DNA of 64,000 nucleotides from assembly GCF_000230715.2 (NCBI RefSeq), contig NC_019792.1:2480001-2544000 (forward strand), in the 5' to 3' direction. Below are positions 1-64,000 of this stretch, piece by piece. Source of the DNA: Natronobacterium gregoryi SP2 (lineage in GTDB: Archaea > Halobacteriota > Halobacteria > Halobacteriales > Natrialbaceae). Within the stretch, counting starts at the first letter, position 1. Every line of letters begins with the position of its first letter. Below the pieces are notes generated by a model, which searched no databases, had not been told where the DNA came from, and worked only from the letters and a program-made list of their open reading frames with translations. A program made the translations under genes and the position numbers.

Positions 1-1278
1 CGTCGTCCCGGAGCCGCCGTCGGCGGTCAGGAGTCGGCCGGAAAACGATGTCGCAGTCGCCCGTATCGGAACCGACGTGGCGATCGGCCGGAGGTCGGGC
101 TCGCAGACGACGGTCGTCTCCCCGTGGTCGGCCCCCAGAAAGAACTCTCGTTCGGTCGACTGCGAGAGGTCGCGGGCGAGCACGAGCGCGGGATCGAACG
201 CGTGGTTCCCGCGCTGGACGACGGTCGTGTACTCGAGTGTGGCCGACTCGCCGGGTCGGAGTGCCGTTCCGAGTCGACTCGAGCCCGTGGTGACGACCAT
301 CCCCGGTGGGACGCCGTCGACGATCCGGAGGTCGGGGACGAACGATCCTCGTTCGTTCGTGATCGTGACGGTGACGTCGACCTCGTCGCCGGGTTCGGGG
401 TCGGTCTCGCTGACTGATCGCTCGAGGGAGAGTTCGAGTGTCGGTGAGTCGAACGCGCGTGCAAAGCCCGCGTAGCCGACGCCGACGACGCCGGCGAGGA
501 CGACGGCTGGGGATTCGGCGAGTGCACCGATGCCGACGGCGGCAAGCGCGACGACTCCGATCCCGGTCCAGTAGCCGGTCGCGATTTGCCGGGCCGGTTC
601 GATTCCGTCGATCGGGTCGTCGTCGGCCCTCGTCCGTCGGGGTGGCTCGTCCTCCCGGCCGAATTGGCGGCCGAACCTGTACGTCGGGAGAGTGCGATCT
701 CCGGCCGGTGTGTCGGACTCGTATCCGATCGCGGCGATTTCGGCGACCGCATGGGAGACTCCGGACTGGAAACGCGATCCGTTTCCGTATCCGAGAAGCC
801 CGCCGACTCGATCCCGGATCGATCGGACCGGACGTTCGAGGTCCGGGGAGAGGAACGCGGCCGCAATCTGGTCGTCGGTCCAGGTTCCGTCCTCGAGTTG
901 TTGCTTGGCGGCCTCGGGCGGGTCACCCTCGAATCGGGTGAGAACGGCGACGGCGACGTCCCGGAGGCTGTCGGCGATCCGCCGGTTGACGGTTCCGTGC
1001 CGCGAGGAGACTTGACGGAACGTCGAGAGCGCGTCGGAGACGGTCTCGCCGGGGACGGCGACGTGGACTGTTCGTTCGGGGTCAGGAGTTCCGAGTCGTG
1101 TGCGGACGCCGCGTCGCCGCGAGACGCTTCGGAAGGCGATTCCGAGGACGAGCAGGGCAACGAGGACGACGGCCGTCTCCGTCAGGCCGATCGTCAGGAG
1201 ACCACTGCTGACCGCGATCGCGCCGACGAACGCCAGAGTCCCAAGCACCAGGAAAGCGGTACGGCTGCTGGCGCTCAT
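1..1278 (-). CDS. DUF7269/DUF58-like membrane protein, 3' end outside window
   Basis: The first 426 codons are open with no stop, so the gene runs off the left edge. Residues 8-48 form two hydrophobic segments, and the first ~200 residues resemble the small DUF7269 proteins that normally sit beside DUF58 genes. A second hydrophobic pair (about residues 230-270) is followed by a beta-rich stretch like the start of DUF58 proteins. DUF58 proteins (von Willebrand A-like) usually lie with a MoxR ATPase and a DUF4129 gene, and a DUF4129 gene directly precedes this one with an ATGA overlap. Having both modules in one frame is unusual; they are more often separate genes. The DUF58 core itself is outside the window. 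Names are from memory of the families. Confidence 0.72.
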   Translation of the reverse strand, partial: MSASSRTAFLVLGTLAFVGAIAVSSGLLTIGLTETAVVLVALLVLGIAFRSVSRRRGVRTRLGTPDPERTVHVAVPGETVSDALSTFRQVSSRHGTVNRRIADSLRDVAVAVLTRFEGDPPEAAKQQLEDGTWTDDQIAAAFLSPDLERPVRSIRDRVGGLLGYGNGSRFQSGVSHAVAEIAAIGYESDTPAGDRTLPTYRFGRQFGREDEPPRRTRADDDPIDGIEPARQIATGYWTGIGVVALAAVGIGALAESPAVVLAGVVGVGYAGFARAFDSPTLELSLERSVSETDPEPGDEVDVTVTITNERGSFVPDLRIVDGVPPGMVVTTGSSRLGTALRPGESATLEYTTVVQRGNHAFDPALVLARDLSQSTEREFFLGADHGETTVVCEPDLRPIATSVPIRATATSFSGRLLTADGGSGTT

Positions 1279-2225
1279 CGGTCGACCTCCCTGGCACCGT
1301 CTTCGCACACGGTCGCGTCACCGTCGCTCTCGGCGTAAACCAACTCTATCTCCCGGAGAACGGTCGTCGCCCGCCGTTCCATCTCCGGTGTCGGCTCCTC
1401 GTGACCGTATCTGACGTCCTCGAACAGACGCGTGAGTTCCTCGACGTGGTCCCGCTCGAGTCCGACGTCGATCGCGGCTTGCGCGAACTCCCGTGGCGTG
1501 CTCGACTCCGGCCTGTCGACCTCGAGTGGCCGAGTCATCTCTCGCCACGCGCGATAGATCTCGTTGTCGATGTCCGTCGCGTCGGAGAGTCGGTCTGCGG
1601 CTCGTCCGGCAGCGGAGCCGACGGCTGCGGCGCTGGCACCCCGTTCGTCGGGCTCGGCGGCGTCGGCTGCAGGCTCGCCGTCGGCCGTTTCCGATCCGTC
1701 GTGGCGACTGATGAGGAGTCCGCCGACGACGATCACAGTTACAACCACGAGAAAGGCGACGATCGGCTCGGCGGCGACTGCGTCGCCGTCTCCAGTTCCG
1801 AATCCGTCGTCTCCACCGCCCGCGAGAGCGCTACCGGGCTCTTCGACAGTCTCCTCTGGCGGGAACAACTCGGGGGCAACCTGGACGACCGCGAAAACGA
1901 ACAGCGCGACGAGGAGACAAAGCGCGAGTACGCGGAGCGCGTCGCGTCTGTGAGTGAGCAGGTACCAGACGACGACGATCGTCACGAAGATCAGGAGAGC
2001 GTAGACGAGGTACTCGAGAAACGGCGGGACGTCGACGGTTTCGACCGGGCGGTCGGCCGGCGGCTGGTCGGCGAGGCCGGTGCCACTGCCGTCACCGGTG
2101 CCGGCACCGCCCGACCCGCCGAACTCGACGGGAGAGTCGACGGTCGCTGCTGCCAGGGCGATTGCAGCGACACCACCGATCGCAGCGATTAGCCGGGCGA
2201 CGGTGGGGAACCTGTCTCGGACCAC
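1275..2225 (-). CDS. DUF4129 domain membrane protein
   Basis: This 316-residue protein starts at GTG 2225 with a hydrophobic N-terminus (about residues 12-27), which may be a signal or anchor. Three membrane segments follow (about 70-90, 96-115 and 150-170). The C-terminus is soluble and holds the DUF4129 signature, a helix reading LTRLFEDVRYG near residue 265. DUF4129 is also found at the C-terminus of bacterial transglutaminase-like membrane proteins. Its stop overlaps the start of the DUF58-like gene by four bases, so the two are probably translationally coupled in one envelope-associated MoxR/DUF58-type operon. The biochemical role is not known. Confidence 0.8.
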   Translation of the reverse strand: MVRDRFPTVARLIAAIGGVAAIALAAATVDSPVEFGGSGGAGTGDGSGTGLADQPPADRPVETVDVPPFLEYLVYALLIFVTIVVVWYLLTHRRDALRVLALCLLVALFVFAVVQVAPELFPPEETVEEPGSALAGGGDDGFGTGDGDAVAAEPIVAFLVVVTVIVVGGLLISRHDGSETADGEPAADAAEPDERGASAAAVGSAAGRAADRLSDATDIDNEIYRAWREMTRPLEVDRPESSTPREFAQAAIDVGLERDHVEELTRLFEDVRYGHEEPTPEMERRATTVLREIELVYAESDGDATVCEDGAREVDR

Positions 2226-2417
2226 TAGTTACCCCCACCAGCCCAGCGATAATAAAGTCAGCCCAACGGCATGTGTCATCGGTTCGCGTGGGATCGGTCG
2301 CCGACGGTCCGGGACTTTCGTTGCGCTTAAGTAGTCGTCCCGGGTACGTTCGGGTGCACTACGTGCAGGGGAGCGATCCCCGAGTCCGGAAGGGCGACGA
2401 TACCAGAAAGACTCGGT

Positions 2418-2500
2418 GTCGTGGTAGCCAAGCGGCCCAAGGCGCATGGTTGCTAACCATGTGGCGTCAAGCCTCCGGGGTTCGAATCCCCGCCACGACG
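2418..2500 (+). tRNA. tRNA-Ser(GCT)
   Basis: The acceptor stem GTCGTGG (2418-2424) pairs with CCACGAC (2493-2499), with discriminator G at 2500. The anticodon arm ATGGTT-GCT-AACCAT gives anticodon GCT (serine AGC/AGT codons). The T arm is CGGGG-TTCGAAT-CCCCG. An extra arm makes it class II, as expected for Ser. No intron is seen and CCA is not encoded. It lies just upstream of the rps13 operon, a common haloarchaeal arrangement. Confidence 0.97.
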
Positions 2501-2573
2501 TCGGATTTCCCGAGACTGGCCTTTCGCCAGTCTACATTGCAACGCCTGCAGACCAGACAGAGATACACGATAC

Positions 2574-3092
2574 ATGAGCGCAGAAGAACCCCAAGAACAA
2601 GAGGAGGACGAAGACCTGCAGTACTTCGTCCGGATCGGTCAAACCGACCTCGACGGGACGAAGTCGGTCGAGCGCTCGCTGTCGGAGATGACTGGGATCG
2701 GTCGCCGGACCGCCCGGATCATCGCCGACGAAGCGGGCATCGATCGAACGGCGACGTTCGGTCGACTCGACGACGACGTCATCGACGAGGTCGTCGAACT
2801 CGTAGAGAGCTACGCCGACGAAGTCCCTGACTGGCTCAACAACCGTCAGTCGGACTTCTACACCGGCGAAACGACTCACGAGATCGGCAACGACCTCGAG
2901 TTGACTCGCCAGCACGACATCAACCGGATGAAGATGATCGACTCCTACAAGGGCGTGCGTCACAAGCGCGGCCAGAAGGTTCGCGGCCAGCGAACGAAGT
3001 CCACCGGTCGTACGGAGGGCACTATCGGAGTCAACGTCGAAGAGATCCGCGAAGAAGCCGAAGAAGGCGGCGACGAAGAGGAGGGTGAGTAA
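2574..3092 (+). CDS. rps13: 30S ribosomal protein S13
   Basis: This 172-residue protein is the S13 of the small subunit head, which contacts the P-site tRNA and bridges to the large subunit. After an acidic, glutamate-rich N-terminus comes the family helix with GIGRRTARIIADEAGID. The C-terminal basic part (RHKRGQKVRGQRTKSTGR) is the rRNA/tRNA-binding tail, followed by an acidic extension typical of halophiles. It is the first gene of the S13-S4-S11-RpoD cluster, and S4 follows after two bases. Confidence 0.97.
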   Translation: MSAEEPQEQEEDEDLQYFVRIGQTDLDGTKSVERSLSEMTGIGRRTARIIADEAGIDRTATFGRLDDDVIDEVVELVESYADEVPDWLNNRQSDFYTGETTHEIGNDLELTRQHDINRMKMIDSYKGVRHKRGQKVRGQRTKSTGRTEGTIGVNVEEIREEAEEGGDEEEGE

Positions 3093-3094
3093 CG

Positions 3095-3616
3095 ATGCCA
3101 CTCGGAACCGACACCAAACAGTACGAGACACCGAACCACCCCTACCAGGGTGAGCGCATCGCCAACGAACACTCCCTCATCGACCGCTACGGCCTCAAGA
3201 ACAAAGAAGAGCTCTGGCGAGCACAGTCCCAGCTTCGCTCCTACCGGCGCGAGGCCCGGGAGTTGCTCGGCCAGCCACAGGGCGACGCAACCGTCCAGCG
3301 CCGGTCCGAAGAGTTCCTCGGTCGGCTCAAACGCGTCGGCATCCTCGACGAAACCGACGAACTCGGCGACGTCCTCGGTCTCGAGGTCGAAGACGTTCTC
3401 GAGCGTCGACTCCAGACGGTCGTCTACCGGAAAGGACTCGCGAACACGACCGAGCAGGCCCGTCAGTTCATCACGCACGGCCACGTCGTGGTCGGCAGTC
3501 AGCGACACCAGGTACCGTCCTACGTCGTCGATGTCGACGAGGAGAATCTCGTCGAGTTCGACGAGAGCAGTCCGCTGGCGGACGAACTCCACCCCGAGCG
3601 CGCGGAGGGTCAGTAA
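3095..3616 (+). CDS. rps4: 30S ribosomal protein S4
   Basis: This 173-residue archaeal/eukaryal-type S4 (uS4) nucleates small-subunit assembly by binding 16S rRNA. An N-terminal basic stretch (YGLKNKEELWRAQSQLR) precedes an S4 RNA-binding domain near residues 100-160, including RQFITHGHVVVG. It starts two bases after the S13 stop and ends three bases before S11, so translation is probably coupled. Length and motifs are normal for the family. Confidence 0.97.
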   Translation: MPLGTDTKQYETPNHPYQGERIANEHSLIDRYGLKNKEELWRAQSQLRSYRREARELLGQPQGDATVQRRSEEFLGRLKRVGILDETDELGDVLGLEVEDVLERRLQTVVYRKGLANTTEQARQFITHGHVVVGSQRHQVPSYVVDVDEENLVEFDESSPLADELHPERAEGQ

Positions 3617-3619
3617 ACC

Positions 3620-4009
3620 ATGAGTCAGGACGACGAAAAGTGGGGCATCGCCCACGTGCACGCATCGTTCAACAACACAATCATGACCGTGACCGACCTC
3701 ACGGGCGCGGAGACGATCGCCAAGTCCAGCGGTGGCACGGCGGTCAAGCAGAACCGCGACGAGGCATCGCCATACGCTGCGATGCAAATGGCCGAGTCCG
3801 TCGCCGAGGAGGTCAAAGCCGCAGGCATCACCGGGCTTCACGTCCGCGTACGTGGTCCAGGTGGCAACCTCCAGAAGTCCCCCGGACCGGGTGCACAGGC
3901 GACGATTCGTGCACTCGCACGCTCCGGTATCGAGATCGGACGTATCGAAGACGTCACCCCGATCCCACACGACGGATCGCGCGCACCCAAAGGCAAGGGC
4001 GGCTACTAG
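3620..4009 (+). CDS. rps11: 30S ribosomal protein S11
   Basis: This 129-residue uS11 of the small-subunit platform has the typical start [19 protein letters not shown], a central [11 protein letters not shown] segment, the rRNA-binding RVRGPGGN segment and the C-terminal [16 protein letters not shown] tail. It sits between S4 and RNA polymerase subunit D with gaps of three bases on each side, the standard archaeal order. Confidence 0.98.
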
Positions 4010-4012
4010 ATC

Positions 4013-4762
4013 ATGACTGAGGAGTACGACGTCGAGTTCGTCGAACGCGACGACCGAAACGCGCGGTTTCTCGTCCGCAACGTGACGCCCGCGTTCGCCA
4101 ACGGCATCCGTCGTGCGATGCTCGCCGACGTGCCGACGATGGCGATCGACACCGTCCGGTTCGTCGAGAACTCGTCGGTCATGTTCGACGAACAACTCGC
4201 GCTTCGACTGGGGCTCGTCCCGCTGACGACGCCTCCCGAAGGCGAGTTCGGCGAGGACGATACCGTCACGCTCTCGATCGACGTCGAAGGACCAGCTACC
4301 GCCTACTCCGGCGATCTCGTCTCGAGCGACGACCTCGTCCAGCCGGCCGACGAGAACGTGCCGATCATCGAGCTCAAAGACGGTCAGCGCCTGGAAGCCG
4401 AGGCCGAGGCGACCCTCGACCGCGGTAAAGAACACGCCAAACACCAGGGCGGTGTGGCCGTCGGCTACCGACACCTCCAGCACGTGGAGGTCGTCGGCGA
4501 CGTGCCGGAGTTCGAGGAAGAAGGGAGTCGGATCGTCCGTGGCGTAATAGAAGACGACGGCGAACTCGTCTCGACGACGGAGTTCGATCACGATCTCTCG
4601 AATCGGTATCCCGGCAAGGAAGTCGAGATCGAGGACGTGCCAAACGCCTTCGTCTTCCACGTGGAGACGGACGGTTCGTTCCCGATCGAAGAGCTGGTCA
4701 CGCGTGCCGCCGATACGATCGAGGCGCGTGCAACCGAACTCGAAGACGCAGTACAGCTATAG
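4013..4762 (+). CDS. rpoD: DNA-directed RNA polymerase subunit D
   Basis: This 249-residue archaeal counterpart of bacterial alpha N-terminal domain and eukaryotic Rpb3 pairs with subunit L to start RNA polymerase assembly. The dimerisation signature is clear ([19 protein letters not shown], then RLGLVPL). No four-cysteine ferredoxin-like cluster is present, which fits those archaeal D subunits that lost the Fe-S site. It is not a sigma factor despite the symbol. It closes the S13-S4-S11-D block, and tRNA-Leu follows. Confidence 0.97.
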
Positions 4763-4930
4763 ACATGTACCCACGCCCCCGACCCGAGACCGACGAAATC
4801 GGCCGCGAGGACGCCTCGAGAGTCGCCAGTGCCGTGTGCTACGAGGCTGGCAGGTTCGCGTCAAGCGGCTCGGTTTCGTCCGATGGAATCGAAAGGGGTT
4901 TGAAGGGGCGGCGGGTAGACAGAAGTGCAA

Positions 4931-5015
4931 GCAGGGATAGCCAAGTCTGGCCAACGGCGCAGCGTTCAGGGCGCTGTCTCGTAGGAGTCCGCAGGTTCAA
5001 ATCCTGCTCCCTGCA
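4931..5015 (+). tRNA. tRNA-Leu(CAG)
   Basis: Acceptor GCAGGGA (4931-4937) pairs with TCCCTGC (5008-5014), with discriminator A at 5015. The anticodon arm CAGCGTT-CAG-GGCGCTG gives CAG, reading CTG leucine codons. A long variable arm makes it class II. The T arm is GCAGG-TTCAAAT-CCTGC. It is embedded between rpoD and rpl18e, as is usual in haloarchaea, and is probably processed from the operon transcript. Confidence 0.97.
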
Positions 5016-5102
5016 TCACTTCTCTCGAATCGATTTCACGGTCAGTACGACCACGGCCGGTGGCGCTCCGTCGCCGGTCGATTGCGGATTTGGAGGTAAC
5101 CA

Positions 5103-5456
5103 ATGAGTAGCAAGACTAACCCGAGACTCAACGATCTCATCGCCGACCTGAAGTCGACGTCCCGCGAGACGGACGCCGACGTCTGGCGAGACGTTGCGGA
5201 TCGTCTCGAGAAGCCCCGGCGCACTCACGCTGAGGTGAACCTGGGCCAGATCGAGCGATACGCACGCGAAGAAGAGACCGTCGTCGTTCCCGGCAAAGTG
5301 CTGGGCTCCGGCGCACTACAGAAGAACGTCACCGTCGCTGCCATCGACTTCTCTTCGTCAGCCGAGACGAAGATCGACCAGGTCGGTGACCCAGTACCGC
5401 TCGAGCAAGTGCTCGAAGAGAACCCAGAAGGCTCCGACGTACGGGTGATTCGATGA
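5103..5456 (+). CDS. rpl18e: 50S ribosomal protein L18e
   Basis: This 117-residue L18e (eL18 family, with an L15-like fold) has the N-terminal [17 protein letters not shown] helix and the conserved [11 protein letters not shown] turn. It has no bacterial orthologue by this name and is found in archaea and eukaryotes. Its last codons overlap the start of L13 by four bases (ATGA), showing translational coupling. Confidence 0.97.
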
Positions 5457-5893
5457 GTATCGCAGAGTTCGACGCAGACGTCGTCGTCGACGCCCGGGAC
5501 TGTATTCTCGGTCGCGTCGCGAGTCAGGTCGCACAGCGTGCACTCGATGGCGAGCGCGTTGCGATCGTCAACGCCGAAGACGCAGTCATCACCGGCGACA
5601 AGGAAGACATCTTCGAGACCTACCGCAAGCGGCTCCAGCTCGGCTCCGACAGCGGACCGTACTACCCGAAGCGACCGGACACGATCTTCAAGCGCTCGGT
5701 CCGTGGCATGCTTCCGTACAAGAAGCCCCGCGGTCGAGAGGCACTCGAGAACGTTCGTGTCTACGTCGGCAACCCTTACGAGGAACAGGAGTCGGAAGTC
5801 CTCGAGGACACGTCGCTGGATCGGCTTTCGAACATTCGCTTCGTCCAGCTGGGCGAAGTCTCCGACCAACTCGGTGCTAACGTCACATGGTAA
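5453..5893 (+). CDS. rpl13: 50S ribosomal protein L13
   Basis: This 146-residue uL13 is an early-assembling large-subunit protein. Family features are the N-terminal [16 protein letters not shown], the [12 protein letters not shown] loop and the central [17 protein letters not shown] stretch. It overlaps L18e by four bases upstream and S9 by seven bases downstream (the S9 ATG at 5887 lies before the L13 TAA). Confidence 0.97.
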
Positions 5894-6285
5894 CCAACAC
5901 GAGTGGCAAGAAAAAGACGGCCGTCGCTCGCGCAACCGTACGCGAGGGCGAGGGTCGCGTGCGAATCAACTCCCAGCCCGTCGAGCTGGTCGAGCCCGAG
6001 ATGTCGCGGCTCAAGATGCTCGAGCCGTTCCGCATCGTGGGCGACGAGCTGCGTAGCGAGATGGACATCGACGTCGATGTCGAGGGTGGCGGTATCAGCG
6101 GACAGGCAGACGCCGTCCGTACCGCCATCGCTCGTGGCATCGTCCAGCACACGAACGACGCCGAACTCCGCGACGCGTTCATGGAGTTCGACCGGTCGCT
6201 GCTGGTCAACGACGTTCGTCAGTCCGAACCGAAAAAATGGGGTGGCCCGGGCGCTCGGGCTCGCTACCAGAAGTCCTACCGTTAA
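5887..6285 (+). CDS. rps9: 30S ribosomal protein S9
   Basis: This 132-residue uS9's C-terminal tail reaches the P-site tRNA. It shows the [19 protein letters not shown] start, the [18 protein letters not shown] core and a basic C-terminus ending KSYR. The ATG lies inside the last codons of L13. The L13-S9-RpoN-RpoK order is standard for archaea. Confidence 0.97.
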
Positions 6286-6297
6286 GGTGATCGATAT

Positions 6298-6492
6298 ATG
6301 ATGGTACCGGTTCGGTGTTTCACCTGTGGCAGCGTCGTCGGCGAGCACTGGGAGGAGTTCGACGAACGGGCGAACGAAGGCGACGAAGATCCCCAGGAAG
6401 TACTCGACGACTTGGGCGTCGACCGCTACTGCTGTCGGCGCATGCTCGTGAGTCACACCGACCTCGTCGACGTCGTCTCTCCGTACCAGTAA
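6298..6492 (+). CDS. rpoN: DNA-directed RNA polymerase subunit N
   Basis: This 64-residue zinc-binding subunit (Rpb10 homologue) helps anchor the D/L platform. The zinc ligands are visible: CFTCG near the N-terminus (C7 and C10) and the CC pair in RYCCRRML (C44-C45). I chose the first of two adjacent ATG codons because haloarchaeal homologues begin with two methionines. It ends one base before rpoK. Confidence 0.96.
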
Positions 6493-6493
6493 C

Positions 6494-6679
6494 ATGCAAC
6501 AGCAACGTCACAATCGATACGAGAAAGCCCGCATCCTCGGCGCTCGAGCGCTGCAGATATCGTACGGGGCACCAGTGTTGATCGAGACGGACCGGGCTGA
6601 GCCGATCCTGATCGCCGCCGAAGAGTACGACGCTGGCGTGTTGCCCTTTACGGTCAAACGAGGGAAGGATCGACAATGA
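6494..6679 (+). CDS. rpoK: DNA-directed RNA polymerase subunit K
   Basis: This 61-residue homologue of bacterial omega and eukaryotic Rpb6 stabilises the polymerase clamp region. The [17 protein letters not shown] helix and the short beta segment after GAPVLIE are typical. Its stop overlaps the enolase ATG by four bases, tying RNA polymerase subunits to a glycolytic gene in one transcript, a recurrent archaeal arrangement. Confidence 0.96.
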
Positions 6680-7881
6680 CGCTGATTACCGACGTTCGAC
6701 TCCGCCGGACGATCGACTCGCGTGGCAGTCCGACGGTCGAGGCCGACGTCCTCACAGAGAGCGGTGGTTTCGGCCGTGCAGCAGCGCCAAGCGGTGCCAG
6801 TACGGGCGAGTACGAGGCCGTCGAACGGCCGCCGTCCGAGGCGATCGCCGCGGCTCGTGAACACGCCGTTCCGCGTCTCGTCGGCGAGGCGTACGCCGGT
6901 AACCAGCGCGAGGTCGACGCGATCTTGCACGCAGCCGACGGAACCGACGATTTCTCGGAGATTGGTGCCAACAGCGCGGTCGCGATCTCGATGGCCGCAG
7001 CGAAGGCCGGTGCCGACGTGCTCGGCGCACCACTGTTCCAACACCTTGGTGGCACCTTCCGCGGTCAGAGCTTCCCGATCCCGCTCGGGAACGTCGTCGG
7101 CGGTGGCGAACACGCCGCCGACGCGACCGACATTCAGGAGTTTCTGGCCGCACCGGTCGGAGCTCCGAGCGTCGAAGACGCTGTCTTCGCCAACGCGGCC
7201 GTCCACGAAGCCGTCGCAGAGCTGCTCGAGGACCGTGGCGTTGCCTGCGGGAAAGGCGACGAAGGCGCGTGGGCACCGTCGATCGACGACAGCGAGGCCT
7301 TCGAAATCGTCGCCGAGGCTGTCTCGCTGGTCGAAGCCGAAGTCGGGTTCGAGATCAGATTCGGGCTCGATGTCGCCGGCGCGGAGCTGTACGATGCCGA
7401 CTCGGAGACGTACGAGTACAGCGACGAGAGCCGCGACACAGACGAACAGATCGCGTACATCGCCGAACTCGTCGACGAGTACGACCTCGTCTACGTCGAG
7501 GACCCACTCGACGAGAACGATTACGACGCGTTTGGCGACCTCACCGAGGAAGTCGGAGAGCGAACGCTGATCTGTGGCGATGATCTGTTCGTTACGAACA
7601 CGGACCGCCTGCGTGAGGGGATCGATCGCAACGCAGCAAACAGCATCCTGATCAAGCCAAATCAGATCGGGACGCTGTCCGACGCTTTCGACGCGATCGA
7701 ACTCGCGACTGCACACGGCTACGACTCGGTCGTCTCCCACCGCTCGGGCGAGACCGAGGATACGACTATCGCACACCTCGCCGTCGCAACCGACGCACCC
7801 TTCATCAAGACGGGTGCCGTCGGCGGCGAGCGAACTGCCAAGCTAAACGAGCTCATCAGAATCGCAGACGACGCGACATGA
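6676..7881 (+). CDS. eno: Enolase (phosphopyruvate hydratase)
   Basis: This 401-residue enolase interconverts 2-phosphoglycerate and phosphoenolpyruvate, with Mg2+. Family features include [12 protein letters not shown], the mobile loop [24 protein letters not shown] holding a metal ligand, the next ligand in CGDDLFVTN, the catalytic lysine in ILIKPNQIG, and [12 protein letters not shown]. Length is normal. It overlaps rpoK upstream and S2 downstream by four bases each. Confidence 0.97.
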
Positions 7882-8675
7882 CAGACGACAACGCATCCCA
7901 GGAAGGGCTCGACGCCGCCGAAGAAGAGATCGACGAGGAGCCGGCCGAAGGGGCTGGCCCCGCCGCCGATCAGGACGACGTCGAGCCAGCGGAACAGACC
8001 GCCGACGCCGAGGCCAACGAGGCTGACGCCGAGGCAGAAGAACCCGAGGAAGACGCAGGCCCATCCCTCGACGACGACGTGATGTCCGACGAGGAAGCCG
8101 ACCTGCTGATCCCCGTCGAGGACTACCTCGGCGCTGGCGTCCACATCGGGACCCAGCAAAAGACCCAGGACATGGAGCGGTTCATCCACCGCGTCCGGAC
8201 CGACGGGCTCTACGTGCTCGACGTCTCGAAAACCGACGGCCGCATCCGCACGGCCGCGAACTTCCTCGCCAACTACGACCCCGAACAGATCCTGGTCACC
8301 TCGAGTCGCCAGTACGGTCGGTTCCCGGCCGAGAAGTTCGCGGAAGCGGTCGGCGCTCGAGCGCGCACGGGTCGGTTCATTCCGGGTACGCTGACGAATC
8401 CGAAGTACGACGGCTACATCGAACCCGATGTTCTCGTCGTCACGGACCCGATCGGCGACGCCCAGGCCGTCAAAGAGGCCATCACGGTGGGTATCCCGGT
8501 CATCGCGATGTGTGACTCGAACAACCAGGTCAGCAACGTCGATCTGGTCGTCCCGACCAACAACAAGGGTCGCAAGGCTCTCTCGGTCGTCTACTGGCTG
8601 CTCGCAAACGAGGTGCTCGATCAGCGCGGTGCAGAGCCGTCCTACTCGCTCGAGGACTTCGAGAGCGGCGTCTAA
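7878..8675 (+). CDS. rps2: 30S ribosomal protein S2
   Basis: This 265-residue uS2 starts with an ~70-residue, very acidic Glu/Asp/Ala-rich extension typical of haloarchaea. The conserved domain starts near [12 protein letters not shown] and includes [12 protein letters not shown] and the [15 protein letters not shown] segment. It closes the superoperon that began at S13. Confidence 0.97.
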
Positions 8676-8875
8676 GTTTCGGAAGTCGATCCGATCGTTT
8701 TTCTCCGATGTCTTCGAGAAACGCCGAGTCGCTGGCTTCGTGCTCGGGACGGGCTACTGTACTGTCGATGGTGCCGGTCCAGCCGCGACCGGAAGCGGCG
8801 ACAACGGAACAGCAATTCGTACGAGAGTCGACTCGCTCTCGACAGAATTACCTGTCTTCCCTCGCAACGTCGGGT

Positions 8876-8998
8876 ATGATCGACCACGTATTCGAGTTCG
8901 AGAAAGAGAAGGTTCCTTCGGTAGTGCTGTTCGCCACGGCGGCACTGATCGCTATTTTCGCGGTCGGCATCCCGTATCGACTGCTCGTCGGGTTCTGA
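8876..8998 (+). CDS. Small single-span membrane protein
   Basis: This is a 40-residue frame starting MIDHVFEFEKEK, followed by one hydrophobic helix (about residues 15-33, rich in V, A, I and F) and ending at TGA 8996-8998. The in-frame upstream sequence is low-complexity and unlike protein, so I chose the internal ATG. Short charged-head plus single-helix proteins are common and poorly studied in haloarchaea. It stands alone between rps2 and the thiR-like gene. Function unknown. Confidence 0.5.
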   Translation: MIDHVFEFEKEKVPSVVLFATAALIAIFAVGIPYRLLVGF

Positions 8999-9092
8999 CT
9001 GCTTACGGGAGCGACTGCTCGTCGGGTTCCGACCGCGACCGTCTTGGGGCCGTGCGTCGTTACAGCGAACTGTTTCACTCGCTGTCGCTGCT

Positions 9093-9171
9093 TGATACGG
9101 ATGCTGTACCGATATACCGGCGTGACCGCGAGCCCGCCTGTGGTCGCGCCGGAACTGACGGACAGCAAACC
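9093..9171. repeat. ~75-bp structured intergenic repeat, copy A
   Basis: The reverse complement of this stretch matches 11993-12067 at its two ends: a 14-base block (gctgtccgtcagtt) and a block with tcggtacagca and tccgtatca. The middle differs in sequence but both copies can pair there (GACC...GGTC here). The two copies are inverted and flank thiR-mvk-ipk. I do not recognise a named element. It is about 30 bases from the 3' end of the thiR-like gene. Confidence 0.65.
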
Positions 9172-9200
9172 GTATGGGGTAGCCGCTGTGGTCGGCGTGA

Positions 9201-10118
9201 CTACGCCGGCGCGACCAGTTCTTCGAGCAGTTCGGTCGCTTCGACGGCCGTTCGGCCGAACACGTAAGTGACGGGTTCGATTCCGTACGCACCCTGGTGG
9301 TAGGCGACGGGTGGAACCTCGCCGCGGTCGTCGAACTGTTTCTGGAGGTGACTGCGACGGTCGTCGTAGTCGGCATCGAACTCGAGTGGCTCGATTCCGA
9401 GTTCGCGCGCTCGCTCGAGGAGGTGTGAGTTGGTTGCGACGTTTAGTCCACTCCTGACTTCGGAGTCGACGGCGGTAGCTGCGAGGACTGCGGTGGCGAC
9501 GTGCTGTGACGCTCCGAACTCGGGGTTGGCTGGGATTTCGACCCGGCCGCCCATGGCGTAGATGCGGCCGGGGATGGCGGCGACGTCGGTCACGTTCTCG
9601 GCGTCGGGCAGCGCCATGCCGACGTTGGTTCCGACGTTTGGAACGGAATCGACTATGCGGGGGATCGCCGCGAGCCGCCGTGCGGCGGTCCGGACGTTCT
9701 CGAGGACGTCGCGTTCGAGTCGGACGGCGGGATCGAGACCGCGAACGCAGAGATCACAGCCCAGCCCCTCGAGTTCGGGCATCTCGGCCTCGTGAATCTC
9801 GCAGATCGGGCCGCGGTCTGTGAGGCTGCGGACGAGTGCGAGCAGTTCGGCCAGCGCGTCGTAGCCGTCCATCTCGCTGCTCGCGAGGCCGTCGGCGATC
9901 CGGTCGACGGTTGCGACTGTTTCTCGGTGGTTGCGAAAGCGGTCGTCCCCGCCGCTGTCGCCGCTCAGGTACTTGCTGACTGCGGCCTGGGTAACGCCGA
10001 GTTCGCTCGCAATCTCCTGTTGTGTCATACCGTGATCGGCGAGGCGTCGAGCGATCATCGCACGCACCGTCGGAAGAAACCGGTCGACGACGAGTTCGCT
10101 CGGCAAGACGAGAGACAT
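9201..10118 (-). CDS. HTH-ThiN transcriptional regulator (ThiR-like)
   Basis: This 305-residue protein has an N-terminal helix-turn-helix (about residues 31-52, MTQQEIASELGVTQAAVSKY). A cysteine pair region (CEIHE...CDLCVRG) follows, then a C-terminal ThiN domain (about 130-305). ThiN is a thiamine-phosphate synthase-like domain. In haloarchaea the HTH-ThiN fusion acts as a thiamine-responsive repressor rather than an enzyme, which is what this architecture suggests. I used the ATG at 10118 rather than 10154 because the family begins with MSLVLPSELVV-like sequence and an AT-rich promoter-like run lies just upstream. It diverges from mvk. Confidence 0.85.
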   Translation of the reverse strand: MSLVLPSELVVDRFLPTVRAMIARRLADHGMTQQEIASELGVTQAAVSKYLSGDSGGDDRFRNHRETVATVDRIADGLASSEMDGYDALAELLALVRSLTDRGPICEIHEAEMPELEGLGCDLCVRGLDPAVRLERDVLENVRTAARRLAAIPRIVDSVPNVGTNVGMALPDAENVTDVAAIPGRIYAMGGRVEIPANPEFGASQHVATAVLAATAVDSEVRSGLNVATNSHLLERARELGIEPLEFDADYDDRRSHLQKQFDDRGEVPPVAYHQGAYGIEPVTYVFGRTAVEATELLEELVAPA

Positions 10119-10206
10119 GGGTTCGCGTTCGCACGGCGGTTGCTTAAACGACACGTGGCCGGTCGGAGAAGATAGCTATTAAGCGTCGTCGTGCGAACGG
10201 CCCTCT

Positions 10207-11193
10207 ATGGCAGTCTCGAGTGCCCCCGGTAAGATCTATCTCTTCGGGGAACACGCAGTGGTCTATGGCGAACCTGCAGTCCCGTGTGCCATCGAGTTGC
10301 GGGCGCGGGTCGGCGTCGAGAAACGAGACGACAGTAAACTTCGGGTCCACGCCGAGGATCTCAGCCTCGACGGGTTCACCGTCGAGTACGGCGGCCCGGC
10401 CGACGGACGGCCGGACATCGACGCCGCCGAGTCGCTGGTCAGCGCAGCGATGGGGTACGTCGACGGTGCGATCGACCAGGTTCGGGACGTGACGGGTGAG
10501 GACGATGTCGGGTTCGACGTCACTATCGAAAGCGACATTCCACTCGGTGCCGGCCTGGGTTCCTCGGCCGCGGTCGTCGTCGCCGCCATCGACGCGGCCA
10601 CCCGGGAACTCGGTGTCACGCTCGAGACCGACGAGCTCGCGGAACGGGCTTTCCGGACGGAGTATGAGGTACAAGACGGGCAAGCTTCTCGAGCGGACAC
10701 GCTCTGTTCGGCGACTGGTGGCGCGATCAGGGTCGAAGACGACGACTGTCGCACGGTCGAGACACCGGATCTACCGATCGTGGTCGGGTTCGACGGCGGC
10801 GCTGGTGACACGGGTGAACTCGTCGCTGGTGTCCGAAACCTGCGCGAGGAGTACGAGTTCGCGGCCGATACTGTCGAATCGATCGGCGACGTGGTTCGGC
10901 GAGGCGAGCAGGCGCTCTCCGACGGCAACTTAGAGGAGGTCGGCCGGCTGATGAACTTCAACCATGGACTGCTGTCGGCGCTTGGCGTCTCCTCGCGCTC
11001 GCTCGACACGATGGTCTGGGCTGCTCGAGACGCAGGCGCTTACGGCGCGAAACTTACGGGTGCCGGCGGTGGTGGCTGTATCGTCTCGCTCGATCCGACC
11101 GAGGAGACCGAGACGGCGCTGTCGTTCACGCCGGGCTGTGAGGACGCGTTTCGCGCCGACCTCGCCGACGAGGGGGTGAAGCGACTCGAATGA
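10207..11193 (+). CDS. mvk: Mevalonate kinase
   Basis: This 328-residue GHMP-family kinase phosphorylates mevalonate with ATP on the way to archaeal isoprenoid lipids. Motifs: APGKIYLFGEHAVVYG at the N-terminus, the ATP-binding PLGAGLGSSAAVVVA loop, and the C-terminal KLTGAGGGGCIVS loop. The ATG is four codons before the start of the kinase fold. It overlaps the isopentenyl phosphate kinase gene by four bases, so the two steps of the archaeal modified mevalonate pathway are co-expressed. Confidence 0.96.
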   Translation: MAVSSAPGKIYLFGEHAVVYGEPAVPCAIELRARVGVEKRDDSKLRVHAEDLSLDGFTVEYGGPADGRPDIDAAESLVSAAMGYVDGAIDQVRDVTGEDDVGFDVTIESDIPLGAGLGSSAAVVVAAIDAATRELGVTLETDELAERAFRTEYEVQDGQASRADTLCSATGGAIRVEDDDCRTVETPDLPIVVGFDGGAGDTGELVAGVRNLREEYEFAADTVESIGDVVRRGEQALSDGNLEEVGRLMNFNHGLLSALGVSSRSLDTMVWAARDAGAYGAKLTGAGGGGCIVSLDPTEETETALSFTPGCEDAFRADLADEGVKRLE

Positions 11194-11930
11194 TCGTCTT
11201 GAAACTCGGCGGTAGCGTCATTACCGAGAAAGATCGGCCCGAGACGCTCGACGGCGAGGCACTCGAGCGAGCGGCCGATGCCATCGCTGGCGCCCGCGGC
11301 GGTGGCTGGACGGATCTCGTGGTCGTCCACGGTGGCGGCAGTTTCGGTCATCACAACGCAAGCGAACACGGTATTACGACGACCGACGGGACACACGACG
11401 TCGGCGCTTTGCTGGACGTCCACGGCGCGATGACGACGCTGAACCGGTTCGTCCTCCGACGGCTGTTCGGCCGGAACGTCGACGCCGTCCCTGTCCATCC
11501 GTTCTCGATGGCCGCACGCGACGGGGATGGCGACCTCGAGTTACCGATCGACGGAATCCGAACGATGCTCGAGGAGGGGTTCGTTCCGATCCTCCACGGT
11601 GACCTGGTTCCCCACGCGGGCGCTGGTGCGACGGTCGTCAGCGGCGACGAGCTCGTCGCGGAACTCGCACGGGAACTCGGGGCCGACCGGGTCGGCCTCT
11701 GTTCGACGGTCCCGGGTGTGTTGGACGACGGCGACGCGGTGATCGAGGAAATCGAGACGTTCGACGATGCGGCCGACGTGCTCGGGGAGAGCGAGGCGAC
11801 CGACGTCACTGGTGGGATGGCTGGAAAGGTACAGGCACTGCTCGAACTCGAGGCCGATGCCGAGATCTTCGGACTGGACGAGCTGGATGCATTTCTCGAG
11901 GGCACAGAGCCAGGAACAACGATTAAATAA
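11190..11930 (+). CDS. ipk: Isopentenyl phosphate kinase
   Basis: This 246-residue amino-acid-kinase-fold enzyme converts isopentenyl phosphate to the diphosphate, the last step of the archaeal mevalonate route. Visible are VLKLGGSVIT at the N-terminus, the glycine-rich VVHGGGSFGHH loop with the histidine typical of IPK, and SGDELVAELA in the middle. It is coupled to mvk by an ATGA overlap. Length is normal. Confidence 0.95.
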   Translation: MIVLKLGGSVITEKDRPETLDGEALERAADAIAGARGGGWTDLVVVHGGGSFGHHNASEHGITTTDGTHDVGALLDVHGAMTTLNRFVLRRLFGRNVDAVPVHPFSMAARDGDGDLELPIDGIRTMLEEGFVPILHGDLVPHAGAGATVVSGDELVAELARELGADRVGLCSTVPGVLDDGDAVIEEIETFDDAADVLGESEATDVTGGMAGKVQALLELEADAEIFGLDELDAFLEGTEPGTTIK

Positions 11931-11992
11931 GGGAAACGGGCGGAGCCCGACGGAGAGGCAGGTCGGAGACCGGCATCACAGCGGTGTCAAGC

Positions 11993-12067
11993 GGTTCGCT
12001 GTCCGTCAGTTGTGCGACCGCGCCCTCCTACGGTCGCGCCGGTACATCGGTACAGCACTCCGTATCA
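11993..12067. repeat. ~75-bp structured intergenic repeat, copy B
   Basis: This is the partner of the 9093-9171 repeat, in inverted orientation. Its centre can form a perfect 7-bp stem, GCGACCG with CGGTCGC. The outer blocks gctgtccgtcagtt and tcggtacagca are shared with copy A. It lies between ipk and a small minus-strand gene and reaches the last codons of that gene. Confidence 0.65.
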
Positions 12068-12226
12068 GTCGAGTTCGTCGAGCGACTCATACTTGTCCCA
12101 ACAACTGCACTCGAGGTCGTCGATCGACGTGACTTCCTCGGGGAGCGATGTCGTCCGCATCCCGTCCCCGACGTCGGGACAGTCGTTGGTGTGATAAGAG
12201 AAATCGTCTTTCGAAATGATGGGCAT
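12065..12226 (-). CDS. Small acidic cysteine-containing protein
   Basis: This is a 53-residue acidic protein beginning MPIISKDDFSY, with cysteines in NDCPD and ECSCW and a stop inside the border of repeat copy B. I chose the start at 12226 because a TTTATG box about 25 bases upstream (near 12255) would give a leaderless transcript starting there. The three cysteines (CPD, then CSC) could bind metal. The family is not recognised. Confidence 0.5.
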   Translation of the reverse strand: MPIISKDDFSYHTNDCPDVGDGMRTTSLPEEVTSIDDLECSCWDKYESLDELD

Positions 12227-12345
12227 ACTATCGCCTAAACTAGCATAACTCATAAATGTTCAGTCTCCAGTTATATTGAGAACCGAAATTCGGTTGACTC
12301 AGTCGTTTGATCGGGTAAGTTACGTGATCTATTCTGTCGACCTTA

Positions 12346-14652
12346 TTACTCGAACAGGAGTCGTTCGAGGATCGGACGCAAGAACGACCCTCGTCGCGTC
12401 TCTTTGGAGTGGACCAGCATCGTGGGTTGTTCGATCGCGGCAGCGAGGCGGTCGGAGCGTTGTTCGATCAGCAGGTCCGGCAGTCGTCGGTGAGTCATCG
12501 TACTTAGCATGACGACGTCGGACGACTCGAGTTCCATCGAGAGGCCCGACACTGCGTCGTCGGTGCGGACGATCGCCGACTCGACGGGGACGGTACAGAG
12601 GTCGTCGAGTTCGGCGTGGTAGTCTTCGATCGTTTCGGTCAGTTCGTCGGGTGCGTCTTCGCCGACTGCAAAGAGAAACCGGACCCGTGCTCCGAGGACG
12701 TCGGCCATCGCGTCTGCGAGTTCGACTTTGAGCGGGTCGTTGAACGGGCTCCGATCGGTGACGATCGCGATTTCGTCGATGCCGATCCGCTGTTCGTGCT
12801 GGACAAAAACCACGTCACACGGGGCGTGTTCCATGATCCAGTCGGTGTCACGGCCGAACAGGGTTCCGAGTCGGCTGGTCGCCTCGCGGCGCGCGAGCAC
12901 GAGGTCCGCACCCGTCCGTTCGGCGAAGTTGACGACCGCGTGGCGAGTGTCGTGGCTGACGATCTCGCCGACCTCGACTGGCACCTCGAGATAGCGCACG
13001 AGTTCGTCGGTCCGTTCCTCGAACTCGAGGTCGGTCTCGGAGAGTTCTTCGGCGGGGATGTCCAGTGGCACCTGGTCGGGAACCTCGTCGAAGCGGACGA
13101 CCCGGATGCGGCCGCCACGTCGACTGACGATCGGTGCGGCCATCTGGATCAGCGCGTCTTCCTGTTCGCGGCTGACATCCTGTCGGATCGGAATGAGTAT
13201 CTCGTAGGTGCCGTCGTCTGCGAGTTGCTGTTCGGTGTCCTCGACGAACTGTTTGCCCGCCTGACGGCGTGCGAGGCCCTTGGCGACGCCTTCGCGGTCG
13301 ATCTTGTCCTCGGCGTAGAACTTGAACCAGACGAAGCCGAAGATCACGATGACGATCGAGCCGACGATCTCCTGTGTGTCCATCTGGGCGATGATGAAGA
13401 TTCCTGAGGCGATTCCGAACAGTTGGACCCACGGATAGCCCGGTGTATGGAAGTCGGGATCGTACCACTCGAGGTCGCGTTCACGGAACGCGATCAGGGC
13501 ACCACAGACGAGGATGTAGACGAGAATCTGGAACGCGCCAGCCATCTTGGCGATCTCGTCGACTTCCTGGGTGGCGACGATGAAGATGATGATCGCGCCA
13601 GTCGTCAGGATGGCGACGAAGGGCGTCGAGAACCGTGGATGGATGTACTCGAACTTCTTCAGGAAGAGGTCGTCGCGGCTGAGCGCGAGCGGGTAGCGCG
13701 AGGCTGTCAGGATGCCCGCGTTGGCGGTGCTGACGAGTGCAAGCAGGGCGGCGAAAACGATAGCTGCAACGGCAAAGAATCCGATCGAGACGCCACCGAG
13801 GACAGCGTCACCGTAGACGATCTCGGTCGCGACGCCCATCGGCACGTTCTCGTTTTCACCGGTCAGTGCATCGCCATCCACGACGCCGACCAACACGAAC
13901 ACGAGCAGGGCGTAGATCACGGCGGTGATGATAAGCGAGAGGAGCAAGCCAAGTGGGAGGTTTCGTCCGGGGTTCTCGATCTCTTCGGCGACCGCCGCAA
14001 CCTTCGTCACGCCCGCATAGGAGACGAGAACGAGTGCCGTCGCACCGAAGATGCCGTCGAGTCCTTCGCTGAAGAACGACTCGTAGTTCGCACCGTCGAC
14101 CTGAATGATCGTCGCTGCGATAAAGACGCCGAGAATGACCAGCATGATCACGACCATAATCGACTGTATCCCGCCAGTCTGTTTGACGCCGATGAGGTTG
14201 ATCGCAATAAAGAGCAACGCAAACGTGATCCCGAGGGCGCGGACGCCGGGGATCGAAAGTGTCGACTCGAGGAGAGGAACCGCGAGCTCCCACGTCGGAA
14301 GCGAGTAGACGAAATCGATGTAGAACATGCCGCCATAGAGTGCGAGCGAGCCTTTGAGCATCAGCATGAGCCAGGTTCCCAGTCCGGCGATCGTTCCGAA
14401 CGACGGGCCGAGACCGCGCTCGATGAAGATGTAGTCACCGCCCGCTTCGGGCATCGCCGTCCCGAGTTCGGCGATCGAAAGCGCCGCCGGGACGACGAGA
14501 ATGGCAGCAATCACGAACGCGAGGATCACCGCGGGCCCGGCTTCGGCCATGGCGATCCCGGGTAAGATGAAGATGCCGCTCCCGATCATCGCCCCCATAC
14601 TAATCGCGATCACGGCAAACAACCCAAGGTCGCGCTCGAGATCCTTCGTCAT
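12346..14652 (-). CDS. APC-family amino acid permease with C-terminal USP domains
   Basis: This 768-residue protein has an N-terminal amino acid-polyamine-cation transporter of about 12 hydrophobic segments (residues ~10-450), starting with the family motif SMGAMIGSGIFILPG. The soluble C-terminal ~290 residues form two universal-stress-protein (UspA-like) units, the first near 480-610 and the second near 620-768. USP domains bind nucleotides in some proteins and may gate or sense for the transporter. The substrate cannot be told from sequence. A TTTCTAAAC box near 14682 may serve as TATA for a nearly leaderless transcript. It is convergent with nothing close and lies between ipk and rnj. Confidence 0.88.
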   Translation of the reverse strand: MTKDLERDLGLFAVIAISMGAMIGSGIFILPGIAMAEAGPAVILAFVIAAILVVPAALSIAELGTAMPEAGGDYIFIERGLGPSFGTIAGLGTWLMLMLKGSLALYGGMFYIDFVYSLPTWELAVPLLESTLSIPGVRALGITFALLFIAINLIGVKQTGGIQSIMVVIMLVILGVFIAATIIQVDGANYESFFSEGLDGIFGATALVLVSYAGVTKVAAVAEEIENPGRNLPLGLLLSLIITAVIYALLVFVLVGVVDGDALTGENENVPMGVATEIVYGDAVLGGVSIGFFAVAAIVFAALLALVSTANAGILTASRYPLALSRDDLFLKKFEYIHPRFSTPFVAILTTGAIIIFIVATQEVDEIAKMAGAFQILVYILVCGALIAFRERDLEWYDPDFHTPGYPWVQLFGIASGIFIIAQMDTQEIVGSIVIVIFGFVWFKFYAEDKIDREGVAKGLARRQAGKQFVEDTEQQLADDGTYEILIPIRQDVSREQEDALIQMAAPIVSRRGGRIRVVRFDEVPDQVPLDIPAEELSETDLEFEERTDELVRYLEVPVEVGEIVSHDTRHAVVNFAERTGADLVLARREATSRLGTLFGRDTDWIMEHAPCDVVFVQHEQRIGIDEIAIVTDRSPFNDPLKVELADAMADVLGARVRFLFAVGEDAPDELTETIEDYHAELDDLCTVPVESAIVRTDDAVSGLSMELESSDVVMLSTMTHRRLPDLLIEQRSDRLAAAIEQPTMLVHSKETRRGSFLRPILERLLFE

Positions 14653-14891
14653 CGCCCGGGGATTTCGTACGAGAGTTTAGAAAGGTTTGCATTTCGGAAT
14701 CGAATGTGATGATAACCAATTACGAATAGAACTTTAGGCAGTAATGAGAGATTTAGCACAACATATGGGTTATTCTAGTGGGGTTGTGATTCGGAGACCG
14801 AACGCGGGGACACGACCACCCGCCGCCACTGCGAGTGCAGACGACGCCAGTCGTGTGAGAAGTCGGACCCTGCAGACGACCAACCCACTGT
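14653..14891. other. Intergenic stretch between permease and RNase J leader
   Basis: This short-term AT-rich segment (14653-14770) carries the promoter of the minus-strand permease, followed by GC-rich non-coding sequence. No convincing open frame, tRNA or repeat is visible. The plus-strand box for rnj begins at about 14892. Confidence 0.5.
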
Positions 14892-15091
14892 GTTTTTAAC
14901 ACTCGGGCGTGTAGCGAGACGTACCGAAACCCGCGGGCAAGTGCGTTCGGGCCCACGACGGTCGTCGTGACCGGTCTGGGGCTGAACGCATAGCGGGATG
15001 GCCGACGCGCTGCAAGACGCCGGGGCCTGGCGGTAGTCCGCGGACCGTTTCGAGACGCTGAAGTCGATCGCGGCTTTCAGTACAACGAACC
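14892..15091 (+). promoter_or_regulatory. Promoter and ~170-base leader of RNase J gene
   Basis: A TTTTTAAC box at 14893-14900 is the only good TATA candidate before the rnj ATG at 15092. It would place the transcript start near 14922 and leave a GC-rich untranslated leader of about 170 bases. That is long for haloarchaea, where leaderless mRNAs dominate. No ORF of the right strand lies inside. The leader could be structured or could carry a small RNA. Confidence 0.4.
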
Positions 15092-16444
15092 ATGGAAATC
15101 GAAATCGCAACCATAGGCGGATACGAAGAAGTCGGACGGCAGATGACTGCCGTTCGCGCCGGCGACGACGTCGTCATCTTCGATATGGGTCTGAACCTCT
15201 CGCAGGTGCTGATCCACGACAACGTCGAAACCGAACGGATGCACAGTCTCGATCTGATCGACATGGGCGCAATCCCAGACGATCGGATCATGAGCGACCT
15301 CGAGGGCGACGTGCAGGCCATCGTGCCGACCCACGGCCACTTAGACCACATCGGCGCCATCTCGAAGCTGGCCCACCGGTACGACGCACCGATCGTCGCG
15401 ACGCCGTTTACGATCGAACTCGTGAAACAGCAGATCGAGGGCGAACAGAAGTTCGGGGTCGAGAACGACCTCGTCAAGATGGACGCCGGCGAAACGATGT
15501 CGATCGGTGACTCCGGCAAGGTCGACCTCGAGTTCGTCAACGTCACTCACTCGATCATCGACGCGATCAACCCGGTCCTCCACACGCCCGAAGGCGCTGT
15601 CGTCTACGGGTTGGACAAGCGCATGGACCACACGCCCGTCATCGGCGACCCGATCGACATGGATCGGTTCCGCGAGATCGGCCGCGAGGGCGAAGGCGTC
15701 CTCTGTTACATCGAGGACTGTACCAACGCGAGCAAGAAGGGCCGAACGCCCAGCGAGAAAGTCGCCCGCGAACACCTGCGTGACGTCCTCTACAGCATGG
15801 AGGACTACGACGGCGGCATCGTCGCGACGACGTTCTCGAGTCACATCGCTCGCGTCAAGAGCCTCGTCGAGTTCGCCGACGACATCGGCCGCCAGCCGGT
15901 TCTGCTGGGCCGGTCGATGGAGAAGTACTCCGGCACCGCGGAACGACTGGACTTCGTCGACTTCCCGACCGACCTCGGGATGTTCGGCCACCGCAAGTCC
16001 GTCGACCGCACGTTCAAGCGGATCATGAACGAAGGCAAAGAGAACTTCCTACCCGTCGTCACCGGCCACCAGGGCGAGCCTCGTGCGATGCTCACCCGGA
16101 TGGCCCGCGGCGAGACGCCGTACGAACTGGAAGACGGCGACAAAGTCGTCTTCTCGGCCCGTGTCATTCCGGAGCCGACCAACGAGGGCCAGCGCTACCA
16201 GGCCGAGAAACTGCTCGGGATGCAGGGTGCCCGGGTTTACGACGACATCCACGTCTCGGGCCACCTCAACCAGGAGGGCCACTACGAGATGTTAGACGCG
16301 CTCCAGCCACAGCACATCATTCCGGCCCACCAGGACATGAGCGGCTTCTCGAGCTACGTCAACCTCTGTGAAAGCGAGGGCTACCAGATGGGGCGTGACC
16401 TCCACGTCACTCGAAACGGCAACCTCATCCAACTCGTCGAGTAA
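15092..16444 (+). CDS. rnj: RNase J
   Basis: This 450-residue metallo-beta-lactamase/beta-CASP ribonuclease trims RNA 5'-to-3' in archaea. The zinc-binding HGHLDH is at residues 81-86. Later motifs include the metal-binding HS in [11 protein letters not shown] and the beta-CASP signatures [16 protein letters not shown] and [10 protein letters not shown], with the last ligand in [10 protein letters not shown]. The enzyme is short, without the bacterial C-terminal domain, as in other euryarchaea. The idsA gene starts one base after its stop. Confidence 0.96.
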
Positions 16445-16445
16445 T

Positions 16446-17501
16446 ATGACCACTTCTGAGACACGAGAGGAGACGGTACTCGAGGCAGTCGGGAAACGAC
16501 GGGAACTTGTCAACGACGCGGTTCCCGAAGAGTTGCCGGTTGCACGACCCGAACGGCTCTACGAAGCCTCACGGTACCTGCTCGACGCCGGCGGGAAGCG
16601 TCTCCGGCCGACGATCCTGTTGACGACCGCAGAGGCGCTTGCAGACGTCGATCCGCTGTCGGTCGAGTATCGGGAGTTCCCGACGGTCGACGAAGACGTC
16701 GGCGAGATCGACCTAATGGGTGCCGCAGTCAGCGTCGAAGTCATCCAGTCGTTTACCCTGATTCACGACGACATCATGGACGACGACGACCTCCGCCGGG
16801 GCGTTCCCGCCGTGCATCAGGAGTACGACCTCGAGACAGCGATCCTCGCCGGGGACACGCTCTACTCGAAAGCGTTCGAGATCATGCTCGAGACTGGTGC
16901 CGAGCCGTCACAGGCCGTCGAGGCGCTCGACGTCCTAGCAAACACCTGCACGCAGATCTGTGAAGGGCAGGCTTTGGACGTCGACTTCGAGCGACGAGAC
17001 GACGTCGTGCCAGAGGAGTACCTCGAGATGGTCGAACAGAAAACCGCAGTGTTGTACGCTGCTTCGGCCAGTCTCCCCGCGATCCTGATGGGTGCAGACG
17101 ACGACGTCGTCGACGCGCTCTATGGCTACGGGCTCGACGTGGGCCGGGCGTTCCAGATTCACGACGATGTACTCGACCTGACGGTCCCGAGCGACGAACT
17201 CGGCAAGCAACGCGGGAGCGATCTCGTCGAGAACAAACAGACGCTGATCACGGTTCACGCCCGCGAGCACGGCGTCGATATCGACGAGTTGGTCGATACC
17301 GACGACGTCGAGGCGGTCACCGAGGCCGAGGTCGACGACGCGGTCGCCCATCTCGAGACCGTCGGTTCGATCGACTACGCCAACGACAAGGCTCGCGAAC
17401 TGGTCGACCGTGGGAAAGACCGACTCGAGGTTCTGCCGGACAACGAGGCCCACGATCTGCTCGACGAACTCGCGGATTACCTGATCGAACGCGGCTACTG
17501 A
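16446..17501 (+). CDS. idsA: Polyprenyl (geranylgeranyl) diphosphate synthase
   Basis: This 351-residue trans-prenyltransferase adds isopentenyl diphosphate to allylic primers to make the C20/C25 chains of archaeal ether lipids. The first aspartate-rich motif DDIMD (residues 108-112, then LRRG) and the second DDVLD (240-244) bind Mg-diphosphate. GGKRLRP near residue 50 is the diphosphate-binding stretch. An in-frame ATG exists upstream inside rnj, but the ATG at 16446 fits the family N-terminus and the operon spacing. Product length (C20 or C25) is not resolved here. Confidence 0.94.
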   Translation: MTTSETREETVLEAVGKRRELVNDAVPEELPVARPERLYEASRYLLDAGGKRLRPTILLTTAEALADVDPLSVEYREFPTVDEDVGEIDLMGAAVSVEVIQSFTLIHDDIMDDDDLRRGVPAVHQEYDLETAILAGDTLYSKAFEIMLETGAEPSQAVEALDVLANTCTQICEGQALDVDFERRDDVVPEEYLEMVEQKTAVLYAASASLPAILMGADDDVVDALYGYGLDVGRAFQIHDDVLDLTVPSDELGKQRGSDLVENKQTLITVHAREHGVDIDELVDTDDVEAVTEAEVDDAVAHLETVGSIDYANDKARELVDRGKDRLEVLPDNEAHDLLDELADYLIERGY

Positions 17502-17743
17502 TACGGGTTGCCCTGTGTCTTGGCGGTTGGCGGTCGGCGGGACGTGGCGAGACAAATCCAGCGATCCAACTCTTTGCTTTCGGTCGTTTTCCGGGACTGA
17601 CAAGGACGGATTGACGACAGTGTTCGGAGCGTCGGGAACTCGAAAATCGAGTCCTCTCCGGGCGTTCGTGCGCAGGGGGTCGTCCGGATGCAGTCGGGTC
17701 GACACCGCGAGGATTTTCAACTGCCGCGGCAAACGCATCGCCA

Positions 17744-19501
17744 ATGGACGACGAACTACGAGAGCGCGTCGAGCGCGAAGCCGAGAAACACGCGCTGTTG
17801 AACGCGGTCAAACACGAAAGCGACGCCGACGTCGGCGCGATCATGGGGCCGTTGATGGGCGATAATCCTGACTTCCGCCCGCACGGCGACGAGATTCCTG
17901 GCGTCATCGGCGGCGTCGTGAGTCGGGTCAACGGCTTCTCCTACGAGGAGAAACGCGAGCGCCTCGAGGAACTCGCTCCCGAGGAACTCGCAGAGATCGA
18001 AGCCGAAGACGAAGGCGAAGATCATCCGCTGCCCGACCTCCCGAACGCCGCGGAGCCGGGTTCCGACTCACAGGCTCAGCAGGATGCCGAGGCGGACGAC
18101 GAGGTTCGGATGCGCTGTGCGCCGAATCCGAACGGCCCGTGGCACGTCGGTCACGCCCGGATGCCCGCCGTCATCGGCACCTACCGCAACCGCTACGACG
18201 GCTGGTTCTGCGTTCGCTTCGACGATACCGATCCCGAGACCAAACGCCCTGACCTCGAGGCCTACGACTCGATCCTCGAGGATCTGGAGTATCTCGGGTT
18301 CGAACCCGACGCCGTTTACAAGGCAAGCGATCGCCTCGAGACCTACTACGATCACGCTCGTGAACTGATCGAACTCGGCGGTGCCTACACCTGCTCGTGT
18401 TCGGGCGAGGAGTTCTCGGAGTTGAAGAACTCGGGAGAGGCCTGTCCGCACCGGGACAAGGACGAAGCGACCGTCCGCGAGGAGTTCGAGGCGATGATCG
18501 ACGGCGAGTACGAGAGCGGGGAAATGGTCTTGCGCGTGAAGACGGACATCGAGCATAAGAACCCAGCTCTGCGTGACTGGGTTGCGTTCCGGATGATCGA
18601 TACGCCACATCCACGCAAGGAAGCGAGTGACTACCGCTGCTGGCCGATGCTCGACTTCCAGTCGGGCATCGACGACCACCTGATCGGTATTACCCACATC
18701 ATTCGCGGCATCGACCTGCAGGACTCGGCGAAGCGCCAGCAGTTCGTCTACGACTATTTCGACTGGGAGTATCCCGAGGTCGTCCACTGGGGACACGTCC
18801 AACTCGACGCCTACGACGTGAAGATGAGCACGTCGACGATTTCGGAACTGATCGAAGAAGGCGAACTCGACGGCTGGGACGATCCACGCGCGCCGACGCT
18901 CGAGAGTCTCCGTCGCCGAGGCATCCGCGGAGAAGCCATCGTCGACGCCATGGTCGAACTCGGCACCTCGACCAGCGATGTCGATCTCGCGATGAGTTCG
19001 ATCTACGCCAACAACCGTGAACTGATCGACGACGAGACCGATCGCCGGTTCCTCGTCCGTGACGGGACCGAGGTTCCCCTGGGCGGCAGTCTGCCCGCGG
19101 AGGCGAACCCGCCGCTCCACCCCGACCACGCCGAGCGCGGCGTCCGCGAGATTCCCGTTGGCGACGCCGTCTTGCTCGAGGCCGGCGACGTACCGAGCCG
19201 CGAAGAGCGCGTCTGGCTAAAGGGTCTGGGCTGTTTCCAGTACACTCGTGACACGCTCCAGTACACCGGCGAGGACATCGAGGTCGTCCGCGATGGCGAC
19301 GTCGACGTCGTTCACTGGGCCCCTGCCGCAGAGAACGTTCCGGTGAGGATGCGAACGATGGACGGCGACGTGACCGGCCGGGCCGAACCTGGCGTCCTCG
19401 AGTACGGCACTGACGACCTCGTGCAGTTCGAGCGGGTGGGATTCGTCCGCATCGATCGTCACGACGACGAGGAGACGGTGGGCTACTACACACACGACTG
19501 A
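17744..19501 (+). CDS. gltX: Glutamate--tRNA ligase (archaeal type)
   Basis: This 585-residue class I synthetase charges glutamate onto tRNA-Glu. In archaea lacking GlnRS it also charges tRNA-Gln for the later amidation by GatDE. An N-terminal ~120-residue helical and acidic region precedes the catalytic domain, where the HIGH motif reads HVGH (134-137). The KMSKS loop reads KMSTS (about residue 364), with the second lysine replaced. The C-terminal half is the beta-barrel anticodon-binding domain of the GlnRS-like archaeal type. A 240-base non-coding gap separates it from idsA. An IS5-type element starts two bases after its stop. Confidence 0.95.
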   Translation: MDDELRERVEREAEKHALLNAVKHESDADVGAIMGPLMGDNPDFRPHGDEIPGVIGGVVSRVNGFSYEEKRERLEELAPEELAEIEAEDEGEDHPLPDLPNAAEPGSDSQAQQDAEADDEVRMRCAPNPNGPWHVGHARMPAVIGTYRNRYDGWFCVRFDDTDPETKRPDLEAYDSILEDLEYLGFEPDAVYKASDRLETYYDHARELIELGGAYTCSCSGEEFSELKNSGEACPHRDKDEATVREEFEAMIDGEYESGEMVLRVKTDIEHKNPALRDWVAFRMIDTPHPRKEASDYRCWPMLDFQSGIDDHLIGITHIIRGIDLQDSAKRQQFVYDYFDWEYPEVVHWGHVQLDAYDVKMSTSTISELIEEGELDGWDDPRAPTLESLRRRGIRGEAIVDAMVELGTSTSDVDLAMSSIYANNRELIDDETDRRFLVRDGTEVPLGGSLPAEANPPLHPDHAERGVREIPVGDAVLLEAGDVPSREERVWLKGLGCFQYTRDTLQYTGEDIEVVRDGDVDVVHWAPAAENVPVRMRTMDGDVTGRAEPGVLEYGTDDLVQFERVGFVRIDRHDDEETVGYYTHD

Positions 19502-19503
19502 TA

Positions 19504-20432
19504 TGCTTTGTTGAATAGCTGCTGAATGATGTTTAGAGAGGTTCACAGAGCTTTTCTATGTTGATGATGGCGAACATGAGGACAATTTCACGGAACTGTC
19601 GATACCAGCCCAGCGCTCGCACGGCGTCGCCGAGCGAGCGCTTCGTTGTTGAGTACGAGGTTTCGGCCATCCACCGCTGAGAGTACCCTTTTGCCCGGAT
19701 GAGCGCGTTGTTCATGGCTGCTTTCAGTGATGAACCGCGGTAGTGAACAAGATACTCGACATCAAGTGCGGAGATTTCGTACTCAGTGTGCCAGTCTTGG
19801 AACCCGTTATCGGCAGCCACGGACTGCAGGTCGTCCGCGTTCCGGCGGACGACCTGCGGTCCGGTCTTCGTATCGTGCTTCCACCGTGCTGTAATATGGA
19901 CATCAAGAACAGCGAGCGACTCTATATCAGTTAATGTCGTCACTTCCAGCGTCTGTACGGTGTTTCCTGACCGCTGGCGGAAGTACGATGAGAACGGCGG
20001 CGATCAAAGAACGTGCTGTCGAGAGCGGCGTGGCCAGACTGCGGGTGTTGCTGCGCTGAAATGCGCAGCAACGCCCGCCACACCCACATTTTCAGCCGGT
20101 CGAACGATTTGTAGATCGTGCTGTAGTCAGGGAGATTCTCTCGATCGAGACCAAGTACGTCACGAACCTCGCTCATATACTTCAGCCGATTCGGCGTTTC
20201 ACGGTAGCTATGGCCCTCTTCGAGCCGAAAACAGTGGAGGACGACATGGACCCAGCGGGCGAACCCGCCGCTGGCGGGCTCGCCCGCGTGCTTCCCCAAC
20301 GCTTGTTTAGCTAGGTCACGACACTGCTCAACGAAGTCGAGGATATCGATTTCCATAGGTAGAGTCGAATTCCTCGGCTCCATCCTTCTAAGCTAGTGAT
20401 ATCGGCGGATTAGATCGCTATTCAACAGAGCA
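19504..20432. mobile_element. IS5-family insertion sequence with frameshifted transposase
   Basis: The ends are imperfect inverted repeats: the left reads TGCTTTGTTGAATAGC from 19504, and the right end on the other strand reads TGCTCTGTTGAATAGC from 20432 (one mismatch in 16). The 929-bp unit holds one transposase reading frame split by a frameshift. It sits two bases after the gltX stop. Its right end lies inside a truncated IS1595-type copy. No clear target duplication is seen, which fits an insertion followed by an adjacent deletion. Confidence 0.8.
19533..20383 (-). pseudogene. IS5-family transposase, frameshifted
   Basis: The N-terminal half (19940-20383) encodes an IS5-type start ending with ALDSTFFDRR and then runs out of frame to a stop. 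The C-terminal half (to 19533) continues in another frame with RQRSGNTVQTLEV, TLTDIESLAVLDVH and the later catalytic-region sequence. Sequence on both sides matches one DDE transposase, so a one-base indel near position 20000 is the simplest cause. A programmed frameshift is possible in IS elements, but no slippery run is obvious here. Confidence 0.78.
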
Positions 20433-20624
20433 GATTGTGCCGGTCTTGTCGTTGAACGTGCGGTCGCAATTCTTACAGAGATAGCGCTGAAAGTGCCCAT
20501 AGCTGCCGTTCTTGACCGTCAGGTCAGAACGGCAGCGAGGGCAAGTAACATCGTTACGCCAGCGAACCTGCTCTAACAGGTCCGCTGCGACCGATTCCGA
20601 CCCAAACACATCTAGCGGGATCAT
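20418..20624 (-). pseudogene. IS1595-family transposase, 5' fragment
   Basis: The start MIPLDVFGSESVAADLLEQ and the zinc ribbon (CPRCRSDLT...LCKNCDRTF) match the intact transposase at 60193-61077. After about 63 residues the frame passes into the IS5-type end and stops. The DDE/N catalytic region is absent, so it cannot act. Confidence 0.9.
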
Positions 20625-20714
20625 GCCTAACGGACACCGCTGACGCGGTGTCCTTGCTCTCTTCGATTCTACAGCGACAGCTGAGCAGTATCAACAATCT
20701 CCTACAGAAGAGCG
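20433..20714. mobile_element. Truncated IS1595-family element
   Basis: This is nearly identical (a few substitutions) to 60886-61167, the right part of the full IS1595-family element in this window. It includes the element's right inverted repeat ending agagcg at 20714. The left ~720 bp is missing and replaced by the IS5-type element, which abuts at 20432/20433. It keeps the transposase 5' region (20433-20624) up to residue ~63. Confidence 0.85.
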
Positions 20715-20830
20715 TTAATGGTTTGTGTGTCGCTGCCTATCGGATTCAACCCCGGGGGGGTCAAGCTCCGGGGCATTCTCCTAGCACTTCTGTAAACGCG
20801 TCCGACGAATGCAGTGTTTTCTCCGGACGG

Positions 20831-21316
20831 TCAAAACAGAAACGCCGAGACGAGAAACCCGAGCAGGACCGAGACTGTCAGCAGAACCTGCACGGCCGTC
20901 GAAGCGAGAACGCCCACGGTCGCGTAGACGGCCGACCGGGCGCTGCCGGTGATGTCGTCGTTCTGGACGATCTCGAGGACGAAGACGGTCCCGAACAGGC
21001 CGACGAGAAACCCGATCGGCCCGGTTACGATCATCAGCAGGATGGCGACGACCGCGGCGACGCCGGTGGTCGTCCAGGAAGCGCCGCCGGCCCGTGCGGC
21101 GATCGAGCCACCGAAGAACTCGATCGACAGGGTGAGCAAAGCGAGCGCCGCGAGGACGACGAACGCGACGGTTCCTGGTTCGGTGAATCCCGAGCCCCAC
21201 CAGTAGAGGACGAGTCCGGACAGCGAGAGGAGTCCGCCGGGAACGAGCGGCACGAGCGTCCCGACGACGGCGGCGACGAGGAGCGCGATTGCGACGACCG
21301 CGACGACCTCGACCAT
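20831..21316 (-). CDS. DUF456 family membrane protein
   Basis: This 161-residue protein is almost entirely hydrophobic, with about five membrane segments. It carries the family pattern LVPLVPGGLLSLSG near the N-terminus and GPIGFLVGLFG in the middle. DUF456 proteins are widespread in bacteria and archaea with no settled function; glycine-zipper-like helices suggest a small channel or scaffold. It stands alone between the IS remnant and another minus-strand membrane gene. Confidence 0.85.
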   Translation of the reverse strand: MVEVVAVVAIALLVAAVVGTLVPLVPGGLLSLSGLVLYWWGSGFTEPGTVAFVVLAALALLTLSIEFFGGSIAARAGGASWTTTGVAAVVAILLMIVTGPIGFLVGLFGTVFVLEIVQNDDITGSARSAVYATVGVLASTAVQVLLTVSVLLGFLVSAFLF

Positions 21317-21393
21317 ACTCGATCAGAAGACGGATCGAGTCAAAGACCTGTCGTTCTCCTCGGCGACTCGTGGACGGATCGAGTCAGTTTCGA

Positions 21394-22065
21394 TCAACTC
21401 GCTCGCCGCTGGCGGCGAAGCCAGAGTCCACCGACTGCGAGAGCGCCGACGCCGACGGCCAGCGCTCCGGCGGAGACCAGCAATACCTCTAGTGGTGCGG
21501 CCGATCCGTGTTTCGGTGGACCGGGCGTCACCGCGTAGTACGTGCCGTCGTCTACGACGATTGGCGTCCGTCCGTCACTGCCGGGGTACTCGACGGGTTC
21601 GCCGGTCTCGATCGCCTCCCGTGTGGGTTCGGCGGCGTCCTCGAGGCTGACCGCGAGTTCGTCCGCGACGGATACGGAGGTGCGTTCGGTGGCCTCGATG
21701 GCGACCGACTCGCCGTCGACATCGACCTCGAACTCGTAGAACGTCTCGTCGAAGAGCACGAAATCGTAGCGGTCGTCCCCGACGAACGAGTACGTCGACG
21801 ACGCGTTTTCGATCGATCCCTCGTAGCGGCCGTCGGTCGCTGCGACCTCGAACGCGTCTCGGATCTCGGTGGCGGGCGGACTACTGCGATCCACATCGTG
21901 GATGCTCGGGGCGCTCGCGAGTTCCTCGTGGTCGGTTTCGGGATCGAACTCCGTCGCGGAAAGCGACGGCGTGCCGGCGACGCCGACGACGGGAAACGCG
22001 AGCAGCGCCGCTCCCAGGACGAGGAAGCCACCGAGGACAAGTCGACTGCGGGAGGGCGGGAACAT
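21394..22065 (-). CDS. Secreted, C-terminally anchored hypothetical protein
   Basis: This is a 223-residue protein counted from the ATG at 22065 (MFPPSRSRL), which puts a basic start directly before a hydrophobic stretch (about residues 9-31). It is therefore a signal or anchor sequence; the earlier in-frame ATG at 22092 would bury it. The middle is acidic beta-type sequence. Near the end is one hydrophobic helix (about 190-212) followed by RRQRR, so the bulk is predicted outside the cell. I do not recognise the family. Confidence 0.7.
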   Translation of the reverse strand: MFPPSRSRLVLGGFLVLGAALLAFPVVGVAGTPSLSATEFDPETDHEELASAPSIHDVDRSSPPATEIRDAFEVAATDGRYEGSIENASSTYSFVGDDRYDFVLFDETFYEFEVDVDGESVAIEATERTSVSVADELAVSLEDAAEPTREAIETGEPVEYPGSDGRTPIVVDDGTYYAVTPGPPKHGSAAPLEVLLVSAGALAVGVGALAVGGLWLRRQRRAS

Positions 22066-22226
22066 ACCCGTTCTTTCTCGAGGAGCCCACATAAGTGTTG
22101 ATTCGAGTACCTGTTCTGTAACGAGACGGTGTCGTCCGGTCGGTCCTGTCGTGAACGATCTCTCGACGCGCTACGTCCGTCGCCGACGACCAGCACTGTT
22201 ATGTTCCCGTCGGAAAACGTGAATAT

Positions 22227-22964
22227 ATGACTCAGGGAGCGATCATCGTCGGCGCGTCCTCCGGCATTGGCGAGGCGCTGGCACGCGAACTCGCGGACGA
22301 CGGCTACGTCGTCGGGCTGGCAGCCCGGAGGACGGATCGACTGCGCCGGATCGGCGAGCAACTCCCGACACAGTCCTACGTCGCGACGATGGACCTCACC
22401 GACACCGAAGACGCCCGCCAGGGCTTTTTCGAACTCACCGAGGCGATGCCGTCGGTCGACCTCGTCGTCGTCAGCGCCGGTATCGCCGACGTGAACTACG
22501 ACCTCGAGTGGGCGAGCGAACGGCAGACGATCGACGTCAACGTCCGCGGGTTCACGGCGATCGCGACGGCGGCACTCTCCTATTTCGAGGCGAACCCGGA
22601 CCACGCGAGCGAGAAAGACGGGCACCTCGTCGGCATCTCCTCGGTCGCGGCTCGCTTCGGCAACGGCGGAACGCAGGCGTACAACGCCTCGAAAGCGTTC
22701 GTCTCGCGCTATCTCGAGGGGCTCCGGGTCCGACAGGCCGGCAACGACGTCGACGTGGCGGTCACGACCATCGAACCGGGATTCGTCGACACCGAGATGT
22801 CCTACGGCTCGTTCTGGCAGTGTTCGCCCGGAACTGCAGCGAACCAGATCGCACGGGCGATCCGCAAGGAGAAGACCCACGCCTACGTCACGCGCCGATG
22901 GCGACTCGTAGCGTGGACGCTGTCGTTGATTCCAAACCCGATTCTTCGGCGCGCGTTGTCGTAA
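22227..22964 (+). CDS. Short-chain dehydrogenase/reductase
   Basis: This 245-residue classical SDR has the nucleotide-binding GASSGIGEALA near residue 9, with a following basic AARRTDR suggesting NADP(H) preference. The catalytic triad is present as the serine in GISSVAARFG and YNASK (Y-x3-K). The substrate is not evident. It ends with a basic, partly hydrophobic tail (WTLSLIPNPILRRAL) that may touch the membrane. It stands alone, divergent from the anchored protein gene. Confidence 0.92.
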   Translation: MTQGAIIVGASSGIGEALARELADDGYVVGLAARRTDRLRRIGEQLPTQSYVATMDLTDTEDARQGFFELTEAMPSVDLVVVSAGIADVNYDLEWASERQTIDVNVRGFTAIATAALSYFEANPDHASEKDGHLVGISSVAARFGNGGTQAYNASKAFVSRYLEGLRVRQAGNDVDVAVTTIEPGFVDTEMSYGSFWQCSPGTAANQIARAIRKEKTHAYVTRRWRLVAWTLSLIPNPILRRALS

Positions 22965-23043
22965 CTACCGCGATCATGCGTCGACGCTCTTCTCGTCCGG
23001 GCAGCCGCAAATATGTTAAGTGAACTGAACGAAGGGTGGTCGT

Positions 23044-23844
23044 ATGACTCGAGTGGCAAGAAGGCGCATACTCTCGTCGAGTCTCGTCGCTGGACTTATT
23101 CCTGTTCTCGCAGGCTGTAGCAGCGGTTCGCCCACGGAAACCGAACCGGACCGGCCACTCGAGGATGTCGACGTTCCTGGCGTCGAGAACGGCCGCCTCG
23201 AGTCAGTACCCGAACTGGCGAGTGCCCACCACGACGCAGTTCTCGAGCGGTCGGCAACGAAACGTGGCACGAAGACGGGACCGGCCGTCGGTCCGGGCGG
23301 CGAGAGCGAGACGATATACAGCGAGGCGAGAATCGACGGTGACGAGTTCTTCTATCGGGTCACGACGGACGCCGGGATCGACGATCGGGTTCGCGAGGAG
23401 TACGTCGACGGCCTGGATCACCACGTGGCGATCCGAGAGGGCGGCGAATGGGCGGCGGAACGCGTCGGGCGGGGGGCCGGAACGAGTCGGACGTACCTGT
23501 CCGGCAACACACACCTGCACCGACTGGACGACTCCCCACGGTTCGTCGGCACCGAACGACGTCGTGATGGGACCTACTACCTCTTCTCACACCGGTTCGA
23601 GGGGATGCCGGAGTTCGTCGAAGAATCACACGCGTACTCGCTGCCGGACGGCGGCGAAGTGACGGACACGCGAGGGCGGTATCTCGTCGACGAGGGCGGA
23701 CTCTGCCGCGAGTTCGAGACAGTCGAGCGCTACGGAGGAGACGGAATCGACGCCCCGCACAATCGCGTTGTTGAGTGGTCGCTCTCGACCGTCGGATCGA
23801 CGACCGTCAAGGAGCCCTGGTGGGTCGACGAGATCGACCGGTAG
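23044..23844 (+). CDS. Predicted lipoprotein
   Basis: This is a 266-residue protein with a basic start (RVARRRIL) and a hydrophobic stretch ending in a lipobox LAGC at residues 22-25, so Cys25 is the likely lipid anchor. The twin arginines suggest Tat export, the usual haloarchaeal route. The mature part is acidic and beta-rich, resembling the haloarchaeal lipoprotein families (possibly DUF7537-like, from memory). No catalytic motif is seen. It is convergent with tmcA, 15 bases apart. Confidence 0.75.
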   Translation: MTRVARRRILSSSLVAGLIPVLAGCSSGSPTETEPDRPLEDVDVPGVENGRLESVPELASAHHDAVLERSATKRGTKTGPAVGPGGESETIYSEARIDGDEFFYRVTTDAGIDDRVREEYVDGLDHHVAIREGGEWAAERVGRGAGTSRTYLSGNTHLHRLDDSPRFVGTERRRDGTYYLFSHRFEGMPEFVEESHAYSLPDGGEVTDTRGRYLVDEGGLCREFETVERYGGDGIDAPHNRVVEWSLSTVGSTTVKEPWWVDEIDR

Positions 23845-23859
23845 ACCGACCCATCGTCG

Positions 23860-26151
23860 TCACCGTTCGCTCTCGAGAAACCGCTCTCTGGCCTCGAGTG
23901 CCGCCTCGACGCCCTCGTCGACGGCGTAGTGATCGACAAGTGGCTGGAACGCCTCGCCGAGCGCTCGCATGCACTGGCCGCTCGAGGGGTACTCGAGTCG
24001 ATCCGCGACGGTCGACCACTCCCGGCCCTGCAGTGCTCGCAGGACGAGCAGCCGTTCGGCGCGCGTCGACAGGTCGACTGCAGCGGGTTCGTCGACGAAG
24101 TACTGCACCACGAGTCGGCGGAACGGGCCGGGATCGATGTCGAACAGGCCGGGGCCGTAGGCCGCCCCGGCGACGACGCGCCAGTCGTGGTCGGAAGCCT
24201 CGAGCGGCGGCGCAGCGTCGGCGTCGACGGCCCGCAACGCCGCACGGGCCACGTCGGGATCGAGGTCGGCGAGCGAGTCCGTACACAGCGACGGGAACCG
24301 GCGAGCGAACCAGCGGGCGTGTCGGTCGTGCAGTTGCTGGCCTCGCTCCGTCACTGGATCGAGCAATAGCGTGGAGTACTCGCCGCTGGCGTCGTTGCGC
24401 GTCGTCGAGACGTGGACCGTCCGGTAGCCGTTCGCCCGCCAGAACTCGAGCAGGCCGGGTGTCGCGCCGAAGCCGGTACCGAGCCAGTCTACGTCGTCGT
24501 ATTCGTTGCGAACGCACTCGAGTAGCCACGACCCGAGACCGCGGGAGCGGGCCGCGTGGTGGGTTGCGATGCGGACGATCCGGATGCCGGCCGACTCGCC
24601 GGCCTCCTCGTCTCGGAGTTGGCTCGTAAGCACGTCCGGCAGCATGTTTCCGCGAACGCGACCGCCCTCGTACATCTCGGCCCGCGTTGCCGCCGAGAGG
24701 CTCCCTTCGTGGGCCAGCAGGGCAACGCTGACGACGTGGCCGTCCGCGAGCAGCGCGCGAGCCTCGAGATTCGGGGCGTCTAGCAAGCGCGCGAGGTCGT
24801 TCGGCTCGGTCCGGTAGTGGGCGAGCACCAGCAAGCCGAAGGCTTCGCGCAGGAGTCGCTCGTCGGCCAGCAGGTCCTCGGGCTCGAGTCGCCGGTACTC
24901 GACCGTCTCCGGGTCGGCGTCCGAGACCAGGGGCTCGACCGGCGGACGGGCGTCGAGCAAGAGCGCGCGGAAGGCCCACACCTCTACGGGGTCGCCGGCG
25001 GCGTACCGGATCGGCTCGACGAGCGTCCGTTCGGACACCTCGTGGTCGCTCTCGGCGAGTCGATCCCTGAATCGGACGGAAAAGCCCCGCCCCGCACCCT
25101 CGTAGCCGTGGATCGTCGTTGCGAACGCGACCGCGTCGGCCGCGAGAAACGACTCGAGGCGGGCGACCGGGAGGGCGGCGGCTTCGTCGACGATCACCAC
25201 GTCGGCGGCCCCGAGATGCTCGAGCGCTTCGTCGGGCTCGAGAAACCGGACGCATCCGCCAGCTCCCGTCTCGACGCGGCTGGATTCGACCGTCGTCGCC
25301 GTCTCGAGTGTCTCGCAGAGTTCGCCGGCGCGCTCGAGCACCTCGCGGGCGTTCCGGGAGTCGGGTGCGGTCACGAGGACGTCCTCGCCGTCGGCGGCGA
25401 ACGCGCCTGCGGCAAGTCCGGCGGCACTGGATTTCCCGCGACCGCGGTCGGCCTCGAGAACGACGGCACGTCGATCGTCTTCGCCGGCTTCGGCTCCGGC
25501 AGCACGCAGCGACTCGAACGCCGCGACCGCCTCGAACTGGTCGGCCGTGAAACAGGCCTCGTAGGCGGCAGCCGGGAACCGGTGAGCTGCCGGAGGCTCG
25601 AGCGCTGGCGTCGCCGTTTCCAGGCGTGTTGCCGGCTCCGTCAGCCCGCTGTCTTCGATCCGGGCGTGCTCGAGGTCGACGATAGCGATGCCGCGATGCT
25701 CACGGAGGGTGTCGACGAGTCGCCGCCGGAACCGGCCCGTGACGGCCTCGAGGTCGAACGGCGGAACGGCGAGTGACTCGTCGAACGCGCCGCGGCGATC
25801 GGACCACTCCTCAAGCGACGGCGTCAGGAGGACGAGCAGGCCGCCGCCGTCGACGGCACCGACGACTGTCCCCAGCGCGTTCGGTCGGAGACTGTCGTGG
25901 GCGTCCAGTACTACGATATCTCGAGTCGTCCCGAGGAGTTCGCTCGCGTGAGGCTGAGAGAGCTGTTCACAGCGCAGTCGGTCGTCGGGACCGACGAGAG
26001 TGGTCCGAGTGATCGGAACGGACAGCGCTTCGAGGACGGTCTCGAGACGCTCGTACCCGCGTTCGCGGTCGCCCGCGAGCACCAGTAGGCGTCGCTCGTC
26101 CGTTTTGTTTGCCTCTGCAGACAGCGACTCCGCGAGCCCGACCACGTCCAT
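23860..26151 (-). CDS. tmcA: tRNA cytidine acetyltransferase TmcA
   Basis: This 763-residue fusion has an ATP-driven helicase-like module and a GNAT acetyltransferase, which together make N4-acetylcytidine in tRNA (and in some archaea other RNAs). The Walker A is DRGRGKSSAAG (GRGKS at 237-241). The Walker B-like VIVDEAAALPV is near residue 310-320. The GNAT acetyl-CoA region holds RIVRIATHHAARSRGLGSWLL about residue 535-560. The RNA-binding C-terminus follows. Length is slightly above bacterial homologues. Confidence 0.94.
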   Translation of the reverse strand: MDVVGLAESLSAEANKTDERRLLVLAGDRERGYERLETVLEALSVPITRTTLVGPDDRLRCEQLSQPHASELLGTTRDIVVLDAHDSLRPNALGTVVGAVDGGGLLVLLTPSLEEWSDRRGAFDESLAVPPFDLEAVTGRFRRRLVDTLREHRGIAIVDLEHARIEDSGLTEPATRLETATPALEPPAAHRFPAAAYEACFTADQFEAVAAFESLRAAGAEAGEDDRRAVVLEADRGRGKSSAAGLAAGAFAADGEDVLVTAPDSRNAREVLERAGELCETLETATTVESSRVETGAGGCVRFLEPDEALEHLGAADVVIVDEAAALPVARLESFLAADAVAFATTIHGYEGAGRGFSVRFRDRLAESDHEVSERTLVEPIRYAAGDPVEVWAFRALLLDARPPVEPLVSDADPETVEYRRLEPEDLLADERLLREAFGLLVLAHYRTEPNDLARLLDAPNLEARALLADGHVVSVALLAHEGSLSAATRAEMYEGGRVRGNMLPDVLTSQLRDEEAGESAGIRIVRIATHHAARSRGLGSWLLECVRNEYDDVDWLGTGFGATPGLLEFWRANGYRTVHVSTTRNDASGEYSTLLLDPVTERGQQLHDRHARWFARRFPSLCTDSLADLDPDVARAALRAVDADAAPPLEASDHDWRVVAGAAYGPGLFDIDPGPFRRLVVQYFVDEPAAVDLSTRAERLLVLRALQGREWSTVADRLEYPSSGQCMRALGEAFQPLVDHYAVDEGVEAALEARERFLESER

Positions 26152-26256
26152 GTGTCGGCGTTACCTTCTCGAGAGTAATAGTCATCGGAGTACGATCGAG
26201 CCCGAATCACACGTTCTGTGTAAGGGTATCCCACGGCTCCGTTCGTTTGAACACGC

Positions 26257-26413
26257 TTTTAAGGGGGGCAACGTAACTCGGTAGTACACCCTACGCGGGG
26301 TTGATGATGCTCCTAGCCTTACAGGACTTCCGCCGGACTCCGTTCGGCCAGGGGTGGTCCCACCCCGAACGGCAGGGGAGCGCGAGCCCACGTGTAGGAG
26401 AGGTGAACAACCT
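26257..26413 (+). promoter_or_regulatory. Promoter and long leader of the rpl7ae operon
   Basis: A CTTTTAAG box at 26258-26265 gives a predicted start near 26288 and an untranslated leader of about 125 bases. The leader has a TGATGATG run (26301-26310), which contains the box C core UGAUGA, and a GC-rich hairpin (cgttcggcc...accccgaacg, 26341-26370). L7Ae binds kink-turns, and self-binding of its own mRNA leader has been reported in archaea. Autoregulation here is therefore an inference, and the matching D-box side is not obvious. Confidence 0.45.
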
Positions 26414-26776
26414 ATGTCAGTCTACGTTACAACCGACATCCCAGCCGACCTCGCAGACGACGCCCTCGAGGCGCTCGAGGTCGCACGAGACACCGGACGA
26501 GTAAAGAAAGGAACAAACGAAACGACGAAGGCGATCGAGCGCGGCAACGCCGAACTCGTCTACGTCGCCGAGGACGTCTCTCCCGAAGAGATCGTGATGC
26601 ACATCCCCGACCTCGCCGAAGAGAAAGGAATCCCCGTCGTCTTCATCGAAACCCAAGACGACGTCGGTCACGCTGCCGGACTCGAGGTCGGCTCGGCCGC
26701 CGCGGCGGTCGTCGACGCCGGAGAGGCTTCTGGTGACGTCGAGGACATCGCCGACAAGGTCGAGGACCTCGAGTAG
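26414..26776 (+). CDS. rpl7ae: 50S ribosomal protein L7Ae
   Basis: This 120-residue kink-turn-binding protein is part of the ribosome, of C/D and H/ACA guide RNPs and of archaeal RNase P. The family core is clear: [13 protein letters not shown] (RNA-binding loop), [14 protein letters not shown] and [15 protein letters not shown] used the ATG at 26414 because an upstream in-frame start adds a leader with no family match. It heads the L7Ae-S28e-L24e-ndk operon. Confidence 0.96.
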
Positions 26777-26786
26777 GTGATCAGAG

Positions 26787-27011
26787 ATGAGTGCTGAAGA
26801 GGAAGAAAACGGTTCCACGCCCGCCGAGGTTATCGAGATCGTCGGCAAGACCGGCATGCACGGCGAAGCCATGCAGGTCAAGTGCCGAATCAAGGAGGGC
26901 GAGAACCAGGGACGGATCATCACCCGAAACTGCCTCGGGCCGGTCCGCGAAGGGGACGTACTCCAACTTCGTGAGACCGCCCGCGAGGCAGACTCCATCG
27001 GAGGACAGTAA
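26787..27011 (+). CDS. rps28e: 30S ribosomal protein S28e
   Basis: This 74-residue eS28 is an OB-fold protein near the mRNA exit. The sequence [20 protein letters not shown] and the C-terminal [18 protein letters not shown] and LRETAREA segments are diagnostic. It lies ten bases after L7Ae and two before L24e in the usual archaeal order. Confidence 0.96.
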
Positions 27012-27013
27012 CA

Positions 27014-27433
27014 ATGGTCGAGAAGCGCACCTGCGACTACACTGGCGAAGAAATCGAGCCCGGCACGGGCATCATGTACGTCCAAAACGACGGCTCCGTG
27101 CTCCACTTCGTCGACTCGAAAGCCGAGAAAAACTACAAGCTCGGCCGCGAGCCACGCGACCTCGAGTGGACCGAAGAAGGTCGCGCAGGCAAGGCTCCCA
27201 CAGAGACCGACGAGGAAGCCGAGCAAGACGAGGCCCTCGAGACCGAGGACGAAGCCGTCGACGAAGACGACGACTCCGAACCGACCGACGACGAGGACGC
27301 CGCGGAAGGCGAAGCCGACGCCGAGGAGGCCACCGAAAGCGAGTCCAACGGCGTCGCTGACGGCGCGGAAGACGACGAAGACGAACCGGACGCTGCCGCG
27401 GAAGCCGACGCCGAGGAGGACGAGAGCCAATGA
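27014..27433 (+). CDS. rpl24e: 50S ribosomal protein L24e with acidic C-terminal extension
   Basis: The first ~62 residues are a normal L24e, with a zinc-ribbon-like start [17 protein letters not shown] and [23 protein letters not shown]. One cysteine of the usual pairs is visible, so metal binding looks incomplete. The remaining ~75 residues are an unusual Glu/Asp/Ala/Thr-rich tail with no fold, making the protein 139 residues against about 60 in the family. The frame stays open and overlaps ndk by four bases, so the tail is not a sequencing artefact by this evidence. Confidence 0.93.
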
Positions 27434-27894
27434 GCGACCACGAACGTACCTTCGTGATGGTCAAGCCTGACGCCTTCGCACGCGGTCTCGTGGGCGAGGT
27501 CGTCTCCCGACTCGAGGACCGCGGGCTCAAACTCGTCGGTATCAAGGTCGAGAACATGCCCCGCGAACGGGCCGAAGAGCACTACGGCGAACACGAAGAC
27601 AAGCCGTTCTACGACGATCTCGTCGACTTTATCACCTCCGGCCCGGTCGTGCCGATGGTCTGGGAGGGCCAAGACGCCACCCGTCAGGTCCGCCAGATGA
27701 TCGGCGAGACCGACCCGCTCGAGGCCGATCCCGGCACGATCCGTGGCGACTATGCCCTGGATCTCGGCCGGAACGTCGTCCACGCGGCCGACCACGAAGA
27801 CGACGGTGCAAACGAACGCGAGATTGCGATCCACTTCGACGATGACGAACTGATCGACTACGATCAGCACGACGCCGAGTGGCTCTACGAGTAA
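27430..27894 (+). CDS. ndk: Nucleoside-diphosphate kinase
   Basis: This 154-residue enzyme moves the gamma phosphate between nucleoside triphosphates and diphosphates through a histidine intermediate. The N-terminal [17 protein letters not shown] and the active-site NVVHAAD (His118) are clear. The [10 protein letters not shown] segment is also conserved. It overlaps the acidic tail of L24e by four bases. Ribosomal neighbours suggest growth-linked expression. Confidence 0.96.
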
Positions 27895-28097
27895 CCGGTT
27901 CGTTTTCACACTTTTCGCCGGACTCTCGACTCCCTTCTTCGAGCCGCTGGTGTCGCCGCCGCGTTTAGGTCCGAGGACTGTAATATACAACTTATTTAGT
28001 TCGGGCCGCGCCTCAGATAGACGTAACACCTAATGTGTCGGCCACAGTAGAGGCTCGTGGTGGTTTCGAATGGTAACACACGGTAGGTGGTCCGGGG

Positions 28098-28490
28098 ATG
28101 CGTGAAGCCGAACGGAGGTCGACGGCGCTTACGGTGGGGTCTACGCCGTCGCTCGATTGCGTCTTCGACCTACTTTCGGATCGCCGTCGCCGGTATGCAC
28201 TGTACTACCTGCACGAACGGGACGATGGGGTTGCAACTATCGACGAACTCACGAACTACGTCGCGGCCCTCGAGGCGAGGGTGGATTCGGATTCCGAGAC
28301 GGGAACGGAGTCGGAGGGCGCCGAAGCCGACCGAAAACAACGGATTCGGACCGAACTACAGCACGTCCACCTGCCGAAGCTCGAGGAAGTAGGCGTCCTC
28401 GAACAGGATCAACGAAGCGAAACCGCTCGTTACTGGACGCAGCCGTCGATCGAGGAGTGGCTCGAGCACGCTCGCCACAAGGAGCTGTAG
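28098..28490 (+). CDS. DUF7344 winged-helix protein
   Basis: This 130-residue protein fits the haloarchaeal DUF7344 pattern: a helix reading DCVFDLLSDRRRRYALYYL near residue 20-38, then an acidic loop and HVHLPKLEEVGVLEQDQ, with aromatic residues at the end. The shape suggests a transcriptional regulator. No neighbour indicates a target. The 200 bases before it hold no gene, but an AT-rich stretch near 27982 may hold its promoter. Confidence 0.7.
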   Translation: MREAERRSTALTVGSTPSLDCVFDLLSDRRRRYALYYLHERDDGVATIDELTNYVAALEARVDSDSETGTESEGAEADRKQRIRTELQHVHLPKLEEVGVLEQDQRSETARYWTQPSIEEWLEHARHKEL

Positions 28491-28630
28491 CCGACTACTG
28501 CTGTTGGGTCCAAGAAACGAGCGACACGTCCGACTAGTAGTTCAAGGGCCAAAATATGGCGGGTGGTACCGTCTCCCACCTCAAGCCTTAACAGGTATGC
28601 TAGCGTTAAAAGAGCTACAGGTGTGTACAT

Positions 28631-29233
28631 ATGACTGACCACGAACTTCCACCACTTCCGTACGAGTACGACGCACTGGAGCCGGCCATCTCGGAGCAGG
28701 TCGTGACCTGGCACCACGACACCCACCACCAGGGGTACGTCGACGGTCTCAACAGCGCCGAAGCGGAACTCGCCGAGAACCGCGAATCCGGCGAGTTCGG
28801 CTCGACGCCCGGCGCACTCTCGAACGTCACCCACAACGGCTGTGGACACTACCTCCACACGCTGTTCTGGGAGAACATGTCGCCCGACGGCGGCGGCGAA
28901 CCCGAGGGAGAACTCGCCGACCGCATCGAGGAAGACTTCGGCTCCTACGAGGGCTGGAAAGGCGAGTTCGAGGCCGCAGCCGGCGCTGCCGGTGGCTGGG
29001 CACTGCTGGTCTACGACCCCGTCTCCAAGCAACTGCGCAACGTCGCCGTCGACAAGCACGACCAGGGTGCGCTCTGGGGCGCTCACCCAATCCTTGCGTG
29101 TGACGTCTGGGAACACTCGTACTACTACGACTACGGCCCGGACCGCGGGAGCTTCATCGAGGGCTTCTTCGACGTCGTCGACTGGGACAAAGTAGACGAA
29201 GAGTACCAGAAGTGTCTCGGCCACTTCGAGTAG
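28631..29233 (+). CDS. sod: Superoxide dismutase (Mn/Fe)
   Basis: This 200-residue Fe/Mn superoxide dismutase turns superoxide into oxygen and hydrogen peroxide. Metal-ligand regions are visible: the first histidine in VTWHHDTHHQGYV (about residue 27), the second in HYLHTLFWENM (about 77), and DVWEHSYYYDYG holding the last Asp and His ligands. Metal preference is not clear from sequence; haloarchaeal enzymes are typically manganese. An AT-rich box lies about 25-35 bases upstream. Confidence 0.95.
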   Translation: MTDHELPPLPYEYDALEPAISEQVVTWHHDTHHQGYVDGLNSAEAELAENRESGEFGSTPGALSNVTHNGCGHYLHTLFWENMSPDGGGEPEGELADRIEEDFGSYEGWKGEFEAAAGAAGGWALLVYDPVSKQLRNVAVDKHDQGALWGAHPILACDVWEHSYYYDYGPDRGSFIEGFFDVVDWDKVDEEYQKCLGHFE

Positions 29234-29422
29234 GCGACGACCGGTAACTCTCGTATTTTTCGACGCGACACCGACGAGCCGTGCGTTCGGTCGGTGACCG
29301 CTCGAGACGACTGACACGTTCCTGTCGGCGGTCGCTCTAACCGCCAGTGCCCCGGGAGAGACAACGAAAGCACAGCGGCCGGGACCGGTGCGGTCTTGAG
29401 GGACGACCCGGTACTAGCGTCT

Positions 29423-29689
29423 ATGCCAGTACCGAAGTCCGAGTTCGGCACGCTCCCACCGTGTGATTTCTACACCCCCGAGGAACTGCTCGAGGAAGAC
29501 CAGATGTACACCGTCTACGAAATCGCTCGTCTACTCCAGGGACTCGAACCCGACGCGGAGATTGAAGCCGAAACCGAGGACATCCTGCTCGACTGGGCGA
29601 TCCCGTGGATCATGGTCAACGCCGACGATCTCGTCGTCGCAGAACCGCGAACCGACGACGAACCGGGCTACTACGGACTCGCAGCGTAA
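29423..29689 (+). CDS. Conserved haloarchaeal hypothetical (DUF5827-like)
   Basis: This 88-residue acidic protein starts MPVPKSEFGTLPPCDFYTPE and contains EDQMYTVYEIARLLQGLEP. I believe this matches the haloarchaeal DUF5827 family, from memory. I chose the ATG at 29423 because the 9 codons before it have no homologue pattern. It ends three bases before the P-loop gene at 29693, so the two are probably co-transcribed. Function unknown. Confidence 0.65.
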   Translation: MPVPKSEFGTLPPCDFYTPEELLEEDQMYTVYEIARLLQGLEPDAEIEAETEDILLDWAIPWIMVNADDLVVAEPRTDDEPGYYGLAA

Positions 29690-29692
29690 CGC

Positions 29693-30550
29693 ATGCTGTT
29701 GCTCGTCGTCGGTACCGACCGCGTCGACGCCGGAAAGACAACCTTCTCCGTCGGGTTGCTTGAGCGAACCGGTGGGGCCGGCTACAAGCCGCGTGCGGGC
29801 AACGACTACTGGTTTGATCACGACGACTGCCAGCGTGCGCTCGCTGACGGCCGTCTCTACGGTACAGACGCTGTCAGACTCACGGCTGCCGACGAGCGTG
29901 GCCGAACACCCGAAGCACTCAACCCAGTCCATCGGCTGTGGCGTCCGGCTCCCGGCAGTGAAACCGGAAACGGACTGTTGGGCCGTAGAGACCGAGAGTT
30001 CCTGATCGACCGGATCAGTCGACCCGGCGAAGGCGAGACCTACGTCCGGAATGCAACCGCTACAGTACCCGACCCGATCGTCGAGGCACTCCCGCTCGAG
30101 GACGCCATCCCCGTCGAGACCGTCGACGAACTCAACGAGGTCGCGTCCACTCACCACGTCCCAGCGTTCGAGTCTCTCACCAGGGAGATCGAAGACAGCG
30201 AAATCGCGGTCGTCGAATCCTACAGCGACATCGCACAACCGCTCACCTCGCTCGACCCTGCCACCGTCACCGCCGTCGCGGCCGTCCGACCCGGCCGCGC
30301 GACCGTCTACCGCGGCGACCGATACTGCCGTGCCTGCGAAATCGCAAGCTCGAGCCCACGAGACGGCACACTCGAGAAACGGGTCTCCGCCGTCCTCGAC
30401 TATCTCGATCCAGTCGAGCGCGTCTCGCTGCCGCCGCTGGAAACCGACGAGCGGAGTGATCCGGCAGTCATTGCGGACGCCTACGAGGACGCATACGACG
30501 CGTTGCTCGCCGCTGTGGCGGCCCCCGGCTCGGAACCACCTCAGGCCTGA
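29693..30550 (+). CDS. P-loop ATPase-like protein
   Basis: This 285-residue protein begins with a deviant Walker A, VGTDRVDAGKTTFSVGL (about residues 6-22), as in dethiobiotin synthetase and related SIMIBI NTPases. It is followed by a histidine-rich region (HDDCQR) and an acidic linker. The C-terminal half contains AVVESYSDIA and an EKRVSAVLDYLDPVERV helix. I do not assign a substrate. Its last 10 bases overlap the 3' end of the convergent MBL gene, so the two share a terminator region. Confidence 0.6.
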   Translation: MLLLVVGTDRVDAGKTTFSVGLLERTGGAGYKPRAGNDYWFDHDDCQRALADGRLYGTDAVRLTAADERGRTPEALNPVHRLWRPAPGSETGNGLLGRRDREFLIDRISRPGEGETYVRNATATVPDPIVEALPLEDAIPVETVDELNEVASTHHVPAFESLTREIEDSEIAVVESYSDIAQPLTSLDPATVTAVAAVRPGRATVYRGDRYCRACEIASSSPRDGTLEKRVSAVLDYLDPVERVSLPPLETDERSDPAVIADAYEDAYDALLAAVAAPGSEPPQA

Positions 30551-31119
30551 CGCGCCATCCGAGAGGCAAGCTCGACGTGATCGTATGGCTCGGTGTTCAC
30601 ACTCGGGCCGTGCCCCGTGTGCATCTCCCCGAGACGCTCGTCGACCCACTCGAGGACGCGATCGATGCTCTCGACGAGCGTTTGCCTGTCACCCTCCTCG
30701 AGATCCGTCCGTCCGAAACTCCCGTTCTGGAAGACGAGATCGCCGGCAAAGAGGACGCCCGCATCCGCCGAGTAAAAACAGAGGTGATCGTCCTTGTGGC
30801 CGGGCGTGTGGAGCGCGACGTACTCGTGATCACCGAGACGGACGCTCTCTTCGTCTTCGATTTCGTGATCGACGCCGTCGATCGAGCCGTCGTACCCCCA
30901 CGCATCGACACCAAAAGCCTCTTTGACCGCCTCGAGATTGCCGACGTGATCACGGTGCGTGTGAGTGAGAACGACGGCATCGAGATCGGCGACACGAGAG
31001 TCGATCGCGTCGACGACGTCGAAGTTCGCCCCAGGATCGACGACGACGGTCCGCTCGCCAGTGACCAGAAAGACGTTGCTCGTGAAGGCCTGAACGCCCT
31101 GTGCGAGGTTCGCTATCAT
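30541..31119 (-). CDS. Metallo-beta-lactamase fold hydrolase
   Basis: This 192-residue protein counted from the ATG at 31119 (MIANLAQGVQ) has the HTHRDH zinc motif at residues 53-58. It also has the second-metal segment HTPGHKDDHLCF and the final ligand pattern of glyoxalase-II-like enzymes (FAGDLVFQNGSFGRTD). Substrate unknown; thioester hydrolysis is the usual activity in the group. An in-frame start further upstream exists but lacks homologous sequence. Confidence 0.8.
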   Translation of the reverse strand: MIANLAQGVQAFTSNVFLVTGERTVVVDPGANFDVVDAIDSRVADLDAVVLTHTHRDHVGNLEAVKEAFGVDAWGYDGSIDGVDHEIEDEESVRLGDHEYVALHTPGHKDDHLCFYSADAGVLFAGDLVFQNGSFGRTDLEEGDRQTLVESIDRVLEWVDERLGEMHTGHGPSVNTEPYDHVELASRMARQA

Positions 31120-31313
31120 GACTGTGGCTACGGTCGCGCCCGATTTGTGCGTGTCGACACGACACGGCCGAGCCACTCACACCCGCCACCACCGCCGTCG
31201 TCCAGCAGGCCCGGAGCCGAACCCGACGACTGCAGGCCAATCCCACGGCCCACGCCGGCCACATCCCCGTGTATTCACAAGCATTTTTAGCTACGGCACG
31301 TAGTGGGAAACCA

Positions 31314-32576
31314 ATGAACCGGTCGGTCTTCGTCGGGCTACTCGCATGTGCTATCTTCGTCGTGATCGTCGCTCTTCCCGGCTCGGCGATAGCCGTAGAG
31401 AGCGGGCTCGGGGACCGCGGCGTCGTATCCGATACGGACACACGACAAGACGCCGAAACCAGCCTGCACTCGAGCACCGCCGAACGAACCAGCCAACCCA
31501 GCGTCAACTCCCGTGACTTCGATACGACGACCTTCGACATCACCATCCACACGAACGGAACTGCAACCTGGACGTTCCGATACGAACAGCGTTTCGCCAG
31601 CGACGAGGACGAACAGCGTGAAAACTTCGAAGCGTTCGCAGAACAGTTCGAGGCCAACGCCGACGAGACCGAACTCTTCGATCGCTTCCAACTCCAGGTC
31701 GAATCGATGGCCGACATCAGTGCCGAAGCCACCGACCGAGAGATGGAGGCGACGAACTTCAACCGATCCGCCCGGATAGAAGGACAACTCAACCCCGTCG
31801 GCGTCGTCGAAATGTCGTTTACCTGGCACGGGTTCGCTGCCGTCGACGACGACCAGAACCGACTGACCGTCGGCGACGTCTTCCAGGGCATCTACATCAC
31901 CGAAGAACAGACGATAATCGTCGACCCCGGCGATGAACTCACGTTCCAATCCGCCGACCCCGATCCACAGTACGCCGGCACCTCCCTCGAGGACGCACCC
32001 ACCATCCGCTGGAGCGGCGAACGAGAGTTCATCGAGGGACATCCACGGATCGTCCTCGAACCCGACGACGGCAAAGATAGCGGAGTCGGCAACGCCAACT
32101 CCATGTTGTCTGACATCGACAGCAGTGACACACCGTGGACAGCCCTCATCGCAATCGGTGGCTTACTGGTGCTCGGAGCGACAAGCCTGGCAATCTGGTA
32201 CCGCCGCCGAAGTCACGAGACGACCACCACAGACACCGAATCGGCAACCACCACTACTGATCAAGCACCACCCCACTCCCCCCCATCGTCTGCCGCAAGC
32301 CCCAGTATCCGCACCGACGAACAGCCAGCGGACCCACTTGACGACGAACTCCTCAGCGACGAAGACCGCGTCGTCAAACTCATTCGCGAAAACGGCGGCC
32401 GCATGAAACAAGTCAACATCGTCGAGGAGACCGGCTGGTCGAAATCCAAAGTCAGCATGCTCCTCTCGGACATGGAAGACGAAGGCACCATCAGCAAACT
32501 CCGCGTCGGCCGCGAGAACATCATCAGCCTCGAAGGATTCGAACCCGAGGCGACGAAGTCGCCATTCGACGAGTAA
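31314..32576 (+). CDS. Membrane-anchored HTH regulator (DUF7343/DUF7345-like)
   Basis: This 420-residue protein starts with a signal-anchor (about residues 5-27) and a long beta-rich extracellular part. A membrane helix lies near residue 277-298, followed by a Thr/Pro/Ser-rich linker. The C-terminus is a winged helix (about 360-405, VKLIRENGGRMKQVNIVEET and then GWSKSKVSMLLSDME). The layout fits one-component membrane regulators of haloarchaea in which an outside sensor drives a DNA-binding tail. The ATG at 31314 sits 25 bases after an AT-rich box, suggesting a leaderless message. Confidence 0.8.
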   Translation: MNRSVFVGLLACAIFVVIVALPGSAIAVESGLGDRGVVSDTDTRQDAETSLHSSTAERTSQPSVNSRDFDTTTFDITIHTNGTATWTFRYEQRFASDEDEQRENFEAFAEQFEANADETELFDRFQLQVESMADISAEATDREMEATNFNRSARIEGQLNPVGVVEMSFTWHGFAAVDDDQNRLTVGDVFQGIYITEEQTIIVDPGDELTFQSADPDPQYAGTSLEDAPTIRWSGEREFIEGHPRIVLEPDDGKDSGVGNANSMLSDIDSSDTPWTALIAIGGLLVLGATSLAIWYRRRSHETTTTDTESATTTTDQAPPHSPPSSAASPSIRTDEQPADPLDDELLSDEDRVVKLIRENGGRMKQVNIVEETGWSKSKVSMLLSDMEDEGTISKLRVGRENIISLEGFEPEATKSPFDE

Positions 32577-32663
32577 TCGTCCCGTGGCACCCCGAATCAC
32601 CCCCAGTTCGAAACGGAATGCTTAAACATCGTACCACGTTACGGTAAGACGCAGACGAAGCCC

Positions 32664-32738
32664 GCTCCGATAGTGTAGTCCGGCCAATCATATTGCCCTC
32701 TCGAGGCAATGACCAGGGTTCGAATCCCTGTCGGAGCA
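32664..32738 (+). tRNA. tRNA-Glu(CTC), target of island integration
   Basis: Acceptor GCTCCGA (32664-32670) pairs with TCGGAGC (32731-32737), with discriminator A at 32738. The anticodon arm TTGCC-CTCTCGA-GGCAA gives anticodon CTC. The T arm is CAGGG-TTCGAAT-CCCTG. Bases 32693-32738 are repeated at 57478-57523, so this gene is the left boundary of an integrated element and its 3' end is supplied by one copy of the att core. Confidence 0.97.
32693..32738 (+). other. attL core inside tRNA-Glu
   Basis: This is the 46-base 3' part of tRNA-Glu, from the anticodon stem to the discriminator. It is identical to 57478-57523 except for two bases that pair with each other in the T stem (A here against G there, and T here against C there). 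The tRNA stays functional, as expected for the att copy that replaces the host 3' end. Confidence 0.9.
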
Positions 32739-32792
32739 TTCTCCTGTTTCCAGCCATCTAACGGCTGTTTTGGAAGACAGTTGACCTTCCCT

Positions 32793-32810
32793 ATTGCCCT
32801 TAGGGGCAAT
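32793..32810 (+). terminator. Perfect 7-bp hairpin just inside the island
   Basis: ATTGCCC (32793-32799), a 4-base loop (TTAG) and GGGCAAT (32804-32810) form a perfect hairpin 55 bases after the tRNA end. It resembles the tRNA anticodon stem sequence TTGCCC. It could end transcription from the tRNA gene or be an arm-type site for the integrase; nothing tells these apart. Confidence 0.4.
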
Positions 32811-33072
32811 CGAGATTCATCGTAAATGTAGGAGCCATTTGCTGTCTCAAAAACATCATATATGTTTAATGACCCGCTACTCGACCGGAACTGGAACACG
32901 GCAGATTTGGTAGCGTATTCCACTCCAGTCGTCTGTAGCTTCCCTCTTCCCCATTTCCTTACTGTAGCCTCGATAGCGACATGGGAGGATTGTCAGTACG
33001 TATCGCCCGCTTCCGGCCCGTCACGAGGACACGCCTCCGCACGTATCCGACGACCCCAGGGAGTGCGCTAAG

Positions 33073-33582
33073 ATGTACTACGAGCCGTACTGCCGGTGCT
33101 GCCCCGTCGAGGACATCAATTTCAATTTCGCTAACGGCTGGGAGGAGAAAGACCTCGTCGTCCACCACAAGAACGCCGACCCGACCGACAACCACCCACG
33201 CAACCTCCTCGTCGTCTGCCGCGAATGTCACGGCAAGATACACGGCGGCAGCGGCACCCACTCCCACAAGCGGTACTGGAAACAGCTGCCCGAGGAATCG
33301 CGGACCGGAACCGCGATGCGGACCGTCAAGCGCGAGGTCGTGTTCGACCAGGCCCGGACGTGTGATGCGGCGCGCCGCCGGGTGAACGAGCGACGCGAGG
33401 AACTCGGCCTGAACCACCTCGAAAACCCGGAGTTCGAACGCCGCGTCTACGACCTTGTGAAGCGCCACCTCGACGGGGACCTCCGCGGCGACTGTACCCT
33501 CTGTGCCATCCGCGTCTCCAACAGCGTGACCGTTGAGCCCGGGGACGGGCACGGCCGCACCCGCATCCGAATCTCCACGTGA
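33073..33582 (+). CDS. HNH endonuclease domain protein
   Basis: This 169-residue protein has a zinc-binding frame (CRCC at residues 7-10, then CRECHGKIH with C49 and C52) around the HNH core LVVHHKNADPTDNHPRNLLVVC (residues 28-49). It shows the histidine pair at 31-32, N44 and the final H57. HNH proteins cut DNA in restriction, homing or viral packaging. Here it is the first island gene, next to the att site and DISARM, so it may belong to defence or transfer. Another stretch with two cysteines (CTLCAIR) near the C-terminus may bind a second metal. Confidence 0.8.
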   Translation: MYYEPYCRCCPVEDINFNFANGWEEKDLVVHHKNADPTDNHPRNLLVVCRECHGKIHGGSGTHSHKRYWKQLPEESRTGTAMRTVKREVVFDQARTCDAARRRVNERREELGLNHLENPEFERRVYDLVKRHLDGDLRGDCTLCAIRVSNSVTVEPGDGHGRTRIRIST

Positions 33583-33676
33583 CGATGCCTGTCTGTGCCC
33601 CTAGCGTCGACAGTGCCGTTAGTTGAAATGGGGGCGTTAAAAAGTCCCCATCCTCAACGAGCGAGTGACCTTCGCG

Positions 33677-34534
33677 TCAGACGCGGATGAACTGCCCGGA
33701 GTCGCAGACCACTTGGTGGAGTAACTCGGACTCTTGAAGAGCGTCTACGAGCGCAGCGAACCGCTCTGTGGTGCGGTCGCGGAATATTACGCCGAGTTCG
33801 AGGTTGTCGCCGAGCCCTTTGTGCGTGATGTTGGCGGTGCCAAGGTATGCCGTGTGGTTATCCGCGAGGACAAGTTTGGCGTGGAACGTCGTCCACGTCT
33901 CGTCATCGATGTACTCATAGCAGGTCGTGTAGTTGCCGAGATAACGGTCTTCCAGCACCTCGGTAACGAATTTGCGGTTGTACTCACCGTCATCGCCACC
34001 GTAGGTTAGATAGCGCGTGATGACCGTCACATCGGCCCCGTTGTCGGTCGCAGTATGCAGCGCGGGACGCAGCCGCCGGTAGGCGCGCTCGCTGAGGAAC
34101 GGGCTCATCAGCACGAGGTTGTCCTCCGCCGACCGGATGAGCGACAGCATGTTGTCGTGGAGTGCCTTGAACATCGACTGGTCAAGCGCGCGGTCGTCGT
34201 ACGGGATGGTAGCGACCACGGTGTTCTCAGGCGGTGCGTCCTCGGTGGCGAGCAGGCGGGCGGCTCCGAACACGAGGTGGAGTGCGCGGTCGTCGAGGTG
34301 GTCGTCGGTGAGGATGCCCTCGGTCTCCAGCCGCAGGATGACGATTTGCGCCTCCTGTTCGGTGAGCGCGCAGGGGCTCAGGTTGCGGAGAGCCTCGATG
34401 GAGATGTCGCGCGGCGCGTGATGGAGGTATTCGAGCGTGGCGCAAACGCCGTCGAGATGCTCTACTGGCACCGTCTCCGCGAGCGCGTCCGCCGTGGCGT
34501 AGAGCGTATCCGGGGTGAGGTCTGAATTGGGCAT
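33677..34534 (-). CDS. drmC: DISARM phospholipase D-like protein DrmC
   Basis: This 285-residue protein is the last gene of the DISARM operon. An N-terminal helical part (about 1-110) precedes one PLD domain with a single HKD motif: His218, Lys220 and Asp225 in FHAKLVLAD, then GTANITHKG. PLD enzymes with one HKD usually dimerise to form the active site. In DISARM, DrmC is part of the core set; its nuclease role is inferred from the fold. It lies 51 bases after drmB. Confidence 0.88.
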   Translation of the reverse strand: MPNSDLTPDTLYATADALAETVPVEHLDGVCATLEYLHHAPRDISIEALRNLSPCALTEQEAQIVILRLETEGILTDDHLDDRALHLVFGAARLLATEDAPPENTVVATIPYDDRALDQSMFKALHDNMLSLIRSAEDNLVLMSPFLSERAYRRLRPALHTATDNGADVTVITRYLTYGGDDGEYNRKFVTEVLEDRYLGNYTTCYEYIDDETWTTFHAKLVLADNHTAYLGTANITHKGLGDNLELGVIFRDRTTERFAALVDALQESELLHQVVCDSGQFIRV

Positions 34535-34585
34535 AGCGTCAGGGTGTAAGGACGCCCGTGGTCGGACGTCAGGGCGCGTAACCGG

Positions 34586-36658
34586 TTAGATGTCGCGGTA
34601 GCCAATGAGGTCGTCGCGCGGCGCGTCGGCGTCGTGCGAGCGGAACCCGTCGAACGGGCCGCCGTAGAACGTGGCGCGTCCAAGATTGTGGTTGGCGTTC
34701 TCCGTGGAGATAGCGGCGAGGTACAGGCAGTCCTCGCACGCCCCGTTCTCGTCGTGCATACACACAGGGTCGTACGAGCAGTCGTTGAGTTCGTCGAGGT
34801 GATTCACGAAGTCGTCGAACTGCTCCTCGAACAGCGTCCACAGCGAGCCGAGCGTGAAGTCGGTGTCAGGCCGCTTGTAGATGATGAACGTCATTGAGTG
34901 CGGCAGCAGCCGCTCGACCAGCGACTCGCGCTGGTGGCCTGCGAGCGCGCCCATCGCGTTGATAAACAGGTGGGCGGTGGTGTTCAGCAGCGTGTAGCAG
35001 TGCCGCGAGATTGCCTCCGTGGAGTTCTGGATGCCGTGGTCCGGGAGCGACTCGTAGCGGCTGGGCTCGTCGATGTGGGTGAGGAACCAGCGGCGCACGT
35101 CCTCGGGGTCGCTCATGTCTGGGCGTTCGTCGGGCGTGATAACCTCGTTCGCTTCAAGCCAGTCGAGGACGGCCTCCTTGTCGAGTTTGACCATCACGGC
35201 CTCGGCGTCGTTGGTCTGGACGTAGAGTTGGGGCTCGGCGTCGTCGCCGCGCTTGAATAGGTTGAGTTGAATAGGGCGGTCGAGGCCGTCCTCGTCCGCG
35301 TCGTCGTTCGCTCCTTCACCGTCGGTGGCCCCCTCCTCGCCGAGGCGTCCGGCTTCCTCCGTATCCACTTCGGCGGGGTCGCGCTGCTCTCCCGGCGGCT
35401 CGGGCGCGTGGCGGGTGTAGCCGTAGGTAACGGTGGTGATGGGGAAGTTCTTAATGAGCCGCATCTCGTCAAAGTTCAGTGACTTGCGGAGGTTGTTGTA
35501 CTTCTTGACGACCGAGAGGTCGAGGTGGGTATCGGTCGCACCGTTGTCCACCATCTCCTGATACGACGTGGCCTTGATGCCGCCCTGGGGCTCGTAATCA
35601 GGGTGGGTGATGCTGAGGTGTTCGTATACGCTCTCAGCGAGGTCCGTCTCGTCGCCGTCATACTGGTTGTGGAGCCAGCGGCTGGTCTCGCGGCGGTGTT
35701 CCTGCACGTCGATGCCGAGTTCCTCGCGGGCGTCCTCCATCGCCTCGTCAGCCTCGTCTTCGTCGGCGGAGAGTAGGCCCGCGCCGGATTCGGTCTGCAA
35801 GATTTCGTCGGCCTTGCGGCGAATCTGTTGGTCGCTCGGCCCGGTGTTGTCCGTGCCACGCAGGTAGTCGCTGACAATGCGGCCCCGGTAGTGGTCGCTC
35901 TCGTGGAGGTCGTCGAGTTCGGGGCGGACGTTGATGAGGTTGTAGACCTGTGGGTAGAACGCGCGGGAGGCGGTATGGTTAATGATGTCCATTTCCTCGT
36001 TATCGCAGTCCCCACGTGGGCAGCGCGTGCCAACGGCGAAGAACGGGATTGTGTTGCGCGACCCGCCGCTGCCCTCCGTACAATCGGAGTCGGCGCACTG
36101 GAAGTACCAGTTGGCCATCTGGGTGGTCTCGCGGTGGAGTTCCATCCCTACGTCGCAGCAGTCGGGCACGTAGAGTTCGTTGATGCCCCCGCACTCGCAG
36201 ATGCCGACGAACGGAAGCTGGTCGCGGTCGGACAGCTTCGCGCCACAGTTCTTGCAGCGGGTGTAGTCGGTGCCGTCAACGTTCTCGTCGGCAGTGGGCT
36301 CGATGTCGTCGTCCCGGGTGAACGTTGTGATGGAGTCGCAGCGTTCGCACTCGAATGTACGGGGATAGAGGTGATAGCCCGCGCCGTTGGGGACGACGAG
36401 TTCGGTTACGGAGTACGAGAGGTCGTCACGAATCGACTCCGCGTTCGGCCATTTGGAGATGCGCCGGTGGATGCGGTTAATAAGGTAGTTCTTCGGCACG
36501 CCGGGGTCCACGTCGCGGCCTCGGTCATCCTGCTCGTGGTACAGCGTCATAATCCGCCCGCTGATGTTGCAGTGGGCGTGGTTGAACGTGTTGTAGGGCA
36601 GGAATTCGTAGATGAACTTCGACTGCCGGCGTGTCATCTTCTTCGGCCCGCTGCTCAT
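34586..36658 (-). CDS. drmB: DISARM protein DrmB (DUF1998)
   Basis: This 690-residue protein is core to DISARM. Several cysteine pairs suggest multiple zinc ribbons: CERC near residue 101, CKNC near 137, CECGG near 154, then CADSDC and CPRGDC near 190-220. The DUF1998 region lies in the C-terminal third and ends with a CMHDENGACEDC cluster. A strong Shine-Dalgarno sequence (GGAGGT) lies eight bases before the ATG, inside a tiny ORF that ends on the ATGA of this gene. DrmB is known to pair with DrmA in loading onto unmethylated DNA. Confidence 0.92.
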   Translation of the reverse strand: MSSGPKKMTRRQSKFIYEFLPYNTFNHAHCNISGRIMTLYHEQDDRGRDVDPGVPKNYLINRIHRRISKWPNAESIRDDLSYSVTELVVPNGAGYHLYPRTFECERCDSITTFTRDDDIEPTADENVDGTDYTRCKNCGAKLSDRDQLPFVGICECGGINELYVPDCCDVGMELHRETTQMANWYFQCADSDCTEGSGGSRNTIPFFAVGTRCPRGDCDNEEMDIINHTASRAFYPQVYNLINVRPELDDLHESDHYRGRIVSDYLRGTDNTGPSDQQIRRKADEILQTESGAGLLSADEDEADEAMEDAREELGIDVQEHRRETSRWLHNQYDGDETDLAESVYEHLSITHPDYEPQGGIKATSYQEMVDNGATDTHLDLSVVKKYNNLRKSLNFDEMRLIKNFPITTVTYGYTRHAPEPPGEQRDPAEVDTEEAGRLGEEGATDGEGANDDADEDGLDRPIQLNLFKRGDDAEPQLYVQTNDAEAVMVKLDKEAVLDWLEANEVITPDERPDMSDPEDVRRWFLTHIDEPSRYESLPDHGIQNSTEAISRHCYTLLNTTAHLFINAMGALAGHQRESLVERLLPHSMTFIIYKRPDTDFTLGSLWTLFEEQFDDFVNHLDELNDCSYDPVCMHDENGACEDCLYLAAISTENANHNLGRATFYGGPFDGFRSHDADAPRDDLIGYRDI

Positions 36659-36729
36659 CGCGCGTCACCTCCGTTGTTGCGGCTAGTCGGCGGCCGATGC
36701 GTGCGTCCGTGGATGTCGTTTTGCTGCAT
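36655..36729 (-). CDS. 24-residue ORF linking drmA and drmB
   Basis: A short frame (MQQNDIHGRTHRPPTSRNNG...) starts two bases after the drmA stop and ends with a stop overlapping the drmB ATG (ATGA). It is basic and low in structure and has no homologue I know. It either encodes a tiny protein or, more likely, carries ribosomes across the gap so that drmA and drmB are translated together. Confidence 0.4.
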   Translation of the reverse strand: MQQNDIHGRTHRPPTSRNNGGDAR

Positions 36730-36731
36730 GG

Positions 36732-39700
36732 TCAGTTCTGGGTGAGGGCCTCGATGAAGTCAGAGTCGCCCGACTTCGTGTAGGACGTTACGTCACCGCT
36801 GGTCCCGATGTCACGCAGGTTAATCATCGGCTTGTGCTTGTCACGGAACTCAGGATAGTCCATCTCGGTGTCGAGACGGTCGTTCCAGTACCGCCAGATG
36901 TCGTCGAGGCGGCTGGCCTCCTCCGCAGACCCCTCAATGACGCGTTCGCGGAAGTGCTCGTTCGTATAGAACTGGTTGTCGAGCCCGTAGGCGTCCGAGA
37001 GATGCTTGGCCAGCTTGTCCTTGGTGAGTTCGGGGAACCACCGGTCGTTGTTCATAGCCTCGTAGAGGTGGTCGGCGTTCTGGAGGTTCACCCGCTGCTC
37101 ATTGCTGCCCGACCCGAGCGTGTATGGGTTGCCGTCGGCGTCCCGCTTGCGGAACAGCAGCGGCCGGTAGTACTGAAGTAGGATGCTCATCAGCACGCCT
37201 GAGAACGTCTTCTCGACGGCGAACTTCGCCCAGCGGTCGATGGGGACGGGCTCGACCGTCCGCGAGAGGTACTCGTGGAGCTTCTCGAAGTACTTGTAGC
37301 GGTGGCGGTCTCGCTTGTCGAACGGGCGGAATACGTCCAACACGTGACCGGGCTTGTCGTCCTGCCGCCCGACGCGCGAGGACGCTTGAATGTACTGGAA
37401 CGTCTGGCTGGGATACCCGAAGAACAGCATGAAGTTGAAGCGGTCCACGTCAATGCCGTGGCCGACGAAGCTGGTGGCAGGCACCGTGTCAATGCGCTCG
37501 TGCCAGTCGTCCTCGGGGTCTTCGAGCCGGTCGAGGACGCCCGTGTCCTCGGTGTCCGCCGTCAACTGCTGTTCTTCGAGTGGTACCTCGTAGCCGTCCT
37601 CGGTCATCTCGTCGGCAATCTGCTTGCCGATGTTCTTGCGGTAGGTGTCTTTCTCGCGCTTGTTGGTGAAGTAGACGAGCGAGGTCTCGTACAGTTCCAG
37701 CACTTCCGCCTTCTCGTCGGCGTCGAGGGCGTCTGTCCAGCCCGTGCGGTCCACGAGGTCGTCGAGGTCGTCCTGGTCCGAGGGGTCGAGCGGCGAGGCG
37801 TCGGGGTTGCGTTCGTGGTATGCGCGCACCACCTCGCGGGCGAGCTCGTCCGGGTCCTTGTCGTAGTAGTCGCGGATGACCTCGTGGTACTGCTTCACGA
37901 GGTCCAGCACCGCGTACAGGTGAGTTCGGTTGTTCGGGGTCAGGCCGTGGTACTCGCGCTCGACCTTTTGCTCGTTGAGTTCACCGTAGAACGTCTCTCC
38001 GAGTTCCGGTCCCTCCTCGGGGAAGCGCATCCCCTCCTTCTGGAAGAGGTTCTCGACCTGACGCTCGTACTCGGCGATGGTTGCGGTGGACGTGATGACC
38101 TTTGGTTGTGCGTCGCCAATCTTCTCGCACAACGAGAGGTACGTCGTCTCGTAATGGCTGGCGAACGCGCCGAGCTCCTCGTTGAGTAGGTGAACCTCGT
38201 CGATGAGATGAAGTGTCGGGATAGGGTCGAAGTACTCAACTTCGCCGCGCTTGGCGGGGTCGCGGGTTCCGGGCTCAACCTCGATGAGGTCGTCGGAGCC
38301 TTTCTCGAAGTCGCAGACGCTATCGTGTTCCGAGCAGCGGTCGGAGTAGCCCAGTCCGTGAATCGGGCACTCGGTAGTGAAGTTGCCGAACAGGTTTGCG
38401 AATCGGGGTTGCATCCCCATAACCGCGATTTTGTCGAGCGACCCGAGCAGCACCGACGGTGTGTAGCGGTAGATGTCGCGGTCAGTGACGTACAGCGGGA
38501 TGCGGTCGATGCAGTCCTCACCGTCCGCGAGTGCATTGCCTGAGCAATGATGGTACACGCTGTTGGCCGTCTCGTCGTAGTGGACGGTCACCTCGCTGCC
38601 GCACAGCGGGCACTCGTCGAGGTGCTGGCACATGTTCTCCAGCGTCTCTTGGGCGGCGTCGCTAGTGTCCGCCGCCGCGAACGTCTCGTCGAAATTGTTG
38701 CTCCGCCCGCCGAGCGCATTCGGGCTGTCGCGGCTACCGGGGAAGTAACCAAGCGAGAACGCGGTGCCCGCGTCGCCGAGGCCGCCCTCGTCCTCGGACG
38801 TGGTGCGGATGTCCTCAGCGACGAGCATCGCCTTCATAAACCGCGACTTCTGCTGGCGGGACAGCAGACGCAGCGGGAAGCGAATCCACGCGGTGACGCC
38901 GTTCTTCTTTCCGCGCAGGCGGTCGAAGAACAGGTTGAACAGGACGAGCCCGAGATATGCCTCGGTCTTGCCTCCACCCGTTGGAAACCATAGCACCTCC
39001 GCCATATCGTCGTATTTAGAGGCGTACTGTTCGTACTCGGGCGCTGGGTCGCGTGCGACGATGCTGGGGAGGTTCGAGACGATGAACACCAACTGGAACA
39101 GCCGCCAGCCGTCGAACCCCTCGTCGTCGGGCGTCATCAGCCAATGGACTCGATGGTTGACCTCGTTCATCCACTGGAATGACCGCAGCACGTCAGGCTG
39201 CTCGTCGAGCACCTCGATGCCTCTGTTGAACCGCTCGACCTCTTCGAGGAAATTGACGATGGCGCGCGTGTACTCGATGACCTCGCCCGGCCCGCTCCAC
39301 GCGCTGGCGTCGTCGTTCGGGTCCTCCTCGGCCAGCGAGAAGACGGTCTCCAGCCGTGTGTCGTCGCTGTACTTGCGCCACTCGCTCTCCGCGTTGTATT
39401 CGGTGAGGAAGTCGTCGAGGTGGTCGGTGTACCACTCCTCGGCATAGTCCTCCATGTCGTCGGCAATGGCTTCGAGCACGTCAGTGGTGGACTTCCCCGC
39501 GACGTTGCCCGCGAGCGCGTCGAACCGCGTGTCGTGGTCTTGATTGAATTCAAACTCGTAGACTTCGCTGCGCGGCGTGGCTGTAGTCTCGACGTGGTAC
39601 TCGTCGGCGGCCTCGTCAATGGGCTCGACCGTGGTCGAGCAGTTGTGGCCCTTCGCCCAGATGTGCTGGTCGAAGCGGTAGTCGTCGGGGCCGAGGTCGA

Positions 39701-40598
39701 ACTTGTACTTGTTGAGGCGGGCGTCTACCTCGATTTTCGGGTTGAACACATGGGACTCGTCGGCGTTCTCCGTGTCGTCGCCGACGCCTACGGGTTCATT
39801 CATCAGACGGAGAGCCACCTCGCCGTTGTGCTGGACGACGCCGAACGTGACGTTCCACTGGACGGCCTGGGTCGGAGCCTCAGGCAGGTCGTCGATGACC
39901 CGCTGGAACTCCGACTTGTCGAGGTCGTGGAGGTCGAGGTTCGGGTAGTCTTCAGGGTCGGGCTGTTCGCGCGTCGCCTTCACCTCGTCGGTGGCCGAAT
40001 CGATGGCGTTCTCGATGGCCTGCTGTATGCCGCGTGTGAACTGGTCAGCCGCGTCAGGGTCAGAGAGGTCGAGGTCATCCTCGTACTCGACTGTGACGCG
40101 CCGGTAGAACGACCTGTCAAGCGCGTAGAGGTCGTCCTCGTTCACGGCGTCAGTCCCGGTCCCGCCATCTGCGTCGGACGCGGCGGCTTCCGCGCCACCA
40201 TCAGCTTCGACCTCCCCGTCGTCGGCCTCGGGCGTGGTACCAGGCTGGTTGATGTCGGCCACGTGGCGCGACCGTTCAACGAGCGTTTCGTACTCGTCGT
40301 AGGTCGGATGACTCGGATAGTAGAGGTCGAACTCGACGGCCACGGGGAAGGTGGCGTTGGGGTCTTTCGGCTTGAAGTCGAGCGTGATGGCGCTCGGGTT
40401 GATTTGGGAGACGAAATCTCCGTCATCGTCGGTGCCATGTGTGGGTGCGAGATTGGAAACGTAGTACGCCTTTCTCGGGGATTCGGCCACGCAGTACGGC
40501 TGATGGCGGCCTCGGGCCCGCGTGAGGGCTTCGTTCAGAATCGATGCTCCAATGGCGTCGTAGGGGTTGTCATGCCCCGGTTGTGACGTGCTGAACAC
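36732..40598 (-). CDS. drmA: DISARM helicase DrmA
   Basis: This 1288-residue SF2-type helicase is the largest DISARM component. Walker A (FPTGGGKTEAYL) has its lysine near residue 544, and Walker B (LIDEVHLL) lies near 799-803. TSTATIAEYE follows as motif III, and QASSRVGRQD near 1072 is motif VI. A zinc finger (CPLCGSE...HHCSGNA) lies between the two RecA folds. The N-terminal ~500 residues are long and acidic. It starts at GTG 40598. Confidence 0.93.
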   Translation of the reverse strand: MFSTSQPGHDNPYDAIGASILNEALTRARGRHQPYCVAESPRKAYYVSNLAPTHGTDDDGDFVSQINPSAITLDFKPKDPNATFPVAVEFDLYYPSHPTYDEYETLVERSRHVADINQPGTTPEADDGEVEADGGAEAAASDADGGTGTDAVNEDDLYALDRSFYRRVTVEYEDDLDLSDPDAADQFTRGIQQAIENAIDSATDEVKATREQPDPEDYPNLDLHDLDKSEFQRVIDDLPEAPTQAVQWNVTFGVVQHNGEVALRLMNEPVGVGDDTENADESHVFNPKIEVDARLNKYKFDLGPDDYRFDQHIWAKGHNCSTTVEPIDEAADEYHVETTATPRSEVYEFEFNQDHDTRFDALAGNVAGKSTTDVLEAIADDMEDYAEEWYTDHLDDFLTEYNAESEWRKYSDDTRLETVFSLAEEDPNDDASAWSGPGEVIEYTRAIVNFLEEVERFNRGIEVLDEQPDVLRSFQWMNEVNHRVHWLMTPDDEGFDGWRLFQLVFIVSNLPSIVARDPAPEYEQYASKYDDMAEVLWFPTGGGKTEAYLGLVLFNLFFDRLRGKKNGVTAWIRFPLRLLSRQQKSRFMKAMLVAEDIRTTSEDEGGLGDAGTAFSLGYFPGSRDSPNALGGRSNNFDETFAAADTSDAAQETLENMCQHLDECPLCGSEVTVHYDETANSVYHHCSGNALADGEDCIDRIPLYVTDRDIYRYTPSVLLGSLDKIAVMGMQPRFANLFGNFTTECPIHGLGYSDRCSEHDSVCDFEKGSDDLIEVEPGTRDPAKRGEVEYFDPIPTLHLIDEVHLLNEELGAFASHYETTYLSLCEKIGDAQPKVITSTATIAEYERQVENLFQKEGMRFPEEGPELGETFYGELNEQKVEREYHGLTPNNRTHLYAVLDLVKQYHEVIRDYYDKDPDELAREVVRAYHERNPDASPLDPSDQDDLDDLVDRTGWTDALDADEKAEVLELYETSLVYFTNKREKDTYRKNIGKQIADEMTEDGYEVPLEEQQLTADTEDTGVLDRLEDPEDDWHERIDTVPATSFVGHGIDVDRFNFMLFFGYPSQTFQYIQASSRVGRQDDKPGHVLDVFRPFDKRDRHRYKYFEKLHEYLSRTVEPVPIDRWAKFAVEKTFSGVLMSILLQYYRPLLFRKRDADGNPYTLGSGSNEQRVNLQNADHLYEAMNNDRWFPELTKDKLAKHLSDAYGLDNQFYTNEHFRERVIEGSAEEASRLDDIWRYWNDRLDTEMDYPEFRDKHKPMINLRDIGTSGDVTSYTKSGDSDFIEALTQN

Positions 40599-40667
40599 GT
40601 TTACGACCTGATTTTTTGTTAGTTTCGTGCCGATACCACGCTCGGAGGGAGCGGTGATGAACCCCGT

Positions 40668-42893
40668 TCACTCAGAGTATTTGAGTCTGGTAATTTTCGT
40701 TACCGTGACTTTTTCTATGTCTCTCGTGACGTTCTTTATCATAGCTTCGTTAACACTTGCGTTGAACTCTGCGCTGGTAGAGGGATTCACCTCGGCTTCA
40801 ATGGCACGACGCACGTCGCGCCCGAGGCGGCGATGCTCAGTTCGGATAGTCTTCAGTGATTCCCAGACCACGCCGTGAACCTGTTCCAACGCGGCTTCTT
40901 CGAGTTGCGGACGAAATATCTGGAGAGTTCGCCGCACGTCGGCGGCGTCGCCGGGACCGTAACGGTCACCCGTCCGCCAGTCGTGAATCGTGCGGTCGTC
41001 TTCGAGGTCGGAGCCTCGTTCCTGCAGCTCGTCCAGTACGTCCTCGTCGTCAAGATTGCGTGCCTCCATCTCACTGACGAGCATCTCCCGCCAGTTCTCC
41101 ACGGTGTTGAAGTTCTCACGCATTGTCTCACGGCTGTCCACTGAGTCCACCAAAACGTCGTAGATGTCGTCCGCGACCGAATCAACCAGTAGAATTTCGT
41201 CGCCTGCGGAGACGTTCTTTGCGACCTTCCGTTTGATGGCCGCCTCTGAACTGTCATATGTGGTAATGTGCTGTCCGTCGGTCACGTCGAGCGTCTCGTC
41301 GTTGTCAAGGTAGAAGCGGCGCGTCGGACGAGTCTGTCCGCCACCGTTGTCCTCGTCGTCGCTTTCGCTGCCGGAGTCGTCGGTGATGAGTGAGAGCGGA
41401 TTCTGGCGCAGGCGGCGTTCAATATCGTCCTCCACCTCATCAATGTCGAACACGAAGTCCGTGATTTCACCGGGACCGCCGTTACCACCGACCGCTCGTG
41501 ACTCGTGAGTGGCTTTTCCGTTCATCTTGCGCTTCGAATTCGTCTGTACGTAGCGGTGCCACATCGCGTTGTGGACATACGCGATGTGCTTCGACGGCGG
41601 GAACTCATAGATGTACGACTCGGAATACGGCGGGAACAAGAAAATGTGGTGCCGGTCGGGATTCGGCTGGAGTTGTCCCATCTCCAGCAACTGCACGTTC
41701 TCGGGAATCGCATATCCCTCGCCCGTGGCAGCACTCATCAGCGCGTCCCGCTCCGCCGCGTTCGAGACCACGAACACCGTATCTCGTTCGTCGCGAGCGG
41801 CGTTCTGCATCGCGTTGAAAACGTTGTTCTGGAGCGCGTGGTGGTCGTTGAGGTGACCTTGAACGGTGTTGGCGACCCGCGCGTAGTTCGAGAGTAGGTC
41901 GCCCCCGACGCCATCCGATTGGTCGGACTTCGTGCGGATGAGGTCGAGGTAGGTTGGTACGTCGCTGTAATAGCCGTCGCCCTTAACGCACTCGGTCCAG
42001 TACTTCGGCTTGAACGGCTGCTTGGTCAGTAGGTTGTACACGCGCCCGACCGCGAGCGGGGCGATGTCGCGCTCCTGCAGCTTGTTCTTCAGCATCGTGA
42101 AGTCCTCTAACAACTCGCTGAAGTCCTCGTCCACGACGGAGACATACGTGACGTTCACGCCGCCGTTTGACAAGATTCGCTGCTGAACGGTTAGGTCGCT
42201 CTCGCCGTTCTCAGGGTCGTTGGACACGTCGGCAGTCGAGAGCAAGTCGTTGGTCACACGAAGGGGCTCGACGCCCAGTCGGTCGCATGTGAGTTCGAAG
42301 GCGGCGTCCTCCTCGTCGGTATAGTACACCACGGGCACGTCTGGATGGTTCTCGCAGAATTCCTCGATGCGGTCGAACGACTGCTCAGCCCACTCGGGAC
42401 GACGGAAATCGATGAACATCGCTCCGAGGTGGGGACAATCTTCGTCGAACACAAACGTATCGTTGGTCGGAGCCGTGTACAGTCCCCAGCGGTCTTCGAC
42501 CTCAGACGTGGCGCGCACCACTTCGCGGCGGATGAGTGAGTTCACGGCGTTCGAGTCAGGGTTCAGCGTGCGCGAATGGTGAAAATCGTCGAAGCGCGTG
42601 ACGTACCCCATCGATGGGAGGAGCAGCATCGGCTGGTTCGGGCCCCCGGTGGTGGGTTTCTGCGAGTAAGCGTAAGCGGCGCAGATGGCGACTGAGAGCG
42701 ACTCGGACGGGAAGGGGTTGTGGATGACGACCGACTTCTGCTGCTCGAAGGCGCGGAGAGCTGCCTCGACGATGGCTAATTCCGTGTCTCCGAGGTGGAA
42801 TGGGTCGCCTGAGTTTTCGATGGAGTCCTGTAGGAACCCTGCGAGGAACGTTCTCTCCTCACATGCGTTGGCGTAGGGCCTCACCGCGTCCAT
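40668..42893 (-). CDS. drmE: DISARM protein DrmE
   Basis: This 741-residue protein in the class 2-specific position between the methylase and drmA has no visible Walker or nuclease motif. The N-terminal half is mixed alpha/beta. A loop near residue 150-200 has HLGAMFIDFRRPEW. After about residue 500 lies a low-complexity acidic linker (SESDDEDNGGG), then a helical end. DrmE has no settled activity. I assign it by position, length and class. Confidence 0.82.
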   Translation of the reverse strand: MDAVRPYANACEERTFLAGFLQDSIENSGDPFHLGDTELAIVEAALRAFEQQKSVVIHNPFPSESLSVAICAAYAYSQKPTTGGPNQPMLLLPSMGYVTRFDDFHHSRTLNPDSNAVNSLIRREVVRATSEVEDRWGLYTAPTNDTFVFDEDCPHLGAMFIDFRRPEWAEQSFDRIEEFCENHPDVPVVYYTDEEDAAFELTCDRLGVEPLRVTNDLLSTADVSNDPENGESDLTVQQRILSNGGVNVTYVSVVDEDFSELLEDFTMLKNKLQERDIAPLAVGRVYNLLTKQPFKPKYWTECVKGDGYYSDVPTYLDLIRTKSDQSDGVGGDLLSNYARVANTVQGHLNDHHALQNNVFNAMQNAARDERDTVFVVSNAAERDALMSAATGEGYAIPENVQLLEMGQLQPNPDRHHIFLFPPYSESYIYEFPPSKHIAYVHNAMWHRYVQTNSKRKMNGKATHESRAVGGNGGPGEITDFVFDIDEVEDDIERRLRQNPLSLITDDSGSESDDEDNGGGQTRPTRRFYLDNDETLDVTDGQHITTYDSSEAAIKRKVAKNVSAGDEILLVDSVADDIYDVLVDSVDSRETMRENFNTVENWREMLVSEMEARNLDDEDVLDELQERGSDLEDDRTIHDWRTGDRYGPGDAADVRRTLQIFRPQLEEAALEQVHGVVWESLKTIRTEHRRLGRDVRRAIEAEVNPSTSAEFNASVNEAMIKNVTRDIEKVTVTKITRLKYSE

Positions 42894-42938
42894 GCTATAA
42901 CCCCCACACTTCAGCTAACCATCAATCACATTAATCAA

Positions 42939-43904
42939 TTATGGTATGATTTCGTCAAGAAGGGCAGCGGCGGGTTCACGAATCATGGGGACGGGGACGG
43001 TGTTCCCGGTAAGGCGGCGTGCTCGCGAGCGGTTGCTATCATCCATCTCGAACCACTCGGGAAAGCCCTGCAAGCGCAGCATCTCGCGCACGGTGGGGTG
43101 GCGTTTGCCGTTGATGAGGATGTAGTTCCACGAGGAGGACGCCCGGAGTGCTGAGGAGTACGGGCGTGGTTTGATGTCGCCAGCTCGGTTCTCGTGCCAC
43201 ACCGAGGGCTCGGGAATTGCGTCGGGGTCCTCAACGCTCTCGCGGCGGTCCTGCTTGATTTTCTCGCTGGCCTCATAGCGGTCGTCGGGGTCGTCCTCCA
43301 GGAGTTCGGCGAGAGCCGTGCGCTGCTTCTCTTCGGTATCTAACGGATTGCCGTTCTGCGTGGGGATTTCGAAACTATCCCTCGTGAGGGCGATGTCCTC
43401 GCGGAAGCCAACGAGGATGAGTCGCTCTCGGTGCTGGGGCAGCCCAAAGTCCAGTGCGTTCAGCACCTCGTCGTACACGTGGTAGCCTGCCGCAGTGAGA
43501 TGGGATTTGACGGTCTGGAACGCGCTCCCGTCATTGACAGACCGGAGATTCTTCACGTTCTCCAGCAGAAACGCCTTTGGTTGCTTCTTCTTGAGGATGT
43601 CAACGATTTCGAAGAAGAGCATCCCGCGTTCGTCTTCGAAGCCGTCCTTCTTCCCCATCCGGCTGAACGAGGGACAGGGCCAGCACGCGAGAAGCACATC
43701 GTGGTCGGGTACCGCACCGGCGTCCACGTCACGGATGTCGTGTTCGGTAATGGATTCCCCCCAGTTGCGCTCGTAGGCGTTCTGGGCTTCCTCGCTGATT
43801 TCACACGAGAATACACACTCTCCTTCGTATCCATCCACTTGGGAGAACGCGGCGCGAGTGCCACCTATACCTGCAAACAAGTCAGCAAATTTGTAATCTG
43901 TCAC
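42939..43904 (-). CDS. drmMII: DISARM 5-cytosine DNA methyltransferase DrmMII
   Basis: This 321-residue methylase starts at GTG 43904 with an upstream purine-rich GGAGGGG. Motif I is FAGIGG (residues 10-15), motif IV is the Pro-Cys at 76-77 (ACWPCPSFS) with Cys77 as the nucleophile, motif VI is ENVKNL (115-120), and the target region includes QRERLILVG. In DISARM the methylase marks the host genome so that only unmodified DNA is attacked. It is the first gene of the operon. Confidence 0.93.
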   Translation of the reverse strand: MTDYKFADLFAGIGGTRAAFSQVDGYEGECVFSCEISEEAQNAYERNWGESITEHDIRDVDAGAVPDHDVLLACWPCPSFSRMGKKDGFEDERGMLFFEIVDILKKKQPKAFLLENVKNLRSVNDGSAFQTVKSHLTAAGYHVYDEVLNALDFGLPQHRERLILVGFREDIALTRDSFEIPTQNGNPLDTEEKQRTALAELLEDDPDDRYEASEKIKQDRRESVEDPDAIPEPSVWHENRAGDIKPRPYSSALRASSSWNYILINGKRHPTVREMLRLQGFPEWFEMDDSNRSRARRLTGNTVPVPMIREPAAALLDEIIP

Positions 43905-44129
43905 TTGTTACCCCTCCAAGGAACCCAGCGTCCATCTAGTATGTACAACTGAAAAAGGAATATATAAAAACAATGGATTGAATTCACTTCGGAGTTGAAC
44001 ACTCCGCTGGATAGTGGAGACTACAGTATTCTCGTCGCCCGTTCCAACCGGCGTAGTATCAACCGAGCGCGAAGCTGGCAAGTGTACAGCGAAGCGTTTA
44101 TTATAGCATTCTGAGAACACTTTTGTCAC
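43905..44129. promoter_or_regulatory. Divergent control region of DISARM and the Argonaute operon
   Basis: On the minus strand, the AT-rich box TATATAAAAA at 43961-43970 read as TTTTTATATA lies 25-30 bases before a predicted start near 43935, giving drmMII a ~30-base leader. On the plus strand, TTTATTATAG at 44097-44106 puts a start near 44128, directly at the GTG of the DUF2797 gene, so that message is probably leaderless. The 120 bases between hold no gene and can carry shared operators. Confidence 0.6.
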
Positions 44130-45020
44130 GTGAAGCGGTCCACCCCACATGACGCAGATGTGTCGGGTCAGCAGACGTTGGACGCATTCCAACGGCAAGC
44201 ACTCTGCGACGCTCCCTTCTCCTCAATAGCGTGGCAGGGTTCATCTCCGACGCTATATCTAACGACGGAGCAGGAAGGTCTTGACCTCGGTACACTTCTC
44301 GGGCACACTATCACCCTCACCCTCCACGAGGAGCGCGTCTGCACAGCTTGCGGGGCCAAGAGCGAGACCTCTCCCTGCCCGGAGTGCCGCGGAACCCCAC
44401 CACACACCCAGTGTGTCTACTCGCCAGGGAACGCCTGCACGTATCAGGACTGTCCGTTTCCTGAGTTTCGGGAGCAAAACTGTAGCCATGATTTCGAAGT
44501 GTACCTCGTAGCAAAGGACCGTGTGAAGGTCGGGATTACCCGGGGCGGTCGCCGGATGAATCGCTTCCGCGACCAAGGGGCGACCCACGCCCTGATTCTC
44601 GCCCGGGCAAAAAACCGCAAACTTGCAGGCATTATTGAACAGTGCTGCACCGAGGCGGTCACCGACCGTGCTCCCAAGGGTTGGTTCGAGCCGCTTGAGA
44701 ACCCGCGGGCCGCACTGGTTGAAGCAGCCCGCTGCTGTGAGGACTACATCCCAGACCGCGTTCAGTCCTGCAGCGCCACCACTGGTGTAAGCGATGACCA
44801 ACTCGCCGACCGCGTCATCGACTTGGAGTACCCTGGCTGCCAGCAACTAGACGATGCTGCCGCCGCATCGCGCCCACTGCTTGATGCGGGGGAAACCAAG
44901 AGGGGAACGCTCCTCGCCATCCGCGGTGGAGCACTCGCGCTGGACACGTTCACGTTCGAAAGCAGTCATCATAAGGGACGAACTTTGACAATCGCGGTCG
45001 ATGACGCGACCCGTCCTTGA
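44130..45020 (+). CDS. DUF2797 zinc/GIY-YIG-like protein, Argonaute operon partner
   Basis: This 296-residue protein starts with GTG. Zinc ligands: C71 and C74 with C83 and C86 (CTAC...CPEC), then C95, C103, C108 and C118. Residues 125-151 (YLVAKDRVKVGITRGGRR and on) resemble the GIY-YIG core pattern of Y-L-V then K-V-G-x-T then R, and E170 could be the metal-binding glutamate. So a single-strand-nicking or nucleic acid-binding role is possible, but this is inference. The Argonaute gene starts 42 bases after its stop, so they form one operon. No function is established for DUF2797. Confidence 0.75.
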   Translation: MKRSTPHDADVSGQQTLDAFQRQALCDAPFSSIAWQGSSPTLYLTTEQEGLDLGTLLGHTITLTLHEERVCTACGAKSETSPCPECRGTPPHTQCVYSPGNACTYQDCPFPEFREQNCSHDFEVYLVAKDRVKVGITRGGRRMNRFRDQGATHALILARAKNRKLAGIIEQCCTEAVTDRAPKGWFEPLENPRAALVEAARCCEDYIPDRVQSCSATTGVSDDQLADRVIDLEYPGCQQLDDAAAASRPLLDAGETKRGTLLAIRGGALALDTFTFESSHHKGRTLTIAVDDATRP

Positions 45021-45062
45021 CGCATTGTTCTACGATACCACCCGCTCCAATACCGCCAACGC

Positions 45063-47726
45063 ATGACAGTGATTGACCTCGATTCGACCACCACCGCAGA
45101 CGAACTGACATCGGGACACACGTACGACATCTCAGTCACGCTCACCGGTGTCTACGATAACACCGACGAGCAGCATCCTCGCATGTCTCTCGCATTCGAG
45201 CAGGACAACGGCGAGCGGCGTTACATTACCCTGTGGAAGAACACGACACCCAAGGATGTCTTTACATACGACTACGCCACGGGCTCGACGTACATCTTCA
45301 CTAACATCGACTACGAAGTGAAGGACGGCTACGAGAATCTGACTGCAACATACCAGACGACCGTCGAGAACGCTACCGCTCAGGAAGTCGGGACGACTGA
45401 CGAGGACGAAACGTTCGCGGGCGGCGAGCCGCTCGACCATCACTTGGACGACGCGCTCAATGAGACGCCAGACGACGCGGAGACAGAGAGCGACTCAGGC
45501 CATGTGATGACCTCGTTCGCCTCCCGCGACCAACTCCCTGAGTGGACGCTGCATACGTATACGCTAACAGCCACAGACGGCGCAAAGACGGACACGGAGT
45601 ACGCGCGACGAACCCTCGCATACACGGTACGGCAGGAACTCTATACCGACCATGATGCGGCTCCGGTTGCAACTGACGGGCTAATGCTTCTCACGCCAGA
45701 GCCGCTCGGCGAGACCCCGCTTGACCTCGATTGCGGTGTCCGGGTCGAGGCGGACGAGACTCGGACACTCGATTACACCACGGCCAAAGACCGGTTACTC
45801 GCCCGCGAACTCGTCGAAGAGGGGCTCAAACGCTCCCTCTGGGATGACTACCTCGTTCGCGGCATCGATGAAGTCCTCTCAAAGGAGCCTGTGCTGACTT
45901 GCGATGAGTTCGACCTACATGAGCGGTATGACCTCTCTGTCGAAGTCGGTCACAGTGGGCGGGCGTACCTTCACATCAACTTCCGCCACCGGTTCGTACC
46001 GAAGCTGACGCTCGCAGACATCGATGATGACAACATCTATCCTGGGCTCCGGGTGAAGACGACGTATCGCCCCCGGCGAGGACATATCGTCTGGGGTCTG
46101 CGGGACGAGTGCGCCACCGACTCGCTCAACACGCTGGGAAACCAGTCCGTCGTTGCATACCACCGCAACAATCAGACACCTATTAACACTGACCTCCTCG
46201 ACGCTATCGAGGCCGCTGACCGGCGAGTCGTCGAAACCCGACGTCAAGGGCACGGCGATGATGCTGTCTCATTCCCCCAAGAACTGCTTGCGGTCGAACC
46301 GAATACGCACCAAATTAAGCAGTTCGCCTCCGACGGATTCCACCAACAGGCCCGCTCAAAGACGCGTCTCTCGGCCTCCCGCTGCAGCGAGAAAGCGCAA
46401 GCGTTCGCCGAGCGGCTTGACCCGGTGCGTCTCAATGGGTCCACGGTAGAGTTCTCCTCGGAGTTTTTCACCGGGAACAACGAGCAGCAACTGCGCCTCC
46501 TCTACGAGAACGGTGAGTCGGTTCTGACGTTCCGCGACGGGGCGCGTGGTGCGCACCCCGACGAGACATTCTCGAAAGGTATCGTCAATCCACCAGAGTC
46601 GTTCGAGGTGGCCGTAGTACTGCCCGAGCAGCAGGCAGATACCTGCAAAGCGCAGTGGGACACGATGGCTGACCTCCTCAACCAAGCTGGCGCGCCACCG
46701 ACACGGAGCGAGACCGTCCAATATGATGCGTTCTCCTCGCCAGAGAGCATCAGCCTCAATGTGGCTGGAGCCATCGACCCTAGCGAGGTAGACGCGGCAT
46801 TCGTCGTACTGCCGCCGGACCAAGAAGGATTCGCAGACCTCGCCAGTCCGACAGAGACGTACGACGAGCTGAAGAAGGCGCTTGCCAACATGGGCATTTA
46901 CAGCCAGATGGCGTACTTCGACCGGTTCCGCGACGCGAAAATATTCTATACTCGTAACGTGGCACTCGGGCTGCTGGCAGCCGCTGGCGGCGTCGCATTC
47001 ACAACCGAACATGCGATGCCTGGGGACGCAGATATGTTCATTGGGATTGATGTCTCTCGGAGCTACCCCGAGGACGGTGCCAGCGGCCAGATAAACATTG
47101 CCGCGACGGCGACCGCCGTCTACAAGGATGGAACTATCCTCGGCCACTCGTCCACCCGACCGCAGCTCGGGGAGAAACTACAGTCGACGGATGTTCGTGA
47201 CATTATGAAGAATGCCATCCTCGGCTACCAGCAGGTGACCGGTGAGTCGCCGACCCATATCGTCATCCACCGTGATGGCTTCATGAACGAAGACCTCGAC
47301 CCCGCCACGGAATTCCTCAACGAACAAGGCGTCGAGTACGACATCGTCGAAATCCGCAAGCAGCCCCAGACACGCCTGCTGGCAGTCTCCGATGTGCAGT
47401 ACGATACGCCTGTGAAGAGCATCGCCGCTATCAACCAGAACGAGCCACGGGCAACGGTCGCCACCTTCGGCGCACCCGAATACTTAGCGACACGCGATGG
47501 AGGCGGCCTTCCCCGCCCAATCCAAATTGAACGAGTCGCCGGCGAAACCGACATCGAGACGCTCACTCGCCAAGTCTATCTGCTCTCCCAGTCGCATATC
47601 CAGGTCCATAACTCGACTGCGCGCCTACCCATCACCACCGCATACGCCGACCAGGCAAGTACTCACGCGACCAAGGGTTACCTCGTCCAGACCGGAGCGT
47701 TCGAGTCTAATGTCGGATTCCTCTAA
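45063..47726 (+). CDS. ago: Long prokaryotic Argonaute (NgAgo)
   Basis: This 887-residue protein is recognised as N. gregoryi Argonaute. Its N-terminal ~105 residues resemble a single-strand-DNA-binding OB fold (RepA-like), then comes an acidic linker to ~150, which is unlike most pAgos. N and PAZ regions follow (about 150-430), MID (about 480-640) and PIWI (640-887). The catalytic residues are all present: D663 (IGIDVSR), E704 (QLGEKLQ), D738 (IHRDGF) and D863 (AYADQA). pAgos use small guides to cut or interfere with invading nucleic acid. The 2016 genome-editing claim for this protein was retracted; later reports of nicking and of a role for the OB domain are debated. It is convergent with the regulator at 47762. 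Confidence 0.97.
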   Translation: MTVIDLDSTTTADELTSGHTYDISVTLTGVYDNTDEQHPRMSLAFEQDNGERRYITLWKNTTPKDVFTYDYATGSTYIFTNIDYEVKDGYENLTATYQTTVENATAQEVGTTDEDETFAGGEPLDHHLDDALNETPDDAETESDSGHVMTSFASRDQLPEWTLHTYTLTATDGAKTDTEYARRTLAYTVRQELYTDHDAAPVATDGLMLLTPEPLGETPLDLDCGVRVEADETRTLDYTTAKDRLLARELVEEGLKRSLWDDYLVRGIDEVLSKEPVLTCDEFDLHERYDLSVEVGHSGRAYLHINFRHRFVPKLTLADIDDDNIYPGLRVKTTYRPRRGHIVWGLRDECATDSLNTLGNQSVVAYHRNNQTPINTDLLDAIEAADRRVVETRRQGHGDDAVSFPQELLAVEPNTHQIKQFASDGFHQQARSKTRLSASRCSEKAQAFAERLDPVRLNGSTVEFSSEFFTGNNEQQLRLLYENGESVLTFRDGARGAHPDETFSKGIVNPPESFEVAVVLPEQQADTCKAQWDTMADLLNQAGAPPTRSETVQYDAFSSPESISLNVAGAIDPSEVDAAFVVLPPDQEGFADLASPTETYDELKKALANMGIYSQMAYFDRFRDAKIFYTRNVALGLLAAAGGVAFTTEHAMPGDADMFIGIDVSRSYPEDGASGQINIAATATAVYKDGTILGHSSTRPQLGEKLQSTDVRDIMKNAILGYQQVTGESPTHIVIHRDGFMNEDLDPATEFLNEQGVEYDIVEIRKQPQTRLLAVSDVQYDTPVKSIAAINQNEPRATVATFGAPEYLATRDGGGLPRPIQIERVAGETDIETLTRQVYLLSQSHIQVHNSTARLPITTAYADQASTHATKGYLVQTGAFESNVGFL

Positions 47727-47761
47727 CCACTAGTAATATTGAGAGTATACTCACTGGTCTA

Positions 47762-48199
47762 CTACTCGGTACGAGATGTGTGCAATGGCCGTGATGTGTA
47801 TCGTTCACGTACGTCCGTAGCCTCCTCGACGAGTCCAAGTCGATACTCTGCGAGGTCCTGCTCTCGACCCTCCAGAGCGTCCATCTGCTCCTGTAGCTCA
47901 TCTCGCAGCTCGTCCAGCCCCTGGCGGCCGTGCTCGTCGAGTAGTTCGCGGAGCACCTGCATCCGCATGTAGAGCGGGTCCGGCGAGTACATCGTTGCTC
48001 CCTCGTTGTCGCTCTCCAAGAGGACGTTTAGCTCGACGAGGCGCTTGAGGTGGTCAAGTGCCATGTTCTCCGACACGTAGGCTTCGTCTGCGATGTATGA
48101 CGCGGTCCGCGGCTGGGAAACGGTAGTCGCAATCGACCACACTCGGTCAAACGCGCTCGTATGTTCCCTCCACGCTTCGACTCCAGGGGCGTCGGCCAT
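47762..48199 (-). CDS. DUF7342 HTH regulator
   Basis: This 145-residue protein starts MADAPGVEAWREHTSAFDR, the pattern of the haloarchaeal DUF7342 family. A winged helix lies at about 30-75 (TASYIADEAYVSENMALDHLKRLVEL). The C-terminal half is a coiled coil (RELLDEHGRQGLDELRDELQ). It ends 36 bases from the Argonaute stop in convergent orientation, so it may or may not govern that operon. The name is from memory. Confidence 0.72.
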   Translation of the reverse strand: MADAPGVEAWREHTSAFDRVWSIATTVSQPRTASYIADEAYVSENMALDHLKRLVELNVLLESDNEGATMYSPDPLYMRMQVLRELLDEHGRQGLDELRDELQEQMDALEGREQDLAEYRLGLVEEATDVRERYTSRPLHTSRTE

Positions 48200-48323
48200 G
48201 CTGGTACATCGTGGCGTGTCAATATCTATCCTGGGTCAGCGGCAGGCGAGGGCCTCCCAGGCACTGGAGCTGGCCAGCAGGCTGGGCATCCCAGTACTGG
48301 ACGACATCAGGAAAATGTGATTG

Positions 48324-48491
48324 TCACTTGGTACGAAATGTGGGTTCAGTCGTCTGCGTTGGGGCGAAGCGGTCAACGTAGCAGTCCTTGCCGAGCCCGC
48401 GCCCCGACGACCCTAGACAGTTCTGCAATGGAATGTATTTCATCATCCCGCAGTCAAGGCAGCGCGTCCAGATGTAGCCGTCGAGTTTCAT
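48324..48491 (-). CDS. 55-residue cysteine-containing protein coupled to recombinase
   Basis: This is a 55-codon frame starting MKLDGYIWTRCLDCGMMKYI, with its ATG overlapping the stop of the serine recombinase (ATGA). Cys11 and Cys14 (CLDC) and Cys25 and Cys37 could hold a zinc ion. It is too short for ordinary ORF calling but the coupling and cysteines support it. It stops at TGA 48324-48326. Function unknown. Confidence 0.55.
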   Translation of the reverse strand: MKLDGYIWTRCLDCGMMKYIPLQNCLGSSGRGLGKDCYVDRFAPTQTTEPTFRTK

Positions 48492-49201
48492 GCGCTCTCA
48501 CCGGGGTCGCCTCGGTCGATTGTCGTGGTCAGGTAGAGGTCTTTACGTTCGAGGATGTTCGGGATGGTTCGTCGAGGAACACCCGTGTGGCGCGCGGTCT
48601 TCCGGTGGCTCCAGCCGAGTTCCTCGACCGCCTCGATGGCCTCGCGGGCGTTGCTAAATTCATCGGTCGGCTGGAGATACCCTTCATCGTCGGTGGTGAA
48701 ACCGTACGGGGGGCGCGTCGTACACTTGCCGGCCTGCTCGGCCGCCCGGAGTCCTTCGAGGGTGTTCTCCTTCACCTTCTTCGCCTTGATTTCTGCAGCG
48801 AGTGAGAGTCCAAACATCGTCGACTTGAACGCGATGTCGAGTTCTTCGTCGGCGTCGACTTCGAGACCGTCATTCTTGATGTACAGGCCGCAGTCGTGGT
48901 CGTCGACGATTTCGTACACGGTATCGTGGATGTCTCGAATGTCGCGGCCGATGCGGCTGATTTCGCGCACGATGATGCTCTCAGCATCGCCGGCGCGAAC
49001 GCGTTCCATCATCTCACGGTACCCGGAGCGGTCGATGTTGGTGCCGGTCGACTTGTCGCGGAGGACATCGATGTCGTCCTCCGGGAACCCGAGCGAGTCG
49101 GTAGCGTAGTTCCAGAGGTTCTCTTCCTGGTGGGAGAGGTCTTGGTCCTCGGTACTGACCCGGGCGTAGATTAATGTTGATTTGGTGTCAGATTGGGCCA
49201 T
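48488..49201 (-). CDS. Serine recombinase / resolvase
   Basis: This 237-residue small serine recombinase starts at 49201 (MAQSDTKSTLIYARVSTEDQ). The serine in YARVSTEDQ (Ser16 here) is the nucleophile. RIGRDIRDI and the E helix ALRAAEQ-type segment follow. A C-terminal helix-turn-helix (WSHRKTARHTGVPRRTIPNIL) binds the site. An upstream in-frame start at 49327 has no family sequence. In this island it could resolve dimers or invert or transpose DNA. Upstream lies a short frame 22 bases away, downstream the 55-residue gene. Confidence 0.88.
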   Translation of the reverse strand: MAQSDTKSTLIYARVSTEDQDLSHQEENLWNYATDSLGFPEDDIDVLRDKSTGTNIDRSGYREMMERVRAGDAESIIVREISRIGRDIRDIHDTVYEIVDDHDCGLYIKNDGLEVDADEELDIAFKSTMFGLSLAAEIKAKKVKENTLEGLRAAEQAGKCTTRPPYGFTTDDEGYLQPTDEFSNAREAIEAVEELGWSHRKTARHTGVPRRTIPNILERKDLYLTTTIDRGDPGESA

Positions 49202-49223
49202 ATTCTGCCCACGTAGTATGTCC

Positions 49224-49403
49224 CTATATACCCTGGGGGGTTTTCGCCAGTCTGGCGAGATACGGTGGGTTATCGCCCGTAAAGATGTAGCACGGTTCTT
49301 CGACCTTGTGCCCGAGTTCGCGGGCACCGGCGCGTAGTACTACCTGCGTGGGTACACGTTGTGCAACATCCGGGGGCGAGAGAAGTGCCGATTTCCTGAA
49401 CAC
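49224..49403 (-). CDS. Short unlabelled frame upstream of resolvase
   Basis: A GTG-started frame of 59 residues (from FRKSALLSPPDVAQ onwards, ending ...KTPQGI) with protein-like composition ends 22 bases before the resolvase ATG. It includes the stretch ARELGHKVEEPCYIFTGD. The frame stays open another 11 codons upstream to a stop, so it may be the end of a larger broken gene. No family is recognised. Confidence 0.38.
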   Translation of the reverse strand: MFRKSALLSPPDVAQRVPTQVVLRAGARELGHKVEEPCYIFTGDNPPYLARLAKTPQGI

Positions 49404-49498
49404 GTAATCCAGCGTGCGAGCAGGAACGGCCGATTATGGTTCTTGCCACAGTAGGCACTCACCGACTAATTTATGTTTGGAGAAATGAGACTCAAATT

Positions 49499-49645
49499 AT
49501 GGGACATGACCCAGACCGAACGAAGGATTGCCCTCTGTGTGGAACGCGCGGAAAACTGGACGAGAAGCAGAAGGTTCCTGGTGGCTCTGACTGGTACCAC
49601 TACGACTGTCCAAACGAGGACTGCGGGAACTCCTGGCGTACGTAA
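49499..49645 (+). CDS. Zinc-ribbon small protein
   Basis: A 48-residue protein starting MGHDPDRTKDCPLCG carries two cysteine pairs (CPLC and CPNEDC) with about 21 residues between them, typical of a zinc ribbon. It ends NSWRT. It comes just before another small acidic frame. Likely nucleic acid or protein binding, role unknown. Confidence 0.6.
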   Translation: MGHDPDRTKDCPLCGTRGKLDEKQKVPGGSDWYHYDCPNEDCGNSWRT

Positions 49646-49672
49646 ATCGGCGAGCGCGTACAACAAAGCGAT

Positions 49673-49792
49673 ATGTGCGAGGACTGCGAGCTGGAGACGG
49701 TCTCGACGGACAAGGACAACTGGGGTGAAGAGGCGTTCCCCGATGCGGAGACCGCGATGTTTGGCGACCTCGACGACGGGGAGGATGAGTGA
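49673..49792 (+). CDS. Small acidic protein with CxxC
   Basis: A 39-residue frame starts MCEDCELETVSTDKDNWGEE and ends in an acidic tail (GDLDDGEDE). The CEDC pair near the start could bind metal. It lies 27 bases after the zinc-ribbon gene, so both may be co-expressed. Too short for a family call. Confidence 0.5.
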   Translation: MCEDCELETVSTDKDNWGEEAFPDAETAMFGDLDDGEDE

Positions 49793-49801
49793 GTCCGCGC
49801 G

Positions 49802-49951
49802 TCAGCTGCGCTCTCGCCACCGCTGCTTAATTCGTCGGTAGACCGACCAGCGCCATTCGAGTACACCGTTTGAGCGTATGTGGGCATTCTCCAGCGGGTC
49901 GGGCCGGTCGCTGCTGTGGTCCGTACGCGATTCCACATTATCGTCGCCCAT
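49802..49951 (-). CDS. Small basic-ended protein
   Basis: A 49-residue frame from ATG 49951 (MGDDNVESRTDHSSDRPD) runs four bases after the stop of the winged-helix gene and ends with a basic VYRRIKQRWRERS segment that could contact nucleic acid. A longer start at 49993 overlaps that gene. The pairing with the regulator is the main support. Confidence 0.4.
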   Translation of the reverse strand: MGDDNVESRTDHSSDRPDPLENAHIRSNGVLEWRWSVYRRIKQRWRERS

Positions 49952-49955
49952 CAGC

Positions 49956-50228
49956 CTACTGGCGTGACTGGTCGATTGTTTCTTCTGAGACATTCAAAAG
50001 CATCTTGCCCTTCCATCCCAGCCGCCAGATACCGGACTGCTCGCTCTCGCGTTCGAGCCACCCGTCTTCTTCGAGGGCATTGAGCGTCCGCCGGACGGTC
50101 TGTCGTTGGCTCTCGGATAGGTCTAACTTGTCGAGAAGGTCGGCGGTCTTGAACTTCCCGCGGGCGACGAGCTCTTCGAGCGCAGCGTTCCAGACCTCGT
50201 CTCTGAGCGTCTTCACTTCAGGTGACAT
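49956..50228 (-). CDS. Winged-helix regulator, paralogue A
   Basis: A 90-residue protein starts MSPEVKTLRDEVWNAALEE and has a winged helix (RQTVRRTLNALEEDGWLERE, then SGIWRLGWKGKM). It aligns with the protein at 57040-57342 along most of its length, including DEVW and the C-terminal WK-MKL end. It lies 73 bases from the octamer repeat, on the opposite side from the 50461 gene, so it is the natural candidate to bind there. Confidence 0.7.
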   Translation of the reverse strand: MSPEVKTLRDEVWNAALEELVARGKFKTADLLDKLDLSESQRQTVRRTLNALEEDGWLERESEQSGIWRLGWKGKMLLNVSEETIDQSRQ

Positions 50229-50300
50229 ACTGATAACCACGAGAGAACCTCCACATATAGCCTGGCGTCTCCCCAGGTGTGCTCCTCTTTCTCCTCGGTG

Positions 50301-50404
50301 TGACCGTCTGACCGTGTGCCCGTCTGCTCATGCGACCGCAGGGGCGGCCGGTCAGAAGACAACGTGAACACGTGACCGAGTCCCCGTGCGGTCATGTGAA
50401 CATG
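50301..50404. repeat. Thirteen phased degenerate 8-bp repeats
   Basis: The stretch splits exactly into 13 octamers with no gaps. The units on the right half read like nnGGTCAn or nnGAACAn; those on the left half are the reverse complement (TGACCGTC, TGACCGTG, TGCCCGTC). The array is therefore a palindrome centred near 50341. It fills the gap between the winged-helix gene (start 50228) and the 50461 gene, whose TATA-like box ATATATATG lies just right of it. It shares its core GGTCATsTGAACAy with the second array at 52416-52511. Function as operator or iteron is inferred. Confidence 0.7.
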
Positions 50405-50460
50405 TTGATATATATGCCGCTTCCCTCGACCATAAGGTAGACCCGCGCGACGACGCCTGT

Positions 50461-50703
50461 ATGGTCGACATTAAATTGAGTGAGGTCGACAACATCGACA
50501 AGCTCCGGGACAATTACCAGAACTTAGACGTGAGCGAGGAACAGCCATTCGAAGCGTGGGCGCAACAGAAGCTCCATGCTGAAATTGAGAGAGTAGGGGT
50601 TCGAGAGCCTGTTGAAACATGGGCGATGAAAACTCTGCGGAGAGACATCAGGGAGGAGGAAATGATGGAGAGTTTAGCATCGTTGGCAGACAGAGTGCAT
50701 TGA
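50461..50703 (+). CDS. Small helical protein with repeated EAWA/ETWA unit
   Basis: An 80-residue acidic protein starts MVDIKLSEVDNIDKLRDNYQN. It carries an internal repeat: EEQPFEAWAQQKLHAEIERV and VREPVETWAMKTLRRDIREE are two similar helical units. I chose the ATG at 50461 since an AT-rich box at 50406-50413 lies about 50 bases before it. An earlier start would overlap the octamer array. No family is recognised. Confidence 0.55.
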   Translation: MVDIKLSEVDNIDKLRDNYQNLDVSEEQPFEAWAQQKLHAEIERVGVREPVETWAMKTLRRDIREEEMMESLASLADRVH

Positions 50704-50795
50704 GCCACTCCTCGACCAGAACGAACTGCTCGGCTTCGCCATCCCACTCGACAGCTGCCTCGGGTGTTGACCGATGTCACGGGGCGCGTAGGTAA

Positions 50796-51101
50796 TTATA
50801 GGACATCATCTGCTCGTACAGTCTCGATAGCAGCCTCAATATCGTCTCGCGGGATGTCGCTGTCCCCGGCGAGGTGGTCGATGACTCCCTCGACCGACAG
50901 CCTGCCTACGCTGTTCTTCTGCCGGCCGAAGTTCTCGTCCTTGGTTGTGTAGTACCGGACGCCATCATAGGGGATGGCTTTGCTCGCGGTGAGTTCACCA
51001 TCCTCGGCGATGAGCTTCCACTCCCACTCGTCGCCACGGTCGAGCAAGACGTGTCTGGAGGGCTGTTCGTCGTTGGCCGTATCGATGGCTGACTGGGCCA
51101 T
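50796..51101 (-). CDS. Hypothetical acidic protein
   Basis: A 101-residue protein starts MAQSAIDTANDEQPSRHVLL. A possible beta domain (WKLIAEDGELTASKAIPYDG, VRYYTTKDENFG) precedes a helical end. No motif is seen. It is single, minus strand, with an AT-rich stretch upstream (51130-51160). It is probably an accessory gene of the element. Confidence 0.5.
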   Translation of the reverse strand: MAQSAIDTANDEQPSRHVLLDRGDEWEWKLIAEDGELTASKAIPYDGVRYYTTKDENFGRQKNSVGRLSVEGVIDHLAGDSDIPRDDIEAAIETVRADDVL

Positions 51102-51168
51102 GCCCTCATATACGCGGTGGTACCCTAATGGTATTAAAAATGGTACTTTTATATAGGGAACGAATCCC

Positions 51169-51531
51169 CTATGCGGTCGCTTGCTCCAACTCGTGGAGTA
51201 CGGCCCACTCTAAGCCGGCGGCGAGCGAGAGGTACGCCCAGCCGTGCCAGAACTCGAACTCGCCTGCGTCGTCGAGGTACGACTGGACGTGGTCATTGGC
51301 GTCCCCATCGTAGAACGCATCCGAGTACTCCTGCTGCAGCTCGTCAATCTCCCGGAGAACATCGCTGGTAGAGTGCTTGAGGAGATATTGGTCATGGGTC
51401 ATCTCGTGGACCACATCGTCGACCGAGCCCCCAGACTCCTCTGCCCGCTGAAGAGCGAGTTGGGCGAACTCCTCGACCCGTTCCTCCATCGAATCGGCGG
51501 TCATGATTGCTTCCCACTCCTCGTTGTACAT
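51169..51531 (-). CDS. Hypothetical acidic helical protein
   Basis: A 120-residue protein counted from the ATG at 51531 (MYNEEWEAIM) because a TTTATA box (51558-51563 on the other strand) about 25 bases upstream makes a leaderless start. An upstream TTG start is possible but less likely. It is helical, acidic and has HDQYLLKHSTSD and a WHGWAYL segment near its end. No family is recognised. Confidence 0.55.
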   Translation of the reverse strand: MYNEEWEAIMTADSMEERVEEFAQLALQRAEESGGSVDDVVHEMTHDQYLLKHSTSDVLREIDELQQEYSDAFYDGDANDHVQSYLDDAGEFEFWHGWAYLSLAAGLEWAVLHELEQATA

Positions 51532-51669
51532 CGTATCTCGTATCAAGGTAGCACTGTTGTATAAACCTTCAATTGAATCCCCCTGGTGATAGTTATCGGT
51601 CGAGGGGAGTAAAGCAGACGGAGAGCGGATAGGCAGCGTTACCCCCCGCCAAAGGCGGTCGTGAGGGGA

Positions 51670-52215
51670 TTACCCTGCTTCATCCCGGACTTCCCAGACC
51701 GCCTCCCATGCCGAGTTGCGGAATTCCTTGGCCTCGGCGATGAGGCGCTCAGACTTGTCGACGAGGTCATCGTACTGCTCCTCGTACCGCTTGAGGGTCT
51801 GCCTCGTCGGGCGGTCGTCGATGCGCTGGCTCTCCCGTTCAATGCGCTCCTGCAGACTCGCTACTGTCTCCTCCAGGTCCTCAATGCGCTGTGCGTTAGT
51901 TGAGACGGTTGGTTCGCCCGCGAATTCCGGGGGGAGTTCCTCCGCGAGCGCATCCTTGCCAAGGTCGGTGAGCTGGAACATCGTTGCCTCTCCACCCTGT
52001 TTGTGGGTCGTACCTGCGACCTCGACGAGGCCAGCCGGCACCAGGTTGTTCTCAAGACGGTGTCGCGCCTTGTTGCGAGCTCCCGGGTCTCTGTCGACAT
52101 CCCAACCCGCAACCCGCGCGAGGTCCTGCACACCTCGAACGCGACCACCCTTGAGACCGAGGATGATACGCTGCGAGTGAACGTCGATGTTCTGACCGTT
52201 GAAGGTGAACTTCAT
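51670..52215 (-). CDS. Winged-helix and coiled-coil protein
   Basis: A 181-residue protein starts MKFTFNGQNIDVHSQR. A winged-helix-like N-terminal half (VQDLARVAGWDVDRD...LEVAGTTHKQGG) precedes a long coiled coil (about 110-165, RIEDLEETVASLQERIERE). I took the start at 52215 because the preceding 17 codons look unlike protein. It is followed upstream by the second octamer array (52416-52511), about 200 bases away. Role likely in transcription or segregation. Confidence 0.65.
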   Translation of the reverse strand: MKFTFNGQNIDVHSQRIILGLKGGRVRGVQDLARVAGWDVDRDPGARNKARHRLENNLVPAGLVEVAGTTHKQGGEATMFQLTDLGKDALAEELPPEFAGEPTVSTNAQRIEDLEETVASLQERIERESQRIDDRPTRQTLKRYEEQYDDLVDKSERLIAEAKEFRNSAWEAVWEVRDEAG

Positions 52216-52415
52216 ATCGTTCCACAAGGGTAACGTAGTGCAAAAGTTTTGACACTTATTTAACACTCTCCGTCACCATTGTGCTACGCGCGCGTGGTGT
52301 CACACCGACGAATAGGGTCTGGTCCACGTAGGGATGGCCAGCGAGAACGAGAAGCAGGCGGACCTGTGGAGAGCGGGTAGCCGTGGGGCGCGCCCCATCC
52401 TCAGTAACATCAGGG

Positions 52416-52511
52416 GCAGGCACCCGGTCACGAGAACATTCAGGCGGATGGTCATCTGAACACGCGGGCACATGGTCTCCCGGGCAAGTGGGCGGCGAGA
52501 TGCTCACTCAT
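52416..52511. repeat. Twelve phased degenerate 8-bp repeats
   Basis: Units from 52416 fall into frame: gcaggcac, ccggtcac, gagaacat, tcaggcgg, atggtcat, ctgaacac, gcgggcac, atggtctc and so on. The spacing is constant at 8 bases for about 96 bp. The core ggtcatctgaacac (52450-52463) nearly matches that of the first array. It stands upstream of the coiled-coil gene, in a stretch without any clear gene. Confidence 0.6.
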
Positions 52512-52796
52512 GAGGAGCACTCCGAGAGTGAACAATCAATCACGTAGTAGGACAACGAGACAACCAAGCAGTAGGTCAACTAGTAATCTCTCGAGTATAC
52601 TGACTTCAGAGGGCTCTCTACGTACAAATACTGGAGAAGAGCACACAATTGGAAGAGAAGGAGGGCTCCTCAGGCAGAGTGACAATCTGAGTTGGAACAG
52701 TTGGAAACAGTGGGGGTCAGGTCCATGAAAACTGAAGGGTCAGGCCGAGGGAGGAATGCCGGTGACCCGGGAGAACACGAACGCGGGGCGAGTAAA
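52512..52796. other. Gene-poor stretch with AT-richer sequence
   Basis: Between the octamer array and the fragment at 52797 there is no convincing frame: two short plus-strand frames exist here but have low-complexity composition (RS/NS-rich or GGR-rich). AT content is above the rest of the island. No tRNA or repeat is seen. Confidence 0.4.
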
Positions 52797-53063
52797 TCAT
52801 ACCTGGCCCAAATCTTCGCACAGCGACATCAACAGGTTTCGGAGTCCGTAATCAAACTCATCGGCCGACTCCGCAGCAAGTTCCTCTGCCTCAGTGAGTC
52901 CGAGCGAGGCTCTGCATGGAGATTTTTTATTGAACTCATCATACTGGTCCCGGGCGTCAAGGTACAGACGGGTGAACTCCACGTCCGAGAGTAACCTGAG
53001 ACATCCGCGCCCCGAATTGTCACAGTCAATGTGGCCCCCGTCACGCTGACGAATTGAAGGGCG
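52797..53063 (-). pseudogene. Broken C-terminal gene fragment
   Basis: An 88-residue open frame with no good start contains GGHIDCDNSGRGCLRLLSDV, then EFTRLYLDARDQYDEFNKKS and an acidic helical end. It opens after a TAA at 53064 and has no upstream ATG with a protein-like N-terminus. Codon use and composition are gene-like, so it looks like the tail of a broken gene. Confidence 0.4.
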
Positions 53064-53172
53064 TTACCGCCACTCTCGTGACAGTAGTTTCTTAGGACCA
53101 AGGAAACTGCCCAAAGAGGTGCGACAGAGTTGCATGTTTCTGTCCTGTATCACATAACCCTTGAACTAGGCT

Positions 53173-53237
53173 GCGCGGGCGAGCGTTATGCGAGCCCGCG
53201 CTATACCTACCCCCTTAGGGGCATATATCTAAGGGGG
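53173..53237. other. Two perfect hairpins
   Basis: GCGCGGGC (53173-53180) pairs with GCCCGCGC (53194-53201). CCCCCTTAG (53210-53218) pairs with CTAAGGGGG (53229-53237), with a 10-base loop. They follow each other with a TATA-like loop (gcatatat). No gene explains them. They could be part of an origin, a terminator or a protein site. Confidence 0.6.
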
Positions 53238-53424
53238 AGCCACATGATTGGATGCACTAGCAGCACCTGCAGAACGCGGACGAAAAGGTCCGTGATGCCA
53301 ACAAACAGGCGGTTCATGCTTCCCGGAGCACATTCACAACTCGGTTTAATTATCGAGTGGTAGAAAATATCACGGTTTATCTATCCCTGAGAAGCATAAC
53401 GAGTATGTGGGTGACTAGCACGAT

Positions 53425-53450
53425 TAATAATATACAGTTGTATATTATTA
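53425..53450. other. 26-bp AT-rich palindrome
   Basis: TAATAATATACA (53425-53436), a GT pair, then TGTATATTATTA (53439-53450) form a 12-bp perfect inverted repeat. This is strikingly AT-rich against a GC-rich background. It lies 76 bases beyond the 3' end of the putative initiator gene. It may be a duplex-unwinding or origin element, or the gene's terminator. Confidence 0.6.
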
Positions 53451-53525
53451 GAAATCTGTAAAAAGAGGGAATCACTGCCGAGTGCTGCTGCTGGTCATTC
53501 AGGCGTTCACGGGGTAGGGAGGGTC

Positions 53526-55346
53526 CTACCAGGGTGCGTAACTTTCGTGGACTCTCGTATCCACGTGGATGTCCTCATCGGTCACGCAGCCTGCTCGGTA
53601 GTCATCATACAGGTCTTGCATGTCGATGGGAAGCTTGGCGAGCGGCTTGAGCGGATTGGCGGGGCGGCCGCCGGTATCGACTTCCTCATCCTCGTTGTCC
53701 CCGGGGGAACTCTCGTTCTCCTTGGAGTTCCGCCGCTCGCGGCGCTGGATGTTCTCCTCGCGGATGTCCTTCCGCTTCTCTTCGAGTTCGCGCTCGGTCA
53801 TGCCGGCGCGGTCGAGTATTTCCCGGACCTTCTTCTTCGCGGGGCCTGGGGCGAACTTGACGAAGGTCTGCCCGTGGTCTTCCCGGGTCAGGATGTTGTC
53901 ATCCTTGAGCTTTCTGACGATGCGAGAGACACCTCGCTTGGAGAGCCCGGTGTACTCGGCGAGCGTGGAGCGCGTGACGTTGCCTCCCTTGCGGAGGACG
54001 CCGAGAATGGTAGCGAGGTAGTTGTCGGTGTCAGCTTCGAACAGGCGCTGCTCAATGTTGCGCCGGACTCGGTCGCTGGCCCAGTATTGGCGAACCTGTG
54101 CGCGTCGGCCGGTGGGCAGCTTCCATTCGGTCGCGTCGCGTTCCTCCGGGTTGAACCAGTTGTCGGCGATGAGGTCCTCGTCCTTGATGCCGGCGTGGTG
54201 GCAATGCATGTTCACAATCTGGTTAAGGTACTGGCGGACAGCGTTCCAGTCGCTCTCGTAGTACTTGCCGTATGCCTTCGCCTCGATTTTGGGGTTCGAC
54301 AGCATGTGGTCGTCCGGGAGCTGTCGAGCCTGCTGGTGCATGTAGATTTTGAGATACACTTCCTCAACGAGCGGCTCCCCGTCCTCGTCGGTGGGGCTGT
54401 GCAGTCCGAGACCAGCGAAGTAGTCGCTCGTGAACCCGTAGATGGTGTAGTGGTCTTTCTCCCACTCGCCGCGTTCGCTGCCTGACCCGCTCTCGTCCCC
54501 GGAGGTGATGAGGTCGGTGGAATCGCGGAGAGTGCTGACGCCACTGTCAAGGAGGTCAGAGTCGAACCGCTTGTACACCTCGGGCTGCTCGCAGTGGAGC
54601 GTGTCGTAGTTGATGTTGTTCTCGTTGAGATGCTTCTCAGCGAACTCTTCGCCGAAGCCAACCTCGAACATCTCTCGCACGCGTTCGATGGCTTCCTCAC
54701 CGTCCTCAACGTAGGAGGCTTGGATGTTGATTGCGGTTCCCTCGACCATCTGGCCGCTCTCGCTCTTCTTCCAGTTACACTTGTTCAGGTTCTCTGTGAC
54801 CATATCGTGGTCGCGCATCTCGATGGTGACAGAGGTGCTGCTGGAGAGGTTGGTGATGCCATCAGTGCCCTTCTCGATGTTATCATACAGCTGGAGGTGG
54901 TAGGTGTAGTACCGGCTCCAGTTGCCGCTCTCAGTCTCCATCCCGTACCAACTCTTACTGCTGAAGAATCCAAGAGTGACTTCGCGGTCGTCCTTGGCCC
55001 AGCTCGGGTTCCACGTAGCGAGCGGGTACGGGTGATTGTGGCCGCGGTCGGGGTCTGCTTCCGCCCGGGGAATGTGGTCCTCCTCTTTGATGAGTTCCTG
55101 CGTGTACTCGTACCGGCTCTGGTAGAGTTCGTTGTCGTCGTTGAGTTGAACTGTGGTTGGACGGGCGTGCGTGATTCCATCGACGTTGATGCGTGTCTCA
55201 GTTGGCATCTCATCGACATCGCTGTAGTCGATGCCAACTTTGTCGTAAGCGTCGTGCGTCGGAATATCTAGGTGAGTGCCGTCAGCAAACGTATCGGTGC
55301 TGCTGAGTGATTCGACTTTCTCGTTATTGGTTGTTGAGCGACTCAT
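53526..55346 (-). CDS. Large winged-helix protein, candidate replication initiator
   Basis: This 606-residue protein has an N-terminal ~430-residue region of no known fold, acidic and rich in Tyr/Trp (WSRYYTYHLQLYD). A winged helix follows (about 450-495, STLAEYTGLSKRGVSRIVRKL), then a long helical charged stretch (REENIQRRERRNSKEN) and a C-terminal segment with LAKLPIDMQDLYDDYRAG. It is the only large DNA-binding gene of the island besides DISARM, and is flanked by palindromes and 540 bases of AT-rich non-coding DNA. Large proteins with this layout in haloarchaeal integrative elements are often thought to be replication proteins; this is inference from context. Confidence 0.55.
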   Translation of the reverse strand: MSRSTTNNEKVESLSSTDTFADGTHLDIPTHDAYDKVGIDYSDVDEMPTETRINVDGITHARPTTVQLNDDNELYQSRYEYTQELIKEEDHIPRAEADPDRGHNHPYPLATWNPSWAKDDREVTLGFFSSKSWYGMETESGNWSRYYTYHLQLYDNIEKGTDGITNLSSSTSVTIEMRDHDMVTENLNKCNWKKSESGQMVEGTAINIQASYVEDGEEAIERVREMFEVGFGEEFAEKHLNENNINYDTLHCEQPEVYKRFDSDLLDSGVSTLRDSTDLITSGDESGSGSERGEWEKDHYTIYGFTSDYFAGLGLHSPTDEDGEPLVEEVYLKIYMHQQARQLPDDHMLSNPKIEAKAYGKYYESDWNAVRQYLNQIVNMHCHHAGIKDEDLIADNWFNPEERDATEWKLPTGRRAQVRQYWASDRVRRNIEQRLFEADTDNYLATILGVLRKGGNVTRSTLAEYTGLSKRGVSRIVRKLKDDNILTREDHGQTFVKFAPGPAKKKVREILDRAGMTERELEEKRKDIREENIQRRERRNSKENESSPGDNEDEEVDTGGRPANPLKPLAKLPIDMQDLYDDYRAGCVTDEDIHVDTRVHESYAPW

Positions 55347-55713
55347 CGTGCATCAGGAGAATCACCTCCATTAGCCGCAGTGAGGATTGGTCGCGCTGTG
55401 CTAGCGGGGGGAGTTGGTCGCGTCATCGGCACTAATGTCCGCCGACTGTGTTATAAGTCCACCGCCGGTTTGGACTGAAGAAAGGTTTTAAATAAGGAAG
55501 TGGATACCAATGAACAACTAACAAAGAGTTTATAGTTGTGCAGTTCCTATGTTGATATGTCGCGGGAGTCAATTTGGGAGTTGGTCATCCCGACGACATT
55601 ACCCAAGTTCCGGTTTCACGGTTCGTTTCTGCCAAAGGTGGTGCTCTCGCTGTACGTTAGTGTGCACTTCTGACCGGTCGCCAAAATCCAGAGTTCTGCT
55701 ACCTTATATTCGA
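55347..55713. other. Non-coding stretch upstream of initiator gene
   Basis: About 370 bases hold the promoter of the 55346 gene. A plausible TTTTAAATAA box lies at 55485-55494, though about 140 bases from the start codon. No clear gene is seen; the 95-residue plus-strand frame from 55549 is Cys- and Trp-rich and not convincing. Confidence 0.45.
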
Positions 55714-55887
55714 GGACACAGTGCCCGTTATATAATACATGGGCAAATGTGCTCGTGTCCAGTGTTTACTATATGCCTGTTTTGTCTCCCGAAATTCGGG
55801 TACTGTAGCCCTTCTAAGCACATATTTGAAATCTGAAATGAAATCAACAGGCATATATGCCAGTGTTCTCGTTCGAGTTAAGTACGA
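55714..55887 (+). promoter_or_regulatory. Control region of the integrase with inverted repeats
   Basis: TATATGCCTGTT (55770-55781) and AACAGGCATATA (55846-55857) are a perfect 12-bp inverted repeat with a 64-base gap. The right arm contains a TATATATG-like box about 30 bases before the integrase ATG (55888). A perfect CCCGAA-A-TTCGGG palindrome lies at 55788-55800. GGACAC (55714-55719) and GTGTCC (55755-55760) frame an AT box. The set suggests autoregulation or integrase arm binding. Confidence 0.55.
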
Positions 55888-57033
55888 ATGTCACAAGAGG
55901 CGAACAGTAGATTCGAATGGCCGGAGAAATTCGCTTCCGCGAATACTCTGGCCGTCCCACGCAAATCGCAAGAACAGCTGAACCTCCGTGAGCAACAACG
56001 ATATGCAGACTTCCGCCGAAATCTGTTCAAGTGGATGGTAACGGAGGGTAAGAACCCGCGTGCAGGCGACGGCTACTCCCTCTCGTCGCTCTCAGAACAT
56101 AGCTCACGCCTCGACCAGTTTCTCCGGTGGTTGTGGAACCACGAGGGACGCTTCACTGTCCGCGTAACGCAAGACCACGCAGACGACTACCTGGAGACTG
56201 TCCTCCGGGAGAGCGATTATTCGAAAAATCATAAGCGGAAGACGGTCAACACGCTCCAAATCCTCTTCAAATACAAAGCTCGTGAGCAGTATGGTGACCA
56301 CGACTGGGACCCAGTCACTAAGTTCAGAGAGCCTTCCACGCCGCGGAACTTCACGGACTACCTCCGGCCCCCGGAACTGGACAAAATCAAATCTGCAGCG
56401 CTGTCCTATGGTTCGGTCCCCCCACGAAACCAGCTATCAGAAGACGAGCTGGACTTCTGGCAAGCAGAGATAGCACAACGGTTCGGAAAGCCAAAGGCCG
56501 AACTCGACGAGGAAGACTGGATGCGTGCGAACTCGTACAAGATACCGTCGCTCGTCTCCATCTCGTGCGATGTAGGATTCCGTCCCTGTGAGGTCAACCG
56601 GTCCCGGCTCGGCTGGTTCCGTAAAGAAACGAAGGAGATGGTCATTCCGAAGAACGAGTCCTCGAAAAACGAAGGCAACTGGGAGTGCTACCTCTCCGAT
56701 GAGTCAGTCGAACTCCTAGAACGGTGGGAAGAAGAGCGAGAGCTGTACGACGAGTACGAAAACACGAACGCAGTCTGGCTAACGCGCGAAGGGAACCCGT
56801 ACACTGCGCAGTCGCTCCGCGACCTCATGCGCCGGTTGTTTGAGGAGGCCGGGATGTCGACGGAGGAGCGCGAACTAGGCTGGTACCTTATTCGCCGGGG
56901 TGCTGGCACAATCATCGGTAAGCAGGGTGTCCTCCCCGTGATGGAGCAGCTCCGCATCAAACGCGTCTCGACAGCCAAACGATACGTGAAAACGTCTGAG
57001 GAGACCCTCAGAGAGGCTGTCAACAGTTACTGA
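55888..57033 (+). CDS. int: Tyrosine recombinase (island integrase)
   Basis: This 381-residue tyrosine recombinase has an N-terminal SAM-like DNA-binding half (about 30-130) and a C-terminal catalytic half. The first arginine lies in CDVGFRPCEVNRS. The H-x2-R box reads WYLIRRGAG with the His replaced by Tyr. The LGH-type box reads LRIKRVSTAKRY with the terminal tyrosine as nucleophile. It lies 445 bases from attR and is the only recombinase inside the island besides the serine type, so it most likely performs the tRNA-Glu integration. Related proteins sit at 57771 and 58885. Confidence 0.9.
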   Translation: MSQEANSRFEWPEKFASANTLAVPRKSQEQLNLREQQRYADFRRNLFKWMVTEGKNPRAGDGYSLSSLSEHSSRLDQFLRWLWNHEGRFTVRVTQDHADDYLETVLRESDYSKNHKRKTVNTLQILFKYKAREQYGDHDWDPVTKFREPSTPRNFTDYLRPPELDKIKSAALSYGSVPPRNQLSEDELDFWQAEIAQRFGKPKAELDEEDWMRANSYKIPSLVSISCDVGFRPCEVNRSRLGWFRKETKEMVIPKNESSKNEGNWECYLSDESVELLERWEEERELYDEYENTNAVWLTREGNPYTAQSLRDLMRRLFEEAGMSTEERELGWYLIRRGAGTIIGKQGVLPVMEQLRIKRVSTAKRYVKTSEETLREAVNSY

Positions 57034-57039
57034 CACCCG

Positions 57040-57342
57040 ATGGCGAAGGTGGTATTAGATAGGACACAAATTCACGAGGTAAGAATGACGATACGAGACG
57101 AGGTTTGGAACGAGGTTATTACGACTCTGGCGACCGAGGGAGAGTTTCGGATTAAAGACCTGGACCTCGACGAGGAGCAGAAGTACACAGTGCGACGATG
57201 TCTGCAAGAGATGGAGGACCAAGGCTGGGTTACGCGGTCGAGCAAGCAATCGCCTATCTATCGAACGGGCTGGAAAATGAAGCTGATTATGAATCAGGCC
57301 AGCGACGAAGAGGATGCAGAAACTGAGCTGACAGAAGAATAA
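57040..57342 (+). CDS. Winged-helix regulator, paralogue B
   Basis: A 100-residue protein starts MAKVVLDRTQIHEVR and carries IRDEVWNEVITTLATEGEFR and KYTVRRCLQEMEDQGWVTR, matching the 49956-50228 protein. It begins six bases after the integrase stop, so it is translationally linked to it. It may repress or time integrase expression. Confidence 0.72.
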   Translation: MAKVVLDRTQIHEVRMTIRDEVWNEVITTLATEGEFRIKDLDLDEEQKYTVRRCLQEMEDQGWVTRSSKQSPIYRTGWKMKLIMNQASDEEDAETELTEE

Positions 57343-57477
57343 CGCCACCAGTATTGGTACTATATCTCCCTAGTCAATATCTCCCCAACATTACACATAT
57401 GGCCTTCAGAAACACTTAGACAGAAATATCTCTCTCACCCCTCATATTACACTAGCAATATTGCTGAGGTAATTTGT

Positions 57478-57523
57478 TTGCCCTCTCGAGGCAATGACCG
57501 GGGTTCGAATCCCCGTCGGAGCA
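57478..57523 (+). other. attR: 3' fragment of tRNA-Glu
   Basis: TTGCCCTCTCGAGGCAAT and on repeats the tRNA from the anticodon stem to the discriminator, with two changes at positions that pair in the T stem, making CGGGG/CCCCG instead of CAGGG/CCCTG. No 5' half of a tRNA lies next to it. It is the original right-hand end of the target or the imported one. Confidence 0.92.
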
Positions 57524-57770
57524 CTCCTTCCCCGACGCCTTCTTGCGGTTTTGGCCTGCGGAGGTCACCAATGTTCGACTCAACGCTCAGGCCAAGTAAC
57601 TTCGAAGGATTCACACACAGCCACGCCGTCTTGCGATTTTCCCATTTTGCCGGGCTATCCGATTCGCAGGACTCACGTAGCATTCCGGTCCCGTCGGGCG
57701 ATTCCGGAATTTGCCCGGGAATAGGCGATTCGCAGGAACGCGCTCGAAACCGCACGACGGGGGCGCGATA

Positions 57771-58874
57771 ATGGTCGATCTCGACGACTACCCCGTCGTC
57801 ACTGAGGATGCGGAGTCATACCTGAACAAACGACAGTTGCTCGACTACCGGTCCGAACGTGAGGAGTGTTTAGAGTGGCTACTGACGTTTGGGAAGAAAC
57901 CAGACGAGGTAGTCGGGTACGCCCCCGGGACTGTGAAGCCTCGCTGTTACCGGATGGATCGCTTCTACCGGTACGTGTGGGAGTTGGAAGAGGGATACAC
58001 GGTGAACCTCTCACACGAGCATGCCGACTCCTGGATGAACCATCTCGCACGCCGCGACGTCAGCGCGACACACAAGCGCAACTGCATGAAGGCGCTCATG
58101 ATGCTGTACAAGTGGTTGCATCACGAACGTGGTCTCGGCGAGTGGGAGCCGGAGTTCCGGTTTTCCGCCGACAACAGCACCCAGCCACGGGATTACCTCA
58201 CACAAGATGAGCGACGAGCGATCCGTGATGCTGCGCTTGAGTACGGGTCTGTGCCCTCGTACAACAATCTCACGCCGACTGAGCGTGATCGGTGGAAGCA
58301 GTACCTGGCACAGCGGTTCGAGAAGCCGAAGTCGGAAGTCACGCCGGACGATTGGGATCGAGCCAACGGGTGGAAGATCCCGTCGCTCGTCTGGACGAGT
58401 CTTGATGCGGGGCTTCGCCCAGTGGAGGTCGAACGAGCGACGATCGGGTGGGTTGATGCTGATAACAGCGTCCTTCGGATCCCGAAAGAAGAGAGTGCAA
58501 AAGGGGACGAGCACTGGGTCGTCGGGCTGCGAGATCGAACCGCAGAGATCCTCTGGGAATGGTGTCAACAGCGTCGGACGTACCCGCAGTACGATGGAAC
58601 CGATAAACTCTGGCTGACTCGTCAACGGAACCCGTACGGAACATCAGCACTTCGTGATGTTCTCCATCGACTGTGTGATATCGCCGATATCGATACCGAA
58701 CATCGACAGATGAGCTGGTACACGATTCGTCATTCAGTTGGCACGTATATGACACGTGAAGAAGATCTAGCCGCAGCGCAAACACAACTCCGGCACAAGA
58801 GTCCAGAGACGACCATGAAATACGATCAGACCCCCGTCGAAGATCGACGGGACGCCCTCGACCGGATGGGATAA
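57771..58874 (+). CDS. Tyrosine recombinase 2
   Basis: This 367-residue integrase-like protein is counted from the ATG at 57771 (MVDLDDYPVVTEDAESYL), because an earlier in-frame ATG adds sequence without a family match. The catalytic region has SLDAGLRPVEVERA with the first Arg, WYTIRHSVGTYM with the Arg-His box, and QLRHKSPETTMKYDQ with the tyrosine. The subfamily sequence PSYNNLTPTERDRWK is also present. It lies 248 bases right of attR, outside the island, and may belong to an older element at the same tRNA. Confidence 0.88.
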   Translation: MVDLDDYPVVTEDAESYLNKRQLLDYRSEREECLEWLLTFGKKPDEVVGYAPGTVKPRCYRMDRFYRYVWELEEGYTVNLSHEHADSWMNHLARRDVSATHKRNCMKALMMLYKWLHHERGLGEWEPEFRFSADNSTQPRDYLTQDERRAIRDAALEYGSVPSYNNLTPTERDRWKQYLAQRFEKPKSEVTPDDWDRANGWKIPSLVWTSLDAGLRPVEVERATIGWVDADNSVLRIPKEESAKGDEHWVVGLRDRTAEILWEWCQQRRTYPQYDGTDKLWLTRQRNPYGTSALRDVLHRLCDIADIDTEHRQMSWYTIRHSVGTYMTREEDLAAAQTQLRHKSPETTMKYDQTPVEDRRDALDRMG

Positions 58875-58884
58875 CTTCCCGTCG

Positions 58885-60009
58885 TCACATCAATTCAGCA
58901 GCTTCGCGTTTGAGTTCCGGTAGCTTGTGGACGTACTTGCTCGCGGCTGAGGTAGTGGTCTGTCGGAGTTGCTCTGCAACGATTTCGAGATCTCGGTACT
59001 CGTCGTAGACGTAGGTACCGATTGAGTGGCGGAACGAATACCAGACAAGCTTCCGTCCGCGTGTTTCGATATCCGCTTCTTCCATGAGATTATCCAGAAG
59101 ATCGTTTAACGGCCCGGAATCGTACGGGTTCGCTTTTCGGTTGAGCCAGATTTCGTCACGGCCATCGTAGCGCTCCATCAGCTCTCGCTGGTCGAGCCAG
59201 TTTTCGAGGTACAGCGCTTCTTCGTCCGTCAACTCGACATTCCATGGAGCGTCGTTTTTCGGTGCTTCGCCGGCTGGTATATGGATTGTTTGCGTCTTTG
59301 AATCGTACCATTGGACCTTCAGTCTCCTGACTAGATCAGGTCGCCATCCATGCCCGCGACTCGTCCGGACAAGTGATGGAATCTTCCACGAGTGGTTTAT
59401 GTGATCCCAGTCAGCCGGCCGTACGTCTTCTTTTGGCTTCCCGAGTTCTTGGGCGATATGTGCTTTCCACCGATCTCGCTCATCAGGTGAGAGGTTGTTG
59501 TAACTCGGGATGGTTTTATAGGTAAGTGCCGCCTCCGTCAGTCGCTTCAGTTCCTCCTTCCGAAATGGATCTGGCCTGTTTTCCTTCGCTGGAGCGTCAT
59601 CACTGAATTCGTATTCCGGCTGCCAGTCCTCACCTAGGAAGGCACACCAATTTCTCAGTACGTCGTTGAATTTCCGCTTGCTCCCCTCCACATACGGCTC
59701 ACCGTCAAGCTTCTGGAGCCGATCCTCCTCAAGCGCATTATTGATCTTATCTACGTCCTCTATTCCAATTTCCGTCGTGATCCCCTCCGTTGACCAGAGC
59801 CACTTCACCGCTCTGTGAAACCGAGAAACTCGTTCAGTAACTGCGCCGTCTGAGTATCCGATACTCCTCTTTGGTTCTTTGCCTTCTGTCTCCAGATACG
59901 TGCTAAACCGAGCTAACTTCGCACTGTACACTTTCCGCTGACGTTCGTTCAACGGCGCTAACTGATCGGCAGAGACCGGGTGTTCAGACTCTGTCCGGAG
60001 ACTGCTCAT
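58885..60009 (-). CDS. Tyrosine recombinase 3
   Basis: This 374-residue protein shows the same architecture as the other two: RTSRGHGWRPDLVRRL with an Arg, WYSFRHSIGTYV with the Arg-His box, and ASKYVHKLPE with the tyrosine. It also shares PSYNNLSPDERDRWK with the one at 57771. It is convergent with it, 11 bases apart. It has no partner att site in the window. It may be the integrase of a decayed element. Confidence 0.86.
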   Translation of the reverse strand: MSSLRTESEHPVSADQLAPLNERQRKVYSAKLARFSTYLETEGKEPKRSIGYSDGAVTERVSRFHRAVKWLWSTEGITTEIGIEDVDKINNALEEDRLQKLDGEPYVEGSKRKFNDVLRNWCAFLGEDWQPEYEFSDDAPAKENRPDPFRKEELKRLTEAALTYKTIPSYNNLSPDERDRWKAHIAQELGKPKEDVRPADWDHINHSWKIPSLVRTSRGHGWRPDLVRRLKVQWYDSKTQTIHIPAGEAPKNDAPWNVELTDEEALYLENWLDQRELMERYDGRDEIWLNRKANPYDSGPLNDLLDNLMEEADIETRGRKLVWYSFRHSIGTYVYDEYRDLEIVAEQLRQTTTSAASKYVHKLPELKREAAELM

Positions 60010-60166
60010 CGCCCACCTCCGCGAGCTGTAAGTTGCCTGTTGATAGTGACTTTTTGAACGGGGCGCTGGATACGGGATAGATACGGCCCACGTCTGCGTT
60101 TCTGCACGGTACGGTTCCTATTGTTCATCGATCGGACTGAACAGGCATAGTAACCTATTTAAAATA

Positions 60167-61167
60167 CGCTCTTGTGTAGCACTTTGTTGATCTCATAGCG
60201 TCGCTTTGATAGCGTGTTTGAGCGCTTCTCTCCCTGGTTTCCGCAGTAGCTTTCGTCGAAGTTGGAACGCTCGGAGATACTGTGTGAGCTTGTCTTTTGA
60301 GATGCCTCGATGAGGCGAGAGCCACGGTCGCAGCAGCGATCCGTGGCTCTCGCAGGTGTTGACGTGTACGTTTTCGTTGGCGTATTCGCCGTCGCCGTGG
60401 ACGACGTATTCGCGGTCGAATGCGTCGTCCTCGGCCAGTGGATCGTAGGCACGAAATCCGTCAGTGTAGACGGTCAGTGGCTCCTTCTGACGGTTTTCGA
60501 GAAGGAGCCGAATCGTCGATTCGTCGGCTGATTTCGCTGGGATCACGTATCGGTCGCCGGTGCCACGATCGACGATCGTGAACACCGGCGGTTTGTCCTG
60601 CTCGTACGTTCCTCGCCCACGCGTGGACAGGCCACGCGAGCGCGACTCTTGGTCGCGCTCGCGGCCTTTCAGCCCTGCAGAAACGTAGACTTCATCGATT
60701 TCGACCGGTCCGACAAGGTCAAGCGAAGGTGCATCAAGCGCCTTCGTGAAGCGCTCGACGCGCTGATAGATCGTTTTGTACTGGACGTCGATCTCTATCT
60801 GAAGTTGACGAAGACTCGTGTTAAACCGGAGAAACGCGTAAATCGAGAACAGCCACTTTCTGAGTGCGACTTTCGAATGGGCGAAGATTGTGCCGGTCTT
60901 GTCGTTGAACGTGCGGTCGCAATTCTTACAGAGATAGCGCTGAAAGTGCCCATAGCTACCGTTCTTGACCGTCAGGTCAGAACGGCAGCGAGGGCAAGTA
61001 ACACCGTTACGCCAGCGAACCTGCTCTAACAGGTCCGCTGCGACCGATTCCGACCCAAACACATCTAGCGGGATCATGCCTAACGGACACCGCTGACGCG
61101 GTGTCCTTGCTCTCTTCGATTCTACAGCGACAGCTGAGCAGTATCAACAATCTCCTACAGAAGAGCG
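60167..61167. mobile_element. IS1595-family insertion sequence, full length
   Basis: The ends are inverted repeats: the left starts cgctcttgtgtagcactttg and the right end on the other strand starts cgctcttctgtaggagattg. The right part (60886-61167) is nearly identical to the truncated copy at 20433-20714, showing recent activity in this genome. Short flanks (about 8 bp) are ttaaaata and taagacaa; they do not form a duplication. Confidence 0.88.
60193..61077 (-). CDS. IS1595-family transposase
   Basis: This 294-residue transposase has an N-terminal zinc ribbon (CPRCRSDLTV...CKNCDRTFND) and an ISXO2-type catalytic domain. Acidic catalytic residues lie in VEIDEVYVSAGLK (about residue 105), VYTDGFRAYDPL, and CESHGSLLRPWL, with a helix further on. 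Length fits the family. It is probably functional and the source of the 5' copy at 20418. Confidence 0.9.
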   Translation of the reverse strand: MIPLDVFGSESVAADLLEQVRWRNGVTCPRCRSDLTVKNGSYGHFQRYLCKNCDRTFNDKTGTIFAHSKVALRKWLFSIYAFLRFNTSLRQLQIEIDVQYKTIYQRVERFTKALDAPSLDLVGPVEIDEVYVSAGLKGRERDQESRSRGLSTRGRGTYEQDKPPVFTIVDRGTGDRYVIPAKSADESTIRLLLENRQKEPLTVYTDGFRAYDPLAEDDAFDREYVVHGDGEYANENVHVNTCESHGSLLRPWLSPHRGISKDKLTQYLRAFQLRRKLLRKPGREALKHAIKATL

Positions 61168-61176
61168 TAAGACAAA

Positions 61177-62049
61177 ATGTCTCCTGAACTGCAACGCGAA
61201 CCGGAACATCGGCTTCCGCTGGGAATGACTGTAATTGATTCTGATGCGGGGTACGACCGATATATTGTGGTAGGTCACCCTGACGAGACGTGTGGCGAAT
61301 TCATAGTTCAAGGTACAGAGAAGACTGTTGCAGATTTCAACGATGGCTACGATGAGGAGACCCCTGTTATCCAAGTCGTTGCAAAGGAGACGCTTGATGA
61401 GAGCGTAGATAATTGGACAAGGATGTCATTGGGGGATCTTCAATCGGAAGCGTCTGCTGCTGGATTGAAGATCTATTCGTATCCTTCTAAGCGTCTACAG
61501 TCTGCGTTTTCACACGTTCCAAATCGCGTAGAGACGCATCGTGATCTCATCTGTTATCAGTATGCTCGACTCACTCATCTAGCTTCGACGATTGATCATC
61601 CAGACCAATTCAAAGGGTGGTTGCTGTGGACTAAATACAATGAGTTGACGAGCGGTGAGATCACAATGTCGTCGGTGCTAAAAGAGAATCAGTACCAGCT
61701 GAAGGAGAATCTTGGCTGCTGCACGTACTGTAACCGAGAGTCTGAAACTACGTTCGACCATATCATTCCTCGTGACGCTGGAGGAGCGGATGACATTAGC
61801 AACATGGTTCCTGCATGTAAGTCCTGCAACTCCAGTAAGAATAACAAAAACATCATAGACTGGCATCAAGAACATGAGTTTCCAATTGATCGTGTTGTCG
61901 TCGGGAAATACTTGAAGCTCAGGTGGAATGAATTCAAGGAAGCCGATCTCCTAGACGAAGAAATTCCTGACTCACTCCGTAGCCGGTGGGAGGGTCTCGA
62001 AATTGCACGCAGAATCGATCAAGCCATTACTATGCACCCCGACAGGTGA
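61177..62049 (+). CDS. HNH endonuclease domain protein
   Basis: This 290-residue protein's N-terminal ~170 residues have no recognised domain. The C-terminal HNH reads CCTYCNRESE (C182, C185) with DHIIPRDAGG (194-203), ISNMVPACKSCNSSK (N209, C214, C217, K221). The ATG lies nine bases after the end of the IS1595 element, so the original upstream region was replaced by IS sequence and the first codons may not be native. Its job is unknown; restriction or homing are typical. Confidence 0.78.
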   Translation: MSPELQREPEHRLPLGMTVIDSDAGYDRYIVVGHPDETCGEFIVQGTEKTVADFNDGYDEETPVIQVVAKETLDESVDNWTRMSLGDLQSEASAAGLKIYSYPSKRLQSAFSHVPNRVETHRDLICYQYARLTHLASTIDHPDQFKGWLLWTKYNELTSGEITMSSVLKENQYQLKENLGCCTYCNRESETTFDHIIPRDAGGADDISNMVPACKSCNSSKNNKNIIDWHQEHEFPIDRVVVGKYLKLRWNEFKEADLLDEEIPDSLRSRWEGLEIARRIDQAITMHPDR

Positions 62050-62223
62050 TTCTGGCTCCAGATAGTTTCTATTCCGTGCGCTCCTCTTTGAGCGCCTCAA
62101 AGTTGATTTTGCTCTACTCTATATCACCAGGATCGGTATACAACACGACGGCGAATCCAATCTCATCCTGAAATACTTATTCGATTCACCAGAGTCCAGG
62201 ACTGGGATACCTCGCGGTTCCTG

Positions 62224-63249
62224 TCAGTCAGTCCTCTTGTCGAACGCTAATTCATTAGCGGAGTACGTATAGCACTTGATTCCGTTTTCGTCGCAGTGTT
62301 CTGCGAGTTTCGACGGCCACACTCCTTCGTCGTCGAAGTCGCCGAGGTAAGCTACAGTAACCGAATCGTTGTTCCCATCGCCACCGCGCTCGACGACGAC
62401 AGCCGTGTTCGGATCACTGTGACTCGTTTTAATGACGCGGTCGCCGGGTACGTACGGATTGTCGGCGAATTCGAGGTTTTCGTGTTTGTATGTCCAGAGT
62501 TTGATCTCGGTGTCGACGCAGTATGATGCGAGGATCCCGGGGTGGTACTCGCGCCAGTCGGCGGGTCCTTTGTCAAGTGCGCTCGGGAATGCTACGCGAA
62601 CGGCTTCGCCGTCCAGTTCCTGGCCGAAGGCACCGGTATTCTTCTCTGGTGGCATCACTTCGATGACGACGCCAACTGACGCGTCCTCGTCACCAGCCTT
62701 GATGACACGGTCGCCAGGCTTGAACGGGTTCTCTGGTTTCTGATTCATGTACGCCGTGTTTGGTCCCAGCTCTTGCAACTCGTTCATCGGTCGCGCTGCG
62801 AGATGCGCTAGCTTTTCCGGTTCATTACCTGAGTACGCTTCCTGCGTTTCGACCTTTGATTTGAGTGTTTCAGTGCGTTCCCACCCTAACAGAATCAGCG
62901 CGTCCTCGTTGTCTCGATGCCAGACCATCACGATGATATCGTCGTCGGGGTCGTTTTCCAGCAGGTTCGCCGGGCGAAACGCCGAGACATCCCGCGACGT
63001 CTTCACGTCTACCTCGTACCCGAACACCTCGAAATCGTGCCCGGAGAAACTCTCGGGATTGCATCGTCGGATCGCCGCTTCGTTCTGCCACTCCCACATT
63101 TCGACCGGGAGGTACTCCCGACAGAACTGTTCGAACGCGAGCTCACCGAGATTTCCAATCCGTTTTACGTCGATATCGTCGGCACCCTGAATTACTGCCT
63201 GATGATTCGCTCGCTCCCGGTCGATTTCGTCCGGGGAATACAGATACAT
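62224..63249 (-). CDS. PD-(D/E)XK-like nuclease fused to a repeated module
   Basis: This 341-residue protein counted from ATG 63249 (MYLYSPDEIDRER) carries a restriction-like core: GELAFEQF with Glu36, Asp72 in HDFEVFG, and EVDVKTS with Asp81 and Lys83. A linker leads to two similar C-terminal modules, each starting with PGDRVIK, then a strand with VVIE or VVVE and a late YTY or WTY (residues ~185-275 and ~275-341). Paired modules of this type could bind a DNA or protein partner. A restriction or anti-phage role is inferred. A longer in-frame start at 63354 adds no family match. Confidence 0.6.
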   Translation of the reverse strand: MYLYSPDEIDRERANHQAVIQGADDIDVKRIGNLGELAFEQFCREYLPVEMWEWQNEAAIRRCNPESFSGHDFEVFGYEVDVKTSRDVSAFRPANLLENDPDDDIIVMVWHRDNEDALILLGWERTETLKSKVETQEAYSGNEPEKLAHLAARPMNELQELGPNTAYMNQKPENPFKPGDRVIKAGDEDASVGVVIEVMPPEKNTGAFGQELDGEAVRVAFPSALDKGPADWREYHPGILASYCVDTEIKLWTYKHENLEFADNPYVPGDRVIKTSHSDPNTAVVVERGGDGNNDSVTVAYLGDFDDEGVWPSKLAEHCDENGIKCYTYSANELAFDKRTD

Positions 63250-63478
63250 TACACGCAGATTATCTATTAGCCAGATATACTTTGGGTACTGGTGATCACT
63301 ACTGGAGTTGGACTGAAAATGCGCAGGAATCCATATCAGGTTCCCCAGAGACAAGTAACGAAGCCGATCTCCGCTGGCGAGAGTACGGTCGACGCCGAGG
63401 ATCTATCTAAGTGATCTTCTGTCCGTATAGACATCTGGTTTGATTTCGGCGGAAAAAGGCAGATACTGGGTTAACGAC

Positions 63479-63736
63479 TTAGCTTCGTAGTTTGGCTACG
63501 AGTTCTTCGACTTCTTCCCCATTGTCCTCAGTCGTTTCTTCGGTCTGACGTTCTTGGAGTTGGGATGGTACTTCTACGGTTTCGTCAATGACCGGTGTCT
63601 GCCCGTATTTGTCGTGGAGTGTCCGTTGCGCGTCACCGACAGTGCCTGGCATTGAATCGCCAATACTGTGGTCTCCAGTAGAGCGGTGTCGCCTGTTGAA
63701 CGCGTCGCGGTTATCGTTAGACCCCACATATACCAC
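63479..63736 (-). CDS. Small acidic hypothetical protein
   Basis: An 85-residue frame starts MVYVGSNDNRDAFNRRHRS and ends with an acidic EETTEDNGEEVEELVAKL tail. It has no motif. It lies about 230 bases beyond the PD-(D/E)XK gene start. The coding call rests on composition only. Confidence 0.4.
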   Translation of the reverse strand: MVYVGSNDNRDAFNRRHRSTGDHSIGDSMPGTVGDAQRTLHDKYGQTPVIDETVEVPSQLQERQTEETTEDNGEEVEELVAKLRS

Positions 63737-64000
63737 ATTATTAAGAAGTCACTTAATCTTATCCTTGATAGGGATACACATCACGTTTGTCTATCCCTCT
63801 ATAAAACCGTACTTGCGGGACTAGTAGGATACAACCGATGCAGAGCGATTGTTCTGAAGGACTTGTTTTGGGACAATGAATATGGAAAGTGAATGAATCC
63901 AGCGAATTATCCTAACTGCGCGTGGTGACTATTCAGGTGTATTGGTCAGAATGATTCCAGAATTCTTCGCTACCGGCCTCGAACGATGAAACACAGTCCA
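63737..64000. other. No gene seen
   Basis: The last 264 bases are AT-richer. Plus-strand frames of up to ~78 residues here have no protein-like composition. Nothing else is visible. Confidence 0.4.

Follow-up and report, generated by a model that had tools for sequence, protein, structure and literature searches.

A DUF2797 Protein Encoded Directly Upstream of NgAgo and Its Relatives: An Apparently Undescribed, Strongly Conserved Two-Gene System

Introduction

To our knowledge, no prokaryotic Argonaute has been disputed as much as NgAgo, and genome editing with this protein could not be reproduced. Searchable publications treat it as a stand-alone protein and mention no partner, and one study reports that, in E. 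coli, NgAgo alone acts on DNA of plasmids and phages (PMC9040764). The closest described system is APAP, found in a sister clade of haloarchaeal Argonautes, in which a long-A Argonaute is co-transcribed with AgaP, a PLD-family protein on which plasmid immunity depends and which is toxic by itself (PMC11442185).

The window analyzed here is a stretch of 64,000 nucleotides from the 3.79 Mb genome of Natronobacterium gregoryi SP2, to which all coordinates refer. Its 887-aa Argonaute, which we take to be NgAgo, is the same protein as in the published work. An initial annotation had suggested that the gene directly upstream gives this Argonaute a candidate nuclease or loading partner that had not been described. 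We found no paper naming DUF2797 together with Argonaute in the open literature (subscription journals and preprints lay outside the search), in line with that suggestion, and the main survey of pAgo neighbors, in its accessible part, names other nucleases. Two of the papers covered refer to DUF2797, neither of them in connection with an Argonaute. DUF2797 and NgAgo form a real and strongly conserved two-gene system that is apparently undescribed so far.

The NgAgo Locus

The features of the locus are collected in Table 1. The upstream gene product matches the Pfam family DUF2797 (PF10977) with an E-value of 3.4e-29 and 102.7 bits, against a gathering cutoff of 25, and is thus a member of this family; PADLOC and NCBIfam give it no family name. 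The distance of 42 bases on the same strand given by the initial annotation is exact. Had the gap a promoter of its own, this would have spoken against a shared transcript, but no TATA-like element is seen in it, nor in the whole 100 nt before the Ago ATG, where there is also no run of five A/T. Such an element (TTTATTATA, also found in N. ejinorense) instead precedes DUF2797, and this arrangement points to a single transcript from the predicted DUF2797 promoter that would cover both genes. The catalytic tetrad of NgAgo (D663, E704, D738, and D863) is invariant in 12 aligned intact sequences, as in the PIWI DEDX signature of long-A pAgos.

Table 1. Features of the window, numbered from its first nucleotide
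Feature	Position	Strand	Basis or remark
tRNA-Glu(CTC)	32664–32738
att-like repeat, copy 1	32693–32714	+	anticodon arm of tRNA-Glu(CTC)
DrmC (PLD)	33677–34534	-	PADLOC/Pfam
DrmB	34586–36658	-	PADLOC/Pfam
DrmA	36732–40598	-	PADLOC/Pfam
DrmE	40668–42893	-	PADLOC/Pfam
C5 methyltransferase of DISARM	42939–43904	-	PADLOC/Pfam
TATA-like element TTTATTATA	44097–44105	+	25–33 nt before DUF2797 start
Ago-associated DUF2797 protein (296 aa, start codon GTG)	44130–45020	+	PF10977, alignments, model
Cys/His-rich putative zinc modules (residues 71–120)	44340–44489	+	alignment
GIY-YIG-like core (residues about 118–177)	44481–44660	+	model, alignment
DUF2797/NgAgo spacer (42 nt, no TATA-like element)	45021–45062	+	sequence
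NgAgo, long catalytic Argonaute (887 aa)	45063–47726	+	Piwi and pAgo models
Tyrosine integrase gene	55888–57033
att-like repeat, copy 2 (exact match over 22 bp)	57478–57499	+	just past integrase gene

We note that NgAgo lies in the same frame as DUF2797, with one TGA and 14 sense codons between them (45018–45062). A fusion of the two proteins by stop-codon read-through was considered and set aside: the frame is open, but a run of 14 sense codons is often expected from chance alone, and frame-shifted overlaps prevail at the other loci.

Conservation of the DUF2797–Argonaute Pair

Our class-wide survey covered 391 haloarchaeal genomes, using the NgAgo protein as query and searching for DUF2797 independently. 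NgAgo matches were obtained in 53 of these genomes, 15 of which carry an Argonaute of the NgAgo clade (38–95% identity to NgAgo), with the remaining matches being either about 24–34% identical over long matches or short fragments. DUF2797 is present in 384 of the 391 genomes, and two matches occur in exactly the 15 genomes with NgAgo-clade Argonautes, every other DUF2797-bearing genome having one core copy. In each of the 15, the extra copy lies directly upstream of the Argonaute on the same strand. The naive probability of both features falling in the same 15 genomes by chance is 2e-27, which is an overstatement because the genomes are related and no correction was made for this; the pairs are nevertheless spread over six groups of families and some six diverged lineages.

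In the reverse direction, a scan of 84,980 species genomes with two peptide patterns diagnostic of Ago-linked DUF2797 gave eight loci, all with an Argonaute directly downstream, and with Natrinema hispanicum, which is outside the 15, contributing a 16th pair. Across 393 genomes sampled from the whole phylum, the profile of Ago-linked DUF2797 scores above 420 bits in four, all with an NgAgo-clade Argonaute, and below 50 bits elsewhere. No Ago-type DUF2797 without its Argonaute was found in the survey, the scan, or this sample. Every NgAgo relative found (16/16) encodes DUF2797 directly upstream, and the gap stays under about 100 bases throughout, which the initial annotation had named as support for a functional pairing; orthologues lacking this neighbor, which it had named as counterevidence, did not turn up among the 16 loci. 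The same-genome co-occurrence, the upstream position in 15 of 15, and the reverse scan together rule out chance neighbors.

Both genes do reside in islands rich in mobile defense genes, such that they could in principle hitch-hike there with no functional link between them. We consider this exceedingly improbable, however, as DUF2797 is the sole constant neighbor of NgAgo-clade Argonautes while all others vary by lineage, and as the complete pairing is accompanied by overlapping frames, a single DUF2797 clade, and mirrored distances between the two proteins (see below). Judged from these comparisons, a partnership between DUF2797 and NgAgo is close to certain, and DUF2797 is very probably a dedicated functional partner. 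Only one plasmid carrier was found, a 532-kb plasmid of Halocatena salina, and no viral carrier of the pair was found in IMG/VR.

Frame Coupling, Joint Inheritance, and Selection

At 14 of the 16 loci, DUF2797 and the Argonaute have overlapping reading frames, mostly sharing a 4-base ATGA and otherwise 8 or more nt; the 42-nt spacer is seen in N. gregoryi and N. ejinorense only. A GGAGG-like stretch often stands just before the Ago ATG, inside the DUF2797 gene, as seen in several of the overlapping loci. We note in passing that the public annotation of Halocatena salina sets the Ago start too late, which hides the overlap.

The Ago-linked DUF2797 proteins are united in a single clade (support 100/97) that is separate from the 33 core copies of haloarchaea (100/99). 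Four bacterial copies fall on the Ago-linked side of this tree, which is midpoint-rooted and compatible with both a bacterial and an ancient origin, and the Cys spacing of the Ago-type is more bacterial-like than core-like. A recent duplication of the host core gene was rejected, as the copy in the window clusters with Ago-linked ones of other families and not with the core copy of its own genome. Pairwise distances of DUF2797 and Argonaute are strongly correlated (r = 0.97, 14 pairs, permutation p 2e-4), and members of different haloarchaeal families group together in both trees, indicating that the pair moves as a unit. The Ago-type DUF2797 is under purifying selection, with dN/dS values of 0.05–0.16, compared with 0.05–0.10 for the Argonaute. 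What the comparison of sequences establishes is therefore an obligate pairing with coupled frames, joint inheritance, and purifying selection.

That DUF2797 is translated first and coupled to the Argonaute, and that CARF-type or HTH regulators adjoin some pairs, would also suit a protein that restrains or regulates NgAgo, as antidote or autorepressor, without processing nucleic acid. This is quite improbable in our assessment, since DUF2797 has no match to an HTH family, and since E. coli can reportedly express NgAgo by itself, such that no antidote is needed there.

Sequence and Predicted Fold of the DUF2797 Protein

In an alignment of 51 DUF2797 copies (15 linked to Ago, 33 core, and 3 from bacteria), nine residues of the Cys-rich region (C71, C74, C83, C86, C95, C103, C108, C118, and H120) are invariant in all 15 Ago-linked copies. 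This is consistent with the two zinc sites that had been assigned to the protein, and these modules probably bind zinc. Also invariant in the Ago-linked copies are Y125, K133, G135, R141, R145, Q149-G150-A151, E170, W185, R265, and G266, of which Y125, K133, G135, R145, QGA, E170, and G266 are invariant in core and bacterial copies alike. The core haloarchaeal proteins thus belong to the same Pfam family and share the Y-K-G-R-QGA-E set, but form a separate clade and differ in Cys spacing, in which the Ago-type is nearer to bacterial copies, and in W185, H120, and R265, which are Ago-type only. As the core copies share them, the common invariant residues alone are no proof of an activity of the Ago-linked proteins. 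Part of the core loci were also inspected for gene neighbors, and no strong constant neighbor hinting at function was found among them.

AlphaFold2 models have a pLDDT of 74 for the whole protein and 85 for residues 117–237 alone, and predict a beta-beta-alpha-beta-alpha arrangement at residues 122–177, a topology that fits that of GIY-YIG domains. For both models, the GIY-YIG nuclease Slx1 is the top match in VIA-align, ahead of unrelated folds, at Z 4.5–5.5 over about 95 residues, which is under 8 and below the level that would prove kinship. Foldseek searches of the PDB and of viral models gave nothing under E 0.05 (PDB E >0.4), with T5orf172, MUG113, and GIY-YIG names appearing in the viral list, all nonsignificant, and a sequence search of solved structures gave no significant match. 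The model also contains an OB-like barrel built from both termini, which several OB/S1-like domains match weakly.

Compared with GIY-YIG nucleases such as Slx1, I-TevI, and the T5orf172 type (for example, Odn), the protein has a similar predicted topology, and Tyr, Arg, and Glu at matching places: the catalytic-type R145 and E170 are invariant in all 51 copies, and R141 in the Ago-linked and core copies. In contrast, the YIG tyrosine is replaced by Lys133 in 51/51 copies, for which reason we call DUF2797 GIY-YIG-like and not a canonical member. For the GIY-YIG-like core proposed in the initial annotation, the predicted topology, best match, and Arg and Glu residues are favorable, but the tyrosine and the structural scores, which stay at Z about 5, are not, and we regard this model-based assignment as plausible but weak.

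Possible Roles of the DUF2797 Protein

NgAgo probably constitutes one half of a two-part defense system. The best explanation of the data, and one that we consider probable on the whole, is that DUF2797 and NgAgo would be two subunits of one mobile defense system, expressed from a single transcript, in which DUF2797 processes nucleic acid. The latter would be bound through the Cys-rich modules and the OB-like barrel, and processed at a GIY-YIG-like active site comprising Y125, K133, R141/R145, and E170. DUF2797 may thereby cut or trim invader DNA, either supplying NgAgo with guides or destroying the NgAgo-bound target, a job similar to that of AgaP in the sister clade. Incomplete motifs are known from active enzymes: T5orf172 domains, relatives of GIY-YIG in which the motif is partly missing, can function as antiparasite nucleases, and the active phage nuclease Odn has an incomplete GIY-YIG motif in which Arg and Glu are kept (PMC8263062). 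Given a dedicated partnership, we slightly favor a nuclease-type activity, with a noncatalytic loader being possible but doubtful and a regulator or restraint improbable. A nuclease or guide-processing role is our best guess for DUF2797, and unproven. The more specific idea that NgAgo receives its guides from DUF2797, which as a dedicated nuclease would cut them from invader nucleic acid and be a prokaryotic counterpart of Dicer, appears unlikely to us.

Alternatively, the Cys-rich modules and OB-like barrel could hold strands of the guide or target, loading or stabilizing NgAgo, with the GIY-YIG-like fold being a binding scaffold without catalytic function. The lysine in place of the YIG tyrosine, the invariant Cys ligands, and the modeled barrel would all agree with this, as would the intact DEDD tetrad of the Argonaute, by virtue of which cutting does not require a second nuclease. 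Furthermore, a core DUF2797 is present in 384/391 haloarchaea, so that its fold, in contrast to AgaP, lacks general toxicity; this makes a simply toxic nuclease less likely and a loader role possible. However, Arg and Glu of the catalytic type persist unchanged even in very distant copies, and we view such a noncatalytic partner as only a tentative alternative to the nucleic-acid-processing subunit preferred here. We note that activity of NgAgo alone in E. coli, as reported, implies that DUF2797 may not be strictly required there.

NgAgo has apparently been expressed and judged so far without DUF2797, and so probably as an incomplete system. If the guide-making reading were true, NgAgo alone would be without proper guides, which could explain the irreproducible genome editing. 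If DUF2797 is a guide supplier, loader, or effector, the addition of one gene would directly test why NgAgo has failed as a tool and how the catalytic haloarchaeal Argonautes obtain their guides. The pairing is also a first functional lead for the DUF2797 family, which occurs in nearly all haloarchaeal genomes and in some bacteria, and, taken together with AgaP, it suggests that catalytic Argonautes, like inactive ones, tend toward partnered action.

Genomic Neighborhood

A DISARM set (33677–43904) comprising DrmA, DrmB, DrmC, the methyltransferase, and DrmE lies upstream of the pair on the opposite strand. The proposed tRNA-Glu island is supported by an exact 22-bp repeat of the anticodon arm beside the integrase at 57478, and these repeats are likely att sites of a 24.8-kb island. 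Within this, the suggestion of one mobile unit holds in that DISARM and the pair move together, but needs refinement: the module shared with Natrinema ejinorense is a 14,059-bp block (33670–47726, 94% identical) that contains DISARM and DUF2797–Ago and ends exactly at the Ago stop codon.

A constant third component was sought but not found: Rad50/Mre11-like, HerA/NurA-like, RNase H-like/helicase, and CARF-type neighbors recur only within sublineages. In one such group (L034–L037 and L136), the pair is part of a larger operon, with a CARF/Csa3-like HTH protein and a 239-aa protein without known role before it, and an RNase H-like/HHH nuclease and a MrfA-type helicase after it, accompanied by divergent Mre11-like and Rad50-like genes; the shorter L136 stretch does not show all parts of this operon. 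In another (L038–L042), HerA-like, NurA-like, and Rad50-like genes adjoin the pair, such that DNA end-resection machinery may feed the Argonaute. The Argonautes of L043–L046 differ from NgAgo in their N-terminal domain and still keep the DUF2797 partner. The Ago frame is broken in three genomes (L039:8188-10985, L041, and L042), with DUF2797 intact; the break after the N-terminal domain is identical in L039 and L042, and might represent a natural split gene.

Comparison with AgaP-Linked Argonautes

Like APAP, the system described here joins a catalytic haloarchaeal Argonaute to a partner of nuclease-type fold whose gene is adjacent and coupled, in a defense context (PMC11442185). It differs in that the partner is DUF2797 and not a PLD protein, and in that the APAP Argonautes form a separate branch with about 24–34% identity to NgAgo. 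No PLD gene is adjacent to NgAgo, the nearest one found being that for DrmC of DISARM, about 10 kb away. More generally, the genomes of more distant haloarchaeal Argonautes lack the extra DUF2797, and an AgaP-like gene adjoins many of these sister-clade Argonautes instead, whereas 15 of the 16 NgAgo-type loci are without one (L040 has both). The two Argonaute lineages thus appear to use different partners. At 13 of the sister-clade loci (within L061–L078), AgaP is followed by a 686-aa protein without Pfam match and a PD-(D/E)XK nuclease (301 aa), which are possible extra components of APAP.
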